Below are positions 1-64,000 of a DNA stretch of 64,000 bases, one piece after another. Positions within the stretch are counted from its first letter, which is position 1. Every line of letters begins with the position of its first letter. The position numbers were made by a program, and so were the translations under genes. Source of the stretch: Photobacterium leiognathi (GTDB taxonomy: Bacteria; Pseudomonadota; Gammaproteobacteria; Enterobacterales; Vibrionaceae). Below the pieces are notes generated by a model. It saw only the letters and a list, made by a program, of their open reading frames with translations, was not told where the DNA came from and ran no database searches. The DNA is taken from positions 2,666,001-2,730,000 of the forward strand of contig NZ_CP131601.1 in NCBI RefSeq assembly GCF_030685535.1, given 5' to 3'.

Positions 1-195
1 CGATTGTATGGCAAGATAGCAGTTTCGTTTTATGCCTTGAGTCAAAAAAAACGCTTCTGTTTTGGCAAAGTTAATAATAATTTTCGCCACGAGCTGTATA
101 TTAAGACTAGAGTACATTCATAACATTTATATATACGCTACTTGGTACATACGTAGCGCATTAAATATAACACCGACATGGAGAATGGTGACTAA

Positions 196-2223
196 ATGCC
201 AACAGAGCAACTAGACTATTGGTTTCCTTTGCTGACTGATAATAGCCCCTTCTTTTTTGCCATCCTTGATCGCCAACATAACTATCACGCGGTAAATAAT
301 CGCTTTTGTGAAATCAGTGGGCTTGAACGTGAAGCGCTGCTCGGTAATAACGATACTAATGTATTAGGCGATCATTACTACCAATCTCTTAAACCCTATT
401 ACGAGCGAGCATTTCGTGGTGAAAGTGTTGAAGCAGAGGTCGTACTCAATGACAGTCGCCACGAATCAAGCTTGCACTTTAGCCTTGCCCCTCTTTGCGA
501 TCTTGAAGGCAATATTCAACATATTATTCTGCACTCAATTGATACCTCTGAGCGCCAAATTCTTATTCATTCGCTGGAAGAAACTGAGCATCAACTCAAT
601 CAGTTAAATAACCTGATCACTGAGGGGATCTGCTTAATTGAAAATAATGTGGTGATCAACGCCAATGATCAGGCAGCGATTCAACTTGGCTTTCCTACAA
701 AAAAAGAATTACTAGGACGCTCACTGGATCAATTACTGCTAGATAGCAACAATCAACCTTGTACGGGTGAAAGACTAAAAAGTGACGACAGTAAGTCACC
801 CGCTTGCTACACCCCAATTAATAAAAATGAACAAACAAAACCAGTAAAGCTCAGCATATCCCCAGTGAAACAAATGGGCTCTGAAGCGCTATTGGTAAAA
901 ATTGAAACCACGCAAGAGGTCAAACGCCAGCAAGGGCACATTGAACAACTGGTACAAATGGACCCACTTACAGGCTTGCTCAATCGCCATGGTTTTACGC
1001 GCCAACTTGAGCAGTTAATGAAAGCTGAAGTGCCGGTGGTGATGTTGTATATCGACATTGATAATTTCAAGAATATCAATGATTCGTTAGGTCATCATAT
1101 TGGCGATAAAGTACTGCAAGAAATCGCCCAACGTCTGCGTCGTTTATTACCCGAAACCGCGATCATCGGTTATTTAAGCGGTGATGAATTTGCCATATTA
1201 CTGCCAAACCCAGAGCATGAACGTACAGGCGAAATTATCTCAGAGCAAATCATTGCACTAGTTAATCAACCATTTGAACTACGTCATTTTAGAAAACACT
1301 TAGCTTGTTCAATTGGTATGGTGACATCACCGGGACACGGTAGCGATGCCCGAATGATGCTACAAAATGCCGATACTGCCATGTATGAAGCCAAGCACCG
1401 TGGTCGTAACCTGTTAGTTGAATTTAATGATTCTATGAGTAAAGAAGCTCGTATGCGCTTGTGGCTTGAAATTGAGCTGCAAAAAGCGCTGCAAAATAAC
1501 GGCTTAGAAGTATGGTATCAACCCAAAGTGAATGCCCGTGATTTTGCCATTGATGGCGCAGAAGCACTCGTGCGTTGGAAACACCCTGTTGAAGGCTATA
1601 TTAGCCCAGCTCAGTTTATTCCAGTCGCGGAAAGCTCTGGCTTAATTGAACAGCTCGGTTGCGTTGTGATGCGTGAAGTCTTTACTACCGTTAGCCAATG
1701 GAAAAAACGTAAACTGCTGACAGGACGTGTTGCGATTAACTTATCACCACAGCAATTTGGTAATTCGGGCTTAATTAGTTTTGTTGATAAGCTACGTCTA
1801 TCCACCGATATTAACCCTGCTGACATTACGTTTGAGCTAACCGAGAGTGCAGTAATGAGTGACGGCGAGCATACCGTTCAGATGCTAAATTCGATCAAGC
1901 AACTGGGCTTTGCCCTTTCTATTGATGATTTTGGTACTGGTTATTCATCGCTATCGTATCTCGCTCGTTTCCCGCTTGATGAACTAAAAGTGGATCGTGC
2001 ATTTATTCAAGATATCGACACTATTCCCAAGCAGGTCACCTTGATTGAAAACATTATCAATTTAGGAAAATCACTCAAAATGAGTGTGGTGGCAGAAGGA
2101 ATTGAAACCCGCCAACAAGCGACACTACTATCGAATTTGAACTGTGACTATATCCAAGGTTTCCACTTTTATCGCCCAATGCCAAAACACGAATTAGAAG
2201 CGATTTTATTGCAGAATAAATGA
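196..2223 (+). CDS. PAS-PAS-GGDEF-EAL cyclic-di-GMP turnover protein (RocS-like)
   Basis: Predicted 675-residue cytoplasmic enzyme of c-di-GMP metabolism. Domains in order: a PAS sensor (about residues 12-120), a second weaker PAS-like region (about 130-240), a GGDEF domain (about 252-410) and an EAL phosphodiesterase domain (about 425-672). The GGDEF signature reads SGDEF near residue 327, the usual Arg just before it is replaced (GYLSGDEF), and no RxxD inhibitory site is visible five residues upstream. The EAL side looks intact: GAEALVRW near residue 455, LTESAVMSD, IDDFGTGYSSLSYL, LKVDRAF and VVAEGIET. I infer net phosphodiesterase activity, possibly with a GTP-sensing GGDEF domain. The neighbouring ubiUV genes match the setting of V. 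cholerae VC0653 (rocS), so orthology is likely but unproven. A GGTGA Shine-Dalgarno precedes the ATG, and a terminator follows. Confidence 0.93.
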   Translation: MPTEQLDYWFPLLTDNSPFFFAILDRQHNYHAVNNRFCEISGLEREALLGNNDTNVLGDHYYQSLKPYYERAFRGESVEAEVVLNDSRHESSLHFSLAPLCDLEGNIQHIILHSIDTSERQILIHSLEETEHQLNQLNNLITEGICLIENNVVINANDQAAIQLGFPTKKELLGRSLDQLLLDSNNQPCTGERLKSDDSKSPACYTPINKNEQTKPVKLSISPVKQMGSEALLVKIETTQEVKRQQGHIEQLVQMDPLTGLLNRHGFTRQLEQLMKAEVPVVMLYIDIDNFKNINDSLGHHIGDKVLQEIAQRLRRLLPETAIIGYLSGDEFAILLPNPEHERTGEIISEQIIALVNQPFELRHFRKHLACSIGMVTSPGHGSDARMMLQNADTAMYEAKHRGRNLLVEFNDSMSKEARMRLWLEIELQKALQNNGLEVWYQPKVNARDFAIDGAEALVRWKHPVEGYISPAQFIPVAESSGLIEQLGCVVMREVFTTVSQWKKRKLLTGRVAINLSPQQFGNSGLISFVDKLRLSTDINPADITFELTESAVMSDGEHTVQMLNSIKQLGFALSIDDFGTGYSSLSYLARFPLDELKVDRAFIQDIDTIPKQVTLIENIINLGKSLKMSVVAEGIETRQQATLLSNLNCDYIQGFHFYRPMPKHELEAILLQNK

Positions 2224-2238
2224 GTCAAATTCATCTCA

Positions 2239-2264
2239 AAAAAGGAGCTTAACGGCTCCTTTTT
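2239..2264 (+). terminator. Rho-independent terminator after the GGDEF-EAL gene
   Basis: An A-rich run leads into GGAGC, a six-base loop and GCTCC, followed by a run of T. It ends the GGDEF-EAL transcript before ubiU. Confidence 0.85.
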
Positions 2265-2370
2265 TCTTAATAAAAACAACGAAAACCTGCCTAAAATCAA
2301 AGCACCATTCATTAAACACTTTTAGGATCATCGGTCATCATTTTATTCAAAGACTGGATGATAAAAAATA

Positions 2371-3378
2371 ATGGAGCTTCTCTGCCCCGCTGGTAACCTT
2401 CCAGCCTTAAAAACCGCAATTGATAATGGTGCTGATGCCGTTTATATCGGTTTCAAGGACGATACCAATGCCCGCCATTTTGCTGGTTTAAACTTCACTG
2501 GCCGCAAGCTAGAAAAAGCGGTTGAGTACGTTAAAGATCATAACCGTAAACTTCACGTCGCACTTAACACCTTTGCCCATCCAGATGGTTTTAACCGTTG
2601 GACAAAAGCGGTTGATAACGCTGCCGCTATGGGTGTAGATGCGTTGATCGTGGCAGATATTGCTGTATTAGAATACGCAGCAACCCATTACCCAGATTTA
2701 GAGCTGCACCTGTCTGTGCAAGCCTCTGCTACCAATACGGCCGCGATTGATTTCTACAAACAGAACTTTAATGTAAAGCGTGTTGTACTACCTCGCGTAT
2801 TGTCGATCCACCAAGTAAAACAACTTGCCCGTAATACTGATATGGAGCTTGAAGTATTTGCTTTCGGCAGCCTATGTATTATGTCTGAAGGTCGTTGTTA
2901 CCTATCGTCTTACATGACCGGCGAATCACCAAACACAGTGGGTGCTTGCTCACCAGCTAAATTTGTTCGTTGGCAAGAAACCCCGCAAGGGCTTGAATCT
3001 CGCTTAAATGAAGTGCTGATCGACCGTTACGGTCACGGTGAAAACGCAGGCTACCCGACGTTGTGTAAGGGTCGTTTTGATATCAACATTGATGGCGAAA
3101 ACAAACGCTACCATGCCCTTGAAGAGCCAACGAGTTTAAACACGCTTGAGATCTTACCCGAGCTATTTAAAGCCAACATTGCTTCAGTGAAAATTGAAGG
3201 TCGTCAACGTAGCCCTGCTTATGTTGAGCAAGTGACTCGTACTTGGCGCGCAGCTATTGATCACTACCTTGCCAACCCTGAAGGCTACCAAGTTAATCCT
3301 GCTTGGAATGCTTGTTTAGGTAACGTTTCAGAAGGTAAACAAACCACACTCGGTGCTTATCACCGTAAATGGCAATAA
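2371..3378 (+). CDS. ubiU: UbiU, U32-family Fe-S protein of O2-independent ubiquinone synthesis
   Basis: UbiU and UbiV form a heterodimer that supports ring hydroxylation in anaerobic ubiquinone biosynthesis. The protein (335 residues, E. coli about 331) opens with the U32 sequence [14 protein letters not shown]. It carries four cysteines at residues 169, 176, 193 and 232, the positions reported to bind [4Fe-4S] in the E. coli protein. Next to them is the U32 signature around [15 protein letters not shown]. ubiV starts 11 nt downstream, so the two genes form an operon. The ATG has only a weak ribosome-binding site. The third partner, ubiT, is not in the window; it may lie left of position 1. 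Older annotations call this family a collagenase-like protease. Confidence 0.95.
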
Positions 3379-3389
3379 GGAGCCAAACA

Positions 3390-4268
3390 ATGAAATACTC
3401 TCTTGGCCCATTGCTTTACTTCTGGCCGAAAAATGATGTTGAAGCGTTTTACCAACAAGCGAAAAACAGCAATGTTGATATCATTTACTTAGGCGAAAGC
3501 GTGTGTTCAAAGCGTCGTGAGCTAAAGCCTGCACAATGGTTAGAGATCGCAAAAGATATCGCGACGAGCGGCAAACAAGTAGTACTATCGACCATGGCAT
3601 TACTTGAAGCGCCGAGCGAAGTGAACATCATGAAGAAGTATGTCGATAATGGCGACTTCATCATTGAAGCGAACGATGTATCTGCAATTCAATTGGCTTC
3701 CCAAGCGAAGATCCCATTTGTCGTTGGCCCTGCTGTGAACTGCTACAACGCCCAAACGTTAAACCTGTTTTTAAAACAAGGTATGACCCGTTGGTGTATG
3801 CCCGTTGAGCTTTCTCGTGAATGGCTTAGCAACACACTAACAGAATGTGAAAAACTGGGTATTCGCAGTAAGTTTGAAACAGAAGTGTTCAGCTACGGCT
3901 ACCTACCGTTAGCGTACTCTGCGCGTTGTTTTACTGCTCGTGCTGAGAACCGTGCTAAAGATGATTGTGAAACCTGCTGTATTAAATACCCACAAGGGAT
4001 CACCGTCAACAGCCAAGAAAATCAAAAGGTCTTTACACTAAATGGTATTCAAACCCAATCTGGTTACTGCTACAACTTGATCAACGATCTAAAAGGCATG
4101 GCTGATTTAGTTGATGTGGTTCGTTTAAGTCCACTGGGCCTTGATACGCTAAGTTTAGTCGATGATTTTCGCTCAAATGAGCAAAGTGAAGTTCGCCATC
4201 AGTTAGAAGACAGCCACCAATGTAATGGTTACTGGCACAGCCTTGCTGGACTTAACATTAGCGAATAA
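3390..4268 (+). CDS. ubiV: UbiV, U32-family Fe-S partner of UbiU
   Basis: Partner of UbiU in the O2-independent hydroxylase complex. I chose the ATG at 3390 rather than an in-frame ATG at 3369 because it follows an AAGGAG ribosome-binding site, begins [14 protein letters not shown] like the E. coli protein, and gives 292 residues, the E. coli length. The Fe-S cysteines are visible: C39 (GESVCSKR) and a later cluster in [12 protein letters not shown]...[11 protein letters not shown]. The gene is co-transcribed with ubiU and ends at a shared terminator facing nlpI. Confidence 0.94.
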
Positions 4269-4299
4269 GCAACGCAAACACTCGCTCAAAAGAGCAAAT

Positions 4300-4333
4300 A
4301 AAAAAGCCGCATTCATCTGCGGCTTTCTTTTTT
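4300..4333. terminator. Bidirectional terminator between ubiV and nlpI
   Basis: GCCGCA, six-base loop, TGCGGC, flanked by A and T runs, so it can work for both convergent genes. It overlaps the stop codon of nlpI. Confidence 0.85.
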
Positions 4334-5245
4334 ATCCCCCGGTACGACCGGAACGGTTTCGCTATTCGGAGCATCTTGCTCTTGGTAAGCTGAATAGAGT
4401 CGACTCAATTCAAGTAACGATAAGCGATGTTCAATAAACTCATACACATTCCCCGCTAACGCCAATTTATAGAGCATCACTGCGGTAGAGTAATCTTGCT
4501 TATTCTGGTGCAGCTTGCCTAAATAGAAATACGCTTCTGTTAAGTGCTCAGCTAGCACATCATTATTTTCACTTTGCTCTGCAATATCACTCAACAATTG
4601 ACGTTCAGTCATTTGCCCTAAGAACAAACGAACTAACTGCCAGCCCCACGCTTTTTTATCACTGGCATCATAACGCTGCATCAATAATACTAAGGCTTGT
4701 TCTGGCTGTAATTCCACGTCATTGAGGTATAACCAAATCACACGATAAGGATCATTCAGATCTTGTTTATAGTGTGGCAATAAATCCTTGTTAGCTAACT
4801 CATAACGTTCACCATAATACAGTGCAATACCACGATTACGCTCTGCGTACATATGGTTAGGAGCAAGCTCTAAGGTGGAATCAAACGCTTCATAAGCAGC
4901 ATCAAAATGTGCCATCTGGGTAAAGTACACACCTAGCACATTATATAAATCCGGTTGGTTTGGCTCTAACGTCAATGATTTATTAAAATCTAAGCGTGCC
5001 AAATCACGTAAGCCTAAACTGTCATAAACTAAGCCACGCTCATAGAACACTTGCGCTAATGTTGCTTGGGAAAGATCATCACGCTGCAAAATTTGCTCAA
5101 TACGCGCTAATTGGATCTGCTGCTGCAGTGTCGGCTGAAATGGGATCGCCATCGGAGGATGGGTCCACTTAGTCGGTGCCGTCGCACAACCTGATAGCAA
5201 CATGACTACAGTGATAACGGCAAATTTTAAGCGAGTTGCTATCAA
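4313..5245 (-). CDS. nlpI: NlpI, TPR-repeat outer-membrane lipoprotein
   Basis: Lipoprotein adaptor of the cell envelope. In E. coli it presents substrates such as the endopeptidase MepS to the protease Prc and scaffolds peptidoglycan hydrolases. The N-terminus is a lipoprotein signal ending in the lipobox LLSGC, with the lipidated cysteine at residue 20. TPR-like helical pairs follow (YERGLVYDSLGLRDLARLDF; LELAPNHMYAERNRGIALYY). At 310 residues it is slightly longer than E. coli NlpI (294), with a charged tail. It lies just downstream of pnp, as in E. coli, but a terminator separates them. Confidence 0.93.
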   Translation of the reverse strand: MIATRLKFAVITVVMLLSGCATAPTKWTHPPMAIPFQPTLQQQIQLARIEQILQRDDLSQATLAQVFYERGLVYDSLGLRDLARLDFNKSLTLEPNQPDLYNVLGVYFTQMAHFDAAYEAFDSTLELAPNHMYAERNRGIALYYGERYELANKDLLPHYKQDLNDPYRVIWLYLNDVELQPEQALVLLMQRYDASDKKAWGWQLVRLFLGQMTERQLLSDIAEQSENNDVLAEHLTEAYFYLGKLHQNKQDYSTAVMLYKLALAGNVYEFIEHRLSLLELSRLYSAYQEQDAPNSETVPVVPGDKKESRR

Positions 5246-5334
5246 GGCACTTCTCCCTAAGGCTTATAAAATGACTCAGTCCTATTTTCGTCATTCAACT
5301 TCATAGAACCCACACATGATATCTTACAGATAAC

Positions 5335-5360
5335 AAAAAAGGGGCTAAGAAGCCCCTTTA
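5335..5360 (-). terminator. Rho-independent terminator of pnp
   Basis: On the minus strand AGGGGCT, a short loop and AGCCCCT are followed by six T. It lies 23 nt past the pnp stop and separates pnp from nlpI. Confidence 0.85.
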
Positions 5361-5382
5361 TATCATGCTTTTAGCAAAAAAC

Positions 5383-7509
5383 TTAACCTTGAGGTTGTTC
5401 GTTTTGTGCTGGCGCTTCCGCTGCAGGAGTTTCTACAGCTTCTTTCATGCTTAGACGGATACGGCCTTGACGGTCGATTTCTAGCACTTTAACTTTAACT
5501 TCTTGACCCATTTGTAGGTAATCAGACACTTTCTCTACACGATCTTGTGAGATTTGAGAAATGTGTACTAGACCTTCTTTCGTGCCAATTACTGATACGA
5601 ATGCACCGAAATCTACGATACGCATTACTTTACCAGTGTAGATACGGCCTACTTCAACGTCAGCAGTGATTTCTTCGATACGACGGATAGCTTCTTTCGC
5701 AGCAGTACCTTCAGTCGCAGCGATCTTCACTGTACCATCATCTTCGATCTCAATTGTAGTACCAGTTTCTTCAGTAAGTGCACGGATCACAGCACCACCT
5801 TTACCGATTACATCTTTGATCTTCTCTGGGTTGATCTTCATAGTATGAATACGAGGAGCAAACTCAGAAATATCTTCACGAGGAGTGTTGATTGCGTTAT
5901 CCATTACGCTAAGGATGTGCTTACGCGCACCTTTTGCTTGGTTAAGTGCAATCTGCATGATTTCTTTAGTGATACCTTCGATCTTGATGTCCATTTGAAG
6001 TGCTGTGATACCGTCTTCAGTACCCGCAACTTTAAAGTCCATATCACCTAGGTGGTCTTCGTCACCAAGGATGTCAGAAAGAACAACGAAATCATCGCCT
6101 TCTTTAACAAGACCCATTGCGATACCCGCAACAGATGCTTTGATTGGCACACCAGCGTCCATAAGCGCTAGAGATGTACCACATACAGAAGCCATTGAAG
6201 ATGAACCGTTAGATTCAGTGATTTCTGATACTACACGTACTGTGTATGGGAATTCATCAATTGATGGCATTACCGCAGCAATACCACGCTTAGCAAGCTT
6301 ACCGTGACCAATTTCACGACGCTTAGGTGAACCTACAAAACCAGTCTCACCTACACAGTATGGAGGGAAGTTGTAGTGTAGTAGGAAGTAATCTTTCTTC
6401 TCACCCGTTAGCTCATCAATGATTTGCGCGTCACGTTGAGTACCAAGCGTTGCAGTAACAAGAGCCTGAGTCTCACCACGAGTAAATAGAGATGAACCGT
6501 GAGTACGTGGAAGTACACCAGTACGTACGTCTAGCGCACGAACCATGTCTTTTTCACGACCATCGATACGTGGGTTACCAGCGATGATGCTGCGACGTAC
6601 TACTGTCTTCTCTAGATCGTGGAAGATAGTGTGAATTTCTTTCGTGTTTGCTTCAACATCTTCAGCAAGTAGCACTTCGTTAACTTCATCAGCGATCTCG
6701 TGGATGCGATCGTAACGCGCCATCTTTTCTGTGATTTGGTAAGCTTCTACAAGCTTAGCTTCAGCAAGTTCTGCGATCTTATTCTTAAGTGCAGTGTTCT
6801 CAGCTGGTGCAACCCAATCCCAAGCAGGAGTAGCAACTTCAGCTGCAAACTCGTTGATTGCTTTGATCACAGTTTGTTGTTGGTCGTGACCAAATACAAC
6901 AGCTTGTAGCATTTGCTCTTCTGTTAGACGGTCAGCTTCTGACTCAACCATAAGAACAGCAGCTTCAGTACCAGCAACAACAAGGTCTAGACGGCTTTCT
7001 TCTAGCTCAACGTTGCTTGGGTTTAGTACGAATTGATCGTTGATGTAACCAACACGTGCAGCACCGATAGGACCATTGAATGGGATACCAGAAATTGCAA
7101 GCGCTGCAGACGTACCGATCATAGTTACGATGTCAGGGCTTACTGCTGGGTTTACAGAAACAACAGTTGCAATAACTTGAACTTCGTTTTTGAAATCGTC
7201 AGGGAATAGCGGACGGATTGGACGGTCAATTAGACGTGCAGTCAGTGTCTCACCTTCAGAAGGACGACCTTCACGCTTGAAGAAACCACCAGGGATTTTA
7301 CCAGCAGCGTAAGTACGCTCTTGGTAGTTTACTGTTAGTGGGAAGAAGTCTTGACCTTCTACTGCTGTTTTTTTACCAACAACAGAAACGAACACAGATG
7401 TGTCGTCCATGCTAACCATAACTGCAGCCGTCGCTTGACGTGCCATAACACCAGTCTCAAGAGTAACCGTGTGGTTACCGTACTGGAAAGTCTTTACGAT
7501 AGGATTCAC
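5383..7509 (-). CDS. pnp: Polynucleotide phosphorylase (PNPase)
   Basis: 3'-to-5' phosphorolytic exoribonuclease and core of the RNA degradosome. The 708 residues carry two RNase PH domains (about 5-230 and 310-545), the linking helical domain, a KH domain ([20 protein letters not shown], about 560) and a C-terminal S1 domain ([20 protein letters not shown]). The start codon is GTG at 7507-7509, preceded by AAGGAAATTCAC, and the protein begins [11 protein letters not shown] as in relatives. The gene lies downstream of rpsO with its own promoter. A long hairpin in its leader probably serves RNase III-dependent autoregulation, as in E. coli. Confidence 0.97.
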
Positions 7510-7550
7510 GTGAATTTCCTTAATTTATTCCGCTTTCTATTTGCTCGCTA

Positions 7551-7579
7551 ATTATAACGGAGACAAACAACAGCGTCAT
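7551..7579 (-). promoter_or_regulatory. Predicted sigma70 promoter close to pnp
   Basis: Minus strand: ATGACG, a 17-base spacer, then a perfect TATAAT (7551-7556). A start near 7544 would give a leader of about 35 nt without the upstream hairpin. A second TATAAT lies at 7735-7740 with a poor -35, and would give the long leader. Confidence 0.5.
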
Positions 7580-7613
7580 GTGATGATACCCACTTTCATG
7601 ACATTTCACGTAT

Positions 7614-7661
7614 CGCGACTAAGGAAATAATTCATAACGATGAAGCATTTCATTAGCCGCG
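7614..7661 (-). promoter_or_regulatory. Long leader hairpin before pnp, candidate RNase III site
   Basis: CGCGACTAA (7614-7622) pairs with TTAGCCGCG (7653-7661) with one wobble. Inside, GAAAT pairs with ATTTC and TTCAT with ATGAA around a four-base loop. This gives an interrupted stem of about 19 bp. In E. coli a leader duplex like this is cut by RNase III and lets PNPase repress its own synthesis. The match here is structural only. The rest of the 392-nt rpsO-pnp gap holds promoters and no convincing ORF. Confidence 0.6.
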
Positions 7662-7860
7662 ACCTAAAGGTCGACGAAAACGACTCGTGATGTACAAAAA
7701 TGAGATAACTAACAAACAGTTTGTATCTTTATCTATTATATTCCAGCTTTAGCCTGCATATAACAAACATCAGATTAATTTCGGTACAGATAGTAGCCGA
7801 AATTGAGGAAAAGAACAGGGGAAAAAATATAAACTGCGGGGCGTCTTATCTTTTTAAAAC

Positions 7861-7895
7861 AAAAAGAAAGGAGCCATAAGGCTCCTTTCTAAAAA
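7861..7895 (-). terminator. Terminator of rpsO
   Basis: Perfect 11-bp stem (7865-7875 with 7880-7890) around a four-base loop, with T-rich sequence after it on the minus strand. It lies just past the rpsO stop and limits read-through into pnp. Confidence 0.85.
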
Positions 7896-7901
7896 GCAAT
7901 C

Positions 7902-8171
7902 TTAGCGACGTAGGCCTAGACGCTTGATTAGGTCTTGGTAACGATCTAGGTTCTTACCTTTTAGGTAATCTAGAAGCTTACGACGACGAGAAACCATACG
8001 TAGAAGACCGCGACGGCTGTGGTGGTCGTGCTTGTGGTTAGCAAAGTGACCTTGAAGGTGGTTGATTTGTGCTGTTAGTAGCGCAACCTGAACTTCAGGA
8101 GAACCAGTGTCGTTTTGACCTTGTGCGTATTCTGCAACGATTGCTGCTTTAGTTTCTGCATTCAGAGACAT
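7902..8171 (-). CDS. rpsO: 30S ribosomal protein S15
   Basis: Primary 16S rRNA-binding protein of the 30S platform. At 89 residues it has the exact family length, with the signatures [20 protein letters not shown] and [22 protein letters not shown]. It sits between truB and pnp as in E. coli, with its own promoter, a leader of about 67 nt and a strong terminator. In E. coli, S15 represses its own translation through a leader pseudoknot. I cannot confirm the equivalent fold here by eye. Confidence 0.98.
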
Positions 8172-8244
8172 AACTCATTCCTAATACAAAGATGTTTTAA
8201 TTTGTGTCAGCCAATCTCTGATTCAGCCGACACCCGAGCCGCGG

Positions 8245-8273
8245 ATTATACTGGTCGATATAGATAACTACAA
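8245..8273 (-). promoter_or_regulatory. Predicted sigma70 promoter of rpsO
   Basis: Minus strand: TTGTAG, an exact 17-base spacer, then a perfect TATAAT at 8245-8250. The start would fall near 8238. Confidence 0.6.
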
Positions 8274-8316
8274 GCGAATAATTAGTAACCACGGCGATAA
8301 TTAAGCGATTAACCGA

Positions 8317-8356
8317 GCGATAAATCATATTGATGTCACCATCGATGATTTATCGC
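8317..8356 (-). other. Long hairpin 12 nt after truB, not a classical terminator
   Basis: GCGATAAATCAT (8317-8328) pairs perfectly with ATGATTTATCGC (8345-8356). Inside, GATG and CATC add four pairs around a TCAC tetraloop. No T run follows on the minus strand, so it is more likely an mRNA processing or protective structure than an intrinsic terminator. Confidence 0.6.
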
Positions 8357-8368
8357 TTCAAATTGCGC

Positions 8369-9319
8369 TTAATCTTGTTGATGCTCGTTCGCCATCACAC
8401 GTTTTGGTGCCAACATGCCTTTTGCATCAATCACACCAACGCCGATGAACTCACGCTCTTGACCCACAGTAATACGCACTAGCATACCTTCGGCAGGCAC
8501 TCGACCCGCTTGAACAGGATTACCATTAAGCACATGTACAGCAATAGCTGGCAAGATATTTACTTCAGGTAAGTCTTGTACCGCAGTATCTGTTGGTAGC
8601 AATAATGGATCTAATACCGTTCCCGGCTCAACATCATTGGCTTTAGCGTCATCAAGCATTGCTTGAAGTTGCTCAATTGTCACCATGCGTTCGTAAGGGA
8701 AATTCGATACTCCAGTACGACGTAGCATGATCACGTGAGCACCACAGCCCAGCATTTCACCAAGATCATCAACGATAGTGCGAATGTAAGTACCTTTTGA
8801 AACATGAAGCTCCATTTCCACTTCATTGTTTTCAAAACGCAGTAAATCAACAGAGTAAACGGTGATTTTGCGAGACTCACGAGGAACTTCAACACCTTCA
8901 CGAGCATATTCGTAAAGCTTACGACCTTTGTACTTCAGTGCTGAGTACATCGATGGAATTTGATCTGTTGTACCACGGAATTTCGCAATACAACGCTCAA
9001 GTTGACCTCGATCCACTTTCACTTCGCGTGTTTCAACCACTTCACCATCAGAGTCAGAGGTATCTGTACGCTCACCGAGTTTTGCAATCACACGGTAGCG
9101 TTTATCTGAATCCAATAAGAACTGTGAGAACTTAGTCGCTTCACCAAAACAAATCGGCAGCATACCCGTCGCCAAAGGATCGAGCGCACAGGTATGGCCC
9201 GCCTTTTGAGCAAAGAAGATACGCTTTACTTTTTGCAGCGTATCGTTTGAGCTAATGCCTGTCGGTTTATCGACTAAAATCACACCGTTGATCGGACGAC
9301 CTTTACGACGACGTGCCAT
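8369..9319 (-). CDS. truB: tRNA pseudouridine-55 synthase
   Basis: Converts uridine 55 in the T-loop of tRNAs to pseudouridine and acts as a tRNA chaperone. The catalytic motif is present near residue 45 ([20 protein letters not shown], Asp the nucleophile), as are [17 protein letters not shown] and [15 protein letters not shown]. Its 316 residues are the normal bacterial length. rbfA ends 2 nt before its start, so translation is probably coupled. Confidence 0.97.
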
Positions 9320-9321
9320 GC

Positions 9322-9720
9322 TTATTCCTCGTCTTTCGCTTCGTCTTCGTCACCACGACGCTCTTCGTCAAAACGTACTGCATTGGTCACAAGATTTGAA
9401 ATACGCATACCTTCAGTTAGAGACTGATCGAAAATAAAGTTCAGCTCTGGTGTTACACGTAGACGAATTTGCTTACCTAATAGTGAGCGAATGTATGGTG
9501 CTTTTTCACGAAGAATAGCTAGGCTTTCTTCTTCCGTTTGATCACCAATCGTTAGGAACGTGATATATACCTTTGCGTAACCCATATCACGAGATACGTC
9601 TACGCTAGAGATAGTCGTCATTGCTAGACGAGGCTCTTTTAATTCGCGTTGTAGGATCAACGCTAATTCTTTTTGTAGCTGCTGAGCTACACGCTGTGTA
9701 CGGCTAAATTCTTTTGCCAT
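9322..9720 (-). CDS. rbfA: Ribosome-binding factor A
   Basis: Small KH-fold factor for late 30S subunit maturation and cold adaptation. The protein starts [20 protein letters not shown] and has the family core [14 protein letters not shown] and [15 protein letters not shown]. It has 132 residues and an acidic tail rich in Glu and Asp. It lies between infB and truB. A stable hairpin in the infB-rbfA gap could adjust how much of the operon is read. Confidence 0.97.
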
Positions 9721-9756
9721 TTTTTTGCTCTCTCTAAGAATTAGGCTCTTGAAAGA

Positions 9757-9778
9757 ATGGGGAGCCGAAGCTCCCCAT
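9757..9778 (-). terminator. UUCG-capped hairpin between infB and rbfA (attenuator or processing site)
   Basis: Minus strand: ATGGGGAGC, TTCG, GCTCCCCAT, a perfect 9-bp stem closed by the very stable C(UUCG)G tetraloop. Only a weak T-rich tail (TTCTTTC) follows, so termination should be partial. Confidence 0.6.
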
Positions 9779-9812
9779 AATCATTTTGCTTAATAGTTAG
9801 CGACTTTGATGA

Positions 9813-12539
9813 TTAATCAAGAGTACGCTTAACTTCAACAATTTCGTAAACTTCGATTTGGTCACCAACGCGAACATCGTTGTAGTTCTTAACGCCGATA
9901 CCACATTCGTAGCCGTTCTTCACTTCGTTTACGTCATCTTTAAAGCGACGCAGTGACTCAAGCTCACCTTCGTAGATTACTACGTTATCACGTAGTACAC
10001 GGATTGGGTTACTACGCTTGATAGTACCTTCAGTTACTAGACAGCCTGCGATTGCACCAAGTTTAGGTGACTTAAACACGTCACGAACTTCAGCAAGACC
10101 AATGATCTCTTGCTTGAATTCAGGAGCAAGCATACCGCCCATCGCTGCTTTAACTTCATCGATTAGCTGGTAGATGATTGAGTAGTAACGAAGATCTAGG
10201 TTTTCAGTTTCGATTGTCTTACGTGCAGATGCATCAGCACGTACGTTGAAACCAAGAACGATAGCGTTAGACGCTGCTGCAAGTACTGCATCAGTTTCAG
10301 TAATACCACCAACACCAGAACCTACGATGTTCACTTTAACTTCATCAGTTGAAAGCTTACGTAGAGAATCTGCAATCGCTTCTACAGAACCTTGAACGTC
10401 AGCCTTAAGCACAACGTTTAGCTCTGCAACTTCACCTGCAGTCATGTTAGAGAACATGTTCTCAAGTTTCGCTTTCTGCTGGCGAGCAAGTTTAACATCA
10501 CGGAACTTACCTTGACGGTAAAGTGCAACTTCACGTGCTTTACGCTCATCACGTACAACAGTCGCTTCGTCACCAGATGCTGGAACGCCAGATAGACCTA
10601 AGATCTCTACAGGAATAGATGGACCTGCTTCCTCGATTTCTTGACCGATTTCGTTACGCATCGCACGAACACGACCGTACTCTAGACCACAAAGAACGAT
10701 ATCGCCCTTACGTAGCGTACCCTCTTGAACTAGTACAGTTGCAACTGGACCACGACCTTTATCAAGACGTGATTCAACAACCACACCTTTCGCCATGCCT
10801 TCTGCAGCAGCAGTTAGCTCAAGTACTTCTGATTGAAGTAGGATTGCTTCTAGAAGACCATCGATGTTTGTACCCTGTTTTGCAGAGATGTGAACGAACA
10901 TGTTCTCACCGCCCCACTCTTCAGGGATTACGTCGTATTGAGCTAGCTCATTCTTAACGTTGTCTGGGTTTGCGTCTTCTTTATCGATCTTATTCACAGC
11001 AACAATCAGAGGAACACCTGCCGCTTTCGCGTGCTGGATCGCTTCGATTGTTTGAGGCATTACGCCATCGTCTGCAGCAACAACAAGAACAACGATATCT
11101 GTCGCTTGAGCACCACGAGCACGCATTGCAGTGAACGCTGCGTGTCCAGGAGTATCAAGGAAAGTGATCATGCCGTTTTCAGTTTCAACGTGGTATGCGC
11201 CAATGTGCTGTGTAATACCACCCGCTTCACCTGAAGCAACGTGCGCTTTACGGATGTAGTCAAGTGTTGACGTTTTACCGTGGTCAACGTGACCCATGAT
11301 TGTTACAACTGGAGCACGAGAAACTTTAGCTAGGTCATCGGAATTACGATCAGAAAGTACTGCTTCTTCAAGCTCGTTTTCTTTACGTAGGATAACTTTG
11401 TGACCCATTTCTTCAGCAACAAGTGCTGCAGTTTCTTGGTCGATAACTTGGTTGATAGTCGCCATTGCGCCCATCTTCATCATCACCTTGATAACTTCAA
11501 CGCCTTTTACAGACATCTTGTTAGCAAGTTCAGAAACAACAATTGTTTCACCGATAACAACGTCTTGCTTAGCAACTTGCGCTGTTTTATCGAAACCATG
11601 CTGCATTGAGCTTGGTTTGTTTACTTGTTGCTTACCGCGACCACGTTGGTTACGACCACCGCGACCACCGCGTTCATCTTGCTTCGCAGCAGGCTTTTTC
11701 TTCTTACGACGACGAGAAGATTCTTCTTTACGGTCTTGTTCATCTTCCGCAGCACGTGCGTAAGTTGATGTCGTAGTATGGTAATCAGATTTTTCCATAC
11801 TTTGATCAGGGCTAATCCCTTGATTTTGGTTCTTTTCTGCCATCTTGCGAGCCTCTTCTAGCTGACGCTGACTTTCTTCTTCGGCTTTTCGCTTGGCTTC
11901 CTCTTCCAGACGACGCTGTAGTGCCTCAGCATCTAGTTTAGCCTGTTTGTCAGCGACGGCGCGCAAAGCTTTCTCTTCAGCCTTACGCTTATCCTGTTCG
12001 ATACGCTTCGCTTTTTCCTCAGCGTCACGCTTTGCTTTTTCTTCCGCTTCTCGTTTTGCAGTTTCAGCTGCTTTACTTTGCTCTTCTGCGGCACGCTTAG
12101 CTGCTTCTTCAGCTTCACGTTTAGCGGCTTCTTCAGCCGCTTTTTGGGCAATTGCATCTGCTTCGCGTTTCGCTGCTTCTTCCGCTTCACGCTTCACAGC
12201 TTCTTCTGCTGCGCGTTGTTCTTCTTCTAAAGCTGAACGCTTAACGTAAGTGCGCTTTTTACGCACTTCAACTTGAACATTTTTGTTCTTGCCACCGCTA
12301 CCAGACACGCTAAGCGTACTGCGTGTCTTGCGTTGCAGAGTAAGACGAGTTGGAGCTCCGTCAGTATTGCTGCTACCTCCATGCTCCTTTTGGAGATGGT
12401 TAAGTAACGCCTGCTTTTCGGTTTGGCTTACATTTTCATCAGCTTTCTTCGCAATACCTGCTTCAGAAAATTGCTGAAGTAAACGGTCAATTGGCGTACC
12501 AATTTCTTCCGCCAATGTTTTAACGGTAACCTCTGACAT
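9813..12539 (-). CDS. infB: Translation initiation factor IF-2
   Basis: GTPase that places fMet-tRNA on the 30S subunit and promotes 50S joining. The start at 12539 gives the usual [14 protein letters not shown] terminus after GGGAGGAGCATT; upstream in-frame codons are not conserved. Of 908 residues, about 1-52 form the IF2_N fold. Residues 103-235 are a highly charged [14 protein letters not shown] helix, followed by a basic Gly/Arg-rich linker. The G domain begins near 410 ([27 protein letters not shown]), and domains C1 and C2 follow. nusA lies directly upstream. E. coli also makes shorter forms from internal starts; this has not been checked here. Confidence 0.97.
11835..12233 (-). repeat. 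Imperfect Ala/Glu/Lys/Arg coding repeat in IF-2
   Basis: About 130 residues built from variations of [11 protein letters not shown], forming one long charged helix. The repetitive DNA produces long antisense ORFs here that are not real genes. Confidence 0.8.
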
Positions 12540-12565
12540 AATGCTCCTCCCTTGCTTTATATTGA

Positions 12566-14053
12566 TTACGCTTCGTCGCTGAACCAGCAAATATTACGTG
12601 CAGCCATAATTAGCTCGCCCGCTTTTGCGTCGTCTACACCTTCGATATCGGTCAAGTCATCAGTTCCCTGATCAGCAAGATCCTCAAGCGTACAAATACC
12701 TTTTGCTGCTAGTTTAAATGCTAACTCGCGCTCAAGGCCTTCAAGACCTAATAGGTCTTCAGCTGGCTCAGCACCGTCAAGCGATTCTTCTTTAGCAAGC
12801 GCAAGTGTCGTTAATGCAGCTTTTGCACGACTACGTAATTGTTCAATTAGGTCTTCATCAAGACCTTCAACTTCCATTAGCTCACTTACTGGAACGTAAG
12901 CAATTTCTTCTAATGTAGTGAAACCTTCTTCAACCAATACCGTTGCGAACTCTTCATCAATATCAAGGTGCTTAGTAAACACTTCAATTGATTCTTTCGC
13001 TTCTTCTTGGTGTTTCTTCTGAAGATCTTCAACAGTCATTACATTTAGTTCCCAACCAGTAAGTTGAGATGCTAGACGTACGTTTTGACCGCTACGACCG
13101 ATTGCTTGTGCAAGGTTATCTTTTTGCACAGCGATATCCATCGTGTGGTTATCTTCATCAACGATGATTGAATCAACTTCTGCTGGTGCCATCGCATTGA
13201 TAACGTATTGCGCAGGGTTCTCATCCCAAAGCACGATATCAATACGCTCGCCACCAAGCTCACCAGAAACAGCTTGAACACGTGCGCCACGCATACCAAC
13301 ACACGCACCCACTGGGTCAATACGCTTATCGTTAGTTTTTACTGCGATTTTTGCACGAGAACCAGGATCGCGTGCTGCGCCCATTAGCTCAATTAGCTCT
13401 TCGCCCATTTCTGGTACTTCAATACGGAATAGCTCAGAAAGCATTTCTGGCTTAGAACGTGTCATGAATAACTGGAAGCCACGCGCTTCTGGCGCAACTT
13501 TGTATAGTAGACCACGTACACGGTCACCCGGACGGAAGTTTTCACGTGGTAACTGGTCATCACGTTGGATAACAGCTTCTGCATTGTTACCAAGATCGAT
13601 AATCACAGCATCACGGTTTACTTTCTTAACGATACCAGTGATCAGCTCACCTTCGTTATCGATAAATTGCTCAACGATTTGTGCACGTTCAGCTTCACGT
13701 ACTTTTTGTACGATCACTTGCTTCGCTGTTTGCGTAGTGATGCGGTCGAATGTTACTGATTCGATTTCATCTTCTACGTAATCACCTTCAACAAGCTCAG
13801 GGTTTTCAAACTGCGCAGCTTCTAGCGTGATTTCTAGCGTAGGTTGAGTCACTTCTTCTACAGCTTTCCAGCGGCGGAAAGTTTCGAACTCACCTGTTTT
13901 ACGATCGATCGTAACACGTACATCGATTTCAGCTTCATGCTTTTTCTTAGTCGCTGTTGCAAGTGCAATTTCTAATGCTTCAAAAATACGCTCACGAGGA
14001 ACAGCTTTTTCGTTGGATACCGCTTCTACGACAGCCAAAATTTCTTTGTTCAT
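12566..14053 (-). CDS. nusA: Transcription elongation/termination factor NusA
   Basis: Binds RNA polymerase and modulates pausing, termination and antitermination. The 495 residues show the N-terminal polymerase-binding domain, an S1 domain ([21 protein letters not shown], about 135-200) and tandem KH domains ([20 protein letters not shown] and [20 protein letters not shown]). Two acidic C-terminal repeats follow, each with helix-hairpin-helix pieces ([30 protein letters not shown]). It lies between rimP and infB, with 22-26 nt gaps. Confidence 0.98.
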
Positions 14054-14075
14054 TTCTAATGCCCCAATTTAGCGG

Positions 14076-14531
14076 TTAGAATTTTGGAACCAGGTTGGCC
14101 TTGGAGATATTGCTCAGTGCAAAGGACTCTTCATTGCCATCTACGTTAAGAGTGATCAATTCGCCGTCTACAGCGACAATGTCACCTTTCCACTTACGAC
14201 GGTTACCCATCGCCATTTTTAGCACTATGCTAGCTTCATGGACAACAAACTGCTCATAATGTGCTGCTTTGAATAGTGGTCTTTCCAATCCAGGGGAAGA
14301 TACTTCCAAGTTATAAGCAACAGTAATTGGATCTTCAACGTCCATTACTGCACTAATTTGGCGACTAACTTCAGCGCAATCATCTACGTTGATGCCATTT
14401 TCATGGTCAATAAATACGCGAAGTGTGGAGTGCTCACCAGCACGAATGAACTCTAAACCTACGAGTTCATAGCCTAAAGCAAGAACCGATGGCTCTAGCA
14501 TTTCGGTTAATTGTGTCTCTAAAGCTGTCAA
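14076..14531 (-). CDS. rimP: Ribosome maturation factor RimP
   Basis: Assembly factor for the 30S subunit, first protein of the nusA-infB operon. The 151 residues match the family ([67 protein letters not shown]). The start codon is TTG at 14529-14531, supported by an AGGGGGG ribosome-binding site five bases upstream. Two hairpins between tRNA-fMet and this gene probably reduce read-through, as in E. coli metY-rimP. Confidence 0.96.
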
Positions 14532-14550
14532 AACAACCCCCCTGGAAACA

Positions 14551-14570
14551 AAAAAAGGGCATTAAAGCCC
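14551..14570 (-). terminator. Short hairpin plus T run in the rimP leader
   Basis: Minus strand: GGGC, six-base loop, GCCC, then seven T, ending 20 nt before the rimP start. The stem is short, so it is a weak terminator or attenuator. Confidence 0.5.
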
Positions 14571-14603
14571 AGTAGATACCTGAATGGTCATGTTTCAGAT
14601 AAT

Positions 14604-14630
14604 AAAAAACCCCGAATTACGGGGTTTTTT
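14604..14630 (-). terminator. Strong terminator after tRNA-fMet
   Basis: CCCCG, loop AATTA, CGGGG flanked by six A and six T. It separates the tRNA transcript from rimP-nusA-infB. Confidence 0.88.
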
Positions 14631-14721
14631 ATTACTGGACCCTGATTACTGTGACGCATAAGTTGCTGTCTCAGTAAGAAAACAGACATTCGCATTTAAG
14701 AGTAGTCTATTTTCGGGAAAG

Positions 14722-14798
<77 letters not shown>

Positions 14799-14855
14799 TC
14801 CGAATTCAAACGAATTATATCGTTAGGGCGTTACTATTTCAAGTAACCAGTATAA

Positions 14856-14940
14856 TGGTGCCGAGAAGGGGACTTGAACCCCTACACCTTGCGGCACTAG
14901 CACCTCATGCTAGCGTGTCTACCAATTTCACCATCTCGGC
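14856..14940 (-). tRNA. tRNA-Leu (anticodon GAG)
   Basis: 85-nt class II tRNA with a long variable arm and encoded CCA. The acceptor stem is GCCGAGA with TCTCGGC, and the anticodon loop reads ATGAGGT. It lies 11 nt after the secG stop, like E. coli leuU, and is probably cut from the secG transcript. Confidence 0.96.
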
Positions 14941-14951
14941 TAAATCTTTAA

Positions 14952-15293
14952 TTACTGAGGTATCTCATCGTGTGATGGTGCTTTCTCAGTATTTGTTTTT
15001 TCAACAACTGGCTGTGTTGTTGCAGGTGCTGTTAGGTTTTCCCAACCACTGCCCTCTGTTGCTTGCTTAGCACTCATGTTGCCAAGAACAAGACTGATCA
15101 CAAAGAAAATTGCAGCCAAAAGTGTTGTCATACGGGTTAAAAAGTTTCCAGAGCCGCTAGAGCCAAACAATGTGCCTGATGCTCCAGCCCCGAAAGAGGC
15201 TCCCATATCTGCGCCTTTACCTTGCTGTACCAAAACTAGGCCAATTACACCAAGCGCGGCGACAAGATAAATCACAAGTAGAATTTCGTACAT
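14952..15293 (-). CDS. secG: SecG, auxiliary subunit of the SecYEG translocon
   Basis: Small inner-membrane protein that improves SecA-driven export. I chose the ATG at 15293 (MYEILLVIYLVAALG) over an in-frame GTG at 15302 because it aligns with E. coli SecG and has AGGTGGA upstream. The 113 residues show two membrane segments (about 2-22 and 50-70) and the family loop GKGADMGASFGAGASGTLFG. A good sigma70 promoter lies upstream, and two tRNA genes follow directly. Confidence 0.95.
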   Translation of the reverse strand: MYEILLVIYLVAALGVIGLVLVQQGKGADMGASFGAGASGTLFGSSGSGNFLTRMTTLLAAIFFVISLVLGNMSAKQATEGSGWENLTAPATTQPVVEKTNTEKAPSHDEIPQ

Positions 15294-15374
15294 GGCTTCC
15301 ACCTATGGTTAAATTGCTATGCCAGCTTTGCTCTAGGCAGGGCCAGCGCACTCCACATTCCAAGGAGCGAATGC

Positions 15375-15403
15375 ATACTAGCGAAACCCTATCGTAGTGA
15401 CAA
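15375..15403 (-). promoter_or_regulatory. Predicted sigma70 promoter of secG-tRNA
   Basis: Minus strand: TTGTCA, a 17-base spacer, TAGTAT. The start would fall near 15368, about 75 nt before secG. Confidence 0.6.
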
Positions 15404-15474
15404 GCAATATTTAATGAAAAAGGCTTTCACCAGCATCACTTGCACAACATTTAGCCAAAACAAACTGAACACAA

Positions 15475-15506
15475 AAATATAGGCAGAGTATCGTACTACT
15501 CTGCCT
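15475..15506 (-). terminator. Terminator of glmM
   Basis: AGGCAGAGTA and TACTCTGCCT form a perfect 10-bp stem around six bases. TATATTTTTG follows on the minus strand. Confidence 0.75.
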
Positions 15507-15569
15507 TCTACATGAAGCGATAAATATATTTCAAAAACAGACAAATATATATTTATCGCATTTTGCAAA

Positions 15570-16907
15570 TTAACAGTTTTCTTTTACTGCTTTTGCAATA
15601 TCAAGCGCATACTGCTGAACAGCAGCCGCATCTTGACCTTCAACCATAACACGAATGAGTGGCTCGGTGCCTGATTTACGCAATAATACGCGACCATTAT
15701 CACCTAATTTTTCTTCAACTAATTTCGTTGCACGAATCACTGCTTCAGATTGAAGTGGATCAGACTCACCTTTAAAGCGTACATTCTCCAGTACCTGTGG
15801 GAACATCGTCATGCCATCACACAGCTCTTTTAGGCTCATCTTGCTCGCTACAATTGATGCCATTACTTGAAGACCAGCAACAATACCGTCACCTGTTGTT
15901 ACCTTATCTAGCAAAATAACGTGACCTGAGTTTTCTGCACCAATTAACCAATCGTGCTTTTGAAGCTCTTCCATTACGTAGCGATCGCCAACTTTAGCGC
16001 GCACAAATGGAATACCTAAGTTTTTCAGTGCAACTTCCATACCCATATTTGTCATTAGGGTACCGACTACACCGCCTTTCAATTCACCACGACGTAGAGC
16101 ATCACGAGCAATGATGTAAGCAATTTGGTCACCATCAACTTTGTTTCCTTGCTCATCAACCATGATCACACGGTCGCCGTCACCGTCTAGTGCAATACCA
16201 AAGTCAGCTTTCTCTTCTAGTACTTTAGCTTGAAGAGCTGCAACGTCTGTCGCGCCTACTTTATCATTGATATTTACACCATTCGGCTCACAACCAATGG
16301 CAATCACTTCAGCGCCAAGCTCTGCAAATACTTTAGGTGCAATGTGGTAAGTTGCGCCGTGAGCACAGTCAACAACAATTTTAAAACCTTCTAGGCTTAA
16401 GTGTGTTGGGAATGTTCCTTTACAGAACTCAATGTAACGGCCAGCGGCATCATCAATACGGTAAGCTTTACCTAATAATGCTGATTCTACACACGTTAAC
16501 GGCTTTTCCATTTCCGCTTCAATCGCAAGCTCAATATCATCCGGTAATTTAGTACCTTGAGCTGAGAAGAATTTAATACCATTGTCGTAATAAGGGTTAT
16601 GAGAAGCAGAAATAACAATACCAGCCTCAGCTCGGAAAGTACGAGTAAGGTAAGCAACGGCTGGTGTTGGCATTGGCCCCGTAAATGCAGCTTTTAAACC
16701 TGCTGCAGCTAAACCTGCTTCAAGCGCAGATTCCAACATATAACCTGAAATGCGTGTATCTTTGCCGATAAGTACTTTTTTTGTACCCGCTTGTGATAAC
16801 ACTCGACCAGCAGCCCAACCTAACTTCATTACAAAGTCCGGTGTAATTGGTGATTCACCGACTAAACCACGGATACCATCAGTACCAAAGAACTTACGTT
16901 CAGTCAT
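15570..16907 (-). CDS. glmM: Phosphoglucosamine mutase
   Basis: Converts glucosamine-6-phosphate to glucosamine-1-phosphate for UDP-GlcNAc, feeding peptidoglycan and lipopolysaccharide. The 445 residues carry the phosphoserine loop ([20 protein letters not shown]), the Mg2+ site ([12 protein letters not shown]) and the phosphate-binding loop near the end ([15 protein letters not shown]). It follows folP, as in E. coli folP-glmM-secG. Confidence 0.98.
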
Positions 16908-16972
16908 ATCTTGCTCCTAGCAATTTTGAATACTACTGCGACTTTTTCGTTAATTAATAGCCACAATTCTTT

Positions 16973-17806
16973 TTACTTTGATTGTTGCAACACCATATTA
17001 CAGACTTTCATCACTTCGACTGTTTCTTTAACGTCATGAACTCTAATAATTTGTGCGCCTTTCATAGCGGCAATAGTAGCACAAGCTAAACTACCCGCGA
17101 GACACTCTGAAGGTTGCTTACCTAACAGATTAAATATCATTGATTTGCGAGACATACCAGCGAGAACTGGTAAGCCCAACTGATGAAAATGCTCAAGATG
17201 GGCAAGCATTTCATAGTTATGCTCTAAGGTTTTACCAAAGCCAAAACCAGGGTCGAGAATTAGCTGTTGACGCTCAATACCAACCTCTTCACATGCCTTA
17301 ATACGCTCATCAAGAAAAACAGAAACATCTTCAAGCAGATTTTTGTAATTAGGTTTATGCTGCATTGTACGCGGTTGCCCCTGCATATGCATCAAGCAGA
17401 CAGGCACATTAGCATTCGCGGCAACTATTAATGCATTAGGCTCTTGTAATGCGCGAACATCATTAATTAAATCCGCACCAGCATTAACGGCTTCATACAT
17501 CACATCCGCTTTACTGGTATCAATTGAAATCCAGCAATCAAATCGTTGACGTATAGCTTCAATTACAGGGACAACACGATCGAGTTCATCCTGTAATGTC
17601 ACATCTTTAGCACCTGGACGGGTAGACTCACCACCAATATCAATGATTGCGGTCCCCGCAGCAAGCATACTTTCGACGTGATATAAGGCGTGATCAATAC
17701 GATTAAACTTGCCACCATCTGAAAAAGAATCCGGTGTTACATTTAAAATACCCATCACTTGTGGCGTAGATAAATCTAACGTTTTATTACGACTGGTTAA
17801 TTGCAT
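16973..17806 (-). CDS. folP: Dihydropteroate synthase
   Basis: Joins p-aminobenzoate to the pterin diphosphate in folate synthesis; the sulfonamide target. The 277 residues contain both family signatures: MGILNVTPDSFSDGGKF near residue 18 and IDIGGESTRPGA near 55. Also present are DPGFGFGKTLEHN and GMSRKSMI. It lies between ftsH and glmM, with an intergenic hairpin upstream. Confidence 0.98.
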   Translation of the reverse strand: MQLTSRNKTLDLSTPQVMGILNVTPDSFSDGGKFNRIDHALYHVESMLAAGTAIIDIGGESTRPGAKDVTLQDELDRVVPVIEAIRQRFDCWISIDTSKADVMYEAVNAGADLINDVRALQEPNALIVAANANVPVCLMHMQGQPRTMQHKPNYKNLLEDVSVFLDERIKACEEVGIERQQLILDPGFGFGKTLEHNYEMLAHLEHFHQLGLPVLAGMSRKSMIFNLLGKQPSECLAGSLACATIAAMKGAQIIRVHDVKETVEVMKVCNMVLQQSK

Positions 17807-17831
17807 TCGCGTTCCATTTTATTCAGATAAT

Positions 17832-17855
17832 AAAAAACCCCGACCGAGGCCAGGG
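17832..17855 (-). terminator. Terminator between ftsH and folP
   Basis: Minus strand: CCCTGGC, a CTCG loop, GTCGGGG (two wobbles), then six T. It should partly separate ftsH from folP-glmM. Confidence 0.7.
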
Positions 17856-17873
17856 CTTTTCTTTAGCGTGATA

Positions 17874-19826
17874 TTAAGCCTGAGGTTTAGTATCAGTATC
17901 GTCTTCTTTCGTTAACGCATCAATACCATCACCAATTGGTTCTTCAGGCGCAATCTCAGTTTCAGGTGCTTCTTTCGCTGATGACTTAATTGTATCGCCT
18001 TCATCCGCCCAACCTTTCGGTGCACGAATTTCGGATTTACGTTCCATCAAGTCATCAATCTGACCTGCATCAATTGTCTCATACTTCATCAATGCATCTT
18101 TCATTGCATGCATGATATCCATGTTATCTTCAAGGATTTGACGAGCACGTGCATAGTTGCGATCGATGATCTCACGAACTTCATTATCGATAAGCTTCGC
18201 AGTGTCATCTGACATATGCTTACTTTGTGTAACAGAGCGACCAAGGAAAACTTCACCTTCATCTTCTGCGTATAACAAAGGACCTAGCTTGTCTGAGAAG
18301 CCCCATTGCGTCACCATCTTACGTGCGATATCTGTTGCACGTTCGATATCGTTCGACGCACCTGTCGATACTTTATCGCGGCCATAAATTAGCTCTTCAG
18401 CTAGACGACCCCCGTAAAGGCTAGAAATCATCGACTCCAAGAACTCACGTGAATGACTTACACGATCTTGCTCTGGTAGGTACATAGTCACACCTAACGC
18501 ACGACCACGTGGGATGATTGACACTTTGTATACTGGATCGTGATCCGGTACTAAGCGACCAATAATTGCGTGACCTGCTTCATGGTATGCTGTTGATTCT
18601 TTTTGATCTTCAGACATAACCATTGATTTACGCTCTGCGCCCATCATGATTTTGTCTTTTGCTAGTTCAAATTCAACCATTGAAACTGTGCGCTTGTTAC
18701 CACGAGCTGCAAACAATGCCGCTTCGTTTACAAGGTTTGCCAAATCAGCACCAGAGAAGCCAGGTGTACCACGAGCGATTAGCGATGCATTCACATCACC
18801 ATCAAGCGGTACTTTACGCATGTGAACTTTCAGGATCTGTTCACGACCACGTACATCAGGTAAACCAACCACTACTTGACGGTCAAAACGACCAGGACGA
18901 AGTAATGCCGGGTCTAATACGTCAGGACGGTTGGTTGCTGCGATAACGATGATACCTTCGTTACCTTCGAAACCATCCATTTCAACCAGCATCTGGTTAA
19001 GTGTTTGCTCACGTTCATCGTGACCACCACCAACACCAGCGCCACGTTGACGACCAACAGCATCGATTTCATCGATAAAAATGATACAAGGCGCGGCTTT
19101 TTTCGCTTGTTCGAACATGTCACGGACACGAGATGCACCCACACCAACGAACATTTCAACGAAGTCTGAACCAGAAATAGTAAAGAACGGTACTTTTGCT
19201 TCACCAGCAATCGCTTTCGCTAGTAATGTTTTACCTGTACCCGGAGGACCAACCATCAATACACCAGTTGGGATTTTACCACCTAGCTTTTGGAAACGGC
19301 TTGGATCACGTAGGTAATCAACCAGTTCTTTAACGTCTTCTTTTGCTTCATCACAACCCGCAACATCTGCGAACGTTGTTTTGATTTGGTCTTCGCTCAT
19401 CATACGCGCTTTAGACTTGCCGAACGACATGGCACCTTTGCCACCACCGCCCTGCATTTGGCGCATAAAGAAAATCCAAACACCAATTAATAGCAGCATT
19501 GGGAACCATGAAATGAAGATTGAAGCTAGTAAGCTTGGCTCTTCAGGTGGTGTACCTTCAACAGCTACGTTAGCGTTAATTAAATCGTCTAACAGTTTAG
19601 GATCATTTGCGACAGGTAAGTATGTTACGTAGCTCGCATTATCACGTTTGGTTACAGTGATTTCACGATCATTGAATCGCACTTCCTTTATCTGATCCTG
19701 ACCGATTTGACGGACAAATGTTGTATAGTCAACTCCGGTAGTCTTACTACTATTGGTTCCAAAACTTTGGAATACAGACATAAGAACAACGGCAATGACT
19801 AACCATAAAATCAAGTTTTTTGCCAT
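17874..19826 (-). CDS. ftsH: ATP-dependent zinc metalloprotease FtsH
   Basis: Membrane-anchored AAA+ protease that degrades LpxC, sigma32 and misassembled membrane proteins. The ATG at 19826 gives [20 protein letters not shown] as in E. coli; upstream in-frame codons are not conserved. Of 650 residues, two membrane segments (about 5-22 and 98-118) flank a periplasmic domain. The AAA module follows ([38 protein letters not shown]), then the zinc site [12 protein letters not shown]. rlmE lies 49 nt upstream, the conserved rlmE-ftsH pair. Confidence 0.97.
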
Positions 19827-19875
19827 GTCACTCAAGGTGTTAACCTCGCGATAACTAAAAGATGAATGTAGATTA

Positions 19876-20505
19876 CTACAGTTTGTAACCTGTAGCCACA
19901 ATATAGACTTCACGCGAACGATCTCGCGATGAATCTGGTTTACGAATTTTAACCACTTTGAACATACTACGAACTTCAGCTAAGTATTGGTCAAAGCCTT
20001 CGCCTTGGAAAACTTTTACCGCAAAGCTACCGTTCGGTGCAAGTACTTGTCGACACATATCGAGTGCTAGCTCAACAAGATACATCGCTCTCGGTTGGTC
20101 GGATGCAAGATTACCACTCATATTAGGAGCCATATCAGACATTACGACATCAACCATATCTGGTTGAATACGTTCTAATAGTGCTTCTAACACTGCCTCT
20201 TCACGGAAATCACCCTGCAGGAAGCTAACGCCTGGTAGTGAATCCATTGGCAAAATATCACAAGCAATGACCTGTCCTTCATCACCTACAACTTCTGCCG
20301 CATATTGTGACCAACCACCTGGTGCAGCACCAAGGTCAACCACTGTCATGCCCGGTTTTAATAATTTATCTTTGTTCTGAATTTCTTCAATTTTAAAGAA
20401 AGCGCGAGAACGATAACCACGTTTTTGGGCCTCTAAAACGTATTTATCGTCAAAGTGCTCTTTCAGCCAACGGCCAGAACTGCCGGATTGTTTTTTTCTA
20501 CTCAT
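19876..20505 (-). CDS. rlmE: 23S rRNA U2552 2'-O-methyltransferase
   Basis: Methylates the A-loop of 23S rRNA, a step in 50S assembly and part of the heat-shock response in E. coli. The 209 residues match RrmJ/FtsJ: SAM motif [36 protein letters not shown] with the catalytic Asp, and [15 protein letters not shown] with the catalytic Lys. It is divergent from yhbY, as in E. coli. Confidence 0.97.
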
Positions 20506-20717
20506 GCCTAACCTAATGAGTTGAGATACTTGTTAAGTATACGTCTGCCAAAGGCTTTATCGCATCTAATTCATTAAAATCTACAATTAAAATGTGCAGT
20601 ACAACTCAAACACCGCAAATTTTCATGCTGCCATAACGCAAACAAATTAGTCTTCTAGTCTAGATGGCGGTAGAATGTCACGTTTTCAACCCTAGTAACC
20701 AAAAAAATAGAGTCATC

Positions 20718-21014
20718 ATGAATCTAAGCACCAAGCAAAAGCAATTCCTAAAAGGTCTTGCTCACAACCTAAAACCTGTTGTTCTTATGGGTGCAAACGG
20801 CCTAACTGAAGCTGTTTTAGCAGAAATTGAAATTGCACTTAACCATCATGAATTGATCAAAGTTAAGGTTGCTTCTGAAGAACGTGAAACTAAAGTTTTA
20901 ATCGTCGATGCTATTGTTCGCGAAACTAAAGCTGAAAAAGTGCAGGTTATCGGTAAAACACTGGTTCTTTACCGCCAAAGCGAAGATCGTAAAATCGAGC
21001 TTCCTCGCAAATAA
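20718..21014 (+). CDS. yhbY: YhbY, CRM-domain ribosome assembly RNA-binding protein
   Basis: Small CRM-fold protein associated with pre-50S particles. The start at 20718 gives MNLSTKQKQFLKGLAHNLKP and 98 residues (E. coli 97); the longer in-frame extension from 20664 is not conserved. The RNA-binding loop is GANGLT near residue 28, and a conserved tail segment follows (VQVIGKTLVLYR). It is divergent from rlmE and ends at a strong terminator. Confidence 0.94.
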   Translation: MNLSTKQKQFLKGLAHNLKPVVLMGANGLTEAVLAEIEIALNHHELIKVKVASEERETKVLIVDAIVRETKAEKVQVIGKTLVLYRQSEDRKIELPRK

Positions 21015-21039
21015 AAAAGGCCGCCTAGCGGCCTTTTTT
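21013..21039. terminator. Bidirectional terminator between yhbY and greA
   Basis: AAAAAAGGCCGC, CTA loop, GCGGCCTTTTTT, a perfect 12-bp stem that works on both strands. Confidence 0.9.
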
Positions 21040-21143
21040 GTATTAGCTATTAAGACAAAATATTCGACTGCTAGCTAATCGGTGATGCCTATTTTAATTA
21101 TCGGTTTTATTGATAAACACAACATCAAAATAAGTTTGAAACC

Positions 21144-21617
21144 TTAGATGTATTGTACTTCTAAAATTTCAAACTCTTTCTGACCACCCGGTGTTGAAAT
21201 TGCAACTTCATCACCTTCCATTTTACCAATCAAGCCACGTGCAATTGGTGAGTTAACTGAAATTAAGTTTTGCTTAATATCGGCTTCATCATCACCCACA
21301 ATGCAATATGTCACTTCTTTGTCTGTATCTAGGTCTAATAATGTAATTGTAGTACCAAAAATTACTTTGCCAGTATTTGGCATTGTTGTTACATCAATAA
21401 TTTGGGCCACAGACAGTTTGTATTCAATATCACGAATTTGCGCTTCACAAATACCTTGCTCTTCACGCGCAGCATGGTATTCCGCATTTTCTTTTAAGTC
21501 ACCAAGCTCACGAGCTTCAGCAATCGCCTGTGAAATCAGAGGGCGACGCTTTAACAACACATCAAGTTCACTACGTAGCTTTTGCTCGCCACGTACAGTC
21601 ATTGGCACTTTTTCCAT
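21144..21617 (-). CDS. greA: Transcription elongation factor GreA
   Basis: Stimulates RNA cleavage by backtracked RNA polymerase through an acidic coiled-coil inserted into the secondary channel. The 157 residues match E. coli GreA (158). The N-terminal coiled coil is present ([37 protein letters not shown]), with the acidic tip Asp and Glu in the latter. The C-terminal globular domain follows ([31 protein letters not shown]). A terminator-like hairpin 50 nt upstream suggests leader attenuation. Confidence 0.97.
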
Positions 21618-22197
21618 AAATAAATTACCTCAATAACCTGATAGCGAACGCCAATTTCAGGTAATAAAAAAGTTAGCCCAACAAAAGTTGGACTAACGGT
21701 ATATATCAACGATTAGGATCATTTTAAACAAAGATGGCGCAGAGATCATCATCGTTACGTCATTATCGGGCTGAATCTGATATTAGCATTTTGCAATAGA
21801 GCATAAATAACAGACCATTTATCTTATACCCTCAAGCAATACAAGAGGTTATAAAGCCAACTTATTCATCACAAATATATGTACTAGCCATAGCATTATT
21901 TTCTCATTCACAAAAGCTATAGCATCACAATTCAACAACATTTATACAAATATTCACACTATTTTTTTGACGCTACCATCTAAATTGAACTAAAAACAAA
22001 AACAATCTAGAACTTTTATTGATTTAGATAACACATTGAATAAAAAAGAAATAAAAACTAAAAAAACAAAAAATCGAATACTCATGAGGTATTTTTCAGT
22101 TTTTTTTACTAACATAAATGGGTAGACACAAGTAAAAAGAACACCATGCATTTGGCATAGAAGTGCAATACATAAAAACTTTAAAAAGGATTCGGCA
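21618..22197. other. greA-ompU intergenic region (580 nt)
   Basis: No credible gene. The left end holds the greA leader and its hairpin. The middle and right are very AT-rich and must contain the porin promoter and a long 5' leader. The porin's ribosome-binding site is AAGGATTCGGCA. I could not identify ToxR, OmpR or small-RNA sites with confidence. Confidence 0.6.
21665..21697 (-). promoter_or_regulatory. Terminator-like hairpin in the greA leader (GraL-like)
   Basis: Minus strand: GTTAGTCCAAC, TTTT loop, GTTGGGCTAAC (11 bp, one wobble), then a T run ending 48 nt before greA. In E. coli premature termination in the greA leader yields the GraL small RNAs. The position and form agree; the sequence was not compared. 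Confidence 0.6.
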
Positions 22198-23250
22198 ATG
22201 AACAAGCACCTTATTGCTTTAGCAGTAGCAGCAGCAACTCTATCTGGCGCAGCATCAGCAGCACAAGTTTACTCAGATGACTCATCTTCTCTTGCTATCG
22301 GCGGTCGTGTAGAAGCTCGTGCTCTTCTTTCAGATCAAGCACAGAACAAAAATGATAGCGTTCTTCAACAGAAAACTGATAAAGAAGTAACTGACATTTC
22401 ACGCGTACGTGTGAACATCGATGCGAAAACACAAATCGCTGACGGTGTTCAAGGTATTGGTTTCTACGAGCGTGAATTCAAAGACGACAACTCTAACGAC
22501 GAAAACCGTTACATGTACGCTGGTGTAAACAGCGACCAATACGGTCAGCTTGTTTACGGTAAAGCTGACGGCTCTCTAGGTATGCTAACTGATTTCACTG
22601 ATATCATGGCATACGCAGGTTCTGTTGTTGGTGGTACTAAGCTAGCAGTAGCTGACCGCACAACTAACAACCTAGCATACACAGGTAACTTTGGTGATCT
22701 AACGTTCAAAGCGAACTACGTATTCGCTGGTGCTGACTACGATTCAGCTGGTAATAAAACAGACGTTCACGGTTTCTCTACAGCAGCTAAGTACAACGTT
22801 GCTGACACTGGTCTTGCTCTAGGTCTTGGTTACGGCGAACAACGTGATCAAAATGGTGTTAACACTCACAAAGCACGTTCTGAGCAAACTTTCGCTACAG
22901 CATCTTACACTGTTGGTGATCTATACTTCGGTGGTCTATACAAGTACGGTCGTCGCGATGGTCAAAACCTTGTAACTGACAAAGTAACAGATACTCAAGG
23001 TTACGAATTTGCAGCCGCTTACACAGCAGGTAAAGCAGTATTCACTACTACTTACGGCTTCATGAAAGATGAAAAAGCTCATAACGAATACGATGAGCTA
23101 GCAAACGCTCTTGCAATCGACGGTACTTACTACTTCAACAGCAACTTCCGTACTTACGCTTCTTACACATTCAACATGCTTGATAAGAACAAAGTAGGTA
23201 AAGTTGCAGCATCTGACCAATTCGTTCTAGGTGCTCGTTACGACTTCTAA
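22198..23250 (+). CDS. OmpU-like general porin
   Basis: Outer-membrane trimeric porin for small hydrophilic solutes. The 350 residues begin with a signal peptide (cleavage likely ASA|AQ after residue 21). Alternating amphipathic strands typical of Gram-negative porins follow, and the chain ends in aromatic YDF, the usual C-terminal Phe recognised by the Bam machinery. Codon use is strongly biased, consistent with high expression. The position next to dacB equals that of V. cholerae ompU; OmpH/OmpL names are used in Photobacterium. The assignment to OmpU itself is inferred from context. Confidence 0.9.
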   Translation: MNKHLIALAVAAATLSGAASAAQVYSDDSSSLAIGGRVEARALLSDQAQNKNDSVLQQKTDKEVTDISRVRVNIDAKTQIADGVQGIGFYEREFKDDNSNDENRYMYAGVNSDQYGQLVYGKADGSLGMLTDFTDIMAYAGSVVGGTKLAVADRTTNNLAYTGNFGDLTFKANYVFAGADYDSAGNKTDVHGFSTAAKYNVADTGLALGLGYGEQRDQNGVNTHKARSEQTFATASYTVGDLYFGGLYKYGRRDGQNLVTDKVTDTQGYEFAAAYTAGKAVFTTTYGFMKDEKAHNEYDELANALAIDGTYYFNSNFRTYASYTFNMLDKNKVGKVAASDQFVLGARYDF

Positions 23251-23277
23251 TCCTTGCGATTAAAGTAGAACAGATGA

Positions 23278-23306
23278 AGCGTCGACTTAGGTCGGCGCTT
23301 TTTTTA
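23278..23306 (+). terminator. Terminator of the porin gene
   Basis: AGCGTCGAC, TTAG, GTCGGCGCT (one wobble) followed by seven T. Confidence 0.88.
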
Positions 23307-23411
23307 TTAGTTTTGTGTCATTTTTTAGCCTTTATTCTTTATCTTTTTTTACCCTCTCTCATATAAACGTTATGATTAAGGTCTATCTCTTAACCAAGAC
23401 TATGCCTTGAT

Positions 23412-24815
23412 ATGTTTAAAAAACTGCTTTGCTCTGCATTAATGGCAACGAGCTTCTCCTCTTTTGCTGCGTTTTCTCCCCAACAAGCAATCAACCAACT
23501 ACCCAAAGGTAGTGATGTCGCGCTTCTCATCGTAAATCCTGCCACCAACAAAGTTATATACGATAAACGCGCAGACGAATTACAAGCACCAGCGAGTACA
23601 CAGAAAACAATCACAGCGCTTGCTGCAAAGCTATATCTTGGTAATAACTTCCATTTTGATACCTACCTTGAAACCAAAGGTAATGATGTCATTTTAAAAT
23701 TTAATGGTGACCCAACGCTGAAACGTAGTGATATTGCGAATTTGCTTCGCCAACTAAAACAGCAAGGTGTAACCACAATTAAAGGCAATCTGTACTTAAA
23801 CGGCGGACATTTTACTGGCTATGAACGTGCTATTGGTTGGCCTTGGGATATTTTAGGATCTTGTTACAGTGCGCCATCAAGTAGCATCAGCTTAGAGCAC
23901 AACTGTGTTCAAGGTGCGCTATACAGCAATAAATCTTTTGGTGATGTAACACGCGTAAATGTGCCTAGCCACCAGCCAATTAAGGTACAAACCTCAGCTA
24001 TTGTGGTTTCCAAGGCTCAGCAAAAAGAGCAACACTGTGAGCTATCAATGACCTCCAATGATCGCAACATGTACCAAATCAGTGGGTGTATACAGCCTCG
24101 CAAAGAGCCCCTGCCACTTAAATTTGCAGTACAGAATACCACCTTGTATTCAAACGCGATTATTCAACAAGAGCTTAAGCGCGCAGGTATCAAGTTAAAC
24201 GGTAAGGTACTTCGTAACGATAAAATTAGCGGGAAAATAATCGCAACACATCGCTCAGCACCGTTATCAACATTACTTGATATTATGTTGAAACGATCTG
24301 ATAACCTATTTGCTGATAACATTGCCAAAACGATTGGTGCAAAGTATTACAACCAAGCAGGTAGCTACACCAATGGTATTGAAGCAATCAAAGCGATACT
24401 AAAAGATAAAGCAGGTATCGATCTTTCTGATACTGTGATGGTGGATGGCTCAGGCTTATCCCGTAATAACCGTTTAACAGCAAGTGACTTAATGAAAGTG
24501 GTGACTTACATTTACCGTCACCCACAGCTTGGGTTAATGAATGATCTACCTGTATCAGGTAAAAGTGGCACATTACAGTACCGTCGTAGTATTCGTGATG
24601 TTCCGCTAAAAGGTAAGATTATTGCTAAAAGTGGCTCTTTATTCGGAACCTATAACCTTGCAGGTGTGATGAATACCCAAAATGGTAAACCACTCCTCTT
24701 TGTACAGTTAGTGACTAATTACTATCCACACATGCATGACGGTGAAAAAGCAGCGTTACCACCGATTTACCAATTTGAAAAACAGCTTTATAACTCTCTT
24801 TATAAAAGCTACTAA
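23412..24815 (+). CDS. dacB: D-alanyl-D-alanine carboxypeptidase/endopeptidase PBP4
   Basis: Periplasmic low-molecular-mass penicillin-binding protein that trims pentapeptides and cuts peptide cross-links. The 467 residues have an N-terminal signal peptide ending near SSFAAFSP. The three active-site motifs are present: SxxK in PASTQKTIT (about residue 62), SxN in GSGLSRNN, and KSGT in VSGKSGTLQYR. The long insertion between the first two motifs is typical of PBP4/class C. The Shine-Dalgarno is weak. The gene stands alone and ends at a terminator shared with the convergent mgtE-like gene. Confidence 0.96.
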   Translation: MFKKLLCSALMATSFSSFAAFSPQQAINQLPKGSDVALLIVNPATNKVIYDKRADELQAPASTQKTITALAAKLYLGNNFHFDTYLETKGNDVILKFNGDPTLKRSDIANLLRQLKQQGVTTIKGNLYLNGGHFTGYERAIGWPWDILGSCYSAPSSSISLEHNCVQGALYSNKSFGDVTRVNVPSHQPIKVQTSAIVVSKAQQKEQHCELSMTSNDRNMYQISGCIQPRKEPLPLKFAVQNTTLYSNAIIQQELKRAGIKLNGKVLRNDKISGKIIATHRSAPLSTLLDIMLKRSDNLFADNIAKTIGAKYYNQAGSYTNGIEAIKAILKDKAGIDLSDTVMVDGSGLSRNNRLTASDLMKVVTYIYRHPQLGLMNDLPVSGKSGTLQYRRSIRDVPLKGKIIAKSGSLFGTYNLAGVMNTQNGKPLLFVQLVTNYYPHMHDGEKAALPPIYQFEKQLYNSLYKSY

Positions 24816-24829
24816 ATAGCGCGTTCTAT

Positions 24830-24868
24830 AAAAAAAAGCCACTATAGCTAACCTATAGTGGCTTTTTT
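24830..24868. terminator. Bidirectional terminator between dacB and the mgtE-like gene
   Basis: GCCACTATAG, CTAAC, CTATAGTGGC (10 bp) between eight A and six T. Confidence 0.9.
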
Positions 24869-24881
24869 ATAACAATGTTTA

Positions 24882-25733
24882 TCAATGCCCTAATCCAAGC
24901 ATCCAATTAACAGTCGTGAAATAAATCATCATCCCAGTAATATCAACCATAGAAGCTAAGACAGGACTCACAAGTACCGCGGGATCCAAATTCAGTGCCC
25001 TTGCGATCATAGGTAACACTCCGCCTATGGTGGTTGAGATTACAACTTGGATCGAAATCGCAATACCTATTGCAAGAGCAATAGAATCAAGTGTCATTCC
25101 TGCAGGTAACACTACATCACCACTAAAGAAAATGACTCGCCCGATGATCACCGCAGCAAGGCTGATAGCAATAACCATCGCAACACGAAACTCTTTCCAC
25201 AAGACGGCTAACCAGTCCCGTGATTTTATTTCTTCCATTGCCAAAGCTCGCACCACCAAGGTAGCGGCTTGTGAGCCAGTATTTCCTCCTGCAGCTGCAA
25301 TGACAGGCATATAGATCGCAAGTAGCACTAATTGACTTAACGTATCCTCATAATGAGAAATAATTAAGCCTGAGACGATTCCCATTAGTGCCAAAACGAC
25401 AATCCAACCTATGCGTTCTTTCACATGATTGAAGACACTATTTTCTAGGTAATGCCCGGTAGGCTCGGCTTCTGAGCTAATAAGCCCTAATCCACTGGCA
25501 ATCTGACGGGCTCTGACTTCTTGTTTGAATTCGTTTAATCTATCTAATAATATTTGCACATGCCGTAATGGGCACTCATGAAGCATAGCTAACGCATCTG
25601 ATACCAGCATTTTTACAAGTAACTGTGCTTGCTCATCCAAATCATATTTTAGAAATGCATTACGTACTGCAAGTGCATCTTTCTGTGCTATTTGTGTTGT
25701 TGCAGCGAAAACTGCATCGTTCATTACCGCCAT
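24882..25733 (-). CDS. Short MgtE/SLC41-type magnesium transporter lacking CBS domains
   Basis: Predicted Mg2+ (possibly also Co2+) channel. The start at 25733 is chosen because CGGGAG lies eight bases upstream; an ATG at 25793 lacks such a site. Of 283 residues, about 1-105 are helical and resemble part of the MgtE N domain. The rest is the MgtE transmembrane domain, about five segments, with the signature PVIAAAGGNTGSQAATLVVR near residue 143 and a later conserved Asp/Pro segment (NLDPAVLVSP). The CBS pair that normally separates the two parts and senses intracellular Mg2+ is absent, so gating must differ. A leader of about 300 nt precedes the gene. Confidence 0.88.
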   Translation of the reverse strand: MAVMNDAVFAATTQIAQKDALAVRNAFLKYDLDEQAQLLVKMLVSDALAMLHECPLRHVQILLDRLNEFKQEVRARQIASGLGLISSEAEPTGHYLENSVFNHVKERIGWIVVLALMGIVSGLIISHYEDTLSQLVLLAIYMPVIAAAGGNTGSQAATLVVRALAMEEIKSRDWLAVLWKEFRVAMVIAISLAAVIIGRVIFFSGDVVLPAGMTLDSIALAIGIAISIQVVISTTIGGVLPMIARALNLDPAVLVSPVLASMVDITGMMIYFTTVNWMLGLGH

Positions 25734-25844
25734 GGCGAATCTCCCGATTGGCTGACTCTCTAAAAGAGATGGTAACGACCACCGACATAGCATTACGTAT
25801 TATCAGCAACAACTATCGCCAATGCTGAATAATTAATGCTATGA

Positions 25845-26060
25845 ATTAAGATAGGAAATGGAAAATCAAAGGAAAGTTGTCGTGAAAGTGCATCACTAAA
25901 AAGGAAGGTTGGACATACTATTCCGTACTCAGTAGTACGGTGAAAACAATGGATACCGTAAACTAAGCGAGATTTTCCTGCTTCATACTTGGGGGATGGT
26001 CGGTATCGTTCATTATTGTCTCCAAAAACATCTATCGCTTACTGCGACGCCTGCATTCTA
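25845..26060 (-). promoter_or_regulatory. Candidate translation-coupled attenuator leader of the mgtE-like gene
   Basis: Minus strand, in order: a possible -10 TAGAAT (26055-26060), a 16-codon ORF, then segments able to pair alternatively. A is GATACCG (26001-26007, inside the ORF), B is TACGGTATC (25952-25960), C is ACCGTACT (25934-25941) and D is AGTACGG (25923-25929). A pairs with B (7 bp), B with C (6 bp) and C with D (7 bp, ACTG loop). No T run follows C:D; instead there is a C-rich, G-poor stretch (about 25850-25915) such as Rho uses. All regulation is inferred from this layout. Confidence 0.5.
25963..26013 (-). CDS. Leader peptide ORF (16 codons) upstream of the mgtE-like gene
   Basis: Encodes MNDTDHPPSMKQENLA. 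It has a textbook ribosome-binding site, GGAG six bases before the ATG. Acidic and proline codons cluster near the start (Asp3, Asp5, Pro7, Pro8). The Salmonella leader peptide MgtL also has an early acidic/proline stretch that destabilises ribosomes at low Mg2+. The similarity is in composition, not sequence, and the ORF is too short to prove by reading alone. Confidence 0.5.
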   Translation of the reverse strand: MNDTDHPPSMKQENLA

Positions 26061-26123
26061 AATAAATCAACCTGTACAGAAACTGATTATCAAAGTTTAT
26101 TTATTTCAATTAATTATAAAAAT

Positions 26124-26153
26124 AAAAAAGCCGAGCATCATAGCTCGGCTTTT
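26124..26153 (-). terminator. Terminator of carB
   Basis: GCCGAGC, six-base loop, GCTCGGC, followed by six T on the minus strand. Confidence 0.88.
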
Positions 26154-26174
26154 CTGTTTCAATTCACGTTACAC

Positions 26175-29100
26175 TTACTTAATACGTGCGTGTAGCTCTT
26201 GAATTGAGGTAACTGTATTGCGGTCATCTGCGGTATGCGCCATGCAGGTTGCAAATGCAGCATTTAGCGTTGTAGTGTAGTTCACCTTCTCAGCTAGTGC
26301 ACCACGACGAAGTACTTTTGAATCTTCAATCGCTTGGCGACCAGCTGCTGTGTTAACAATGTAGGTGTATTCATTGTTCTTGATACGGTCAAGAATATGA
26401 GGGCGACCTTCATGTACTTTGTTAACAAGGCGAGGGTTAATACCCGCTTCACCAAGAATCACAGCTGTGCCGTGAGTCGCATCTAGTTGGTAACCTAGCT
26501 TAGTTAGCTTAGAGGCTAGATCAACCACACGTTGCTTATCACCTTCACGAACAGACAGGAGCGCACGGCCACCTTCTGGGTACTCTTTACCACAACCTAA
26601 TTCAGCTTTGGCGAATGCTTCTGCAAACGTATTACCGATCCCCATGACTTCACCTGTTGAGCGCATTTCTGGGCCTAACAGTGGGTCAACGCCTGGGAAC
26701 TTGTTAAACGGTAGCACCACTTCTTTCACTGAGTAATACGGCGGAATGATTTCCTTAGTAAAACCTTGTGATTCAAGTGATTGCCCAGCCATAACACGCG
26801 CTGCAATCTTAGCTAGTGGTGCACCTGTTGCTTTAGAAACAAACGGTACGGTACGTGCTGCACGAGGGTTAACCTCGATTAGGTACACTTGACCATCTTT
26901 GACAGCGAACTGAGTGTTCATTAGGCCACGAACACCTAATTCAAACGCAAGGTTCTTCACTTGCTCACGCATCACATCTTGGATTTCTTGGCTTAGAGTG
27001 TACGCAGGCAAAGAACATGCTGAGTCACCTGAGTGAACACCTGCTTGCTCGATATGCTCCATGATACCGCCAATCACCACTTGCTCACCGTCACAAATCG
27101 CATCAACGTCAACTTCAACAGCATCATCTAGGAAACGATCTAGTAGTACAGGTGATTCGTTTGAAACGCTAACAGCTTCATTGAAATAGCGACGCAAATC
27201 TTGCTCGTCGTATACAATTTCCATTGCACGACCGCCAAGCACGTAAGAAGGACGTACAACCAGAGGGAAACCAATTTCACGTGATTTCTCAACCGCTTGC
27301 TCCATAGTCGTCACAGTTGCGTTTTCAGGTTGTAATAAACCTAAACGGTCAACCGCTTGTTGGAAGCGCTCACGGTCTTCTGCACGGTCAATCGCATCAG
27401 GGCTTGTACCGATGATTGGCACACCTGCAGCTTCTAGTGCACGTGCTAGTTTCAGTGGTGTTTGACCACCGAACTGAACGATAACGCCTTTTGGTTTTTC
27501 AACGCGTGCGATAGCTAGTACATCTTCTAGTGTTACTGGCTCGAAGTACAGGCGATCTGATGTGTCGTAATCCGTTGATACTGTCTCTGGGTTACAGTTA
27601 ACCATGATAGTTTCGTAACCGTCTTCACGCAGTGCTAATGATGCATGTACACAGCAGTAATCAAATTCGATACCTTGACCGATACGGTTTGGACCACCGC
27701 CCAATACCATGATCTTATCTTTGTCGGTTGGGTTTGCTTCACACTCTTCATCGTATGATGAGTACATGTAAGCGGTATCAGATGAGAACTCAGCCGCACA
27801 CGTATCTACACGCTTGTAGACTGGGTGAATGTCGAACTGATCGCGTAGTTTGCGAATTTCACCTTCACCAATGCCAAGTAATTTAGCAAGACGCGCATCA
27901 GCAAAACCTTTACGCTTCAGTTTGCGTAGTACTTCTGCATTCAGGCCAGCAAAGCCTGCCGCTTTCACTTGCTCTTCAAGCTTGATGATTTCTTCAATTT
28001 GAACCAAGAACCAACGGTCGATGTTAGTAAGGTTAAAGATACCGTCAACAGACATGCCAGCACGGAACGCATCACCAATGTACCAAATACGCTCTGCGCC
28101 TGCTTCTTTCAACTCGTGACGGATCTTGCTCATCGCATTTGGATCGTCAAGGTCAACCATTTCATCAAAGCCCATCGCGCCAACTTCTAAGCCACGTAGT
28201 GCTTTGTGTAGTGATTCTTGTTGGTTACGGCCAATCGCCATAACCTCACCGACTGACTTCATCTGTGTCGTTAGGCGATCGTTAGCACCAGCAAATTTCT
28301 CGAAGTTAAAGCGAGGGATCTTCGTTACTACGTAATCGATAGTAGGTTCAAATGATGCTGGTGTTGCTCCACCTGTGATATCGTTCATCAGTTCATCAAG
28401 AGTGAAACCAATTGCCAGTTTTGCCGCGATTTTTGCAATCGGGAAACCTGTTGCTTTTGATGCTAGTGCTGATGAGCGAGATACACGTGGGTTCATTTCG
28501 ATGATAACCATACGGCCATCTTTCGGGTTGATACCAAACTGTACGTTTGAACCACCTGTTTCAACACCAATTTCACGCAGTACTGCAAGCGATGCATTAC
28601 GCATTAATTGGTATTCTTTGTCTGTTAGGGTTTGCGCAGGTGCAACTGTGATTGAGTCATAGGTGTGAATACCCATAGGGTCAAAGTTTTCAATCGCACA
28701 CACGATGATACAGTTATCGTTCTTATCGCGAACCACTTCCATTTCATATTCTTTCCAACCAATTAATGACTCATCAATCAGGAGCTCATTGGTTGGTGAA
28801 AGATCGAGACCACGAGAACAGATCTCTTCGAATTCTTCTTTGTTGTAAGCAATACCGCCACCCGTACCACCCATAGTAAATGATGGGCGAATGATACATG
28901 GGAAACCAACCATATCGAGCACTTTGTAAGCTTCTTCCATGGTTTTCGCAGTATCGGCGCGAGGACACTCTAAGCCAATAGATTTCATTGCTTTATCGAA
29001 GCGAGAACGGTCTTCTGCTTTATCAATAGCATCGGCTGTTGCACCGATCATCTCAACGCCGAACTCTTCTAGTACGCCATGACGCTCAAGATCAAGTGCA

Positions 29101-29393
29101 CAGTTTAGTGCTGTTTGACCGCCCATGGTTGGCAGTACCGCATCAGGGCGTTCTTTAGCAATGATATTACGTACCACTTCCCAGTGGATTGGCTCGATGT
29201 AAGTTGCATCAGCCATTTCTGGATCAGTCATGATAGTGGCAGGGTTAGAGTTTACCAGAATAACGCGGTAACCCTCTTCACGAAGTGCTTTACAAGCTTG
29301 TGCACCAGAGTAATCGAACTCACAGGCCTGACCGATAACGATTGGTCCAGCACCTAGAATTAGTACACTTTTTATGTCAGTACGTTTTGGCAT
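26175..29393 (-). CDS. carB: Carbamoyl-phosphate synthase large subunit
   Basis: Makes carbamoyl phosphate from bicarbonate, ammonia and two ATP, for arginine and pyrimidines. The 1072 residues match E. coli CarB (1073). Two homologous ATP-grasp halves begin with [20 protein letters not shown] and [14 protein letters not shown]. Each has its grasp motif ([24 protein letters not shown]), and a C-terminal MGS-like allosteric domain follows for UMP and ornithine. It lies 17 nt after carA. Confidence 0.99.
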
Positions 29394-29410
29394 TTCTTAC
29401 TACTCCCGGC

Positions 29411-30550
29411 TTAGGCGCTGTGTTTCTTAATTAATTCGATAAAGTGATCAAATAATGGTGCTGCATCGTGTGGACCAGGGCTCGCTTCTGGGTGGCCTTG
29501 GAAACTGAATGCAGGCTTGTCGGTACGATGGATACCTTGTAGCGAGCCATCAAACAGGGATTTATGTGTCGCACGTAAGTTTTCAGGTAACGTTGCTTCG
29601 TCAGCAGCAAAACCGTGGTTCTGGCTGGTGATCATCACAATATCACGATCTAAATCTTTAACTGGGTGGTTAGCACCGTGGTGACCAAACTTCATTTTTA
29701 CTGTTTTCGCACCGCTTGCTAGGGCAAGAATTTGGTGACCTAAACAGATACCGAAGATTGGAATGTTTTTATCAAGGAATGTTTTGGTTGCTTCAATGGC
29801 GTAAGTACATGGTTCTGGATCACCAGGGCCGTTTGATAGGAAAACACCATCAGGGTTTAACGCAAGTACGTCTTCTGCTGAAGTTTGTGCAGGAACAACC
29901 GTTAAACGACAACCGCGGTCAACCAGCATACGCAAGATGTTACGTTTAGCGCCAAAGTCATAAGCGACTACGTGGTATGGCAGCTCGTTTTCTTCCTGTG
30001 CTTCTGGTAAGCCGTTCTCTAATGTCCAAGAACCTTGCTTCCAGCTGTATGTTTCGCTTGTTGTCACTTCTTTTGCTAAATCCATGCCTTTAAGACCTGG
30101 GAAAGCTTTCGCTTGCTCTAAGGCAAACGCCTCATCGATGTTATTACCCGCAATGATACAACCGTTTTGCGCACCCTTTTCACGAAGAAGTCGAGTTAGC
30201 TTACGAGTATCAATATCTGCGATACCAACAACGTTTTGTGATTTTAAGTAATCAGAAAGGGATTGTTCAGAGCGGAAGTTTGAAGCGATAAGAGGAAGAT
30301 CACGAATAACCAAACCTTGTGCATGAATAGCGGTAGATTCTTCGTCTTCGGTATTAGTACCGGTGTTGCCAATGTGAGGATAAGTAAGAGTAACGATCTG
30401 TTGTGAATAAGAAGGGTCGGTGAGAATTTCCTGATACCCCGTCATCGAGGTGTTAAAAACGACTTCACCAACGGCCGAACCATCTGCCCCAATGGACACG
30501 CCGCGGAACACTGTCCCATCTTCCAGGACTAACAGCGCTGATTTGCTCAA
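29411..30550 (-). CDS. carA: Carbamoyl-phosphate synthase small (glutaminase) subunit
   Basis: Hydrolyses glutamine and channels ammonia to CarB. I chose the TTG at 30548-30550: it gives [12 protein letters not shown], aligning with E. coli CarA (also a TTG start), and GGAGG lies five bases upstream. An upstream in-frame TTG would overlap that site. The class I amidotransferase triad is visible: GICLGHQIL with the catalytic Cys, and [11 protein letters not shown] with His and Glu. The protein has 379 residues. Upstream sequence contains ARG-box-like palindromes. Confidence 0.97.
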
Positions 30551-30563
30551 GACAACCTCCAAT

Positions 30564-30598
30564 TAAATAAAAATGCAATTAAAACAGATAAAGTTGCA
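30564..30598 (-). promoter_or_regulatory. Tandem ARG-box-like ArgR sites at carA
   Basis: Box 1 (minus strand TGCATTTTTATTTA, 30564-30577) matches 8 of 10 fixed positions of TGAATwwwwATTCA. Box 2 (TGCAACTTTATCTG, 30585-30598) is weaker but lies exactly 21 bp away, one ArgR hexamer spacing. ArgR control of carAB is established in E. coli; here it is inferred. Confidence 0.45.
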
Positions 30599-31042
30599 AT
30601 TACCCATTCCTTTTAACGCCAAAAACCACGTCTTACTGATTTTTGACAAATTGCGCAAATTCTATTGATCCATTAGCAATCTGTCAACATAAGACATAAA
30701 AATAATTTCAAAAAACACGCTTTCAGTAAATTTTAATGGTAAAGGCCATGAAAGAATAACTTTAGTTACAAAAAACATCGTCAACGATATCAATGAACAA
30801 GATTTAATCGTTTGCTATTTTTACACATTCGTTAACAAAACTTAATTCATTAAAAAAAGCATAAAAACAAATAGAAAAAGCACAAAAGTAAACATCAGAA
30901 CAATTAAATGAAGCGTAACACACATTTAAACATCAAAATATGTACATCAAGGTATATTTATTCGCCACTCACTTGTTATTCCTTATACATTTCATCAGTA
31001 ACGTGTTTTATTCACTTTTACGATACTCAGTTTATTCAGATA

Positions 31043-31070
31043 TAAAAAAACCTGCTTTAAAAGCAGGTTT
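31043..31070 (-). terminator. Terminator of dapB
   Basis: AACCTGCTT, TAA, AAGCAGGTT with seven T on the minus-strand side. Confidence 0.88.
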
Positions 31071-31084
31071 CTAAATGAAAATAA

Positions 31085-31945
<861 letters not shown>

Positions 31946-31956
31946 TTACAGATGAT

Positions 31957-31984
31957 AAAAAAGCCCCAGCTTTCACTGAGGCTT
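31957..31984 (-). terminator. Terminator of the fkpB-ispH transcript
   Basis: Minus strand: AGCCTCAG, loop, CTGGGGCT (one mismatch), then six T. Confidence 0.8.
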
Positions 31985-32007
31985 ATTCTGCACAAATCAA
32001 TATGCTA

Positions 32008-32955
32008 TTAGATATTCTTTACTTGTAGCTCTTTCGGTACTTCAAAGAACATGTTTTCTTCACGACCTGAAAGTTCTTCCACTTCAGAGCCTGTTAACTT
32101 TTGGATCTGCTGGATAATTTGATTAACGAGCTCTTCTGGCGCTGAAGCTCCTGCTGTAACACCGACTGTAGATTTATTATCAAACCAACTAGCTTCAATA
32201 TCCTCAACGCAATCAGTCAAATAGCCTGGTGTACCTAACTTTTCAGCTAGCTCACGTAAGCGGTTTGAGTTAGATGAATTTTTAGAGCCGACCACAATCA
32301 TCACATCAACAGATTCTGCCATTTCACGTACTGCATCTTGGCGATTCTGGGTTGCGTAACAAATATCGTCTTTACGTGGACCTTGGATCTCTGGGAACAC
32401 TTGGCGCAAGCGATCAATGACATCCGCAGTTTCATCTACAGATAATGTCGTCTGGCTAACATAGTGAAGATTAGTTGGATCTTTAACGATAGTGGTTAGC
32501 TTATCGACATCCTCAGGTGTTTCAACAAGGTACATGCCACCGTCTTGGTTTGCATATTGCCCCATTGTCCCTTCAACTTCAGGGTGACCAGCATGACCGA
32601 TCAGCACAACTTCCATCGCTTTACGGCTTGCACGTGCAACTTCCATGTGAACTTTGGTCACTAACGGACACGTTGCATCAAATACGGTTAATTGACGCTG
32701 CTTAGATTCGTTACGCACCGCTTGAGACACACCGTGAGCTGAGAATATAACGATATTGTCATCAGGCACTTCGCTCAACTCTTCAACAAAAATCGCCCCT
32801 CGCTGTTTTAGCCCTTCAACAACAAAACGGTTATGTACGACCTCGTGACGAACATAAATAGGCGGTTGGTACATTTCCAATGCACGCTCTACAATGCTGA
32901 TCGCACGATCAACACCAGCACAAAAACCTCGTGGGTTTGCGAGTAAGATTTTCAT
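32008..32955 (-). CDS. ispH: 4-hydroxy-3-methylbut-2-enyl diphosphate reductase
   Basis: Last enzyme of the MEP isoprenoid pathway, yielding IPP and DMAPP. The ATG at 32955 ([14 protein letters not shown]) is preferred over an adjacent TTG. The three Fe-S cysteines are in [24 protein letters not shown] and [11 protein letters not shown]. It has 315 residues and follows fkpB by 12 nt, as in E. coli fkpB-ispH. Confidence 0.98.
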
Positions 32956-32967
32956 CAACGATTGCTC

Positions 32968-33402
32968 TTAACTTTCAATGGAGACAACCTCAACCTCGAA
33001 GGTGACGGCTTGTCCTGCAAGTGGATGATTAAAGTCTACGGTAACTGAATCACCCACAACGGCTGTAATTATTCCTGGAATGTCATGACCATCAGGACCT
33101 GCAAAAGCAATAATATTTCCTACTTCAGCAGGTGCATCCGCACCAAATTTAGCCAGTTCAATATGGTGTATATTATCAGGATTCGGCATACCAAAAGCAT
33201 CTTCTGGTGCTAATTCAAACGAATCTTTTGCACCTTCATTTAATCCTAATAAACACTTTTCGAAATTGTCAGTTAAGCTGCCATCGCCCATACGAAATAA
33301 TGCAGGTTTGCCCATCGCATAAGTAGATTCCGCAACCGATCCATCTTCAAGTTTAATAGCAAAATGCATCAACACTTCGCTGTTATCTTTAATCACTGAC
33401 AT
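32968..33402 (-). CDS. fkpB: FKBP-type peptidyl-prolyl isomerase (SlpA-like)
   Basis: Cytoplasmic prolyl cis-trans isomerase/chaperone with an IF domain. The 144 residues carry the split FKBP fold: a beta start (VLMHFAIKLEDGSVAEST), LTDNFEKCLLGLNEGAKDSF, an inserted flap with PEDAFGMPNPD, and the return VDFNHPLAGQAVTFEVEV, the SlyD/SlpA signature. It lacks SlyD's histidine-rich tail. It pairs with ispH, and a terminator lies between it and lspA. Confidence 0.95.
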   Translation of the reverse strand: MSVIKDNSEVLMHFAIKLEDGSVAESTYAMGKPALFRMGDGSLTDNFEKCLLGLNEGAKDSFELAPEDAFGMPNPDNIHHIELAKFGADAPAEVGNIIAFAGPDGHDIPGIITAVVGDSVTVDFNHPLAGQAVTFEVEVVSIES

Positions 33403-33573
33403 ACCACATCCTTTTGCTTAAACCATAACGGTATTAATACCTTTACGGCTCATCTAATTTAATCTGTCCATTTAACAATAAAGCACTACTGAGTATCAAC
33501 GTGCTGATACCAAGGTTTTAGTGTTTCACTTTAATATTTTCTTCACTATCACAGTCACAACTATTCTTTCGAT

Positions 33574-33608
33574 ATAAAAAAACGCAGCTCAATGAATGAG
33601 CTGCGTTT
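33574..33608 (-). terminator. Terminator between lspA and fkpB
   Basis: AACGCAGCTCA and TGAGCTGCGTT form an 11-bp stem with a five-base loop, followed by seven T on the minus strand. It splits the ribF-ileS-lspA unit from fkpB-ispH. Confidence 0.88.
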
Positions 33609-33637
33609 ATCTAAGACGTGTTTATGATGTGAAGAAC

Positions 33638-34162
33638 TTACTGATCTTTAGCTGCTTTGTCTGATTTAAAACCATCTAAAATCAGTAAAGCGGCACCAAT
33701 ACAGATTGCACTATCCGCGACATTAAACGCTGGGAAGTGGTAATCACCATAGAAAAAGTCGAGAAAGTCGACCACAAAACCATGGTACATACGATCAAAT
33801 AAGTTACCAAATGCACCACCAATAATTAATGCATAAGCACAATTAGCGATTTTATTTGTCGCAGGTGTACGGCGCATCCAGTACATCAATAAACCACAGA
33901 CACCAAAAGCAATAACGGCAAACAACCAACGTTGCCAACCACTTGCATCACTTAAAAAGCTAAATGCAGCACCTGTATTGTGCACATATAACAGATTAAA
34001 AAATGGTAGTACTTCGATTCGGTTTGGCCAACCATAGCCCATTGTGTCCATCACTAACAGTTTAGTACCGTTATCGATGATAAATACCAGTACCGCTAGC
34101 CAAAGCCAGCGAATACCTGATTCCTTAAGTGATAGCGATTGCTTCAGTGCTGTACTAGTCAT
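33638..34162 (-). CDS. lspA: Lipoprotein signal peptidase II
   Basis: Inner-membrane aspartyl protease that removes signal peptides from diacylated prolipoproteins such as NlpI. The 174 residues have four membrane segments and the catalytic aspartates in [20 protein letters not shown] and [14 protein letters not shown]. The ATG overlaps the ileS stop (TAATG), so translation is coupled. Confidence 0.98.
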
Positions 34163-37002
34163 TATGCAAACTTTCTCTCTTCGCCTTCGCCGTCGATATT
34201 CGTTGCACAGCGACCACAGATTTCTTCATGACCTGCGATTGTGCCAACATCAGCAACATGGTGCCAACAACGCTCACACTTTGCCGCTTCTGATGCTTTC
34301 ACAGACACATATAGACCTTCGATATCAGTCTCTTGTGCACCTTCAGGCTTGCTATCAGCAACGACAACTTGTGCTTTCGATGTTAGTAGAACGAAACGAA
34401 GCTCGTCTTCTAGCTTGTTTAGCTTAGCGGCTAAATCAGCATTTGCAGCAAGTGTTACTTCTGCTTGTAGAGAGCCACCGATCACTTTTTCGTTACGTGC
34501 TGCTTCTAGTAGCTTGTTCACTGAACCACGTACTTTCTGGATTTCAGCCCAGAACTCGTTGTTTAGCTCTTCACCTTCAGCAAGACCAAATAGACCTTCG
34601 AACCACTCACCTGTGAATACGAACTTGTCACGTTGACCAGGCATTTCATTCCAGATTTCATCAGCTGTGAACGACATAATAGGAGCCATCCAACGTACTA
34701 GTGCTTCAAGAATGTAGTAAAGCGCAGTCTGACAGCTACGTTGAGCGTGACCACCACGTTTCGCTGTGTATTGACGGTCTTTAATTACGTCTAGGTAGAA
34801 TGAACCCATTTCAACAGAACAGAACTGCATTAGGCGTTGTGTTACTGCGTGTAGGTTGTACGCTTCGTAGTCTTTAACGATTTCAGCTTGTGCCGCCATT
34901 GCACGACCCACAGCCCAACGATCCAGTGCCACCATCTCTTCTGCTGGTACACAATCTGTTTCTGGGTTGAAACCGTGAAGGTTCGCAAGGAAGAAGCGAG
35001 CTGTGTTACGAATACGACGGTATGCATCTGCAGAGCGCTTTAGGATCTCGTCAGATACTGCCACTTCGCCAGTGTAATCAGTAGATGCAACCCATAGACG
35101 TAGGATATCTGCACCAAGCTTGTTCGTTACATCTTTAGGAGCAACGACGTTACCGATAGATTTAGACATCTTACGGCCTTGACCATCAACCACGAAGCCG
35201 TGTGTTAACACTTGCTTGTACGGTGCTTTATCTTTCATTGCTACCGATGAGATCAATGAAGACTGGAACCAACCACGGTGCTGATCTGAACCTTCAAGGT
35301 ATAGATCAGGTTCATTACCATTAAACTCAGGACGGTTATCAACCACAGCGTAGTGAGTCACACCTGAATCAAACCATACGTCTAGAGTATCAAGTACTTT
35401 TTCGTAATTTGCTGCATCTTCAGCACTCATTACGTCAGTCAGTTCTAGATCCCACCACGCTTGAATGCCTTTTTGCTCAACAAGCTGTGCTACTTTTTCA
35501 ATTAGCTCAGATGTTTGCGGGTGCAGTTCTTGGGTTTCTTTATGGATAAACAGTGCAATTGGCACACCCCAAGTACGCTGGCGCGAGATACACCACTCAG
35601 GACGACCTTCGATCATACCTTCGATACGGCTTTGACCCCATTCAGGCATCCATTGAACGTTCTTGATTTCACCCAATGCTTTCGCACGTAGACCCGCTTT
35701 GTCCATTGAGATGAACCATTGCGGCGTTGCGCGGAAGATAATTGGAGTCTTGTGACGCCAACAGTGTGGGTAGCTGTGCGTAATTTTTGAGAAGTTCAGT
35801 AGTGAACCGTGCTCACGTAGTACTTCAACAACCGCTTCGTTTGCTTTTAATACGTGTTGACCAGCAAAGATCTCAGTATCAGGTAGGTAAACACCGTTAC
35901 TACCTACAGGGTTTGCAATTTCAAGGTTGTATTTTTGACCAACCACGAAGTCTTCTTGACCGTGTACAGGTGCGGTGTGTACACAACCAGTACCTGATTC
36001 AGTCGTTACGTGATCGCCTAAGATAACTGGCACATCAAAGCTGTAGAACGGGTGGTTAAAGCGAAGTAGTTCAAGCTCTTCACCTTTACAGAAACCTAGG
36101 ATTTCTGATTCTTCAAAACCAACACGTGCCATTACATCTTTAACAAGCTCTGCTGCAACGATTAAACGCTGAGGTGCAGGGTGCGCTTCAGTAGCAGGTG
36201 TTTGTACTAATGCGTACTCAAGATCTGCACTGATCGCAACAGCACGGTTAGCTGGCATAGTCCAAGGGGTTGTTGTCCAGATAACGATAGACACATCGCC
36301 TTCGCCTTTATCTGCGTCACAACCGAATTTAGCCAATACTGCCGCTTCATCTACCGCTTTGAATTTAACATCGATAGATAGAGAAACTTTATCTTGGTAT
36401 TCCACTTCTGCTTCTGCCAGTGCTGAACCACAGTCAGTACACCAGTGAACAGGTTTGAAACCTTTTAGTAGGTGATTGTTATCAGCAATTTTACCTAGTG
36501 CACGAATGATGTTTGCTTCTGTCGCAAAATCCATTGTGCGGTAAGGCTTATCCCACTCACCTAATACGCCTAGACGAATGAAACTTTCTTTTTGACCTTC
36601 AACTTGGCCTGCCGCGTATTCACGACATTTTTCACGAAATTCTGCAGCCGTTACTTTCTGACCCGGCTTACCCACTTTCTTTTCTACCATTAATTCGATA
36701 GGTAGACCGTGACAGTCCCAACCAGGAATGTACGGTGAGTCAAAACCAGACAGAGTCTTTGACTTAATAATAATGTCTTTAAGAATCTTGTTTAGTGCGT
36801 GACCAATGTGAATATCACCGTTAGCGTATGGAGGGCCATCGTGTAATACGAAAGATTTCTTACCTTTCTTTGCTTTACGGATCTCACCGTAAAGATCTTC
36901 ATCATACCAACGCTTAAGCATTGCAGGCTCACGCTGAGCTAGGTTGCCTCGCATCGGAAACCCTGTTTCAGGCAGGTTCAGGGTATCTTTATAGTCGCTC
37001 AT
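34162..37002 (-). CDS. ileS: Isoleucyl-tRNA synthetase
   Basis: Charges tRNA-Ile. The 946 residues include the class I motif HIGH ([15 protein letters not shown], about residue 65), the CP1 editing domain ([13 protein letters not shown]) and KMSKS ([13 protein letters not shown], near 605). A C-terminal zinc finger follows with two Cys pairs (CERCWHH and CGRCATN). It follows ribF by 5 nt and overlaps lspA by 1 nt. Confidence 0.99.
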
Positions 37003-37007
37003 TGATT

Positions 37008-37970
37008 CTAGATTCCGTTACTTGGGCGAAGTTGGACATTATTACGCTCAGACAGCCACACCCGTGCTGTTTGAGCATCTCGCTCGATTTGACATTTAAG
37101 CGCATCGAATGATTCAAATTTCTTTTCGTCACGCAACTTATGGCGTAACACGACTTCAAGCTGACGTCCGTAGAGATCAGCTTTAAAGTCAAATAAATGT
37201 ACTTCTAATTGTCGACGTACACCTTTTACTGTTGGTCGATTACCAACATTAGCAACCCCCATAATAGGGCCGCTAGCTGCACCATACACTTCAACAGCAT
37301 AAACACCAGAAACCGGAGTTACGCGTCGTTTTAACGGTATATTGGCGGTAGGGAAATCAATGGTTCGACCTAACTTTCGACCGTGAGAGACACGACCTGT
37401 AATACTGTAAGGTCGACCAAGCATCATCTCCGCTTGTTCAAGATCGTCATTCGCTAATGCTTGGCGAATAGCAGTGCTACTTACACGCTGCTCTGAAACA
37501 CAAAAGCTTTGGGTGCTCACCACCTCAAAGCCATGTTTTAGACCAGCAGCAACCAACATATCAAAACTGCCACAGCGATCTTTACCAAAGCGAAAATCAT
37601 CGCCGATCACCAGAAACTTAACACCCAATTGCTTAACCAACAAGCGTTCGACGAAATCTTCCGCACTCATGTTAGCAAAATGGTGATTAAAACTAATACA
37701 CAACAGACGATCGATACCGACCTTTTTAAGCTGTAAGTATTTGTCTCTAAATCGTGTTAAGCGTGCTGGCGCGTTATCACCAGCAAACAATTCTAACGGC
37801 TGGGGCTCAAAAGTCATAACCGTAGCAGGTAATTGCATTGCATGGGCTTTCGCTACTACTTGTTGTAGTAACGTTTGATGCCCTAAGTGAACACCATCAA
37901 AGTTGCCGATAGTCAACACACAGCCATGATGCTGGGGTTGAATATTATGTGTGCCTCGAATTAATTCCAT
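37008..37970 (-). CDS. ribF: Bifunctional riboflavin kinase/FMN adenylyltransferase
   Basis: Makes FMN and FAD from riboflavin. The N-terminal adenylyltransferase has [16 protein letters not shown] near residue 22 and [16 protein letters not shown]. The C-terminal kinase has [13 protein letters not shown] and GVYAVEV. The length of 320 is usual. It is the first gene of the ribF-ileS-lspA unit, with murJ on the same strand upstream. Confidence 0.98.
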
Positions 37971-38121
37971 GCGCCCTGTTTCTTCTCATTTCACCCAGTA
38001 TCAAACCAGAGTGAATAATCAAAATCGACCTTTAAGCGAAAAATTCCGCCGCTATTATTGCTGAAAATATCGTAATTTCGCAGTAAAAGCTGGCGGATTA
38101 TATACTACTCAACGCTTGCAA

Positions 38122-39681
38122 TCAGCTATCAGTACGCAGATGACGTGGACGAATGCCTAAAATCATCGCAATTACTAAATAAACACTGGCACCAATCGCA
38201 ATTAAACCAAACAACCAGCCTACACGCTCAAGCAAATGGAAGCTTAACCATTGTTCCATTGTTGGACTAAACCATAGCAAGCTAGACACCATCGCCACAC
38301 CAGCTATTGCCAAACGTAAAACAAAGAATAGTGTTTGACGACTAATTCGGTAAATATTTTCAATATGTAGTCCACGGTATAGCAAGCTTGCATTCAACAG
38401 TGCAGATAACACACTTGCAATAGATAAACCGACATAACCATAAAACGGCGCGAAAATACCGTTAAATACCATGTTGCTGACCATCGCGATGATACCAATT
38501 TTTACCGCTGTTTTGGTATCTTGGCGTGCATAATAACCAGGTGCAAAAATCTTAATTAACATGTAATTAAGTAAACCAGCCGATACCACCCAGAGTGAAA
38601 CAGCAGTTTGGTTAACATCATACACACTAAATTCACCACGCATGAACATCACCATCAGCATAGGTTTTGCTAAGGTGATCATACCAAGCATCGCAGGAAT
38701 ACCCAGCAGCAACACCATTCGCACCCCCCAGTCCATGGTTTGTGCAAATTGCTCAGGGGATTTATCAACATGTTTACGAGAAAGTGCAGGCAAGATCACC
38801 GTTGCAATCGCAATACCAAATAAACCTAATGGAAACTCCAATAGACGATCCGAGTAATACAACCAGCTGATCGAGCCTGTCATTAAGAAACTGGCAATGA
38901 AGGTATCAAGCAATAAGTTGATTTGGGTAACAGAGACACCAAACAACGCAGGCAGCATGAGTTTGCGAATTTTTACCACGCCAGGATCGTTCCAGCCCCA
39001 TTGCGGGCGAACCAAATAGCCTTCGCGATATAAAAACGGCAATTGGAAACTAAATTGGATCAAGCCACCTAAAAAGACACCGATAGCTAAACCAATTTCA
39101 GGTTGCGCTAAATGCGGCGACACAAACCATGCACAGCCAATGATCGCAATATTTAAAAACACTGGCGTAAATGAGGAAATCGCAAATTTACCCAAGGTGT
39201 TTAAGATTGCCCCAGACAATGCAACAAAGGTGATAAACCATAAATACGGGAAAGTAATTTTTAGCAGTAAACTCGCTAATTCAAATTTTTCCGCATCTGC
39301 ACCACCGTGAAGCCAGTCCCAAAACCAACCAAAACCAAACAGTGCCGTTACTGCACCAGAGCCTAATACCCCGAGTAAAGTCACAATGGTTACAATACCA
39401 CCAAGGGTACCTGCAGCTTTTGCTATCAGCTGTCGAGTGCGATCAACATCGCCTGCCGCATGGTATTCCGTCAATACAGGAACAAATGCTTGCGAAAATG
39501 CGCCCTCTGCAAATAGACGGCGTAAAAAGTTAGGGATTTTATTGGCAAAGAAAAAAACATCGGCCGCAGCCCCTGCTCCCATCAGGTTAGCAACCACCAC
39601 ATCTCGCACTAAACCAAGTACGCGAGAGACCAAAGTCATGGCGCTAACTATCATTCCAGAGCGTAAAAGACGCTTACTCAC
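38122..39681 (-). CDS. murJ: Lipid II flippase MurJ
   Basis: Flips lipid II across the inner membrane for peptidoglycan synthesis. The 519 residues are highly hydrophobic with about 14 membrane segments. The MviN signatures are MTLVSRVLGLVRDVVVANLM and FAEGAFSQAFVPVL at the N-terminus. The start is GTG at 39679-39681, with GAGG seven bases upstream. The murJ-ribF-ileS-lspA order is common in vibrios. It is divergent from rpsT. Confidence 0.97.
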   Translation of the reverse strand: MSKRLLRSGMIVSAMTLVSRVLGLVRDVVVANLMGAGAAADVFFFANKIPNFLRRLFAEGAFSQAFVPVLTEYHAAGDVDRTRQLIAKAAGTLGGIVTIVTLLGVLGSGAVTALFGFGWFWDWLHGGADAEKFELASLLLKITFPYLWFITFVALSGAILNTLGKFAISSFTPVFLNIAIIGCAWFVSPHLAQPEIGLAIGVFLGGLIQFSFQLPFLYREGYLVRPQWGWNDPGVVKIRKLMLPALFGVSVTQINLLLDTFIASFLMTGSISWLYYSDRLLEFPLGLFGIAIATVILPALSRKHVDKSPEQFAQTMDWGVRMVLLLGIPAMLGMITLAKPMLMVMFMRGEFSVYDVNQTAVSLWVVSAGLLNYMLIKIFAPGYYARQDTKTAVKIGIIAMVSNMVFNGIFAPFYGYVGLSIASVLSALLNASLLYRGLHIENIYRISRQTLFFVLRLAIAGVAMVSSLLWFSPTMEQWLSFHLLERVGWLFGLIAIGASVYLVIAMILGIRPRHLRTDS

Positions 39682-39814
39682 AAAAAAACCTCATAAAAGA
39701 TGGTTCAGAAAGGTGACTTCTGATTCCAAATGCTGGTAAAATCTGCCGCCATATTAACCGTGTTAATCCGCAAGTGCCAACTAGATTGGTCTGGCGGTTA
39801 TTCGCACAAATCAT

Positions 39815-39843
39815 TTGACAATAGATAAGAACCAAGGCATAGT
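39815..39843 (+). promoter_or_regulatory. Predicted sigma70 promoter of rpsT
   Basis: Perfect TTGACA, a 17-base spacer, CATAGT. A second candidate with extended -10 TGGTAAAAT lies at 39735-39742. E. coli rpsT likewise has two promoters. Confidence 0.6.
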
Positions 39844-39889
39844 CCTCGGCCTTAAATTGTCACCGTACCAAGATTTGGGAGTTACACCC

Positions 39890-40150
39890 TTGGCAAATAT
39901 CAAATCTGCTAAGAAACGTGCACTAACTTCAGAAAAACGTCGCCAGCACAACGCTAGCCGTCGTTCTATGATGCGCACTTTCTTCAAAAAAGTTATTGCT
40001 GCTATTGAAGCTGGCAACAAAGAAGCTGCAACACAAGCTTTCGCTGAAATGCAACCTGTTATGGATCGCATGGCTACTAAAGGCCTGATCCACAAAAACA
40101 AAGCTGCACGTCATAAAGCTCGTCTAGCTGCTAAAATCAAAGCTCTTTAA
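39890..40150 (+). CDS. rpsT: 30S ribosomal protein S20
   Basis: Early-binding protein of the 30S body. I place the start at the TTG (39890), giving [20 protein letters not shown] and 86 residues (E. coli 86). E. coli S20 also starts at TTG, and GGGAG lies eight bases upstream. The protein is very basic and helical. S20 represses its own translation in E. coli, in which the weak start codon takes part. Confidence 0.96.
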
Positions 40151-40174
40151 TTTTTAATTATTGAGTTACGATTT

Positions 40175-40204
40175 GAAAAAACCGACCTTGGGTCGGTTTT
40201 TTTA
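40175..40204 (+). terminator. Terminator of rpsT
   Basis: AAAAAACCGACC, TTG, GGTCGGTTTTTTT, a perfect stem with a long T run. Confidence 0.92.
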
Positions 40205-40291
40205 TACCTAAAATTCATATTCCCCTGACTCTTTACTTCCCTTTTTGTGGCACACTCCATCCACTTTCTCTCTATCGGCTAAGCACCCAAA

Positions 40292-40921
40292 ATGAAAAAA
40301 ACACTATTACGAGGTTTGCTTAACGTCTTACCTTTGGTCTTAAGCATCTGGCTTTTTTGGTCATTATTTGAGTCATTAGACAAGGTTGGCAACTTTTTAT
40401 TTGGTTTATTCCACATAGGTAAGCTATTCAAAGGTGCAGGTTTCTTATTAATCCTTACTTTACTCTTTGTCGCTGGCTTACTGTTTTCTGTTAGCCCTAT
40501 CGCATGGCTGTATGATTTCATCATTCGCCAATTAATGCGCTTTCCGTTCTTTAAAACGGTTTATAGCAGCATTAACGACATTGCTTCTCTTATCAGCAGC
40601 GATAATAAAAATAAAGGTCAGCAAACCGTATTGGTTCGTCAAGCAAATGATAGTTACGTGATTGGCTTTATTATGTCAGATGATATGCCTGCACCACTGA
40701 CAGCCGCATTACCTGACGGTGATTGGGTACCCGTGCTTTTTCCGCTAAGTTACCAAATTGCAGGTGTAACAACGCTGGTAAAACGAGAAGACTTAACGGT
40801 TGTTGATTGGTCGTTTGAAGAGGCAATGAAATACAACCTCACAGCGGGTATTTCAACGCCTAAAAATAATAACGATAAAACACAGAAAGAAACGGATGAT
40901 ACAGCGGATAAGCCTGTGTAA
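40292..40921 (+). CDS. DUF502-family inner-membrane protein
   Basis: Function unknown. The 209 residues have two strong membrane segments (about 5-30 and 48-70). A soluble domain follows with DUF502 features: FFKTVYSSINDIASLI, YVIGFIMSD, DWVPVLFPLSYQIAGVTTLV. The tail is polar and rich in Asn, Lys and Asp. It stands alone between rpsT and the convergent nhaR. DUF502 proteins are widespread and also occur in plants; no function should be assumed. Confidence 0.85.
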   Translation: MKKTLLRGLLNVLPLVLSIWLFWSLFESLDKVGNFLFGLFHIGKLFKGAGFLLILTLLFVAGLLFSVSPIAWLYDFIIRQLMRFPFFKTVYSSINDIASLISSDNKNKGQQTVLVRQANDSYVIGFIMSDDMPAPLTAALPDGDWVPVLFPLSYQIAGVTTLVKREDLTVVDWSFEEAMKYNLTAGISTPKNNNDKTQKETDDTADKPV

Positions 40922-40951
40922 TTATCGCTGTATCAACCTTTAGGCAACGTT

Positions 40952-40976
40952 AGCCCCATCATTTATGGTTGGGGCT
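40952..40976 (-). terminator. Hairpin between the DUF502 gene and nhaR
   Basis: AGCCCCA and TGGGGCT form 7 bp around 11 bases. There is no T run on either side, so it is at best a weak terminator. Confidence 0.4.
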
Positions 40977-40978
40977 GA

Positions 40979-41866
40979 TTAAACAAATAAACTGCTAAAA
41001 TCAGCCTCACAGATGCGTGTAACCGATGGGTGCATGATCATTCGTTCTGCAAAAATCACAAAGTACTCTTCTGAAATATCATTCATTCGTTTGACTTCGT
41101 AAACGTTGCATGTCTCTTTCAGCTCTTTGGCATAAATCGATGGTGCGATAAACATGGATTTTTGATAAGCCGAAAAAGCCTTAATTAAGGCAGAATCGTC
41201 AAATTCGCCCAAAATATTAGGCGTAATACCTTGCTGATCAAACCACTGATGAAGCTTGCGTCCCATTGCTGAACGTTTACTTGGTACCAGCAACTTATAA
41301 TTTTCAATACAAGCTGGAAATTCTGATTCATCTAATCGATCTGAGCAAAAGAAGCTCATACCAGACTCACCCAGTTTTTTACTGTATAGACCAGGGCTTT
41401 GAGTGGAATCAACGGGGCAATCAGATAAGATCATATCAAGCTTATGCTGAGATAACTGCTCCAACAGCATTTCGTGAGTTGATTCAAAACAACTAAAATG
41501 AATACGCTGATCTTCTGGCATCCCTTCAAGTAGTACCTGACTGACCAACCGCTTAGATAAGGCGTCAGCCACCCCGACTTCAAACAATTGATTATCACGT
41601 TGGGTATAGTTAATGCGATCTAGCATTTGATAGCTCAAATCAAACATCTTATCAGCGTACTTAAACACCATTTGTCCTAGCTCTGTTGGCTCTATTTGAC
41701 GTCCTACTCGCTTAGTTAGCTTTCCTTTCAAGCGATCCTCTAGTGCACGGATCTGCCCGGTTACCGTTTGAGGCGCTAAGAACAATGCATCTGCCGCTTT
41801 AGTGACTGAGCCTTGTTTGCAGACCATCCAGAAATAGTACAAATGATTATAATTTAGGTGAGACAT
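40979..41866 (-). CDS. nhaR: LysR-type activator NhaR
   Basis: Na+-responsive activator of nhaA. The N-terminal winged helix ([35 protein letters not shown]) and the effector domain ([32 protein letters not shown]) resemble E. coli NhaR closely. The start is the ATG at 41866 (295 residues). An in-frame TTG at 41872 would add two residues; neither has a clear Shine-Dalgarno. It lies downstream of nhaA on the same strand, as in E. coli nhaAR, but behind a terminator. Confidence 0.95.
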
Positions 41867-41883
41867 ACTCAATATTTAGCCAA

Positions 41884-41925
41884 TAAAAAACCCCAACGAC
41901 AAAGCTTACGCAGTGCCACTGGGGT
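41884..41925 (-). terminator. Terminator before nhaR
   Basis: Minus strand: ACCCCA, a 24-base loop, TGGGGT, then TTTTT. It ends the nhaA/small-protein transcript. Confidence 0.65.
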
Positions 41926-41974
41926 CTTCAATCTTTATCTTATTATTTATCTAATAAGTATGTGCTAAAACCTA

Positions 41975-42229
41975 TTAGCCCGCTTGCTGACGATTAAATC
42001 GATCTTGCTTACGGTATCGCTCACCGCTACGTTGCTCAAGGGCGCGTTCTTGAAAAGAAGATTTTGAAGATATCACTTTCGTTTCTTCTTTCTTCCCATC
42101 ACTTAATCCCTGTAAGTACGCTTGGCAAACATCTGAGCGATCAGCCGATGTACAATGTTGGTATTTCGTTGATGCAACACTTGTTGTTGCGAACGTTAAA
42201 AACAGTACAGCTAATAGGTATTTATACAT
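41975..42229 (-). CDS. Small secreted protein of unknown function downstream of nhaA
   Basis: Not recognised. The 84 residues start with a clear Sec signal peptide (MYKYLLAVLFLTFATTSVAS), cleaved near VAS|TKY. The mature part has two cysteines 11 residues apart (HCTSADRSDVCQAYLQG), which could form a periplasmic disulfide, then a very basic, Gln/Arg-rich tail. The ATG lies 1 nt after the nhaA stop, so it is translated with nhaA. The signal peptide and tight coupling support a real gene. Confidence 0.7.
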   Translation of the reverse strand: MYKYLLAVLFLTFATTSVASTKYQHCTSADRSDVCQAYLQGLSDGKKEETKVISSKSSFQERALEQRSGERYRKQDRFNRQQAG

Positions 42230-42230
42230 A

Positions 42231-43400
42231 TTACGCCTCTACTTTTTGAGCTTCCTTCGGAAGAGAACGACTCAGTAGCACATAACCTACAACAGCCGCT
42301 ACCGTTGAGCCTAACAAGATCCCTAGTCGTGAGTAGGTTGCGAAGCTTTCATCCGCCCCAACAAACGCCAGTGATGAGATAAAGATCGACATGGTAAAGC
42401 CAATACCACACAGAACCGATACCGCGAAGATATGCTTAAATCCAATGTCATCAGGTAATTTCGCAAAGCCACACTTCACTGCAATAACACAAGCAGTAAA
42501 GATACCCAGCGGCTTACCAATAAACAGGCCAGCCGCAATACCTACAGGCAACATCGCTGATAAACTTTCTAACGACACGCCATCTAATGAGATACCTGCA
42601 TTTGCAAATGCAAAGATAGGTAAAATAGCGAAGGCTACATATGGGTGTAATACATGCTCAAGATGCTTTAATGGTGAGTGAGTATCAGAGCGCCCATCTT
42701 TACCTGTTAGTGGGATAATGAAACCAAGAACAACACCGGCTAATGTTGCATGTACACCCGACTTCAATACACTAACCCACAGCACAGCACCAACGATTAA
42801 GTACCAAGAGATCTTAGTTACGTTCTTTAGATTCATCCAGAACAGTACTGCCGTTGAAGCAAATGCAACAGCCAGTGCTACTGTTGATAGATCTGAGCTA
42901 TAGAACAGCGCAATGATCACAATCACACCAAGATCATCAATAATCGCCAGTGCTAGTAGGAAGACTTTTAAGCTAACTGGAACGCGATTACCCAGTAATG
43001 CCATTACACCTAATGCAAAAGCAATATCGGTTGCAGCAGGTATAGCCCAACCTTTAATTGCCATTGGATCGCTGTAATTAAACGCAACATAAATCAGTGC
43101 TGGCGCAACCATACCACCAACAGCTGCAATCGCAGGGAAGATGGCTTTTTCTTTTGTATTTAATGCACCTTCAATCAGTTCACGTTTTACTTCCAAACCA
43201 ATTAATAAGAAGAAAACAGCCATTAGGCCATCATTGATCCAGTGAGACACTGATAAGCCTGCAACATAGCTATGCAGTGTATCGTTGTACACTGAAGCCA
43301 ACGGTGAATTGGCAATGATCATCGCAATCAGCGCTGCAATGATTAAAATAATTCCACCAGCGGATTCTAATTTGAGAAACTTACGAATAGCATCGGTCAT
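42231..43400 (-). CDS. nhaA: Na+/H+ antiporter NhaA
   Basis: Electrogenic 2H+/1Na+ antiporter of the inner membrane, for salt and alkaline pH tolerance. The 389 residues match E. coli NhaA (388) and have about 12 membrane segments. The ion-binding aspartate pair is in [19 protein letters not shown], with [20 protein letters not shown] preceding. The TM10-11 region ([15 protein letters not shown]) is present. Transcription is probably activated by NhaR from the long upstream gap. Confidence 0.98.
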
Positions 43401-43922
43401 CGACCGTCACTCCTATAAAAAACAATATGAAATAATCAATTAAATGCAGTTTAAACGCCAATCTCAGCAATTGTGAAATCGGTTGTTTAGATATAATTAC
43501 TCGATAATTCCGAATAATTAGACCTTTAACAATACAATAACCGTACTGTACTAACGAACATCTGACATTTATGCGCATTTTCCCTGTCATGTGTTTCCCT
43601 ATAACTATAGGCAAACTGTCACAATTGACCGATTTTTGAGGTCTTATCGGACAAAAAGACAATTTTTTGCTTCACTCCTTTAAAAAACATTCAAATTCCC
43701 TCTGCTTCATTAAATACACAAATAATTTATATATTACAAATAGTTAAAAACAAAAACACAGAATCCAGTTACTGCTATTTAATCGCTTGCTATCACAAAA
43801 AAGCGACAAACTGCCTTTATGACAATGAGTGTAATATTTCTGAAATATAAGCCATCTACTATTCACACAGATTTCAACAAAATGACACTCAAACGACATA
43901 CTATTGTCATGGAGAAATGATT
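43401..43922. other. Divergent nhaA-nptA regulatory region (522 nt)
   Basis: No credible gene. Very AT-rich. An inverted repeat ATGACA/TGTCAT (43882-43887, 43905-43910) abuts the nptA ribosome-binding site. NhaR sites for nhaA are expected on the left but I could not define them. Confidence 0.6.
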
Positions 43923-45065
43923 ATGACTACCCAAGCCACTACTGCTGTATCTAAGTTCAGCTCTATGCGTTGGGTCCGCTGGGCTAACCTAGCGTTCATG
44001 CTTTATCTTTTACTTGTTGCTGTATCTATGGTCAGCAGCGGTTTTAAATGGTCTGTTGGCGAACAAGCTAAGACCTTATTCGAATTTGCCTCTCATCCTG
44101 TAGCAGGATTAATGATTGGCTTAATCGCAACAGCATTAATTCAGTCATCAAGTACTGTAACGTCAATCATTGTTGGTCTTGTTGCAGGTGGTTTACCAGT
44201 AGAAACAGCAATCCCAATGGTCATGGGTGCAAATATTGGTACTACGCTAACGAATACGTTAGTTAGCTTAGGACATGCGCGTTGTAAGGATGAATTCCGT
44301 CGCGCATTCGCTAGTGCAACTGTCCATGACTTCTTCAACCTTCTAGCAGTAGCAATTTTCTTGCCACTAGAAATGATGTTTGGTCTGCTAGGTAAACTAT
44401 CTAGCTGGTTAGTGTCTCCGTTCTTAAGTGCTGGCGATATGAGCATGAAGGGAATGGACTTTATGAAGCCATTAACGCAACCAGCAGTTAACCTTGTAAA
44501 AGGTCCTCTAGAAGCATTTGGCAACATGGGTGGCGTAGCATTAATCTTTATCGGTATTGCATTGATTTTCGTAGCAATCACGATTATGGGTAAACTAATG
44601 CGTAACTTAATGGTTGGCCGTGCTCGTGACATCCTTAAGAGTGCTATCGGTCGTGGTCCACTACACGGTATTGCATCTGGTACAGCGGTTACAATTTTGG
44701 TTCAATCATCATCGACAACAACAAGTTTGATGGTTCCACTAGTAGGTACAGGTGTTCTTAAAGTACGTGACGTTTACCCATTCACCCTAGGTGCAAACAT
44801 CGGTACATGTATCACGGCACTACTAGCAGCAACAGCAGTATCTGGCGATAACGCAGTATTCGCACTACAAATCGCTCTAGTACACCTATGTTTCAACGTG
44901 CTAGCAACAGTGTTGATTTACGGCGTTCCATTCCTACGTGAAATCCCGTTGAAGTGCGCTTTCTACTTAAGTGACCTAGCAACAAAGAACAAAGCAGCAG
45001 TAGCGGGTTACCTAGGCCTAGTATTCCTAGCTATCCCTGGCTCAATCTTAGCCTTCACTGCTTAA
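43923..45065 (+). CDS. nptA: Na+/phosphate cotransporter NptA (SLC34 type)
   Basis: Sodium-driven phosphate uptake, or export by reversal, across the inner membrane. The 380 residues contain the two inverted Na/Pi-cotransporter repeats with QSSS motifs (IQSSSTVTSIIVGLVAGGLP and VQSSSTTTSLMVPLVGTG), each followed by GANIGT. The start at 43923 is chosen because GGAGA ends seven bases before it; the ATG at 43917 is too close. There is no PhoU domain. It resembles V. cholerae NptA and uses the sodium gradient shared with NhaA. Confidence 0.95.
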   Translation: MTTQATTAVSKFSSMRWVRWANLAFMLYLLLVAVSMVSSGFKWSVGEQAKTLFEFASHPVAGLMIGLIATALIQSSSTVTSIIVGLVAGGLPVETAIPMVMGANIGTTLTNTLVSLGHARCKDEFRRAFASATVHDFFNLLAVAIFLPLEMMFGLLGKLSSWLVSPFLSAGDMSMKGMDFMKPLTQPAVNLVKGPLEAFGNMGGVALIFIGIALIFVAITIMGKLMRNLMVGRARDILKSAIGRGPLHGIASGTAVTILVQSSSTTTSLMVPLVGTGVLKVRDVYPFTLGANIGTCITALLAATAVSGDNAVFALQIALVHLCFNVLATVLIYGVPFLREIPLKCAFYLSDLATKNKAAVAGYLGLVFLAIPGSILAFTA

Positions 45066-45079
45066 TAAAACGAAACATG

Positions 45080-45108
45080 AAAAAGCCCAGCAGATGCTGG
45101 GCTTTTTG
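45080..45108. terminator. Bidirectional terminator between nptA and thyA
   Basis: AAAAAGCCCAGC, AGAT, GCTGGGCTTTTT, symmetrical for the convergent genes. Confidence 0.9.
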
Positions 45109-45141
45109 TTATCTAAAAATCACGAAGTTACTAACACATTC

Positions 45142-45993
45142 TTATACTGAGAATGGGTATTGAATCGCATCGTGGTGCTCGTAACCAATCACTTCAAAAT
45201 CATCTAATGTTACCCATGTTTCTAAATCATCTAACGATTTGATCTTAGGGTTAATCTTCAGCTGTGGTGAAGCGAATGGTTCACGCTTTAACTGTACATC
45301 ACGCATAAGCTCTAGCTGATCTTCATAGATATGTGCGTTAATGATTTTGTGATATGCCTGACCCGCTTTATGACAGGTGATCTGTGCTATTAATGCCAAT
45401 AATGTAAACACTTGAACTTGATTGAAATTTAAACCTAAAGGCACATCACATGAACGCTGGTAGCTCGTTAAATAAAGCGTATCACCAAGTAGTGAGAAAG
45501 TATGAGTGTGCATACATGGGCGCAAGCAGCCCATATCAAACTCACCTGGATTATAAAACGTTAAGATCTCACCACGATCATCGATACCTTTTGTTAAGTC
45601 ATCAACAATCTTCTTCAGCTGATCAATCGGTGTACCGTCAGGCTTTTGCCAGCGACGACCTTGCACACCGTAAACACGTCCCATGTCATCTTCACCTTTA
45701 CGATGAGGATTATTCAGCCATGCTTGGTTATCATTGGCGTTAGCATTCCACGTATTACAGCCAATTGCGCGAAACTGTGCCGCATTATCATAACCACGTA
45801 AGTAACCGAGAAGCTCAGCAATTGCGGCTTTCCAGAAACTTTTACGAGTAGTGATCAACGGAAACTGATTATTAGCAACATCATAAGTCAGATCAGCATT
45901 GATAACCGTTAAACAACGCTTACCTGTACGTTCATTTTCAATCCACACACCGTCATCAACAATGCGTTGGCATAAGGCTAAATATTGTTTCAT
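45142..45993 (-). CDS. thyA: Thymidylate synthase
   Basis: Methylates dUMP to dTMP with methylene-tetrahydrofolate. The 283 residues have the catalytic Cys in [14 protein letters not shown], dUMP binding in [20 protein letters not shown], and [20 protein letters not shown] near the end. This is the 283-residue form, about 19 residues longer than E. coli ThyA. E. coli has lgt directly upstream; here the neighbour is a TSUP permease. Confidence 0.97.
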
Positions 45994-46082
45994 AGTCCTA
46001 CTCGTAAATTGAATACGCCCAGCAAAAGCCAGGCGCGAAAATTAGTAATCGTTATTCTATCAGAAGCCTGTTGACCCTGCTG

Positions 46083-46886
46083 TTAAGTTAAAAACATTTT
46101 TATACTGATCACTAGCAATAATACTGCAAATAGCTTTTTAAGTGTCGGCGTCGGTAGTCGACTCACTAACGCCGCGCCATAACGTGTTGCTATCATCGAG
46201 GTTGCAGCAATACCGACCAAGGCTGGTAAATAGACATAGCCAACACTGTATTTGGGTAGTGACTCACTCCCTACACCAGCGTAGATAAACCCTATCATGC
46301 CAGAAATAGCAATCAACAGCCCAACTAGCGATGAAGTACCAATGGCTCGGCGCATTTCAACCCCAAAATAACTTAGGTATGGCACAGTTAACGAGCCACC
46401 ACCAATACCAGCAAGGCTCGATATTAAACCAATCACACCGCCACTTACGGCGCATAATGGTGAGCTTGGTAATGGCTTATCATTGACAACTTTCATTGAT
46501 AACAGCATTTGAATTGCTAAACACAACACAATCACTGCAAAGACTTTTGGTAAGTAATGGGAAGGGATAAGCTCTGCTACCACACTGCCACTAAGACCAC
46601 CTGCAATGATCCCTGGCGCTAAACATTTCACCACAGAAAAATCAATATTACCGAGTTTAAAGTGATTGCGTGCAGAAGCCATTGAGGTCATGACGATGCT
46701 GGCTAAAGATGTTGCAAGTGCAATATGCATCACAAGGTGCGACGCAATTCCGGCTTTGGGTAACAACCACACTAAAGCAGGGACGACTAATAGCCCACCA
46801 CCAATACCTAATAGACCAGCCAGTAACCCGACAACAGAGCCAAGTAGCAAACACATGCCAAATAGCCAAAGGGTTGTTTCATACAT
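46083..46886 (-). CDS. TSUP-family (TauE/SafE) membrane permease
   Basis: Predicted inner-membrane carrier for sulfur-containing or other organic anions; the substrate cannot be read. The protein (267 residues from the ATG at 46886) has about eight membrane segments in two halves. Both halves carry the family glycine motif (GLLGIGGGLLVVPALVWLLP and LAGIGGGSLTVPYLSYFG). An in-frame TTG at 46898 would add four residues. It follows ptsP by about 25 nt. Confidence 0.88.
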   Translation of the reverse strand: MYETTLWLFGMCLLLGSVVGLLAGLLGIGGGLLVVPALVWLLPKAGIASHLVMHIALATSLASIVMTSMASARNHFKLGNIDFSVVKCLAPGIIAGGLSGSVVAELIPSHYLPKVFAVIVLCLAIQMLLSMKVVNDKPLPSSPLCAVSGGVIGLISSLAGIGGGSLTVPYLSYFGVEMRRAIGTSSLVGLLIAISGMIGFIYAGVGSESLPKYSVGYVYLPALVGIAATSMIATRYGAALVSRLPTPTLKKLFAVLLLVISIKMFLT

Positions 46887-46911
46887 AGTTGTAACCAATT
46901 AAAAAGATGTT

Positions 46912-49158
46912 TTACTTACCTGCGCGGATAAATCCACCCAACCCATGGTGCTCAACAAATAAGGTGGTTTTATCCCTTACTTCTGCAGATAAATGTGCAG
47001 CAAGCACATCATCAGCAAGCTGTGCCATGTCATTAGCTGAAACATGGCGTAATATATATTTTATTTTGGCTACATTACGGGTATTCATACTTAAAGATCG
47101 ATACCCCATTCCGACTAATAAAATTGCACCAATCGGATCACCTGCCAATTCACCACACACACATACTGGGAGTTGGTAGCGCTCTGCACTATCAATGATA
47201 TGTTTTAATGCGTTTAATACCGCAGGATGCAGTGCATCATACACACTCGCCACCCGTGAATTATTACGATCAACAGCAAGCAAATATTGCGTTAAATCGT
47301 TACTTCCCACAGAGATAAAATCGACTTTATCTACCAGCGCATGCAGCTGATATAACATCGACGGCACTTCAATCATAATGCCTAAGCGTGGCTTACGAAG
47401 CTCCCCATCATACTCATTGGCGACTTCCTGATAGGCGCGCTCTACCAAGCTTTTTGCCTCATCAAGCTCAGCAATGCCAGAGATCATAGGCAGTAAGATA
47501 TCCATGTTATTCAGCCCAATACTTGCTCGAAGCATAGCTCTAACTTGGATCAAGAAAATCTCAGGATGATCTAAAGTAAAGCGAATACCTCGCCAACCTA
47601 AGAAAGGATTATCTTCTTCAATGGTTAAATATGGCAGAGGTTTATCACCGCCGATATCTAAGGTGCGCATCACTACAGTTTGCTCGGGATAGGTTTGTAA
47701 TATCGAACGATACTGATTGATTTGTTCATCTTCTGAAGGAAAACTGCGTTGCAATAAAAAAGGCACTTCAGTTCGATATAACCCCACCCCATCAACACCT
47801 TTATTGACAGCAATGCTCGTATCAGCACTTAATCCAGCATTAAGGTGGATCATGATCCGCTGACTATCTTTGGTATAAGCCTGCTTATAAAGATCATCTT
47901 CAACGGTTTTGGCAAGCTCTTGCTCTTCACGCAATAGACGGCGATATTCAACCAACACATGGCGATTTGGATTAACTAAAAAATCACCTCGGTAACCATC
48001 CACTACAACCAAATTGTTGTGCACCATATGAGGGACAAAATCGACCCCCATAATCGCTGGAATACCTAATGCGCGGGATAAAATAGCCGCATGCGAGTTT
48101 GCTGCCCCCTCTTGAGAGACAACGGCGGCGAGCTTACCTAACGGCACTGTCGCTAACATGGCGGCGGTGAGTTCTCTTGTCAGTAATACAACCAGCTCAT
48201 CCCATTGCTGCTCATCGACTTCTTCATCGCGAAGGAAGAATAATAAGCGTTGACCAAGCTCACGAATATCTTGTGCACGCTCTTTAAGGTACTGATCTTT
48301 CATATTGGCAAAGCGCGCAGAATACGCTTCAACCACCTGACGAATAGCCCACTCAGCCTGATCGCCACAAGCAATACGCGCCTTAAGATCCTTGCGTAAC
48401 ATAGGATCATTTAATAGGTGACTGAAAAGATCGAAGATTGCTAAGGTTTCTTTTTGAAGTTCACTATCAAAGCGTTTTCTTAACCGACGAAACTCTGCAC
48501 TGGCGGCTTCTATGGCAATCGTTAAGCGCTCTTGCTCAAAATTGACATCTAAACAAGACGTTGGCGCAACATGTTCTAACAGCGGCTGAGTATCATCCCA
48601 CCAAGCTTTAGCCACAGCTACCCCAGCAGAAGCCGCAGAGCCTGTTAAATGCAGTTTGTTACCTTGCTCAAACCACATCCCTTGGGCTTTAGCATGGGCT
48701 AAAATGCCTGAGAGTTGGGCTGCAAGCGTGACAAGAAAAGATTCTTCACTTTCATCGAATTCGCGCTGTTCACGCTGTTGAACAACCAATACACCAAGAA
48801 CTTGGCGTTGATGAATAATAGGCGTGCCAAAGAAAGATCGGAATGATTCTTCTCCAATCCCTGGCAAATGTTTGAAATGAGGATGAATACGGGCATCGGC
48901 AACATTAACAGGTTCAGCACTACGACCAACCAGCCCTACGAGACCTTGATTAAAACGCAGACTTACTCGACGGTGGGACTTATGTAAACCTTGCGTCGCC
49001 ATCAGGGTATAGATCTGACGCTCATGATTAGCAATATAAACTGAACAACAGTCTGTTTTCATTGCCTGACAAGTGCTCATCACTAATTGATCGAGCGCTT
49101 CTATCAAGGTTTGAGCGCTGACCACCTTGTCAACTATCTCTCTAAGCTGTGTCAGCAT
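46912..49158 (-). CDS. ptsP: Phosphoenolpyruvate-protein phosphotransferase of the nitrogen PTS (EI-Ntr)
   Basis: First enzyme of the regulatory PTS-Ntr phosphorelay, passing phosphate to NPr and EIIA-Ntr in response to nitrogen. The 748 residues have a GAF domain (about 1-165), then the EI N-domain with the phospho-His loop (EGAANSHAAILSRALGIPAI). The PEP-binding barrel follows (MRTLDIGGDKPLPYL; RLGIMIEVPSMLYQL; SVGSNDLTQYLLAVDRNN; CVCGELAGDP). It lies 42 nt after rppH, as in E. coli rppH-ptsP. Confidence 0.98.
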   Translation of the reverse strand: MLTQLREIVDKVVSAQTLIEALDQLVMSTCQAMKTDCCSVYIANHERQIYTLMATQGLHKSHRRVSLRFNQGLVGLVGRSAEPVNVADARIHPHFKHLPGIGEESFRSFFGTPIIHQRQVLGVLVVQQREQREFDESEESFLVTLAAQLSGILAHAKAQGMWFEQGNKLHLTGSAASAGVAVAKAWWDDTQPLLEHVAPTSCLDVNFEQERLTIAIEAASAEFRRLRKRFDSELQKETLAIFDLFSHLLNDPMLRKDLKARIACGDQAEWAIRQVVEAYSARFANMKDQYLKERAQDIRELGQRLLFFLRDEEVDEQQWDELVVLLTRELTAAMLATVPLGKLAAVVSQEGAANSHAAILSRALGIPAIMGVDFVPHMVHNNLVVVDGYRGDFLVNPNRHVLVEYRRLLREEQELAKTVEDDLYKQAYTKDSQRIMIHLNAGLSADTSIAVNKGVDGVGLYRTEVPFLLQRSFPSEDEQINQYRSILQTYPEQTVVMRTLDIGGDKPLPYLTIEEDNPFLGWRGIRFTLDHPEIFLIQVRAMLRASIGLNNMDILLPMISGIAELDEAKSLVERAYQEVANEYDGELRKPRLGIMIEVPSMLYQLHALVDKVDFISVGSNDLTQYLLAVDRNNSRVASVYDALHPAVLNALKHIIDSAERYQLPVCVCGELAGDPIGAILLVGMGYRSLSMNTRNVAKIKYILRHVSANDMAQLADDVLAAHLSAEVRDKTTLFVEHHGLGGFIRAGK

Positions 49159-49200
49159 AACAAGCCTTATAATCCTTCTATATTGCCGATTGCCTCTATA

Positions 49201-49728
49201 TTACATATGTTTATTTTTGCTATTACGCTTGAATTTTCGCTCTTTCCATTCCTTAAAAGGCATAGCGACAGGCGCAAATTCTTTTAATGCTCGACGGTAA
49301 ACATCACGCTTAAAAGACACCACCTGTCGAACTGGGTACCAGTAACTTACCCATCGCCACCCGTCAAATTCAGGAGTAGCACCTCGCTGCATATTGACCT
49401 TGGACTCATCGCATTCCAAGCTCAGCAAAAACCATTTTTGTTTTTGCCCGATACAAACAGGTTTCGAATCCCACCGTACTAAACGTTTAGGTAATTTATA
49501 ACGTAGCCAATGACGGCTTGACGCAATTATCCTGACATCTTTTTTGGTTAATCCTACTTCTTCGTACAATTCACGATACATGGCTTGTTCCGGAGTTTCT
49601 CCATCATCAATACCACCTTGCGGAAACTGCCAAGAATGTTGTCCATATCGTCGAGCCCAAAATACCTGACCATGGCTATTGCAGATAACGATCCCTACAT
49701 TAGGGCGGTATCCATCGCCATCAATCAC
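49201..49728 (-). CDS. rppH: RNA pyrophosphohydrolase (Nudix)
   Basis: Removes pyrophosphate from mRNA 5' ends and so triggers RNase E decay. The 175 residues start [17 protein letters not shown] and carry a complete Nudix box, [20 protein letters not shown] then VGL. The C-terminal tail is basic. It is the first gene of rppH-ptsP and is divergent from mutH. Confidence 0.98.
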
Positions 49729-50351
49729 TGGACGACCTCAAGTATAAATATCTATTAATAGTGATTTTTTCATAGTAGAAGAGATCGGTAAACAAAGTTT
49801 CGATCAGATCGTGATATTTTCCCACCTTCAACACAAATTCTGGATAACTTTGCCTTTGCTATAAGGTTATAAACAACCAAATGAGACCTATCCCACATTT
49901 ATTCACTCTTTCTGTGGATAGATTTGTGCAGAAAATAAAAAAACGCTTTTTTTAGTACCAATAAAGGCCGAAAAAAATCACCTACTTACACGACCAATAA
50001 ACAATATAATCAATAAAAATCATAAAGATAAAAAGTAAAAGCTTATATAATAAATTTAAATAAATATGATATTCACACCTCAAAAAAACGATCGATTAAA
50101 GATCAACCAATTATGGATTTATCCACATCAGATAAAAAATTAGATTGCATACTCACGCAGCAGGGTGGCTAAAATAGCGCCACACAACTGTTCATTCAAA
50201 CAGTTAGCGAAAAATAAAATATTTATTAAAAAATTTCTGTGGATATCTTTTCAAAGGATCTTTTTCTCTTTTTTTAGCCATAAAATCCCCTTATAGCTAT
50301 GATATGATCCTTATTCCTATTCTTTTCCAACAGATGATCATTAGTCTCACC
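49729..50351. other. rppH-mutH intergenic region with DnaA boxes and GATC sites
   Basis: About 620 nt without a gene, very AT-rich. Perfect DnaA box TTATCCACA at 50119-50127. One-mismatch boxes: TCTGGATAA 49839, TTATTCACT 49899, TGTGGATAG 49913, TGTGCAGAA 49925, ATATTCACA 50069, TGTGGATAT 50238. GATC at 49783, 49802, 49807, 50090, 50101, 50257, 50306 and 50336. Also AACTGTT/AACAGTT inverted (about 50186-50205). It resembles a DnaA-binding control locus; the promoters of both flanking genes must also lie here. Confidence 0.6.
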
Positions 50352-51032
50352 ATGCAAGCGATCCCTCAACCATCAACACCGACAACAGAACAAGAGCTAC
50401 TTGAAAGAGCTCAGCAACTTGCCGGATTAACACTGGGGGAATTAGCCGATCTTGCAGGAATCATCCCACCGCCCGATCTAAAACGTGATAAAGGCTGGGT
50501 TGGACAATTACTTGAGTGGCATTTAGGCGCAACCGCGGGTAGCAAGCCTGTACCGGATTTTATCGAGCTGGGTATTGAGCTAAAAACCATTCCCATTGGT
50601 TATAACGGTAAGCCATTAGAAACCACGTTTGTTTGTGTAGCCCCTTTGATTGGTGTGCAAGGCTTACGCTGGGAAACTAGCCACATACGCCATAAATTAT
50701 CACATGTGTTATGGATCCCTGTTGAAGGAGAGCGCGACATTCCACTTTCTGATCGCCATATGGGATCTCCCTTACTTTGGCGACCGTCACCTGATGAAGA
50801 AGCCCAACTGAAACAAGATTGGGAAGAGTTAATGGATATGATCGTCCTTGGTCACGTTGAGCAGATCACCGCTCGCCATGGTGAAGTATTACAATTGCGA
50901 CCAAAAGCTGCCAACAGCAAAGCATTAACAGAAGCTTATGGTGCCAACGGGCAACCTATCAAAACGCTGCCTCGTGGTTTTTATTTAAAGACAAATTTTA
51001 CAGCAGATCTGCTCTCTCGTTATTTTATTTAA
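50352..51032 (+). CDS. mutH: DNA mismatch repair endonuclease MutH
   Basis: Nicks the unmethylated strand at hemimethylated GATC on activation by MutL. The start at 50352 ([20 protein letters not shown]) gives 226 residues (E. coli 229); upstream in-frame ATGs at 50304 and 50334 would add nonconserved residues, and no start has a good Shine-Dalgarno. The metal site [13 protein letters not shown] is visible ([12 protein letters not shown]), with [25 protein letters not shown] and [11 protein letters not shown]. The upstream gap itself is rich in GATC. Confidence 0.96.
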
Positions 51033-51050
51033 CGATGGCTATTGTTGTTG

Positions 51051-51353
51051 CTAAAAGTGCAACACAATATCTTCTTCGCATTGCGATACTTTGCCATCAG
51101 CAGAAAACTCATCATAAGGATCAGTAAGACGTAAGGTCATATTGCTGATCCCAACTGATTTTAATAAGGTTTGTGCCTGCTCTATATTTTGAAAATGCAG
51201 TAGATTGTCTTTTTCATCTTTTAGAGGACGAAGCTGATGTTTATATTCCACTTCCATCAAATAATATGAACATCCCGCATAGCAACTCAACACACAATGG
51301 GGAATTTTATTCGGTGATGCTTTTAACCAAGGCTTTAACTGAGATAACTTCAT
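51051..51353 (-). CDS. DUF6482-family small protein
   Basis: Function unknown. The 100 residues are soluble, with no signal peptide. The start at 51353 is supported by GGAG six bases upstream; an upstream in-frame TTG is less likely. The sequence CVLSCYAGCSYYLMEVEY and later LRPLKDEKDNLLHFQNIEQA resemble the DUF6482 family of marine gamma-proteobacteria, from memory. It is convergent with mutH. Confidence 0.72.
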   Translation of the reverse strand: MKLSQLKPWLKASPNKIPHCVLSCYAGCSYYLMEVEYKHQLRPLKDEKDNLLHFQNIEQAQTLLKSVGISNMTLRLTDPYDEFSADGKVSQCEEDIVLHF

Positions 51354-51517
51354 TGTTACTCCACGCAAGATAATGAAACACCTAACATTAACTATGTGTC
51401 AGTTTTCGCCAACCAGCAAGTCTCGAACATAATATCGATTTGGTATTGAATCTCGCTTCTCAGCGTTAGCGCTTCGGGCTATAGTCAAATGAAAGATCTT
51501 AATAGCAAGGATAGCGA

Positions 51518-52552
51518 ATGAAATATCATACGATCCCGCATTCAAATTTAGACGTCAGTAAAATATGTTTAGGTACCATGACCTTCGGGGCACAAAACAA
51601 TGAAGCCGAAGCACATAGCCAGCTAGATTTAGCCATCGAACGTGGCGTGAATTTTATTGATACTGCAGAAATGTATCCGGTCCCTCCTAACAAAGAGACT
51701 CAGGGACTGACTGAAAGCTATATTGGTAATTGGTTAGAGAAATCAGGATCACGCGACAAACTGATCATCGCAACCAAGGTAGCAGGTCCACGTAATGTGC
51801 CATATATCCGCGATAATATGTCACTTAACCGTCGTCATATTCATGATGCCGTGAATGATAGTCTTGAGCGTCTAAAAACCGATTATATCGATCTTTATCA
51901 AGTGCATTGGACACAACGACAAACCAACTGCTTTGGTAAACTGAATTATCACTACGAAGAAGATCACTCTGGTGTCACACTCATCGAAACCTTAGAAGCA
52001 CTATCGGAATTAGTCAGAGCAGGAAAAGTACGATATATCGGGGTATCAAATGAAACACCTTGGGGAGTGATGTCGTATCTAAAGCTTGCTGATAAACACG
52101 ATTTACCTCGTATTGTTTCCATCCAAAACCCATATAACTTACTTAATCGTAGCTTTGAGGTAGGTCTTTCTGAGATCAGCCATCATGAAGGTGTTGAGCT
52201 ACTCGCCTATTCACCTCTCGCCTTTGGTACGCTGAGTGGCAAATATCTCAATGATACAAAGCCTAAAGGTGCACGCTGTACTGAATTTCCACGTTTTTCT
52301 CGCTACTTTAATCAACAAGGCATTCAAGCTACTCAAGCCTATATCAATGTGGCGCATAAACATGGTTTGGATCCAGCACAAATGGCATTAGCCTTTGTAA
52401 ATCAGCGCCCTTTTGTTGCAGCAAACATTATCGGTGCAACAACTCTTGAGCAGTTAGAAACAAATATCCAGAGTATTGATTTGGTGCTTTCTGAAGAAGT
52501 GATGCAAGATTTAGAGCAAGTAGGTAATCAATACTCAAATCCTTGTCCTTAG
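51518..52552 (+). CDS. tas: Tas, NADP(H)-dependent aldo/keto reductase
   Basis: Aldo-keto reductase whose E. coli homologue suppresses tyrosine auxotrophy in starved cells; the physiological substrate is unknown. The 344 residues keep the AKR tetrad: Asp and Tyr in NFIDTAEMYPVP, Lys in IIATKVAG and His in LYQVHWTQRQTNCFGKL. Close agreement runs throughout with E. coli Tas (GVSNETPWGVMSYLKLADKH, SIQNPYNLLNRSFEVGLSEI). Tas lies near mutH in E. coli too. Confidence 0.95.
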   Translation: MKYHTIPHSNLDVSKICLGTMTFGAQNNEAEAHSQLDLAIERGVNFIDTAEMYPVPPNKETQGLTESYIGNWLEKSGSRDKLIIATKVAGPRNVPYIRDNMSLNRRHIHDAVNDSLERLKTDYIDLYQVHWTQRQTNCFGKLNYHYEEDHSGVTLIETLEALSELVRAGKVRYIGVSNETPWGVMSYLKLADKHDLPRIVSIQNPYNLLNRSFEVGLSEISHHEGVELLAYSPLAFGTLSGKYLNDTKPKGARCTEFPRFSRYFNQQGIQATQAYINVAHKHGLDPAQMALAFVNQRPFVAANIIGATTLEQLETNIQSIDLVLSEEVMQDLEQVGNQYSNPCP

Positions 52553-52575
52553 TGTTTTAGTATCACGTAAATGTT

Positions 52576-52606
52576 GGCCAGTAAGATAACCTTACTGGCC
52601 TTTCTC
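52576..52606 (+). terminator. Terminator of tas
   Basis: GGCCAGTAAG, ATAAC, CTTACTGGCC, then TTTCTCTTT. Confidence 0.82.
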
Positions 52607-52607
52607 T

Positions 52608-52850
52608 TTACGTGTTATGTCTAAACCGCAGCGTTCGCCTTAAATGACGTACTTTACGTTCAGCATGAACAAGATGGCTTACAGCAATACGACCATCACT
52701 TTCCACTCCCACATCTCGCAGTAAATGTGCTGAATGATAAGGCAGGTAAACACGAACTCGTCGCTGTTGATGCCGCCACAGTGCATCTTCACGTTTAATA
52801 TCTTGTTGGATAAGAAAAATAGCAAAACGGATATAGATAGATTGGCGCAT
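52608..52850 (-). CDS. DUF1127-family small basic protein
   Basis: 80 residues from the ATG at 52850, which has AAGGAG upstream (the longer in-frame frame is not supported). It is rich in Arg and His and carries the DUF1127 (YjiS-like) core HSAHLLRDVGVESDGR. Small DUF1127 proteins affect RNA turnover and phosphate or stress physiology in alpha-proteobacteria; the role here is unknown. It is convergent with tas. Confidence 0.75.
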   Translation of the reverse strand: MRQSIYIRFAIFLIQQDIKREDALWRHQQRRVRVYLPYHSAHLLRDVGVESDGRIAVSHLVHAERKVRHLRRTLRFRHNT

Positions 52851-53074
52851 AATATTCTCCTTGGTTTTCAGTTGAGTTAGATATACCAAAAACAAATATT
52901 AACCAATCATTAACACTTAACAGGACTATTTATAGCATCCGCTTAACTACATGTTTTTATGCTACAAGATCTTATTTTGTTTATATATTAACCAAGATTA
53001 AACCAATAACTATATTTCATATCAGCATAAAAAATTGATGACTATTGATAGGGTTAATTCTATAGAGCTCTAAA

Positions 53075-53102
53075 ACAAAAACAGCCACCTTTCGGTAGCT
53101 GT
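53075..53102 (-). terminator. Terminator of vpsR
   Basis: Minus strand: ACAGCTACC, GAAA tetraloop, GGTGGCTGT (one wobble), TTTTTG. Confidence 0.85.
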
Positions 53103-53124
53103 TAAGTAAGAATATCCAACTGTA

Positions 53125-54444
53125 TTAGCCTTGTCGGAAACAACGTGGCGGTGGGATCAAGTCATGTTTGTTCAAGAGTCGATACATGGTTGCCCTTGAT
53201 ACCCCCAACTCTCTAGCGGCTGCTGAGATCTGCCCTTTATTGTTTTCTAACACAGTCAGTAGTGCCGTACGCTCCGACTCTTCTCGGATTTTTTTCAGGC
53301 TTTGTTTATCTTCGGTGATCCGTGGAATATCAAGTTGTTCGGCTTCAATACATTTATTTTCAGCCAAGAGTACCGCTCGTTTAATCTGGCTAATTAACTC
53401 ACGTACATTTCCAGGCCATTGATATTGCAACAACATTACTTGTGCTTGCTCTGAAAATGACTTAGCCACACTGTTATATTGTCTGGCGTACTTAAGCAGT
53501 AAAAACTCGGCAAGTAACACAATATCGCTGCCGCGCTCTCGCAATGCAGGTACCGACAATGAAATCACGTTAAGTCTAAAGTACAAATCTCGAGTTAGAG
53601 TATCGAGCTCCGACAGATCATCAAAATTATGGCTACTGGTGGCAATAATACGAATATCAACAGTAAGAATGCTGCCATCAGGACGGTAATAAGTCCCATC
53701 ACTAAGGATTTTTAAGATCTCTTTTTTTCTTTCATCGGCTAACAGGGTGAATTCATCTAATAAAAGCACACCGTTATTGGCATAATCGAGATAAGACTGT
53801 CGCTCAACATCATCAATCCACCCAGCTTGAACTGTTTCACAATTCACTCGTGCAAATGGCTTTTTAGCGCGAATAGATGCCTGGTGTAAGGCTTCTGCAA
53901 CAACCAATTTACCAGTACCAATCTCACCATTGATCAACACAGGCACATCACTTAACGCTACACGCTTAACTTGATCACGTAGCTTTTTCATGATCGGCGT
54001 ATTACCTTGTAGCCCTTGCTGACCAAATTGCCCTAATTGCGGCCACACTTGTCGTTCAAGTGCTAACATCCCACTTTGGTGACCAATAGTCTGTTTTAAA
54101 CGCTCGCAAGGGACTGGCGTAGAAAAATAGTCTAAACAGAAATTCACAATAAATTGGCTGATCGCTTCATTACTTAATTGCTCATCACGAACAATAGCGA
54201 TCCAACGTACTTGCTTATTGCGGTTAACCAACGCAGCTAAGCTATGTAAACTAAAATCATCGTTACTTAAATCAACAACACCGATACAGGGCCCCATTTC
54301 TAACAACAGTGACTCTGCTGCTCGTAAATCATAACAACGATGACATGACCATCCCGCCGCTTCCATTGACGGTAACCACTTTTGATTGACTCCACCAAAG
54401 ACAACGATGGAATTAGCTGCCCCAATCTTATTTCGTTTATCCAT
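53125..54444 (-). CDS. vpsR: VpsR-type response regulator of biofilm genes
   Basis: Master activator of exopolysaccharide genes in V. cholerae, active when bound to c-di-GMP. The 439 residues have a degenerate receiver domain (about 10-125, Asp58 in VVDLSND), an AAA+ domain and a Fis-type helix-turn-helix (GQISAAARELGVSRATMYRL). Walker A is GEIGTGK (173-179) and Walker B LLLDEF. The GAFTGA loop that contacts sigma54 is missing: VNCETVQAGW runs straight into a short segment before Walker B. The position beside lysS equals VC0665/VC0664. I infer it does not act through sigma54. Confidence 0.88.
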   Translation of the reverse strand: MDKRNKIGAANSIVVFGGVNQKWLPSMEAAGWSCHRCYDLRAAESLLLEMGPCIGVVDLSNDDFSLHSLAALVNRNKQVRWIAIVRDEQLSNEAISQFIVNFCLDYFSTPVPCERLKQTIGHQSGMLALERQVWPQLGQFGQQGLQGNTPIMKKLRDQVKRVALSDVPVLINGEIGTGKLVVAEALHQASIRAKKPFARVNCETVQAGWIDDVERQSYLDYANNGVLLLDEFTLLADERKKEILKILSDGTYYRPDGSILTVDIRIIATSSHNFDDLSELDTLTRDLYFRLNVISLSVPALRERGSDIVLLAEFLLLKYARQYNSVAKSFSEQAQVMLLQYQWPGNVRELISQIKRAVLLAENKCIEAEQLDIPRITEDKQSLKKIREESERTALLTVLENNKGQISAAARELGVSRATMYRLLNKHDLIPPPRCFRQG

Positions 54445-54786
54445 TCCCTAATCGCCCTTGATCACGTTATCACGTAGCACGACTGTCGTTGTAATATGTA
54501 TCAATAATAACCGTACCAAAATTGTTACAATCATATATGGATGAGATACAAATGCGCAACACGTTTACTATCAATTTAAAACTGAACCATTTATTTTCAT
54601 AACAAAAATCATAGATTATCGGAAGAAGTCACAATCCAGATAAGCAACAAAAAAATTAACATTCATTTTTGATACAACAATGAATCATTTGACAACTATC
54701 ACACAACTAACTGCATATTGCTTTTCAGCTCAGACAAAAAAGCCACCGATAAACGGTGGCTTTTATATCATCACATCAAACAAGTA
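54445..54786. other. vpsR upstream region (342 nt)
   Basis: No gene. It holds the lysS terminator on the left side of transcription flow and a possible vpsR promoter: minus strand TTGCGC, an 18-base spacer, TATGAT (54530-54559). The rest is AT-rich. Confidence 0.5.
54735..54765 (-). terminator. Terminator of lysS
   Basis: GCCACCG, ATAAA, CGGTGGC with six T after it on the minus strand. Confidence 0.88.
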
Positions 54787-56295
54787 TTAGTTGTTAGATT
54801 GAGGACGCATTGCTGGGAATAGGATAACGTCACGAATAGTATGTGTGTTAGTTAACAGCATAACTAGACGGTCGATACCAATACCTTGACCCGCTGTTGG
54901 CGGTAAGCCGTGCTCTAGTGCAGTGATGTAGTCTGCATCGTAGTACATTGCTTCGTCATCACCTGCATCTTTCGCGTCAACCTGCGCTTTGAAGCGTTGG
55001 TCTTGATCTTGTGCATCGTTAAGCTCAGAGAAACCATTCGCAACTTCACGACCACCGATGAAGAATTCAAAACGGTCAGTGATGAATGGGTTTTCATCGT
55101 TACGACGAGCAAGCGGAGAAATATCTGCTGGGTACTCAGTGATGAACGTTGGTTGCATTAGTTGAGGTTCTGCAGTTTCACCGAAGATCTCTTCAAGTAG
55201 CTGACCACAAGTCCAGAAGTCTTCAACATCAACGTGTACAGATTTCGCAATCTTAACCATAAGCTCACGATCAGCAACGCCTTCGTAAGTTAGCGCTTGG
55301 ATTTCTGCGTGGTCTGGGTTGTACTTCTTGATTGCGTCTAGCATGCTCATACGAGCGTAAGGGCCTGCAAATTCAACTTCGTATTCACCGTATGGCATCT
55401 TAGAAGAACCTAGAACATCCATTGCGATGCTGCTTAGCATTTCTTCTGTTAGATCCATTAGATCGTTGTAATCTGCGTACGCCATGTAGAATTCCATCAT
55501 AGTGAATTCTGGGTTGTGACGTGGCGATAGACCTTCGTTACGGAAGTTACGGTTGATTTCGAATACACGCTCAAAACCACCTACCACTAGACGCTTAAGG
55601 TATAGTTCAGGCGCAACACGTAGGTACATGTCGATATCTAGTGCGTTGTGGTGAGTGATAAATGGACGTGCTGTTGCACCACCAGGGATCACGTGCATCA
55701 TTGGCGTTTCCACTTCCATGAAGCCTTTGCTTACCATGAAGTTACGGATAGCCGATACCACTTTTGAACGAACAACGAATGCGTGACGTGAATCGTCATT
55801 TACAATTAGGTCAACGTAACGCTGACGGTAACGCATTTCTTGGTCAGTTAGACCGTGGAACTTTTCAGGTAGAGGACGTAGTGCTTTGGTTAGCAGCTCG
55901 TACTCATCCATGTTCACGTAAAGATCACCTTTACCTGACTTATGAAGCGCACCTTTAATACCGATGATGTCACCGATATCTAGACCTGAATATTTTTCTT
56001 TCAGCTCTTTTTGAACATCTTTTGATGCGTAAGCTTGGATACGACCAGATACATCTTGAATAGCAAGGAAAGGACCACGCTTCGCCATAATACGACCAGC
56101 GATAGCAAATACGTGACCCGCTTCTTCAAGCTCTTCTTTAGTCATTTCGCCGTATTTTGCTTCTAGATCTGCCGCTAAACTATCGCGACGAAAATCATTT
56201 GGGTCGTCATTTGCTTTGCAGTTTTCGCGGATCATATCTAATTTAGCGCGACGCTCAGCAATCAGCTTATTCTCATCTTGTAATTGATCAGTCAT
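54787..56295 (-). CDS. lysS: Lysyl-tRNA synthetase (class II)
   Basis: Charges tRNA-Lys. The 502 residues have the N-terminal OB fold (about 65-145; [18 protein letters not shown]) and class II motifs 1-3: [38 protein letters not shown] and [14 protein letters not shown]. It follows prfB by 32 nt, the conserved prfB-lysS pair. Confidence 0.99.
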
Positions 56296-56327
56296 GGGGT
56301 AACCCTTAAATTTTTACCGAAATTCGG

Positions 56328-57426
56328 TTAAAGACCTGATTTCAGGCTTGCTTCAATAAAACGGTCTAAATCACCGTCCAGTACTGCTTGGGTGTTACGA
56401 TTTTCCACCCCAGTACGTAAATCTTTAATGCGAGAATCATCCAGAACGTAAGAACGGATCTGGCTGCCCCAGCCAATGTCAGACTTAGAGTCTTCATTCG
56501 CTTGTTTCTCGGCATTTTGTTTTTGCAGTTCAAATTCAAACAATTTTGCTTTTAACTGCTTCATTGCCTGATCTTTGTTCTTATGCTGAGAACGGTCATT
56601 CTGACACTGCACCACAATATTTGTTGGAAGGTGGGTAATACGTACCGCAGATTCCGTGGTGTTTACGTGCTGACCACCCGCACCTGATGCACGGTATACG
56701 TCGATACGTAAATCAGATGGGTTAATATCGATCGCGATATTGTCATCAATTTCAGGGTAAACAAACGCCGAAGCAAAAGAGGTATGACGACGACCGCCTG
56801 AATCGAATGGCGACTTACGTACTAAACGGTGAACGCCCGTTTCTGTACGTAACCAGCCATAAGCATACTCACCGCTTACACGGATCGTTGCTGATTTAAG
56901 ACCAGCAACATCACCTTCTGACACTTCAATTACTTCAGTTTTGAAGCCTTTCGCATCAGCCCAACGCAAGTACATGCGTAGCATCATGGATGTCCAGTCT
57001 TGCGCTTCTGTACCGCCAGAGCCTGCTTGCAGGTCAACGTAACAGTCAGAAGGATCGTGATCGCCTGCGAACATACGACGGAACTCAAGTTTTGCCAGCT
57101 TTTCTTCAAGCTCTGCTAACTCAGGTTCGATCTCGTCAAACGTTTCCTGATCTTCTTCTTCTACCGCAAGCTCAAGTAGACCTTCAACGTCTTCAACACC
57201 TTGATCTAACTGGTCGATAGTCTCTACAACCGCTTCTAGTGATGCACGCTCTTTACCTAACGCTTGTGCGCGCTCAGGCTCGTTCCATACATCAGGTTGC
57301 TCTAATTCTGCATTGACTTCTTCTAGACGCTCTTTCTTAGCATCATAGTCAAAGGTACCCCCTAAGGACATCAGTACGAGCTGATACGTCCGCTAGGCGG
57401 TTTTTAATTGGATTAATCTCGAACAT
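56328..57426 (-). CDS. prfB: Peptide chain release factor 2, with programmed +1 frameshift
   Basis: Recognises UGA and UAA stops. The gene starts at 57426 ([20 protein letters not shown]) and meets an in-frame TGA as codon 26 (57349-57351). The slippery site is CTT TGA C, preceded by AGGGGG as an internal Shine-Dalgarno. Reading shifts +1 and continues [15 protein letters not shown], giving 365 residues as in E. coli. SPF (RKSPFDSGG) and GGQ ([14 protein letters not shown]) motifs are present. Low RF2 favours the shift, so the factor controls its own level. Confidence 0.97.
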
Positions 57427-57519
57427 TGCCACTCTTCATAGCCGAAATGGACATAACCGAAGGATTCTATCGAATTGTAGATAGAATATACAGAGGGAGA
57501 GAAAGGTTATAAGAAAATT

Positions 57520-57571
57520 TAATAGAAAATGGCGAGATTCTGGACGTAAACAACCGCCAAAACCTCGCCAT
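57520..57571 (-). terminator. Terminator of recJ
   Basis: Minus strand: ATGGCGAG and CTCGCCAT enclose a further imperfect stem; TTTTCTATT follows. Confidence 0.65.
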
Positions 57572-57603
57572 CCATAAAATTATTGCGCAAATCGCCAATA
57601 ACG

Positions 57604-59328
57604 CTATTTCGCGTTTAAGTGCTCTACCATCAATTGCACACTGCGATTACCACGGTATTCATTCACATCTAAACGATACACAAGTTCGATTTGTTGTACT
57701 GATGCATCAGGCCAACGTTTCACGTCAACGTTAAAAGCAATCGCATCTATCACACTGCCACCATTAAGGGGTTCAACCATCATCTTAAGATGTTTTCCTC
57801 CCACTAACTTTTGATGTAATAAGCGGAAAGTACCGTCAAAACTTGGCTCTGGAAATTGCTGTCCCCAAGGGCCACCAGCACGAAGAATTTCAGCCACTTC
57901 AAGGTTTAATTCATGACTACCAAGTTCGCCATCTGTCAGCAACACACCTTTTAAGGCATCTTCATCCAGTACACTGCGTACCACAGCATCAAAGGCCTTA
58001 CTAAATGCATCCAGTTTATCTTCTGGAATAGTTAAACCAGCAGCCATTGCGTGTACACCAAACTTTAAGATCATGCCTGGGTTTTGAGTATCAACAAGAT
58101 CTAATGCATCACGCATGTGCAAGCCTGCAATAGAGCGACAAGAACCTTTGATTTCGCCGTTACCAGCATCGGCAAACGCAATCACAGGGCGGTGATATTT
58201 ATCTTTAATGCGCGAAGCCAAAATACCAATCACACCTTGGTGCCAATCACGTTGGAACAACACTAAACCATAAGGCATATTTTGCTGATTGAACTTTAAA
58301 CGCTCACAAATCGCCAAGGCTTCATCTTTCATGCCTTGCTCAATTTCCTTGCGGGTTTGATTTAACCCATCTAGCTCAGATGCCATACGGCGTGCAGCTT
58401 GAATATTATCGCACAGCAACAACTCAACTCCGAATGACATGTCATCTAAACGCCCGGCAGCATTAATACGCGGCCCTAATGCAAAACCCAAATCACTGGT
58501 GACTAAACGAGAGGGATCGCGGTTAGCCACTTCAATTAACGCTTGAATACCCGGGCGACATTTACCAGCACGAATACGCTGTAAGCCTTGGTGAACCAAA
58601 ATACGATTATTACCATCAAGGGCAACCACATCGGCAACTGTACCCAGCGCCACTAAGTCCAGTAATTCAGCAAGGTTTGGCATCGCAATGCCTTGTTGCT
58701 CAAACCAGCCGTTATTACGCAGCTCTGCACGCAGTGCCAGCATTAAATAAAAAGCGACACCAACCCCACATAAAGCTTTTGAAGGGAAACCACATTCATT
58801 AAGGTTTGGGTTAACAATGGCATCAGCGATTGGCAGCGTATCGCCCGGCAAGTGGTGATCGGTAACGAGCACTTTGATGCCTTTTTCTTTTGCCGCAGCA
58901 ACACCAGAGATTGAAGAAACGCCGTTATCAACCGTCATGATAAGCTCTGCGCCACGAGCTTGTGCTTGCTCAACCACTTCTGGGCTTAAGCCATAACCAT
59001 CATCAAAACGGTTAGGCACTAGGTAATCAACGTTTTGACAGCCCAACATACGCAGCGCTAAAACTGATAACGCAGAGCTAGTTGCGCCATCGGCATCAAA
59101 GTCACCGACAATGATAATGCGGGTATTATTGGCAAGCGCATCACTGAGCAATTGCACAGCAGCTTCCATACCGTAGAGCTGATTATAATTAAGTAACCCT
59201 TTTGCTCCTCGCTCTAATTCAGCATCATTATTGATCCCACGGCTGGCATAAATCCGCTGTAAAATAGGTGGGATTGCATCGGAAAAACTATCCGTATTCG
59301 CTAGAGGTCGACGTTTAATTTCAATCAT
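57604..59328 (-). CDS. recJ: Single-strand-specific 5'-3' exonuclease RecJ
   Basis: Degrades single-stranded DNA in RecF-pathway recombination and mismatch repair. The 574 residues carry the DHH-family motifs IVGDFDADGATSSALSV, VTVDNG-type MTVDNGVSS and VTDHHLPGDTLP. A DHHA1 domain is near the end of the core (GSCRSIAGLHMRDAL), with a C-terminal OB region. It lies between dsbC and prfB as in E. coli. Confidence 0.97.
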   Translation of the reverse strand: MIEIKRRPLANTDSFSDAIPPILQRIYASRGINNDAELERGAKGLLNYNQLYGMEAAVQLLSDALANNTRIIIVGDFDADGATSSALSVLALRMLGCQNVDYLVPNRFDDGYGLSPEVVEQAQARGAELIMTVDNGVSSISGVAAAKEKGIKVLVTDHHLPGDTLPIADAIVNPNLNECGFPSKALCGVGVAFYLMLALRAELRNNGWFEQQGIAMPNLAELLDLVALGTVADVVALDGNNRILVHQGLQRIRAGKCRPGIQALIEVANRDPSRLVTSDLGFALGPRINAAGRLDDMSFGVELLLCDNIQAARRMASELDGLNQTRKEIEQGMKDEALAICERLKFNQQNMPYGLVLFQRDWHQGVIGILASRIKDKYHRPVIAFADAGNGEIKGSCRSIAGLHMRDALDLVDTQNPGMILKFGVHAMAAGLTIPEDKLDAFSKAFDAVVRSVLDEDALKGVLLTDGELGSHELNLEVAEILRAGGPWGQQFPEPSFDGTFRLLHQKLVGGKHLKMMVEPLNGGSVIDAIAFNVDVKRWPDASVQQIELVYRLDVNEYRGNRSVQLMVEHLNAK

Positions 59329-59384
59329 AATCAGGCTTCTTATCAGTATTATTATCTTTGCATAGTAACCAAATCACAGATAAC

Positions 59385-59415
59385 AAAAAAGCCTGAACAT
59401 CATGCTCAGGCTTTT
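59385..59415 (-). terminator. Terminator of dsbC
   Basis: Minus strand: GCCTGAGCATG, short loop, TTCAGGC, then six T; partly separates dsbC from recJ. Confidence 0.8.
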
Positions 59416-59442
59416 CATCATTTAATCATTCACAAAGCTAAA

Positions 59443-60171
59443 TTAGCTTTTTGGTTGGCTATCAAGTAGCTGACGTAGTGCTGCTGGCGGCTGGTAGCCT
59501 GGGATCATAGTGCCATCAGCCAATACGATTGCTGGCGTACCGTTCACCCCCATTGCAACACCTAGCTCGTATTGTGCACGAACTAGATCTGGACGTGGCG
59601 TGATCTTACTTTCATCAAAGTTACCGCTCTTGGCATCATCCATCGCTTTAGCACGATCTTTGGCACCCCAAATTGCACTCATTTGGTTAAAGTTACCAGA
59701 ACGCTCACCACCACGAGGGAATGCTAGGTAGCGCACAGTGATACCTTCATCGTTGTAGCCTTTGATCTCGTTATGCAGTTTACGACAGTAACCACAGCTG
59801 GTATCGGTGAACACGGTAACAACGTATTTTTCGTTCTTTGCAGGATAGACAATCATGTCTTTTTCCATCGCTGCAATTTTGTCCTTGTTCATTTTAGCCA
59901 TTTTTTGCTCTGTTAAATTAACAGGCTGCGCACCGCTATTTTCATATAAATGACCAACGACGAAATATTTACCATCATCAGTTGTATAAATAACACCACG
60001 CTCAGTCACAACTTCATTCAATCCTGGGATTGGTGATGACGCAATCGATGATGGCGTTAAACCAACTTTTTCCAATTGCTGACTGATCGCCGCTTCATTT
60101 GGCTTCGCTACCGCAGAAAAAGCCGTTAACGCAACAGCGGTTGCAACAATAGTTCGACTGATAAAGTGCAT
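59443..60171 (-). CDS. dsbC: Periplasmic disulfide isomerase DsbC
   Basis: Reshuffles wrong disulfides; kept reduced by DsbD. The 242 residues have a signal peptide cleaved near AVA|KP (residue 22), an N-terminal dimerisation domain, and a thioredoxin domain with active site CGYC in TDTSCGYCRKLHNEI. The cis-Pro loop is VNGTPAIVLADG. The order xerD-dsbC-recJ is as in E. coli. Confidence 0.97.
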   Translation of the reverse strand: MHFISRTIVATAVALTAFSAVAKPNEAAISQQLEKVGLTPSSIASSPIPGLNEVVTERGVIYTTDDGKYFVVGHLYENSGAQPVNLTEQKMAKMNKDKIAAMEKDMIVYPAKNEKYVVTVFTDTSCGYCRKLHNEIKGYNDEGITVRYLAFPRGGERSGNFNQMSAIWGAKDRAKAMDDAKSGNFDESKITPRPDLVRAQYELGVAMGVNGTPAIVLADGTMIPGYQPPAALRQLLDSQPKS

Positions 60172-60331
60172 TTAATTTATCCTTAATTAATGATGAAGAT
60201 CTCTATGCTTAATAAGACCCGATTCACCGTAAAATAGTTTCACATTTCACTACGTGCTTGTTAGGCAAGCATAAGTAAACTTAAACATAACGCAAACTCG
60301 ATACGTTAATTTGCCCAACACTCTCTCATAA

Positions 60332-61228
60332 TTATGCGCGAGGATGGTGAGTTTGGTGTAATTGTTTTAGTCTTTCTGTCGCAACATGAGTATAAATTTG
60401 TGTTGTCGACAAGTCACTATGTCCAAGCAACATCTGTACCACACGTAGATCAGCACCGTAATTCAGTAAGTGTGTCGCAAACGCGTGGCGCATCACATGG
60501 GGTGATAAGGTTTCTGCATCAATACCCGCTAATACCGCATAATGTTTAATGCGATGCCAAAAAGTTTGGCGAGTCATTTGCCTTGCGCGACGACTAGGGA
60601 ATAACACATCAGAGCTTTTTTCACCTAACAACTGTGGTCGCCCGGTTTCAATGAACTGTTCAATCCAATCAATGGCATTTTCCCCCATCGGCACTAAACG
60701 CTCTTTGTCACCTTTACCGGTAATACGCACCACTCCTTGACGTAAGCTGATGTTTTCCATTGTCAGCGTTACTAATTCAGTTACACGTAAACCTGTCGCA
60801 TAAAGTAGCTCAAGCATGGCTTTATCACGCAGTTCAATCGGATCGTTAACGTCTGGCGCATCAAGCAAGGCATCCACTTGCGCTTCGCTTAAATCTTTCG
60901 GTAAACGCTTAGGTAATTTTGGGGTTACCAACATTGCGCTCGGATCATCATCACGCATCTTTTCTCGATGTAAATATTGGAAAAGACGACGGATCGCAGA
61001 CACCATACGCGCACGGGAGGTCTGTTTATAATCTTTATCAAATAGCCACTGCTGATAACGTTGAAGATCATCAACCGATACATTAATCACATTGCGTGAT
61101 TCTTGTTTCAGCCAATTTAATAATTTCATTAGATCATTACGATAAGAAGCCAAGGTGTTTTCAGACAACCCTCGCTCCATCCACATAGCATCTAGAAAAC
61201 GTTCGATAATAACGTCATCGTTTTCCAT
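60332..61228 (-). CDS. xerD: Site-specific tyrosine recombinase XerD
   Basis: With XerC resolves chromosome dimers at dif. The 298 residues equal E. coli XerD. The SAM-like N domain opens FLDAMWMERGLSENTLASYR. The catalytic set is visible: Arg in YATGLRVTELVTL, Lys in ITGKGDKERLVP, His-x-x-Arg in SPHVMRHAFATHLL, His in LLGHSDLSTTQIY and the nucleophilic Tyr in QIYTHV. Confidence 0.98.
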   Translation of the reverse strand: MENDDVIIERFLDAMWMERGLSENTLASYRNDLMKLLNWLKQESRNVINVSVDDLQRYQQWLFDKDYKQTSRARMVSAIRRLFQYLHREKMRDDDPSAMLVTPKLPKRLPKDLSEAQVDALLDAPDVNDPIELRDKAMLELLYATGLRVTELVTLTMENISLRQGVVRITGKGDKERLVPMGENAIDWIEQFIETGRPQLLGEKSSDVLFPSRRARQMTRQTFWHRIKHYAVLAGIDAETLSPHVMRHAFATHLLNYGADLRVVQMLLGHSDLSTTQIYTHVATERLKQLHQTHHPRA

Positions 61229-61441
61229 TTTTCACTCCACTACCTGTGCTAGCACAAGCTAAACACATGGATAAATACACAGTACTTTCTTCATCATAGG
61301 GTATTTTTAGCAAAAAGTAACGAGCCTTGTGACAGGGGAGCATCAAGTTAAATTTTTCAGCTTGTTTTACTCACTTTATTGAGCTTGTCAGCGGATAACG
61401 GGTACACTGAGCAAATAAGTAAAATAACTAGGATACTCAGC

Positions 61442-61963
61442 ATGAAAATCGGTTTGTTTTATGGCTCAACCACCTGTTATACCGAAATGGCGGCAGAAAA
61501 AATCCGCGATTGTATTGGTGCTGAATTAATTGAGCTGCGTAACATTAAAGAAGCAGAGATCAGTGAAATGAACCAATTTGATATGTTGATTTTAGGTATT
61601 TCGACATGGGATTTTGGTGAACTACAAGAAGATTGGGAAGCAGTTTGGCAACAACTTGATGGCTTAACTCTCACCAATAAAACCGTTGCATTATTTGGTC
61701 TTGGCGATCAAGAAGGCTATACCGAATGGTTCCTTGATGCGATGGGTATGCTGCATGACAAATTACTCGAAGCTGGCGTGCAATTTATCGGTTACTGGCC
61801 TAACGATGACAGTTACCAATTTGAAGCATCAAAGGCACTCACCGAAGACAAGCAATTCTTTGTTGGTCTTGCGCTTGATGAAGATTCACAATACGAACAC
61901 TCCGATCAACGTATCACTCAGTGGTGCGAGCAGATCATGCTTGAGTATGCAGAAACGCTATAA
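61442..61963 (+). CDS. fldB: Flavodoxin FldB
   Basis: FMN electron carrier. The start at 61442 gives [20 protein letters not shown] and 173 residues, the E. coli FldB length; the upstream in-frame extension is not conserved. The phosphate loop is YGSTTCYTE, and FMN-stacking regions are [12 protein letters not shown] and [13 protein letters not shown]. It is divergent from xerD, as in E. coli. Confidence 0.96.
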
Positions 61964-61984
61964 CCGCAGTAAAAACCCACCCAA

Positions 61985-62014
61985 TAAAAAAGGGATGCTC
62001 ATAGCATCCCTTTT
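61985..62014. terminator. Bidirectional terminator between fldB and brnQ
   Basis: AAAAAAGGGATGCT, CAT(A), AGCATCCCTTTT. Confidence 0.9.
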
Positions 62015-62030
62015 CTCTATCTATCACATA

Positions 62031-63348
62031 TTACGCAAGTTTATCTTGGTGTGAGCCCATCGCTTTACCACCAATAAAGCGTGTGATCACCAATGCCACT
62101 AATGTTGGTAGTACCCAAGCCATGCCGTAGTTAAATAACGGTAGACTGCTAAACATCGAAACATCGAATTTTAAGTACTTAGCTACATCAATCATACTGA
62201 AGATGAAAGAAACCAATAACACCACACGGTAAGCCAAACGTGGATTTGGTAACCATTTGCGAACCAATGTGAGTGCAACCAACGCAATCGCCACAGGATA
62301 TAGTGCAAATAATACTGGCACCGATAGAGCAATCAGCTGATTTAGACCAACGTTCGCCACTACAGCACAAATCACCGCTAATACTACAGCCCACTTTTTG
62401 TAAGACATCGGAGTTAATGAGCTAAAGTAATCGGCACACGCACTGATCAAACCAATTGCCGTGGTTAAACATGCCAGTAAAACAATCGCAGATAAGATCA
62501 CCTGACCAGGTGCACCAAACAGTGCCATTACATAAGCCGTTAGAATCACACCACCATTGCCAGCATTAGGTGCAACCGTTGAACTAGTTGCACCCAAGTA
62601 GAATAGTGAAATATAAACAAACGCTAAACCTGCTGCGGCAATTAAGTCAAGCATAAATAAGGTAGGTACACGTTGTTTTCTCATCGCTGATCCCTTTACT
62701 GCGGATCACATCAACAATCAACATACCAAACATCAATGCCGCAAAAGTATCCATGGTGTTATAACCTTCAAGGAAACCTTTGGTAAACGCTTGTGTTGCG
62801 TACTCACCTTGTGCCGCCACAATGCTTGCTTGTGGGTTCACAAATACTGCAATTGCTAATACGGCAAGAACAATAAATAAAGCAGGAGTTAAAAACTTAC
62901 CAATCATGTCGATAAGCTTACCGCGAGACCAAGCAAAAAAGAGAGCAATCGCGAAAAAGATCACTGAAAAAGTCGTTAAGCTTGCTTGACCAGCACCTGC
63001 TGATAAAAACGGTTTCACTGCCATTTCATAAGCCACTAACCCTGTACGGGGTGCAGCGAATGCAGGACCGATAATAATAAAGATCAACACTGCCATTAAT
63101 GTGGCAACTTTTGACGGTAAATCGCGGGTTAAGCCCTGCCAACCACCACCAGCCATGGCTACAGCAATAATACCAACTAGAGGTAAACCAACCGCTGTTA
63201 CCAAAAATCCTGACATGGCAGAAAGCATATTTTCACCTACTAGCTGCCCTGCTAGTGGTGGAAAGATAATATTACCTGCGCCTAGAAAGAACGCGAAAGT
63301 CATAAAGCCTAACGCTATAATGTCTGTTACTTTGAGTGTCTTTTTCAA
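62031..63348 (-). pseudogene. brnQ: Branched-chain amino acid:cation symporter BrnQ, frameshifted
   Basis: Na+-coupled uptake of Leu, Ile and Val (LIVCS family). The N-terminal part (63348 to 62647) reads MKKTLKVTDIIALGFMTFAF and GAGNIIFPPLAGQ, then YNTMDTFAALMFGMLIVDVI, and stops after TYLIYA at a TGA. The C-terminal part continues in the +1 frame with DLIAAAGLAFVYISLFYLGA, TACLTTAIGLISACADYFSS-like helices, and ends at 62031. Joined, they give about 438 residues, a full transporter. The break is GCTTGAC around 62654-62660: one extra base. No ribosomal pause signal is seen, so mutation or sequencing error is likelier than programmed shifting. Confidence 0.88.
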
Positions 63349-63740
63349 ACTGCACCTTCCACTCGTTTATGGGTTATGTATTGTGTCTGCTTTTTTTATA
63401 ATTCTCTGTATTGGTTACACACTGCAAAAGATATAACCAACGAAAGCATAATGGATAAAAACTACACCCTTGGCAATAGCGTAGAAATAAACACCATATA
63501 ATCCATAAACAGAGCGTAAAATGTAGAATATAAAACCAATTAAATACAAATAATTAGAATATAAAATCAACCCATTACCAAAGATTAAAATATAAACCAA
63601 AAACCAAACAAATAGAACAACATTTTAGCAACAATAAAAGCACCATAATGAAACATCACTTGCAGTTATGGTTATATAAAAATCACTCAATCATTCAATC
63701 TGCTTATAATGCTTTGTTTGGTAAAGAAAAAGGATCGGGA
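63349..63740. other. brnQ-trmN divergent intergenic region (392 nt)
   Basis: No credible gene. Contains an inverted repeat TTGGTTA/TAACCAA (63411-63417, 63434-63440) near brnQ, direct repeats of TAGAATATAAAA (63524-63535, 63555-63566), and a perfect -10 TATAAT at 63705-63710 serving trmN. Confidence 0.55.
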
Positions 63741-64000
63741 ATGTCTCGCGGCTTTAGCTTTAAACAATTTCACGTTAATGATTACGGCTGCGGTATGCCT
63801 GTTAGCACCGACGGCGTATTACTCGGCGCATGGGCTGCGCTACCACAACAAGGAAGATTGCTTGATATCGGAACAGGGAGCGGCTTGCTAGCATTAATTG
63901 CAGCACAAAGAGCACCAATACTATCTATTGAAGCGATTGAAATTGATCCACAAGCTGCCAATGCTGCTCGACAGAACTTTGCAGCCTCACCTTGGCATGA
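63741..64000 (+). CDS. trmN: tRNA1(Val) adenine-37 N6-methyltransferase, 3' truncated by window end
   Basis: Methylates A37 of tRNA-Val. The visible 86 residues match E. coli YfiC/TrmN6: [29 protein letters not shown] and the SAM motif [20 protein letters not shown]. The catalytic NPPY lies beyond the window. ATG 63741 has AAGGA seven bases upstream and lies 31 nt after TATAAT. An in-frame ATG at 63648 would lie upstream of that promoter, so it is not favoured. Confidence 0.9.

Follow-up and report, generated by a model that had tools for sequence, protein, structure and literature searches.

A conserved DxPPS leader ORF with rival RNA pairings precedes CBS-less mgtE genes across much of the Vibrionaceae

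Mg2+ transporter genes of enterobacteria are preceded by leaders that pair a short upstream ORF (uORF) with rival RNA folds, as described for mgtA and corA (PMC11552253). According to the same source, a pyrimidine-rich rut flanks the stem of the OFF fold in the corA leader and is hidden in the ON fold, and corL expression is inverse to that of corA. The EPDP motif of MgtL is linked to ribosome drop-off (EttA paper, PMC11282234), and three of the Pro codons in mgtL are of the CC[C/U] type, which is m1G37-dependent and conserved in mgtL (PMC6335274). The mgtP leader of Salmonella mgtCBR carries a 17-codon ORF that contains a run of three Pro codons, answers to a shortage of proline and contributes its final codons to a switching helix (PMC3641672). 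Other RNAs occur ahead of mgtE genes: the M-box (ykoK) Mg2+ riboswitch can precede them (PMC12810186), and the 'mgtE motif' riboswitch candidate is a structured RNA, reported from Thioalkalivibrio alone, that spans the mgtE start codon and is presented without mention of a uORF in the available part of PMC11109978.

The leader described here lies ahead of an mgtE gene of Photobacterium leiognathi, in a stretch of 64,000 nucleotides that was analysed as a whole and is called the window below. Like mgtL-mgtA of Salmonella and E. coli, it combines a short ORF carrying early Pro and acidic codons with rival folds and a Mg2+ transporter gene downstream (PMC6335274, PMC11282234, PMC11552253), and Rho-dependent termination, known in mgtL, is putative in the mgtE leader. 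It differs in preceding an MgtE channel instead of the MgtA ATPase, and in having adjacent prolines where those of mgtL alternate. The predicted OFF stem with a pyrimidine-rich tract, and an ON fold that would hide this tract, recall corL-corA of E. coli and Salmonella (PMC11552253), with another transporter downstream. The resemblance to both systems is one of layout, in the sense of 'works like mgtL/corL'. The consecutive Pro codons, a similar ORF length and the use of the last codons in a putative switching helix are shared with mgtP, which differs in its response to proline supply, its third proline and its downstream gene, mgtC. A scan of the window with Rfam yielded no known RNA family at gathering score in the leader, and when positions 25500-26200 were scanned down to E 10, the M-box covariance model was still missing from the list of matches; the identity with an M-box was rejected, and the leader, in contrast to that riboswitch, has a conserved ORF. 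Our literature search, which left most subscription papers outside its reach, returned no published description of this leader, and the available part of PMC11611912 contains nothing on it.

The channel gene and all parts of its leader lie on the minus strand, and coordinates are positions in the window. The channel gene (24882..25733) encodes a 283-aa protein with the PF01769 membrane domain of the MgtE family (E 7.7e-32), and the Thermus MgtE pore domain matches it at E 8e-30. Neither the MgtE_N nor the CBS domain was found in this protein, even at E up to 10, and the full-length model TIGR00400 scored below its cut-off, being matched in its C-terminal part only. Domain searches thus confirmed what the preliminary description had read from the translation, namely a transporter of a different class from MgtA, of MgtE type and without recognisable CBS domains. 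By the mgtE gene, the closest named relative is P. lucens (95% identity). The gene order is carB, an intrinsic terminator-like hairpin (26124..26155), the leader and mgtE, whose start lies 280 nt downstream of the leader ORF start. Elsewhere in the window, Rfam placed the rimP and ribosomal S15 leaders at 14550-14661 and 8115-8234, both on the minus strand, and two tRNA genes are found at 14725-14798 and 14859-14940.

The leader ORF (25963..26013), MNDTDHPPSMKQENLA, runs for 16 codons from an ATG at 26013 to a TAG at 25965-25963 and is preceded by a Shine-Dalgarno sequence, GGAGA (26019..26023), five nt ahead of the ATG. Both elements can be read directly from the sequence, as had been proposed, and the GGAG core shows no variation across 26 aligned Vibrio leaders. 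As a guard against circularity, mgtE copies were found by protein alone before their upstream regions were inspected. The ORF was present at 52 of 53 CBS-less copies obtained in this way (42/43 in the first protein search, 10/10 in the second), spread over seven Vibrionaceae genera and one genome of another family (G118), and the sole copy lacking it is the second one in its genome (L054). At nearly all of these loci the Mg2+ transporter gene is thus preceded by a short ORF that has a ribosome-binding site and is predicted to be translated, as in attenuators of the mgtL/corL kind. The start codon is GTG in five leaders, and CTG occupies the aligned place in L166. The interpretation as a chance ORF was rejected, given the 52 of 53 mgtE-anchored copies that keep it and the invariance of residues D5, P7 and P8.

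A strict leader pattern matched 204 of 329 Vibrionaceae genomes, with two matches in a backwards control. CBS-less mgtE was found at 95 of 97 loci fetched from these matches, a set in which some genomes are counted twice and 40 loci were hand-chosen among the listed matches. From the 125 Vibrionaceae genomes without the strict pattern, 80 were searched with the mgtE protein at a threshold of E 1e-40: 69 gave no match at this threshold, one carried a full-length copy, and ten carried the CBS-less gene behind a variant leader, such as MNVIDQPPSCKGSL, MSNADNPPSSRGEK or MQNVDFPPSLNGIGNN. An order-wide pattern search produced matches in 26 of 394 genomes, 24 of them Vibrionaceae (34 Vibrionaceae had been drawn). 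The two others were G118, a genuine case in which mgtE follows, and G581, a chance match at which there is no mgtE; a second pattern match in G361 was likewise due to chance. The leader start is separated from the mgtE start by 201-378 nt across 109 leaders, and by 120-194 nt in five diverged ones.

The proposed sensor comprises codons 5-9, D-H-P-P-S (25987..26001). D5, P7 and P8, forming a DxPPS motif, are invariant in all 121 leaders collected; the pattern through which many of these were found itself demands the three residues, while the 52 mgtE-anchored ones, in which the motif is equally invariant (52/52), were chosen independently of it. Residue 6 is H in 107 leaders, Q in seven, N in three, F in two, and otherwise Y or S, and residue 9 is S in 119 of 121. 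The codons of P7 and P8 have fixed first and second positions in the 121 leaders and vary at the third (T 81 and C 40 at P7; G 52, T 48, C 17 and A 4 at P8). Such third-position-only variation is a coding signature, pointing to selection on the residues or the codons. D5 GAC and the T-ending S9 codon AGT are nearly fixed at the nucleotide level, so there is a constraint on the RNA too. For P7 all 121 leaders use CCC or CCT and none uses CCA or CCG; among the Pro codons of 39 long ORFs in the window, CCA ranks first (41%) and CCC accounts for 4%. Early acidic and Pro codons, here D5, P7 and P8, are a feature of attenuators of the mgtL/corL type; the single invariant acidic residue of DxPPS, as against the EPDP of MgtL, counts against a reading of that type.

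According to the preliminary description, codons 3-5 (segment A) can pair with a segment B, B with C, and C with D. All three pairings are present in the window. Segment A (26001..26007), GATACCG, is complementary to CGGTATC in segment B (25952..25960), which lies just past the stop codon; B pairs alternatively with segment C (25934..25941) as TACGGT:ACCGTA, and C with segment D (25923..25929), the 3' arm of the C:D hairpin, as CCGTACT:AGTACGG. Two further elements were absent from that description. Hairpin P1 (26034..26048) directly precedes the Shine-Dalgarno sequence of the leader and, judged from the presumed start site, is probably close to the 5' end of the RNA. A helix E:F joins the last codons of the ORF, segment E (25971..25978, codons 12-15), to segment F (25860..25867), which is complementary to E and lies within a pyrimidine-rich tract. 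In the window E:F pairs GGAAAATC with GATTTTCC; examples from elsewhere are GGGAGAAAAAT with ATTTTTCTCC in Vibrio and GGGAAGC with GCTTCCC in another genus (g3). The stretch 25733-26045 folds better than 100 of 100 shuffles (z -3.3). Sequence comparison thus confirms a putative leader-peptide switch that is conserved across much of the Vibrionaceae and larger than first reported.

Support for the pairings was evaluated by partner-swap tests, in which the duplex energies of a leader's own segments were compared with those of segments exchanged between leaders (5000 permutations). For this set, 114 leaders were thinned to 43 whose sequences beyond the stop codon are less than 80% alike; L125 (MNNTDHPPVAG) and the diverged L163-L168, seven of the 121, were left out. 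Own partners outperformed swapped ones for A:B (-12.9 vs -11.3, z -5.9), B:C (-9.4 vs -7.4, z -7.0) and C:D (-12.6 vs -6.3, z -14.6), each with 0/5000 permutations as good, as well as for E:F (z -4.7, 0/5000; control region, z +0.7). The C:D result is partly circular because this hairpin was located by its stability. Relatedness was gauged through control pairings only: these gave z -0.7 for B:D and z -1.6 for A:D, and A:C (z -2.5, 36/5000) was itself low, indicating that relatedness adds to the scores. Among 19 Vibrio representatives taken alone, A:B (31/5000), B:C (0/5000) and C:D (0/5000) held, and E:F gave 6/5000. In the 10 Photobacterium representatives B:C (48/5000) and C:D (0/5000) held, and no covariation was detected for A:B (1015/5000) or E:F (4177/5000). 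Against composition-shuffled tracts, E:F was better by more than one standard deviation in 22 of 43 leaders and by more than two in 11 of 43.

In the alignment of 26 Vibrio leaders, the fold consisting of P1, A:B and C:D had 93.7% of its cells paired, and the fold consisting of P1, E:F and the B:C core had 96.8%, each above all 500 shuffles; the outer B:C pairs were left out of these fixed-column counts because the alignment shifts register there. All C:D cells are paired in the 26 leaders, 13 with both sides changed, and 98.1% of E:F cells are paired. Cells with changes on both sides number 26 in the A:B/C:D fold and 15 in the E:F/B:C fold; P1 accounts for 13 in each, C:D for 13 and E:F for two. 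A:B and B:C have none, so their support rests on the cross-clade swap tests. A phylogeny-aware covariation analysis of the Vibrio set ranked pairs of P1, where covariation is strongest, near significance (E 0.055 and 0.07), followed by C:D pairs in third and fourth place, and gave no signal in Photobacterium alone; it is underpowered for A:B, B:C and C:D taken singly, which is why the swap tests were used instead. RNAalifold, supplied with no structure, recovered P1, A:B and C:D together with a short helix inside the ORF. In place of E, it paired F with the leader Shine-Dalgarno (columns 39-43 with 199-203 of alignment A2). F is indeed complementary to the Shine-Dalgarno as well as to E, and might therefore block renewed initiation at the leader ORF as well. 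In L163-L168, the six diverged leaders, the peptide is retained and no comparable switch was found. Comparison with relatives bears out the earlier pairings in the swap tests and, for A:B and C:D, in RNAalifold, and falls short of doing so in the phylogeny-aware test and for A:B within Photobacterium.

To relate the rival folds to the position of the ribosome, the 43 leaders were folded at 28 °C with the footprint blocked, counting a helix as formed at 3.5 or more expected pairs. With the footprint at the stop codon, C:D was predicted in 41 of 43 leaders (A:B 9, E:F 4, B:C 2). The footprint of an initiating ribosome gave E:F in 41 of 43, B:C in 33 and C:D in nine; when P8 occupied the P site of a halted ribosome, the counts were 29 of 43 for B:C, 13 for C:D and two for E:F. 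Without a ribosome, E:F was predicted in 31 of 43, B:C in 25, C:D in 18 and A:B in 16; the rival folds of the window then differ little (-55.49 vs -55.51 kcal/mol), and in 26 of 43 leaders they lie within 5 kcal/mol of each other. These counts suggest that C:D is the sign of a finished peptide and that B:C is favoured when the ribosome does not finish, joined by E:F if it is lost or stops early on. Two of the counts speak against the attenuation model set out below: a ribosome that stopped precisely at P8 would itself cover E, and A:B forms in no more than nine of 43 leaders when the stop codon is occupied. The leader folds are mutually exclusive and one is predicted to hide the pyrimidine tract, to a modest extent: the predicted unpaired fraction of the tract is 0.435 with an initiating ribosome, 0.496 at P8 and 0.529 at the stop codon.

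This tract (25843..25922), a putative Rho-loading region, follows D and is C/T-rich and G-poor. The 80 nt after D in the window contain 25% C, 9% G and 44% T, a composition as G-poor and C-rich as this being found in nine of 6392 80-nt windows over both strands of the 64 kb. C exceeds G across these 80 nt in 43 of 43 leaders, with averages of 0.29 for C, 0.09 for G and 0.45 for T in the first 40 nt. The composition is compatible with Rho loading but does not prove it. No terminator-like site with a T run was found at C:D in the window, and the earlier observation of a C:D hairpin without a T run followed by a C-rich, G-poor stretch was upheld.

Comparison across genomes supports the conservation of the ORF and its DxPPS motif, the pairings and the tract composition; from these we infer that the ORF is translated, that Mg2+ is the signal and Rho the terminator, and which of the folds is ON. 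Our preferred reading, to which we assign a probability of about 0.55, is that the leader is a ribosome-operated transcription attenuator of the mgtL/corL kind; these odds rest on the conserved peptide and on the outcome of the swap tests. The transcript would begin near P1, and a ribosome would start the leader ORF. At sufficient Mg2+ it would get past D5-x-P7-P8-S9 and arrive at the stop codon, covering E and B, so that C:D forms; the C/U-rich tract, segment F included, would then be open to Rho and mgtE would stay untranscribed (OFF). At low Mg2+ the ribosome would probably halt or drop off at DxPPS, whether because the nascent chain destabilises the ribosome, because Pro-Pro bonds form slowly or because CC[C/U] codons are read poorly. 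E:F and B:C would then form at the expense of C:D, and the tract, partly hidden in this fold, would let transcription continue into mgtE (ON). The mgtL-mgtA logic invoked by the preliminary description is thereby retained for the layout, in that a leader ORF, rival pairings and a C-rich tract stand ahead of an MgtE gene in the arrangement of the mgtA and corA leaders; the course of events in the cell is the conditional part of the comparison.

The same switch might answer to another signal. As in mgtP, a lack of charged tRNA-Pro or of EF-P activity could make the ribosome halt at Pro-Pro, in which case the leader would sense proline or the osmotic state, and Mg2+ not directly. The invariant prolines at codons 7-8 would suit this reading, as would the behaviour of mgtP described above, the appearance of Photobacterium damselae mgtP in the alignment legend of PMC3641672 and the action of EF-P on mgtL (PMC6460261). 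We nevertheless consider it unlikely, since D5 varies no more than the prolines do, and the leader ORFs of MgtE relatives start with acidic residues (MDNDS, MDGDS) and have no early Pro-Pro. Less probable still, in our judgement, would be a switch that dispenses with Rho, with C:D and a U-rich tail acting as a weak intrinsic terminator and B:C as its antiterminator. AUCUUUU or a similar sequence does follow D in a number of Vibrio leaders; in the window, D is followed by AAUAGUAUGU, with no terminator-like site at C:D, and the feature common to the leaders is the C-rich, G-poor tract, which makes this arrangement improbable.

Two further readings both appear very improbable. The leader could be an element of translational coupling or RNA stability acting on mgtE translation; the ability of F to pair with the leader Shine-Dalgarno is in keeping with this, against which the mgtE start lies 201-378 nt past the leader ORF start, away from the switch, and none of the pairings noticed in the folds touched it. 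The RNA could also sense Mg2+ directly as a riboswitch, with the ORF merely setting the folding pathway, a question called unsettled for the mgtA leader (PMC11552253). This we regard as the least probable alternative: the absence of any Rfam family at gathering score, the absence of the M-box among 21 weak matches and the conservation of DxPPS at the codon level all weigh against it.

The preliminary description further supposed that Mg2+ sensing had moved from protein to RNA with the loss of the CBS domains. This supposition is not supported, since there are MgtE relatives that keep the CBS region and also have Asp- or Pro-rich leader ORFs. The subfamily contains full-length MgtEs whose membrane domains are 46-53% identical, among them six (L055-L059 and L197) whose leader ORFs begin with MDNDSRRW... 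or MDGDS... behind strong ribosome-binding sites; in L055-L059 these Asp-rich ORFs lie about 195-240 nt ahead of the gene. Pfam confirmed the CBS domains in both relatives scanned, L055 and L057. Since the subfamily has leader ORFs both with and without CBS, these ORFs are not tied to the loss of the domains, and the idea that this loss brought about leader control was rejected. The MDNDS/MDGDS pattern gave 11 matches in 10 of 329 genomes, five of which precede MgtE and six of which do not.

In genus g14 of another family (f2), a full-length, 435-aa-type MgtE was found in seven of 11 genomes searched. At all seven loci (L202-L208) a leader peptide MEIDIPPS or MKKDIPPS lies some 150-200 nt ahead of MgtE; these leaders were chosen with a filter that required an acidic or Pro-Pro start, and each locus gave one match. 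The MgtE genes of L205 and L206 contain an internal TAG. In an alignment spanning residues 96-434 (49% identity), the CBS region of this MgtE lines up with the one in L057, and a Pfam CBS match was not reached at E 10. DxPPS is found ahead of two MgtE types. Of 20 loci of housekeeping MgtEs, 17 gave a match, and inspection of these 17 by eye found an early Asp/Pro ORF at L184 only (MDPIPSPRWDEITETCNNYLR); several start codons there were chosen crudely, making this negative a weak one. A strict pattern for the L184-type leader matched one of 32 genomes of its family.

DxPPS at the very start of a nascent chain may be a self-standing sensor of low Mg2+ that causes the ribosome to fail. As DxPPS or Asp-rich variants (MDNDS, MDGDS) precede several MgtEs with and without CBS, we tentatively suggest, with somewhat more doubt than conviction, a general Mg2+ gauge that is reused across the unrelated MgtA, CorA and MgtE and is coupled here to a two-helix (B:C plus E:F) antiterminator. 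If this were so, Mg2+ sensing by faltering ribosomes would not be confined to the enterobacterial MgtA and CorA; it would have arisen as a solution more than once and would govern MgtE channels in a large marine family as well. The more than 100 natural peptide and RNA variants would then be a resource on what makes a nascent chain Mg2+-sensitive for the ribosome.

Two minor observations concern MgtE genes elsewhere. In Photobacterium damselae, a gene that carries the name MgtE (A0J47_RS13535) is listed as 5.35-fold higher at 1% than at 3% NaCl (PMC10308900). A single MgtE locus, L061, has VEPDSCHYCSY together with MNSNSQEPPSWRFKIVHL as leader candidates.
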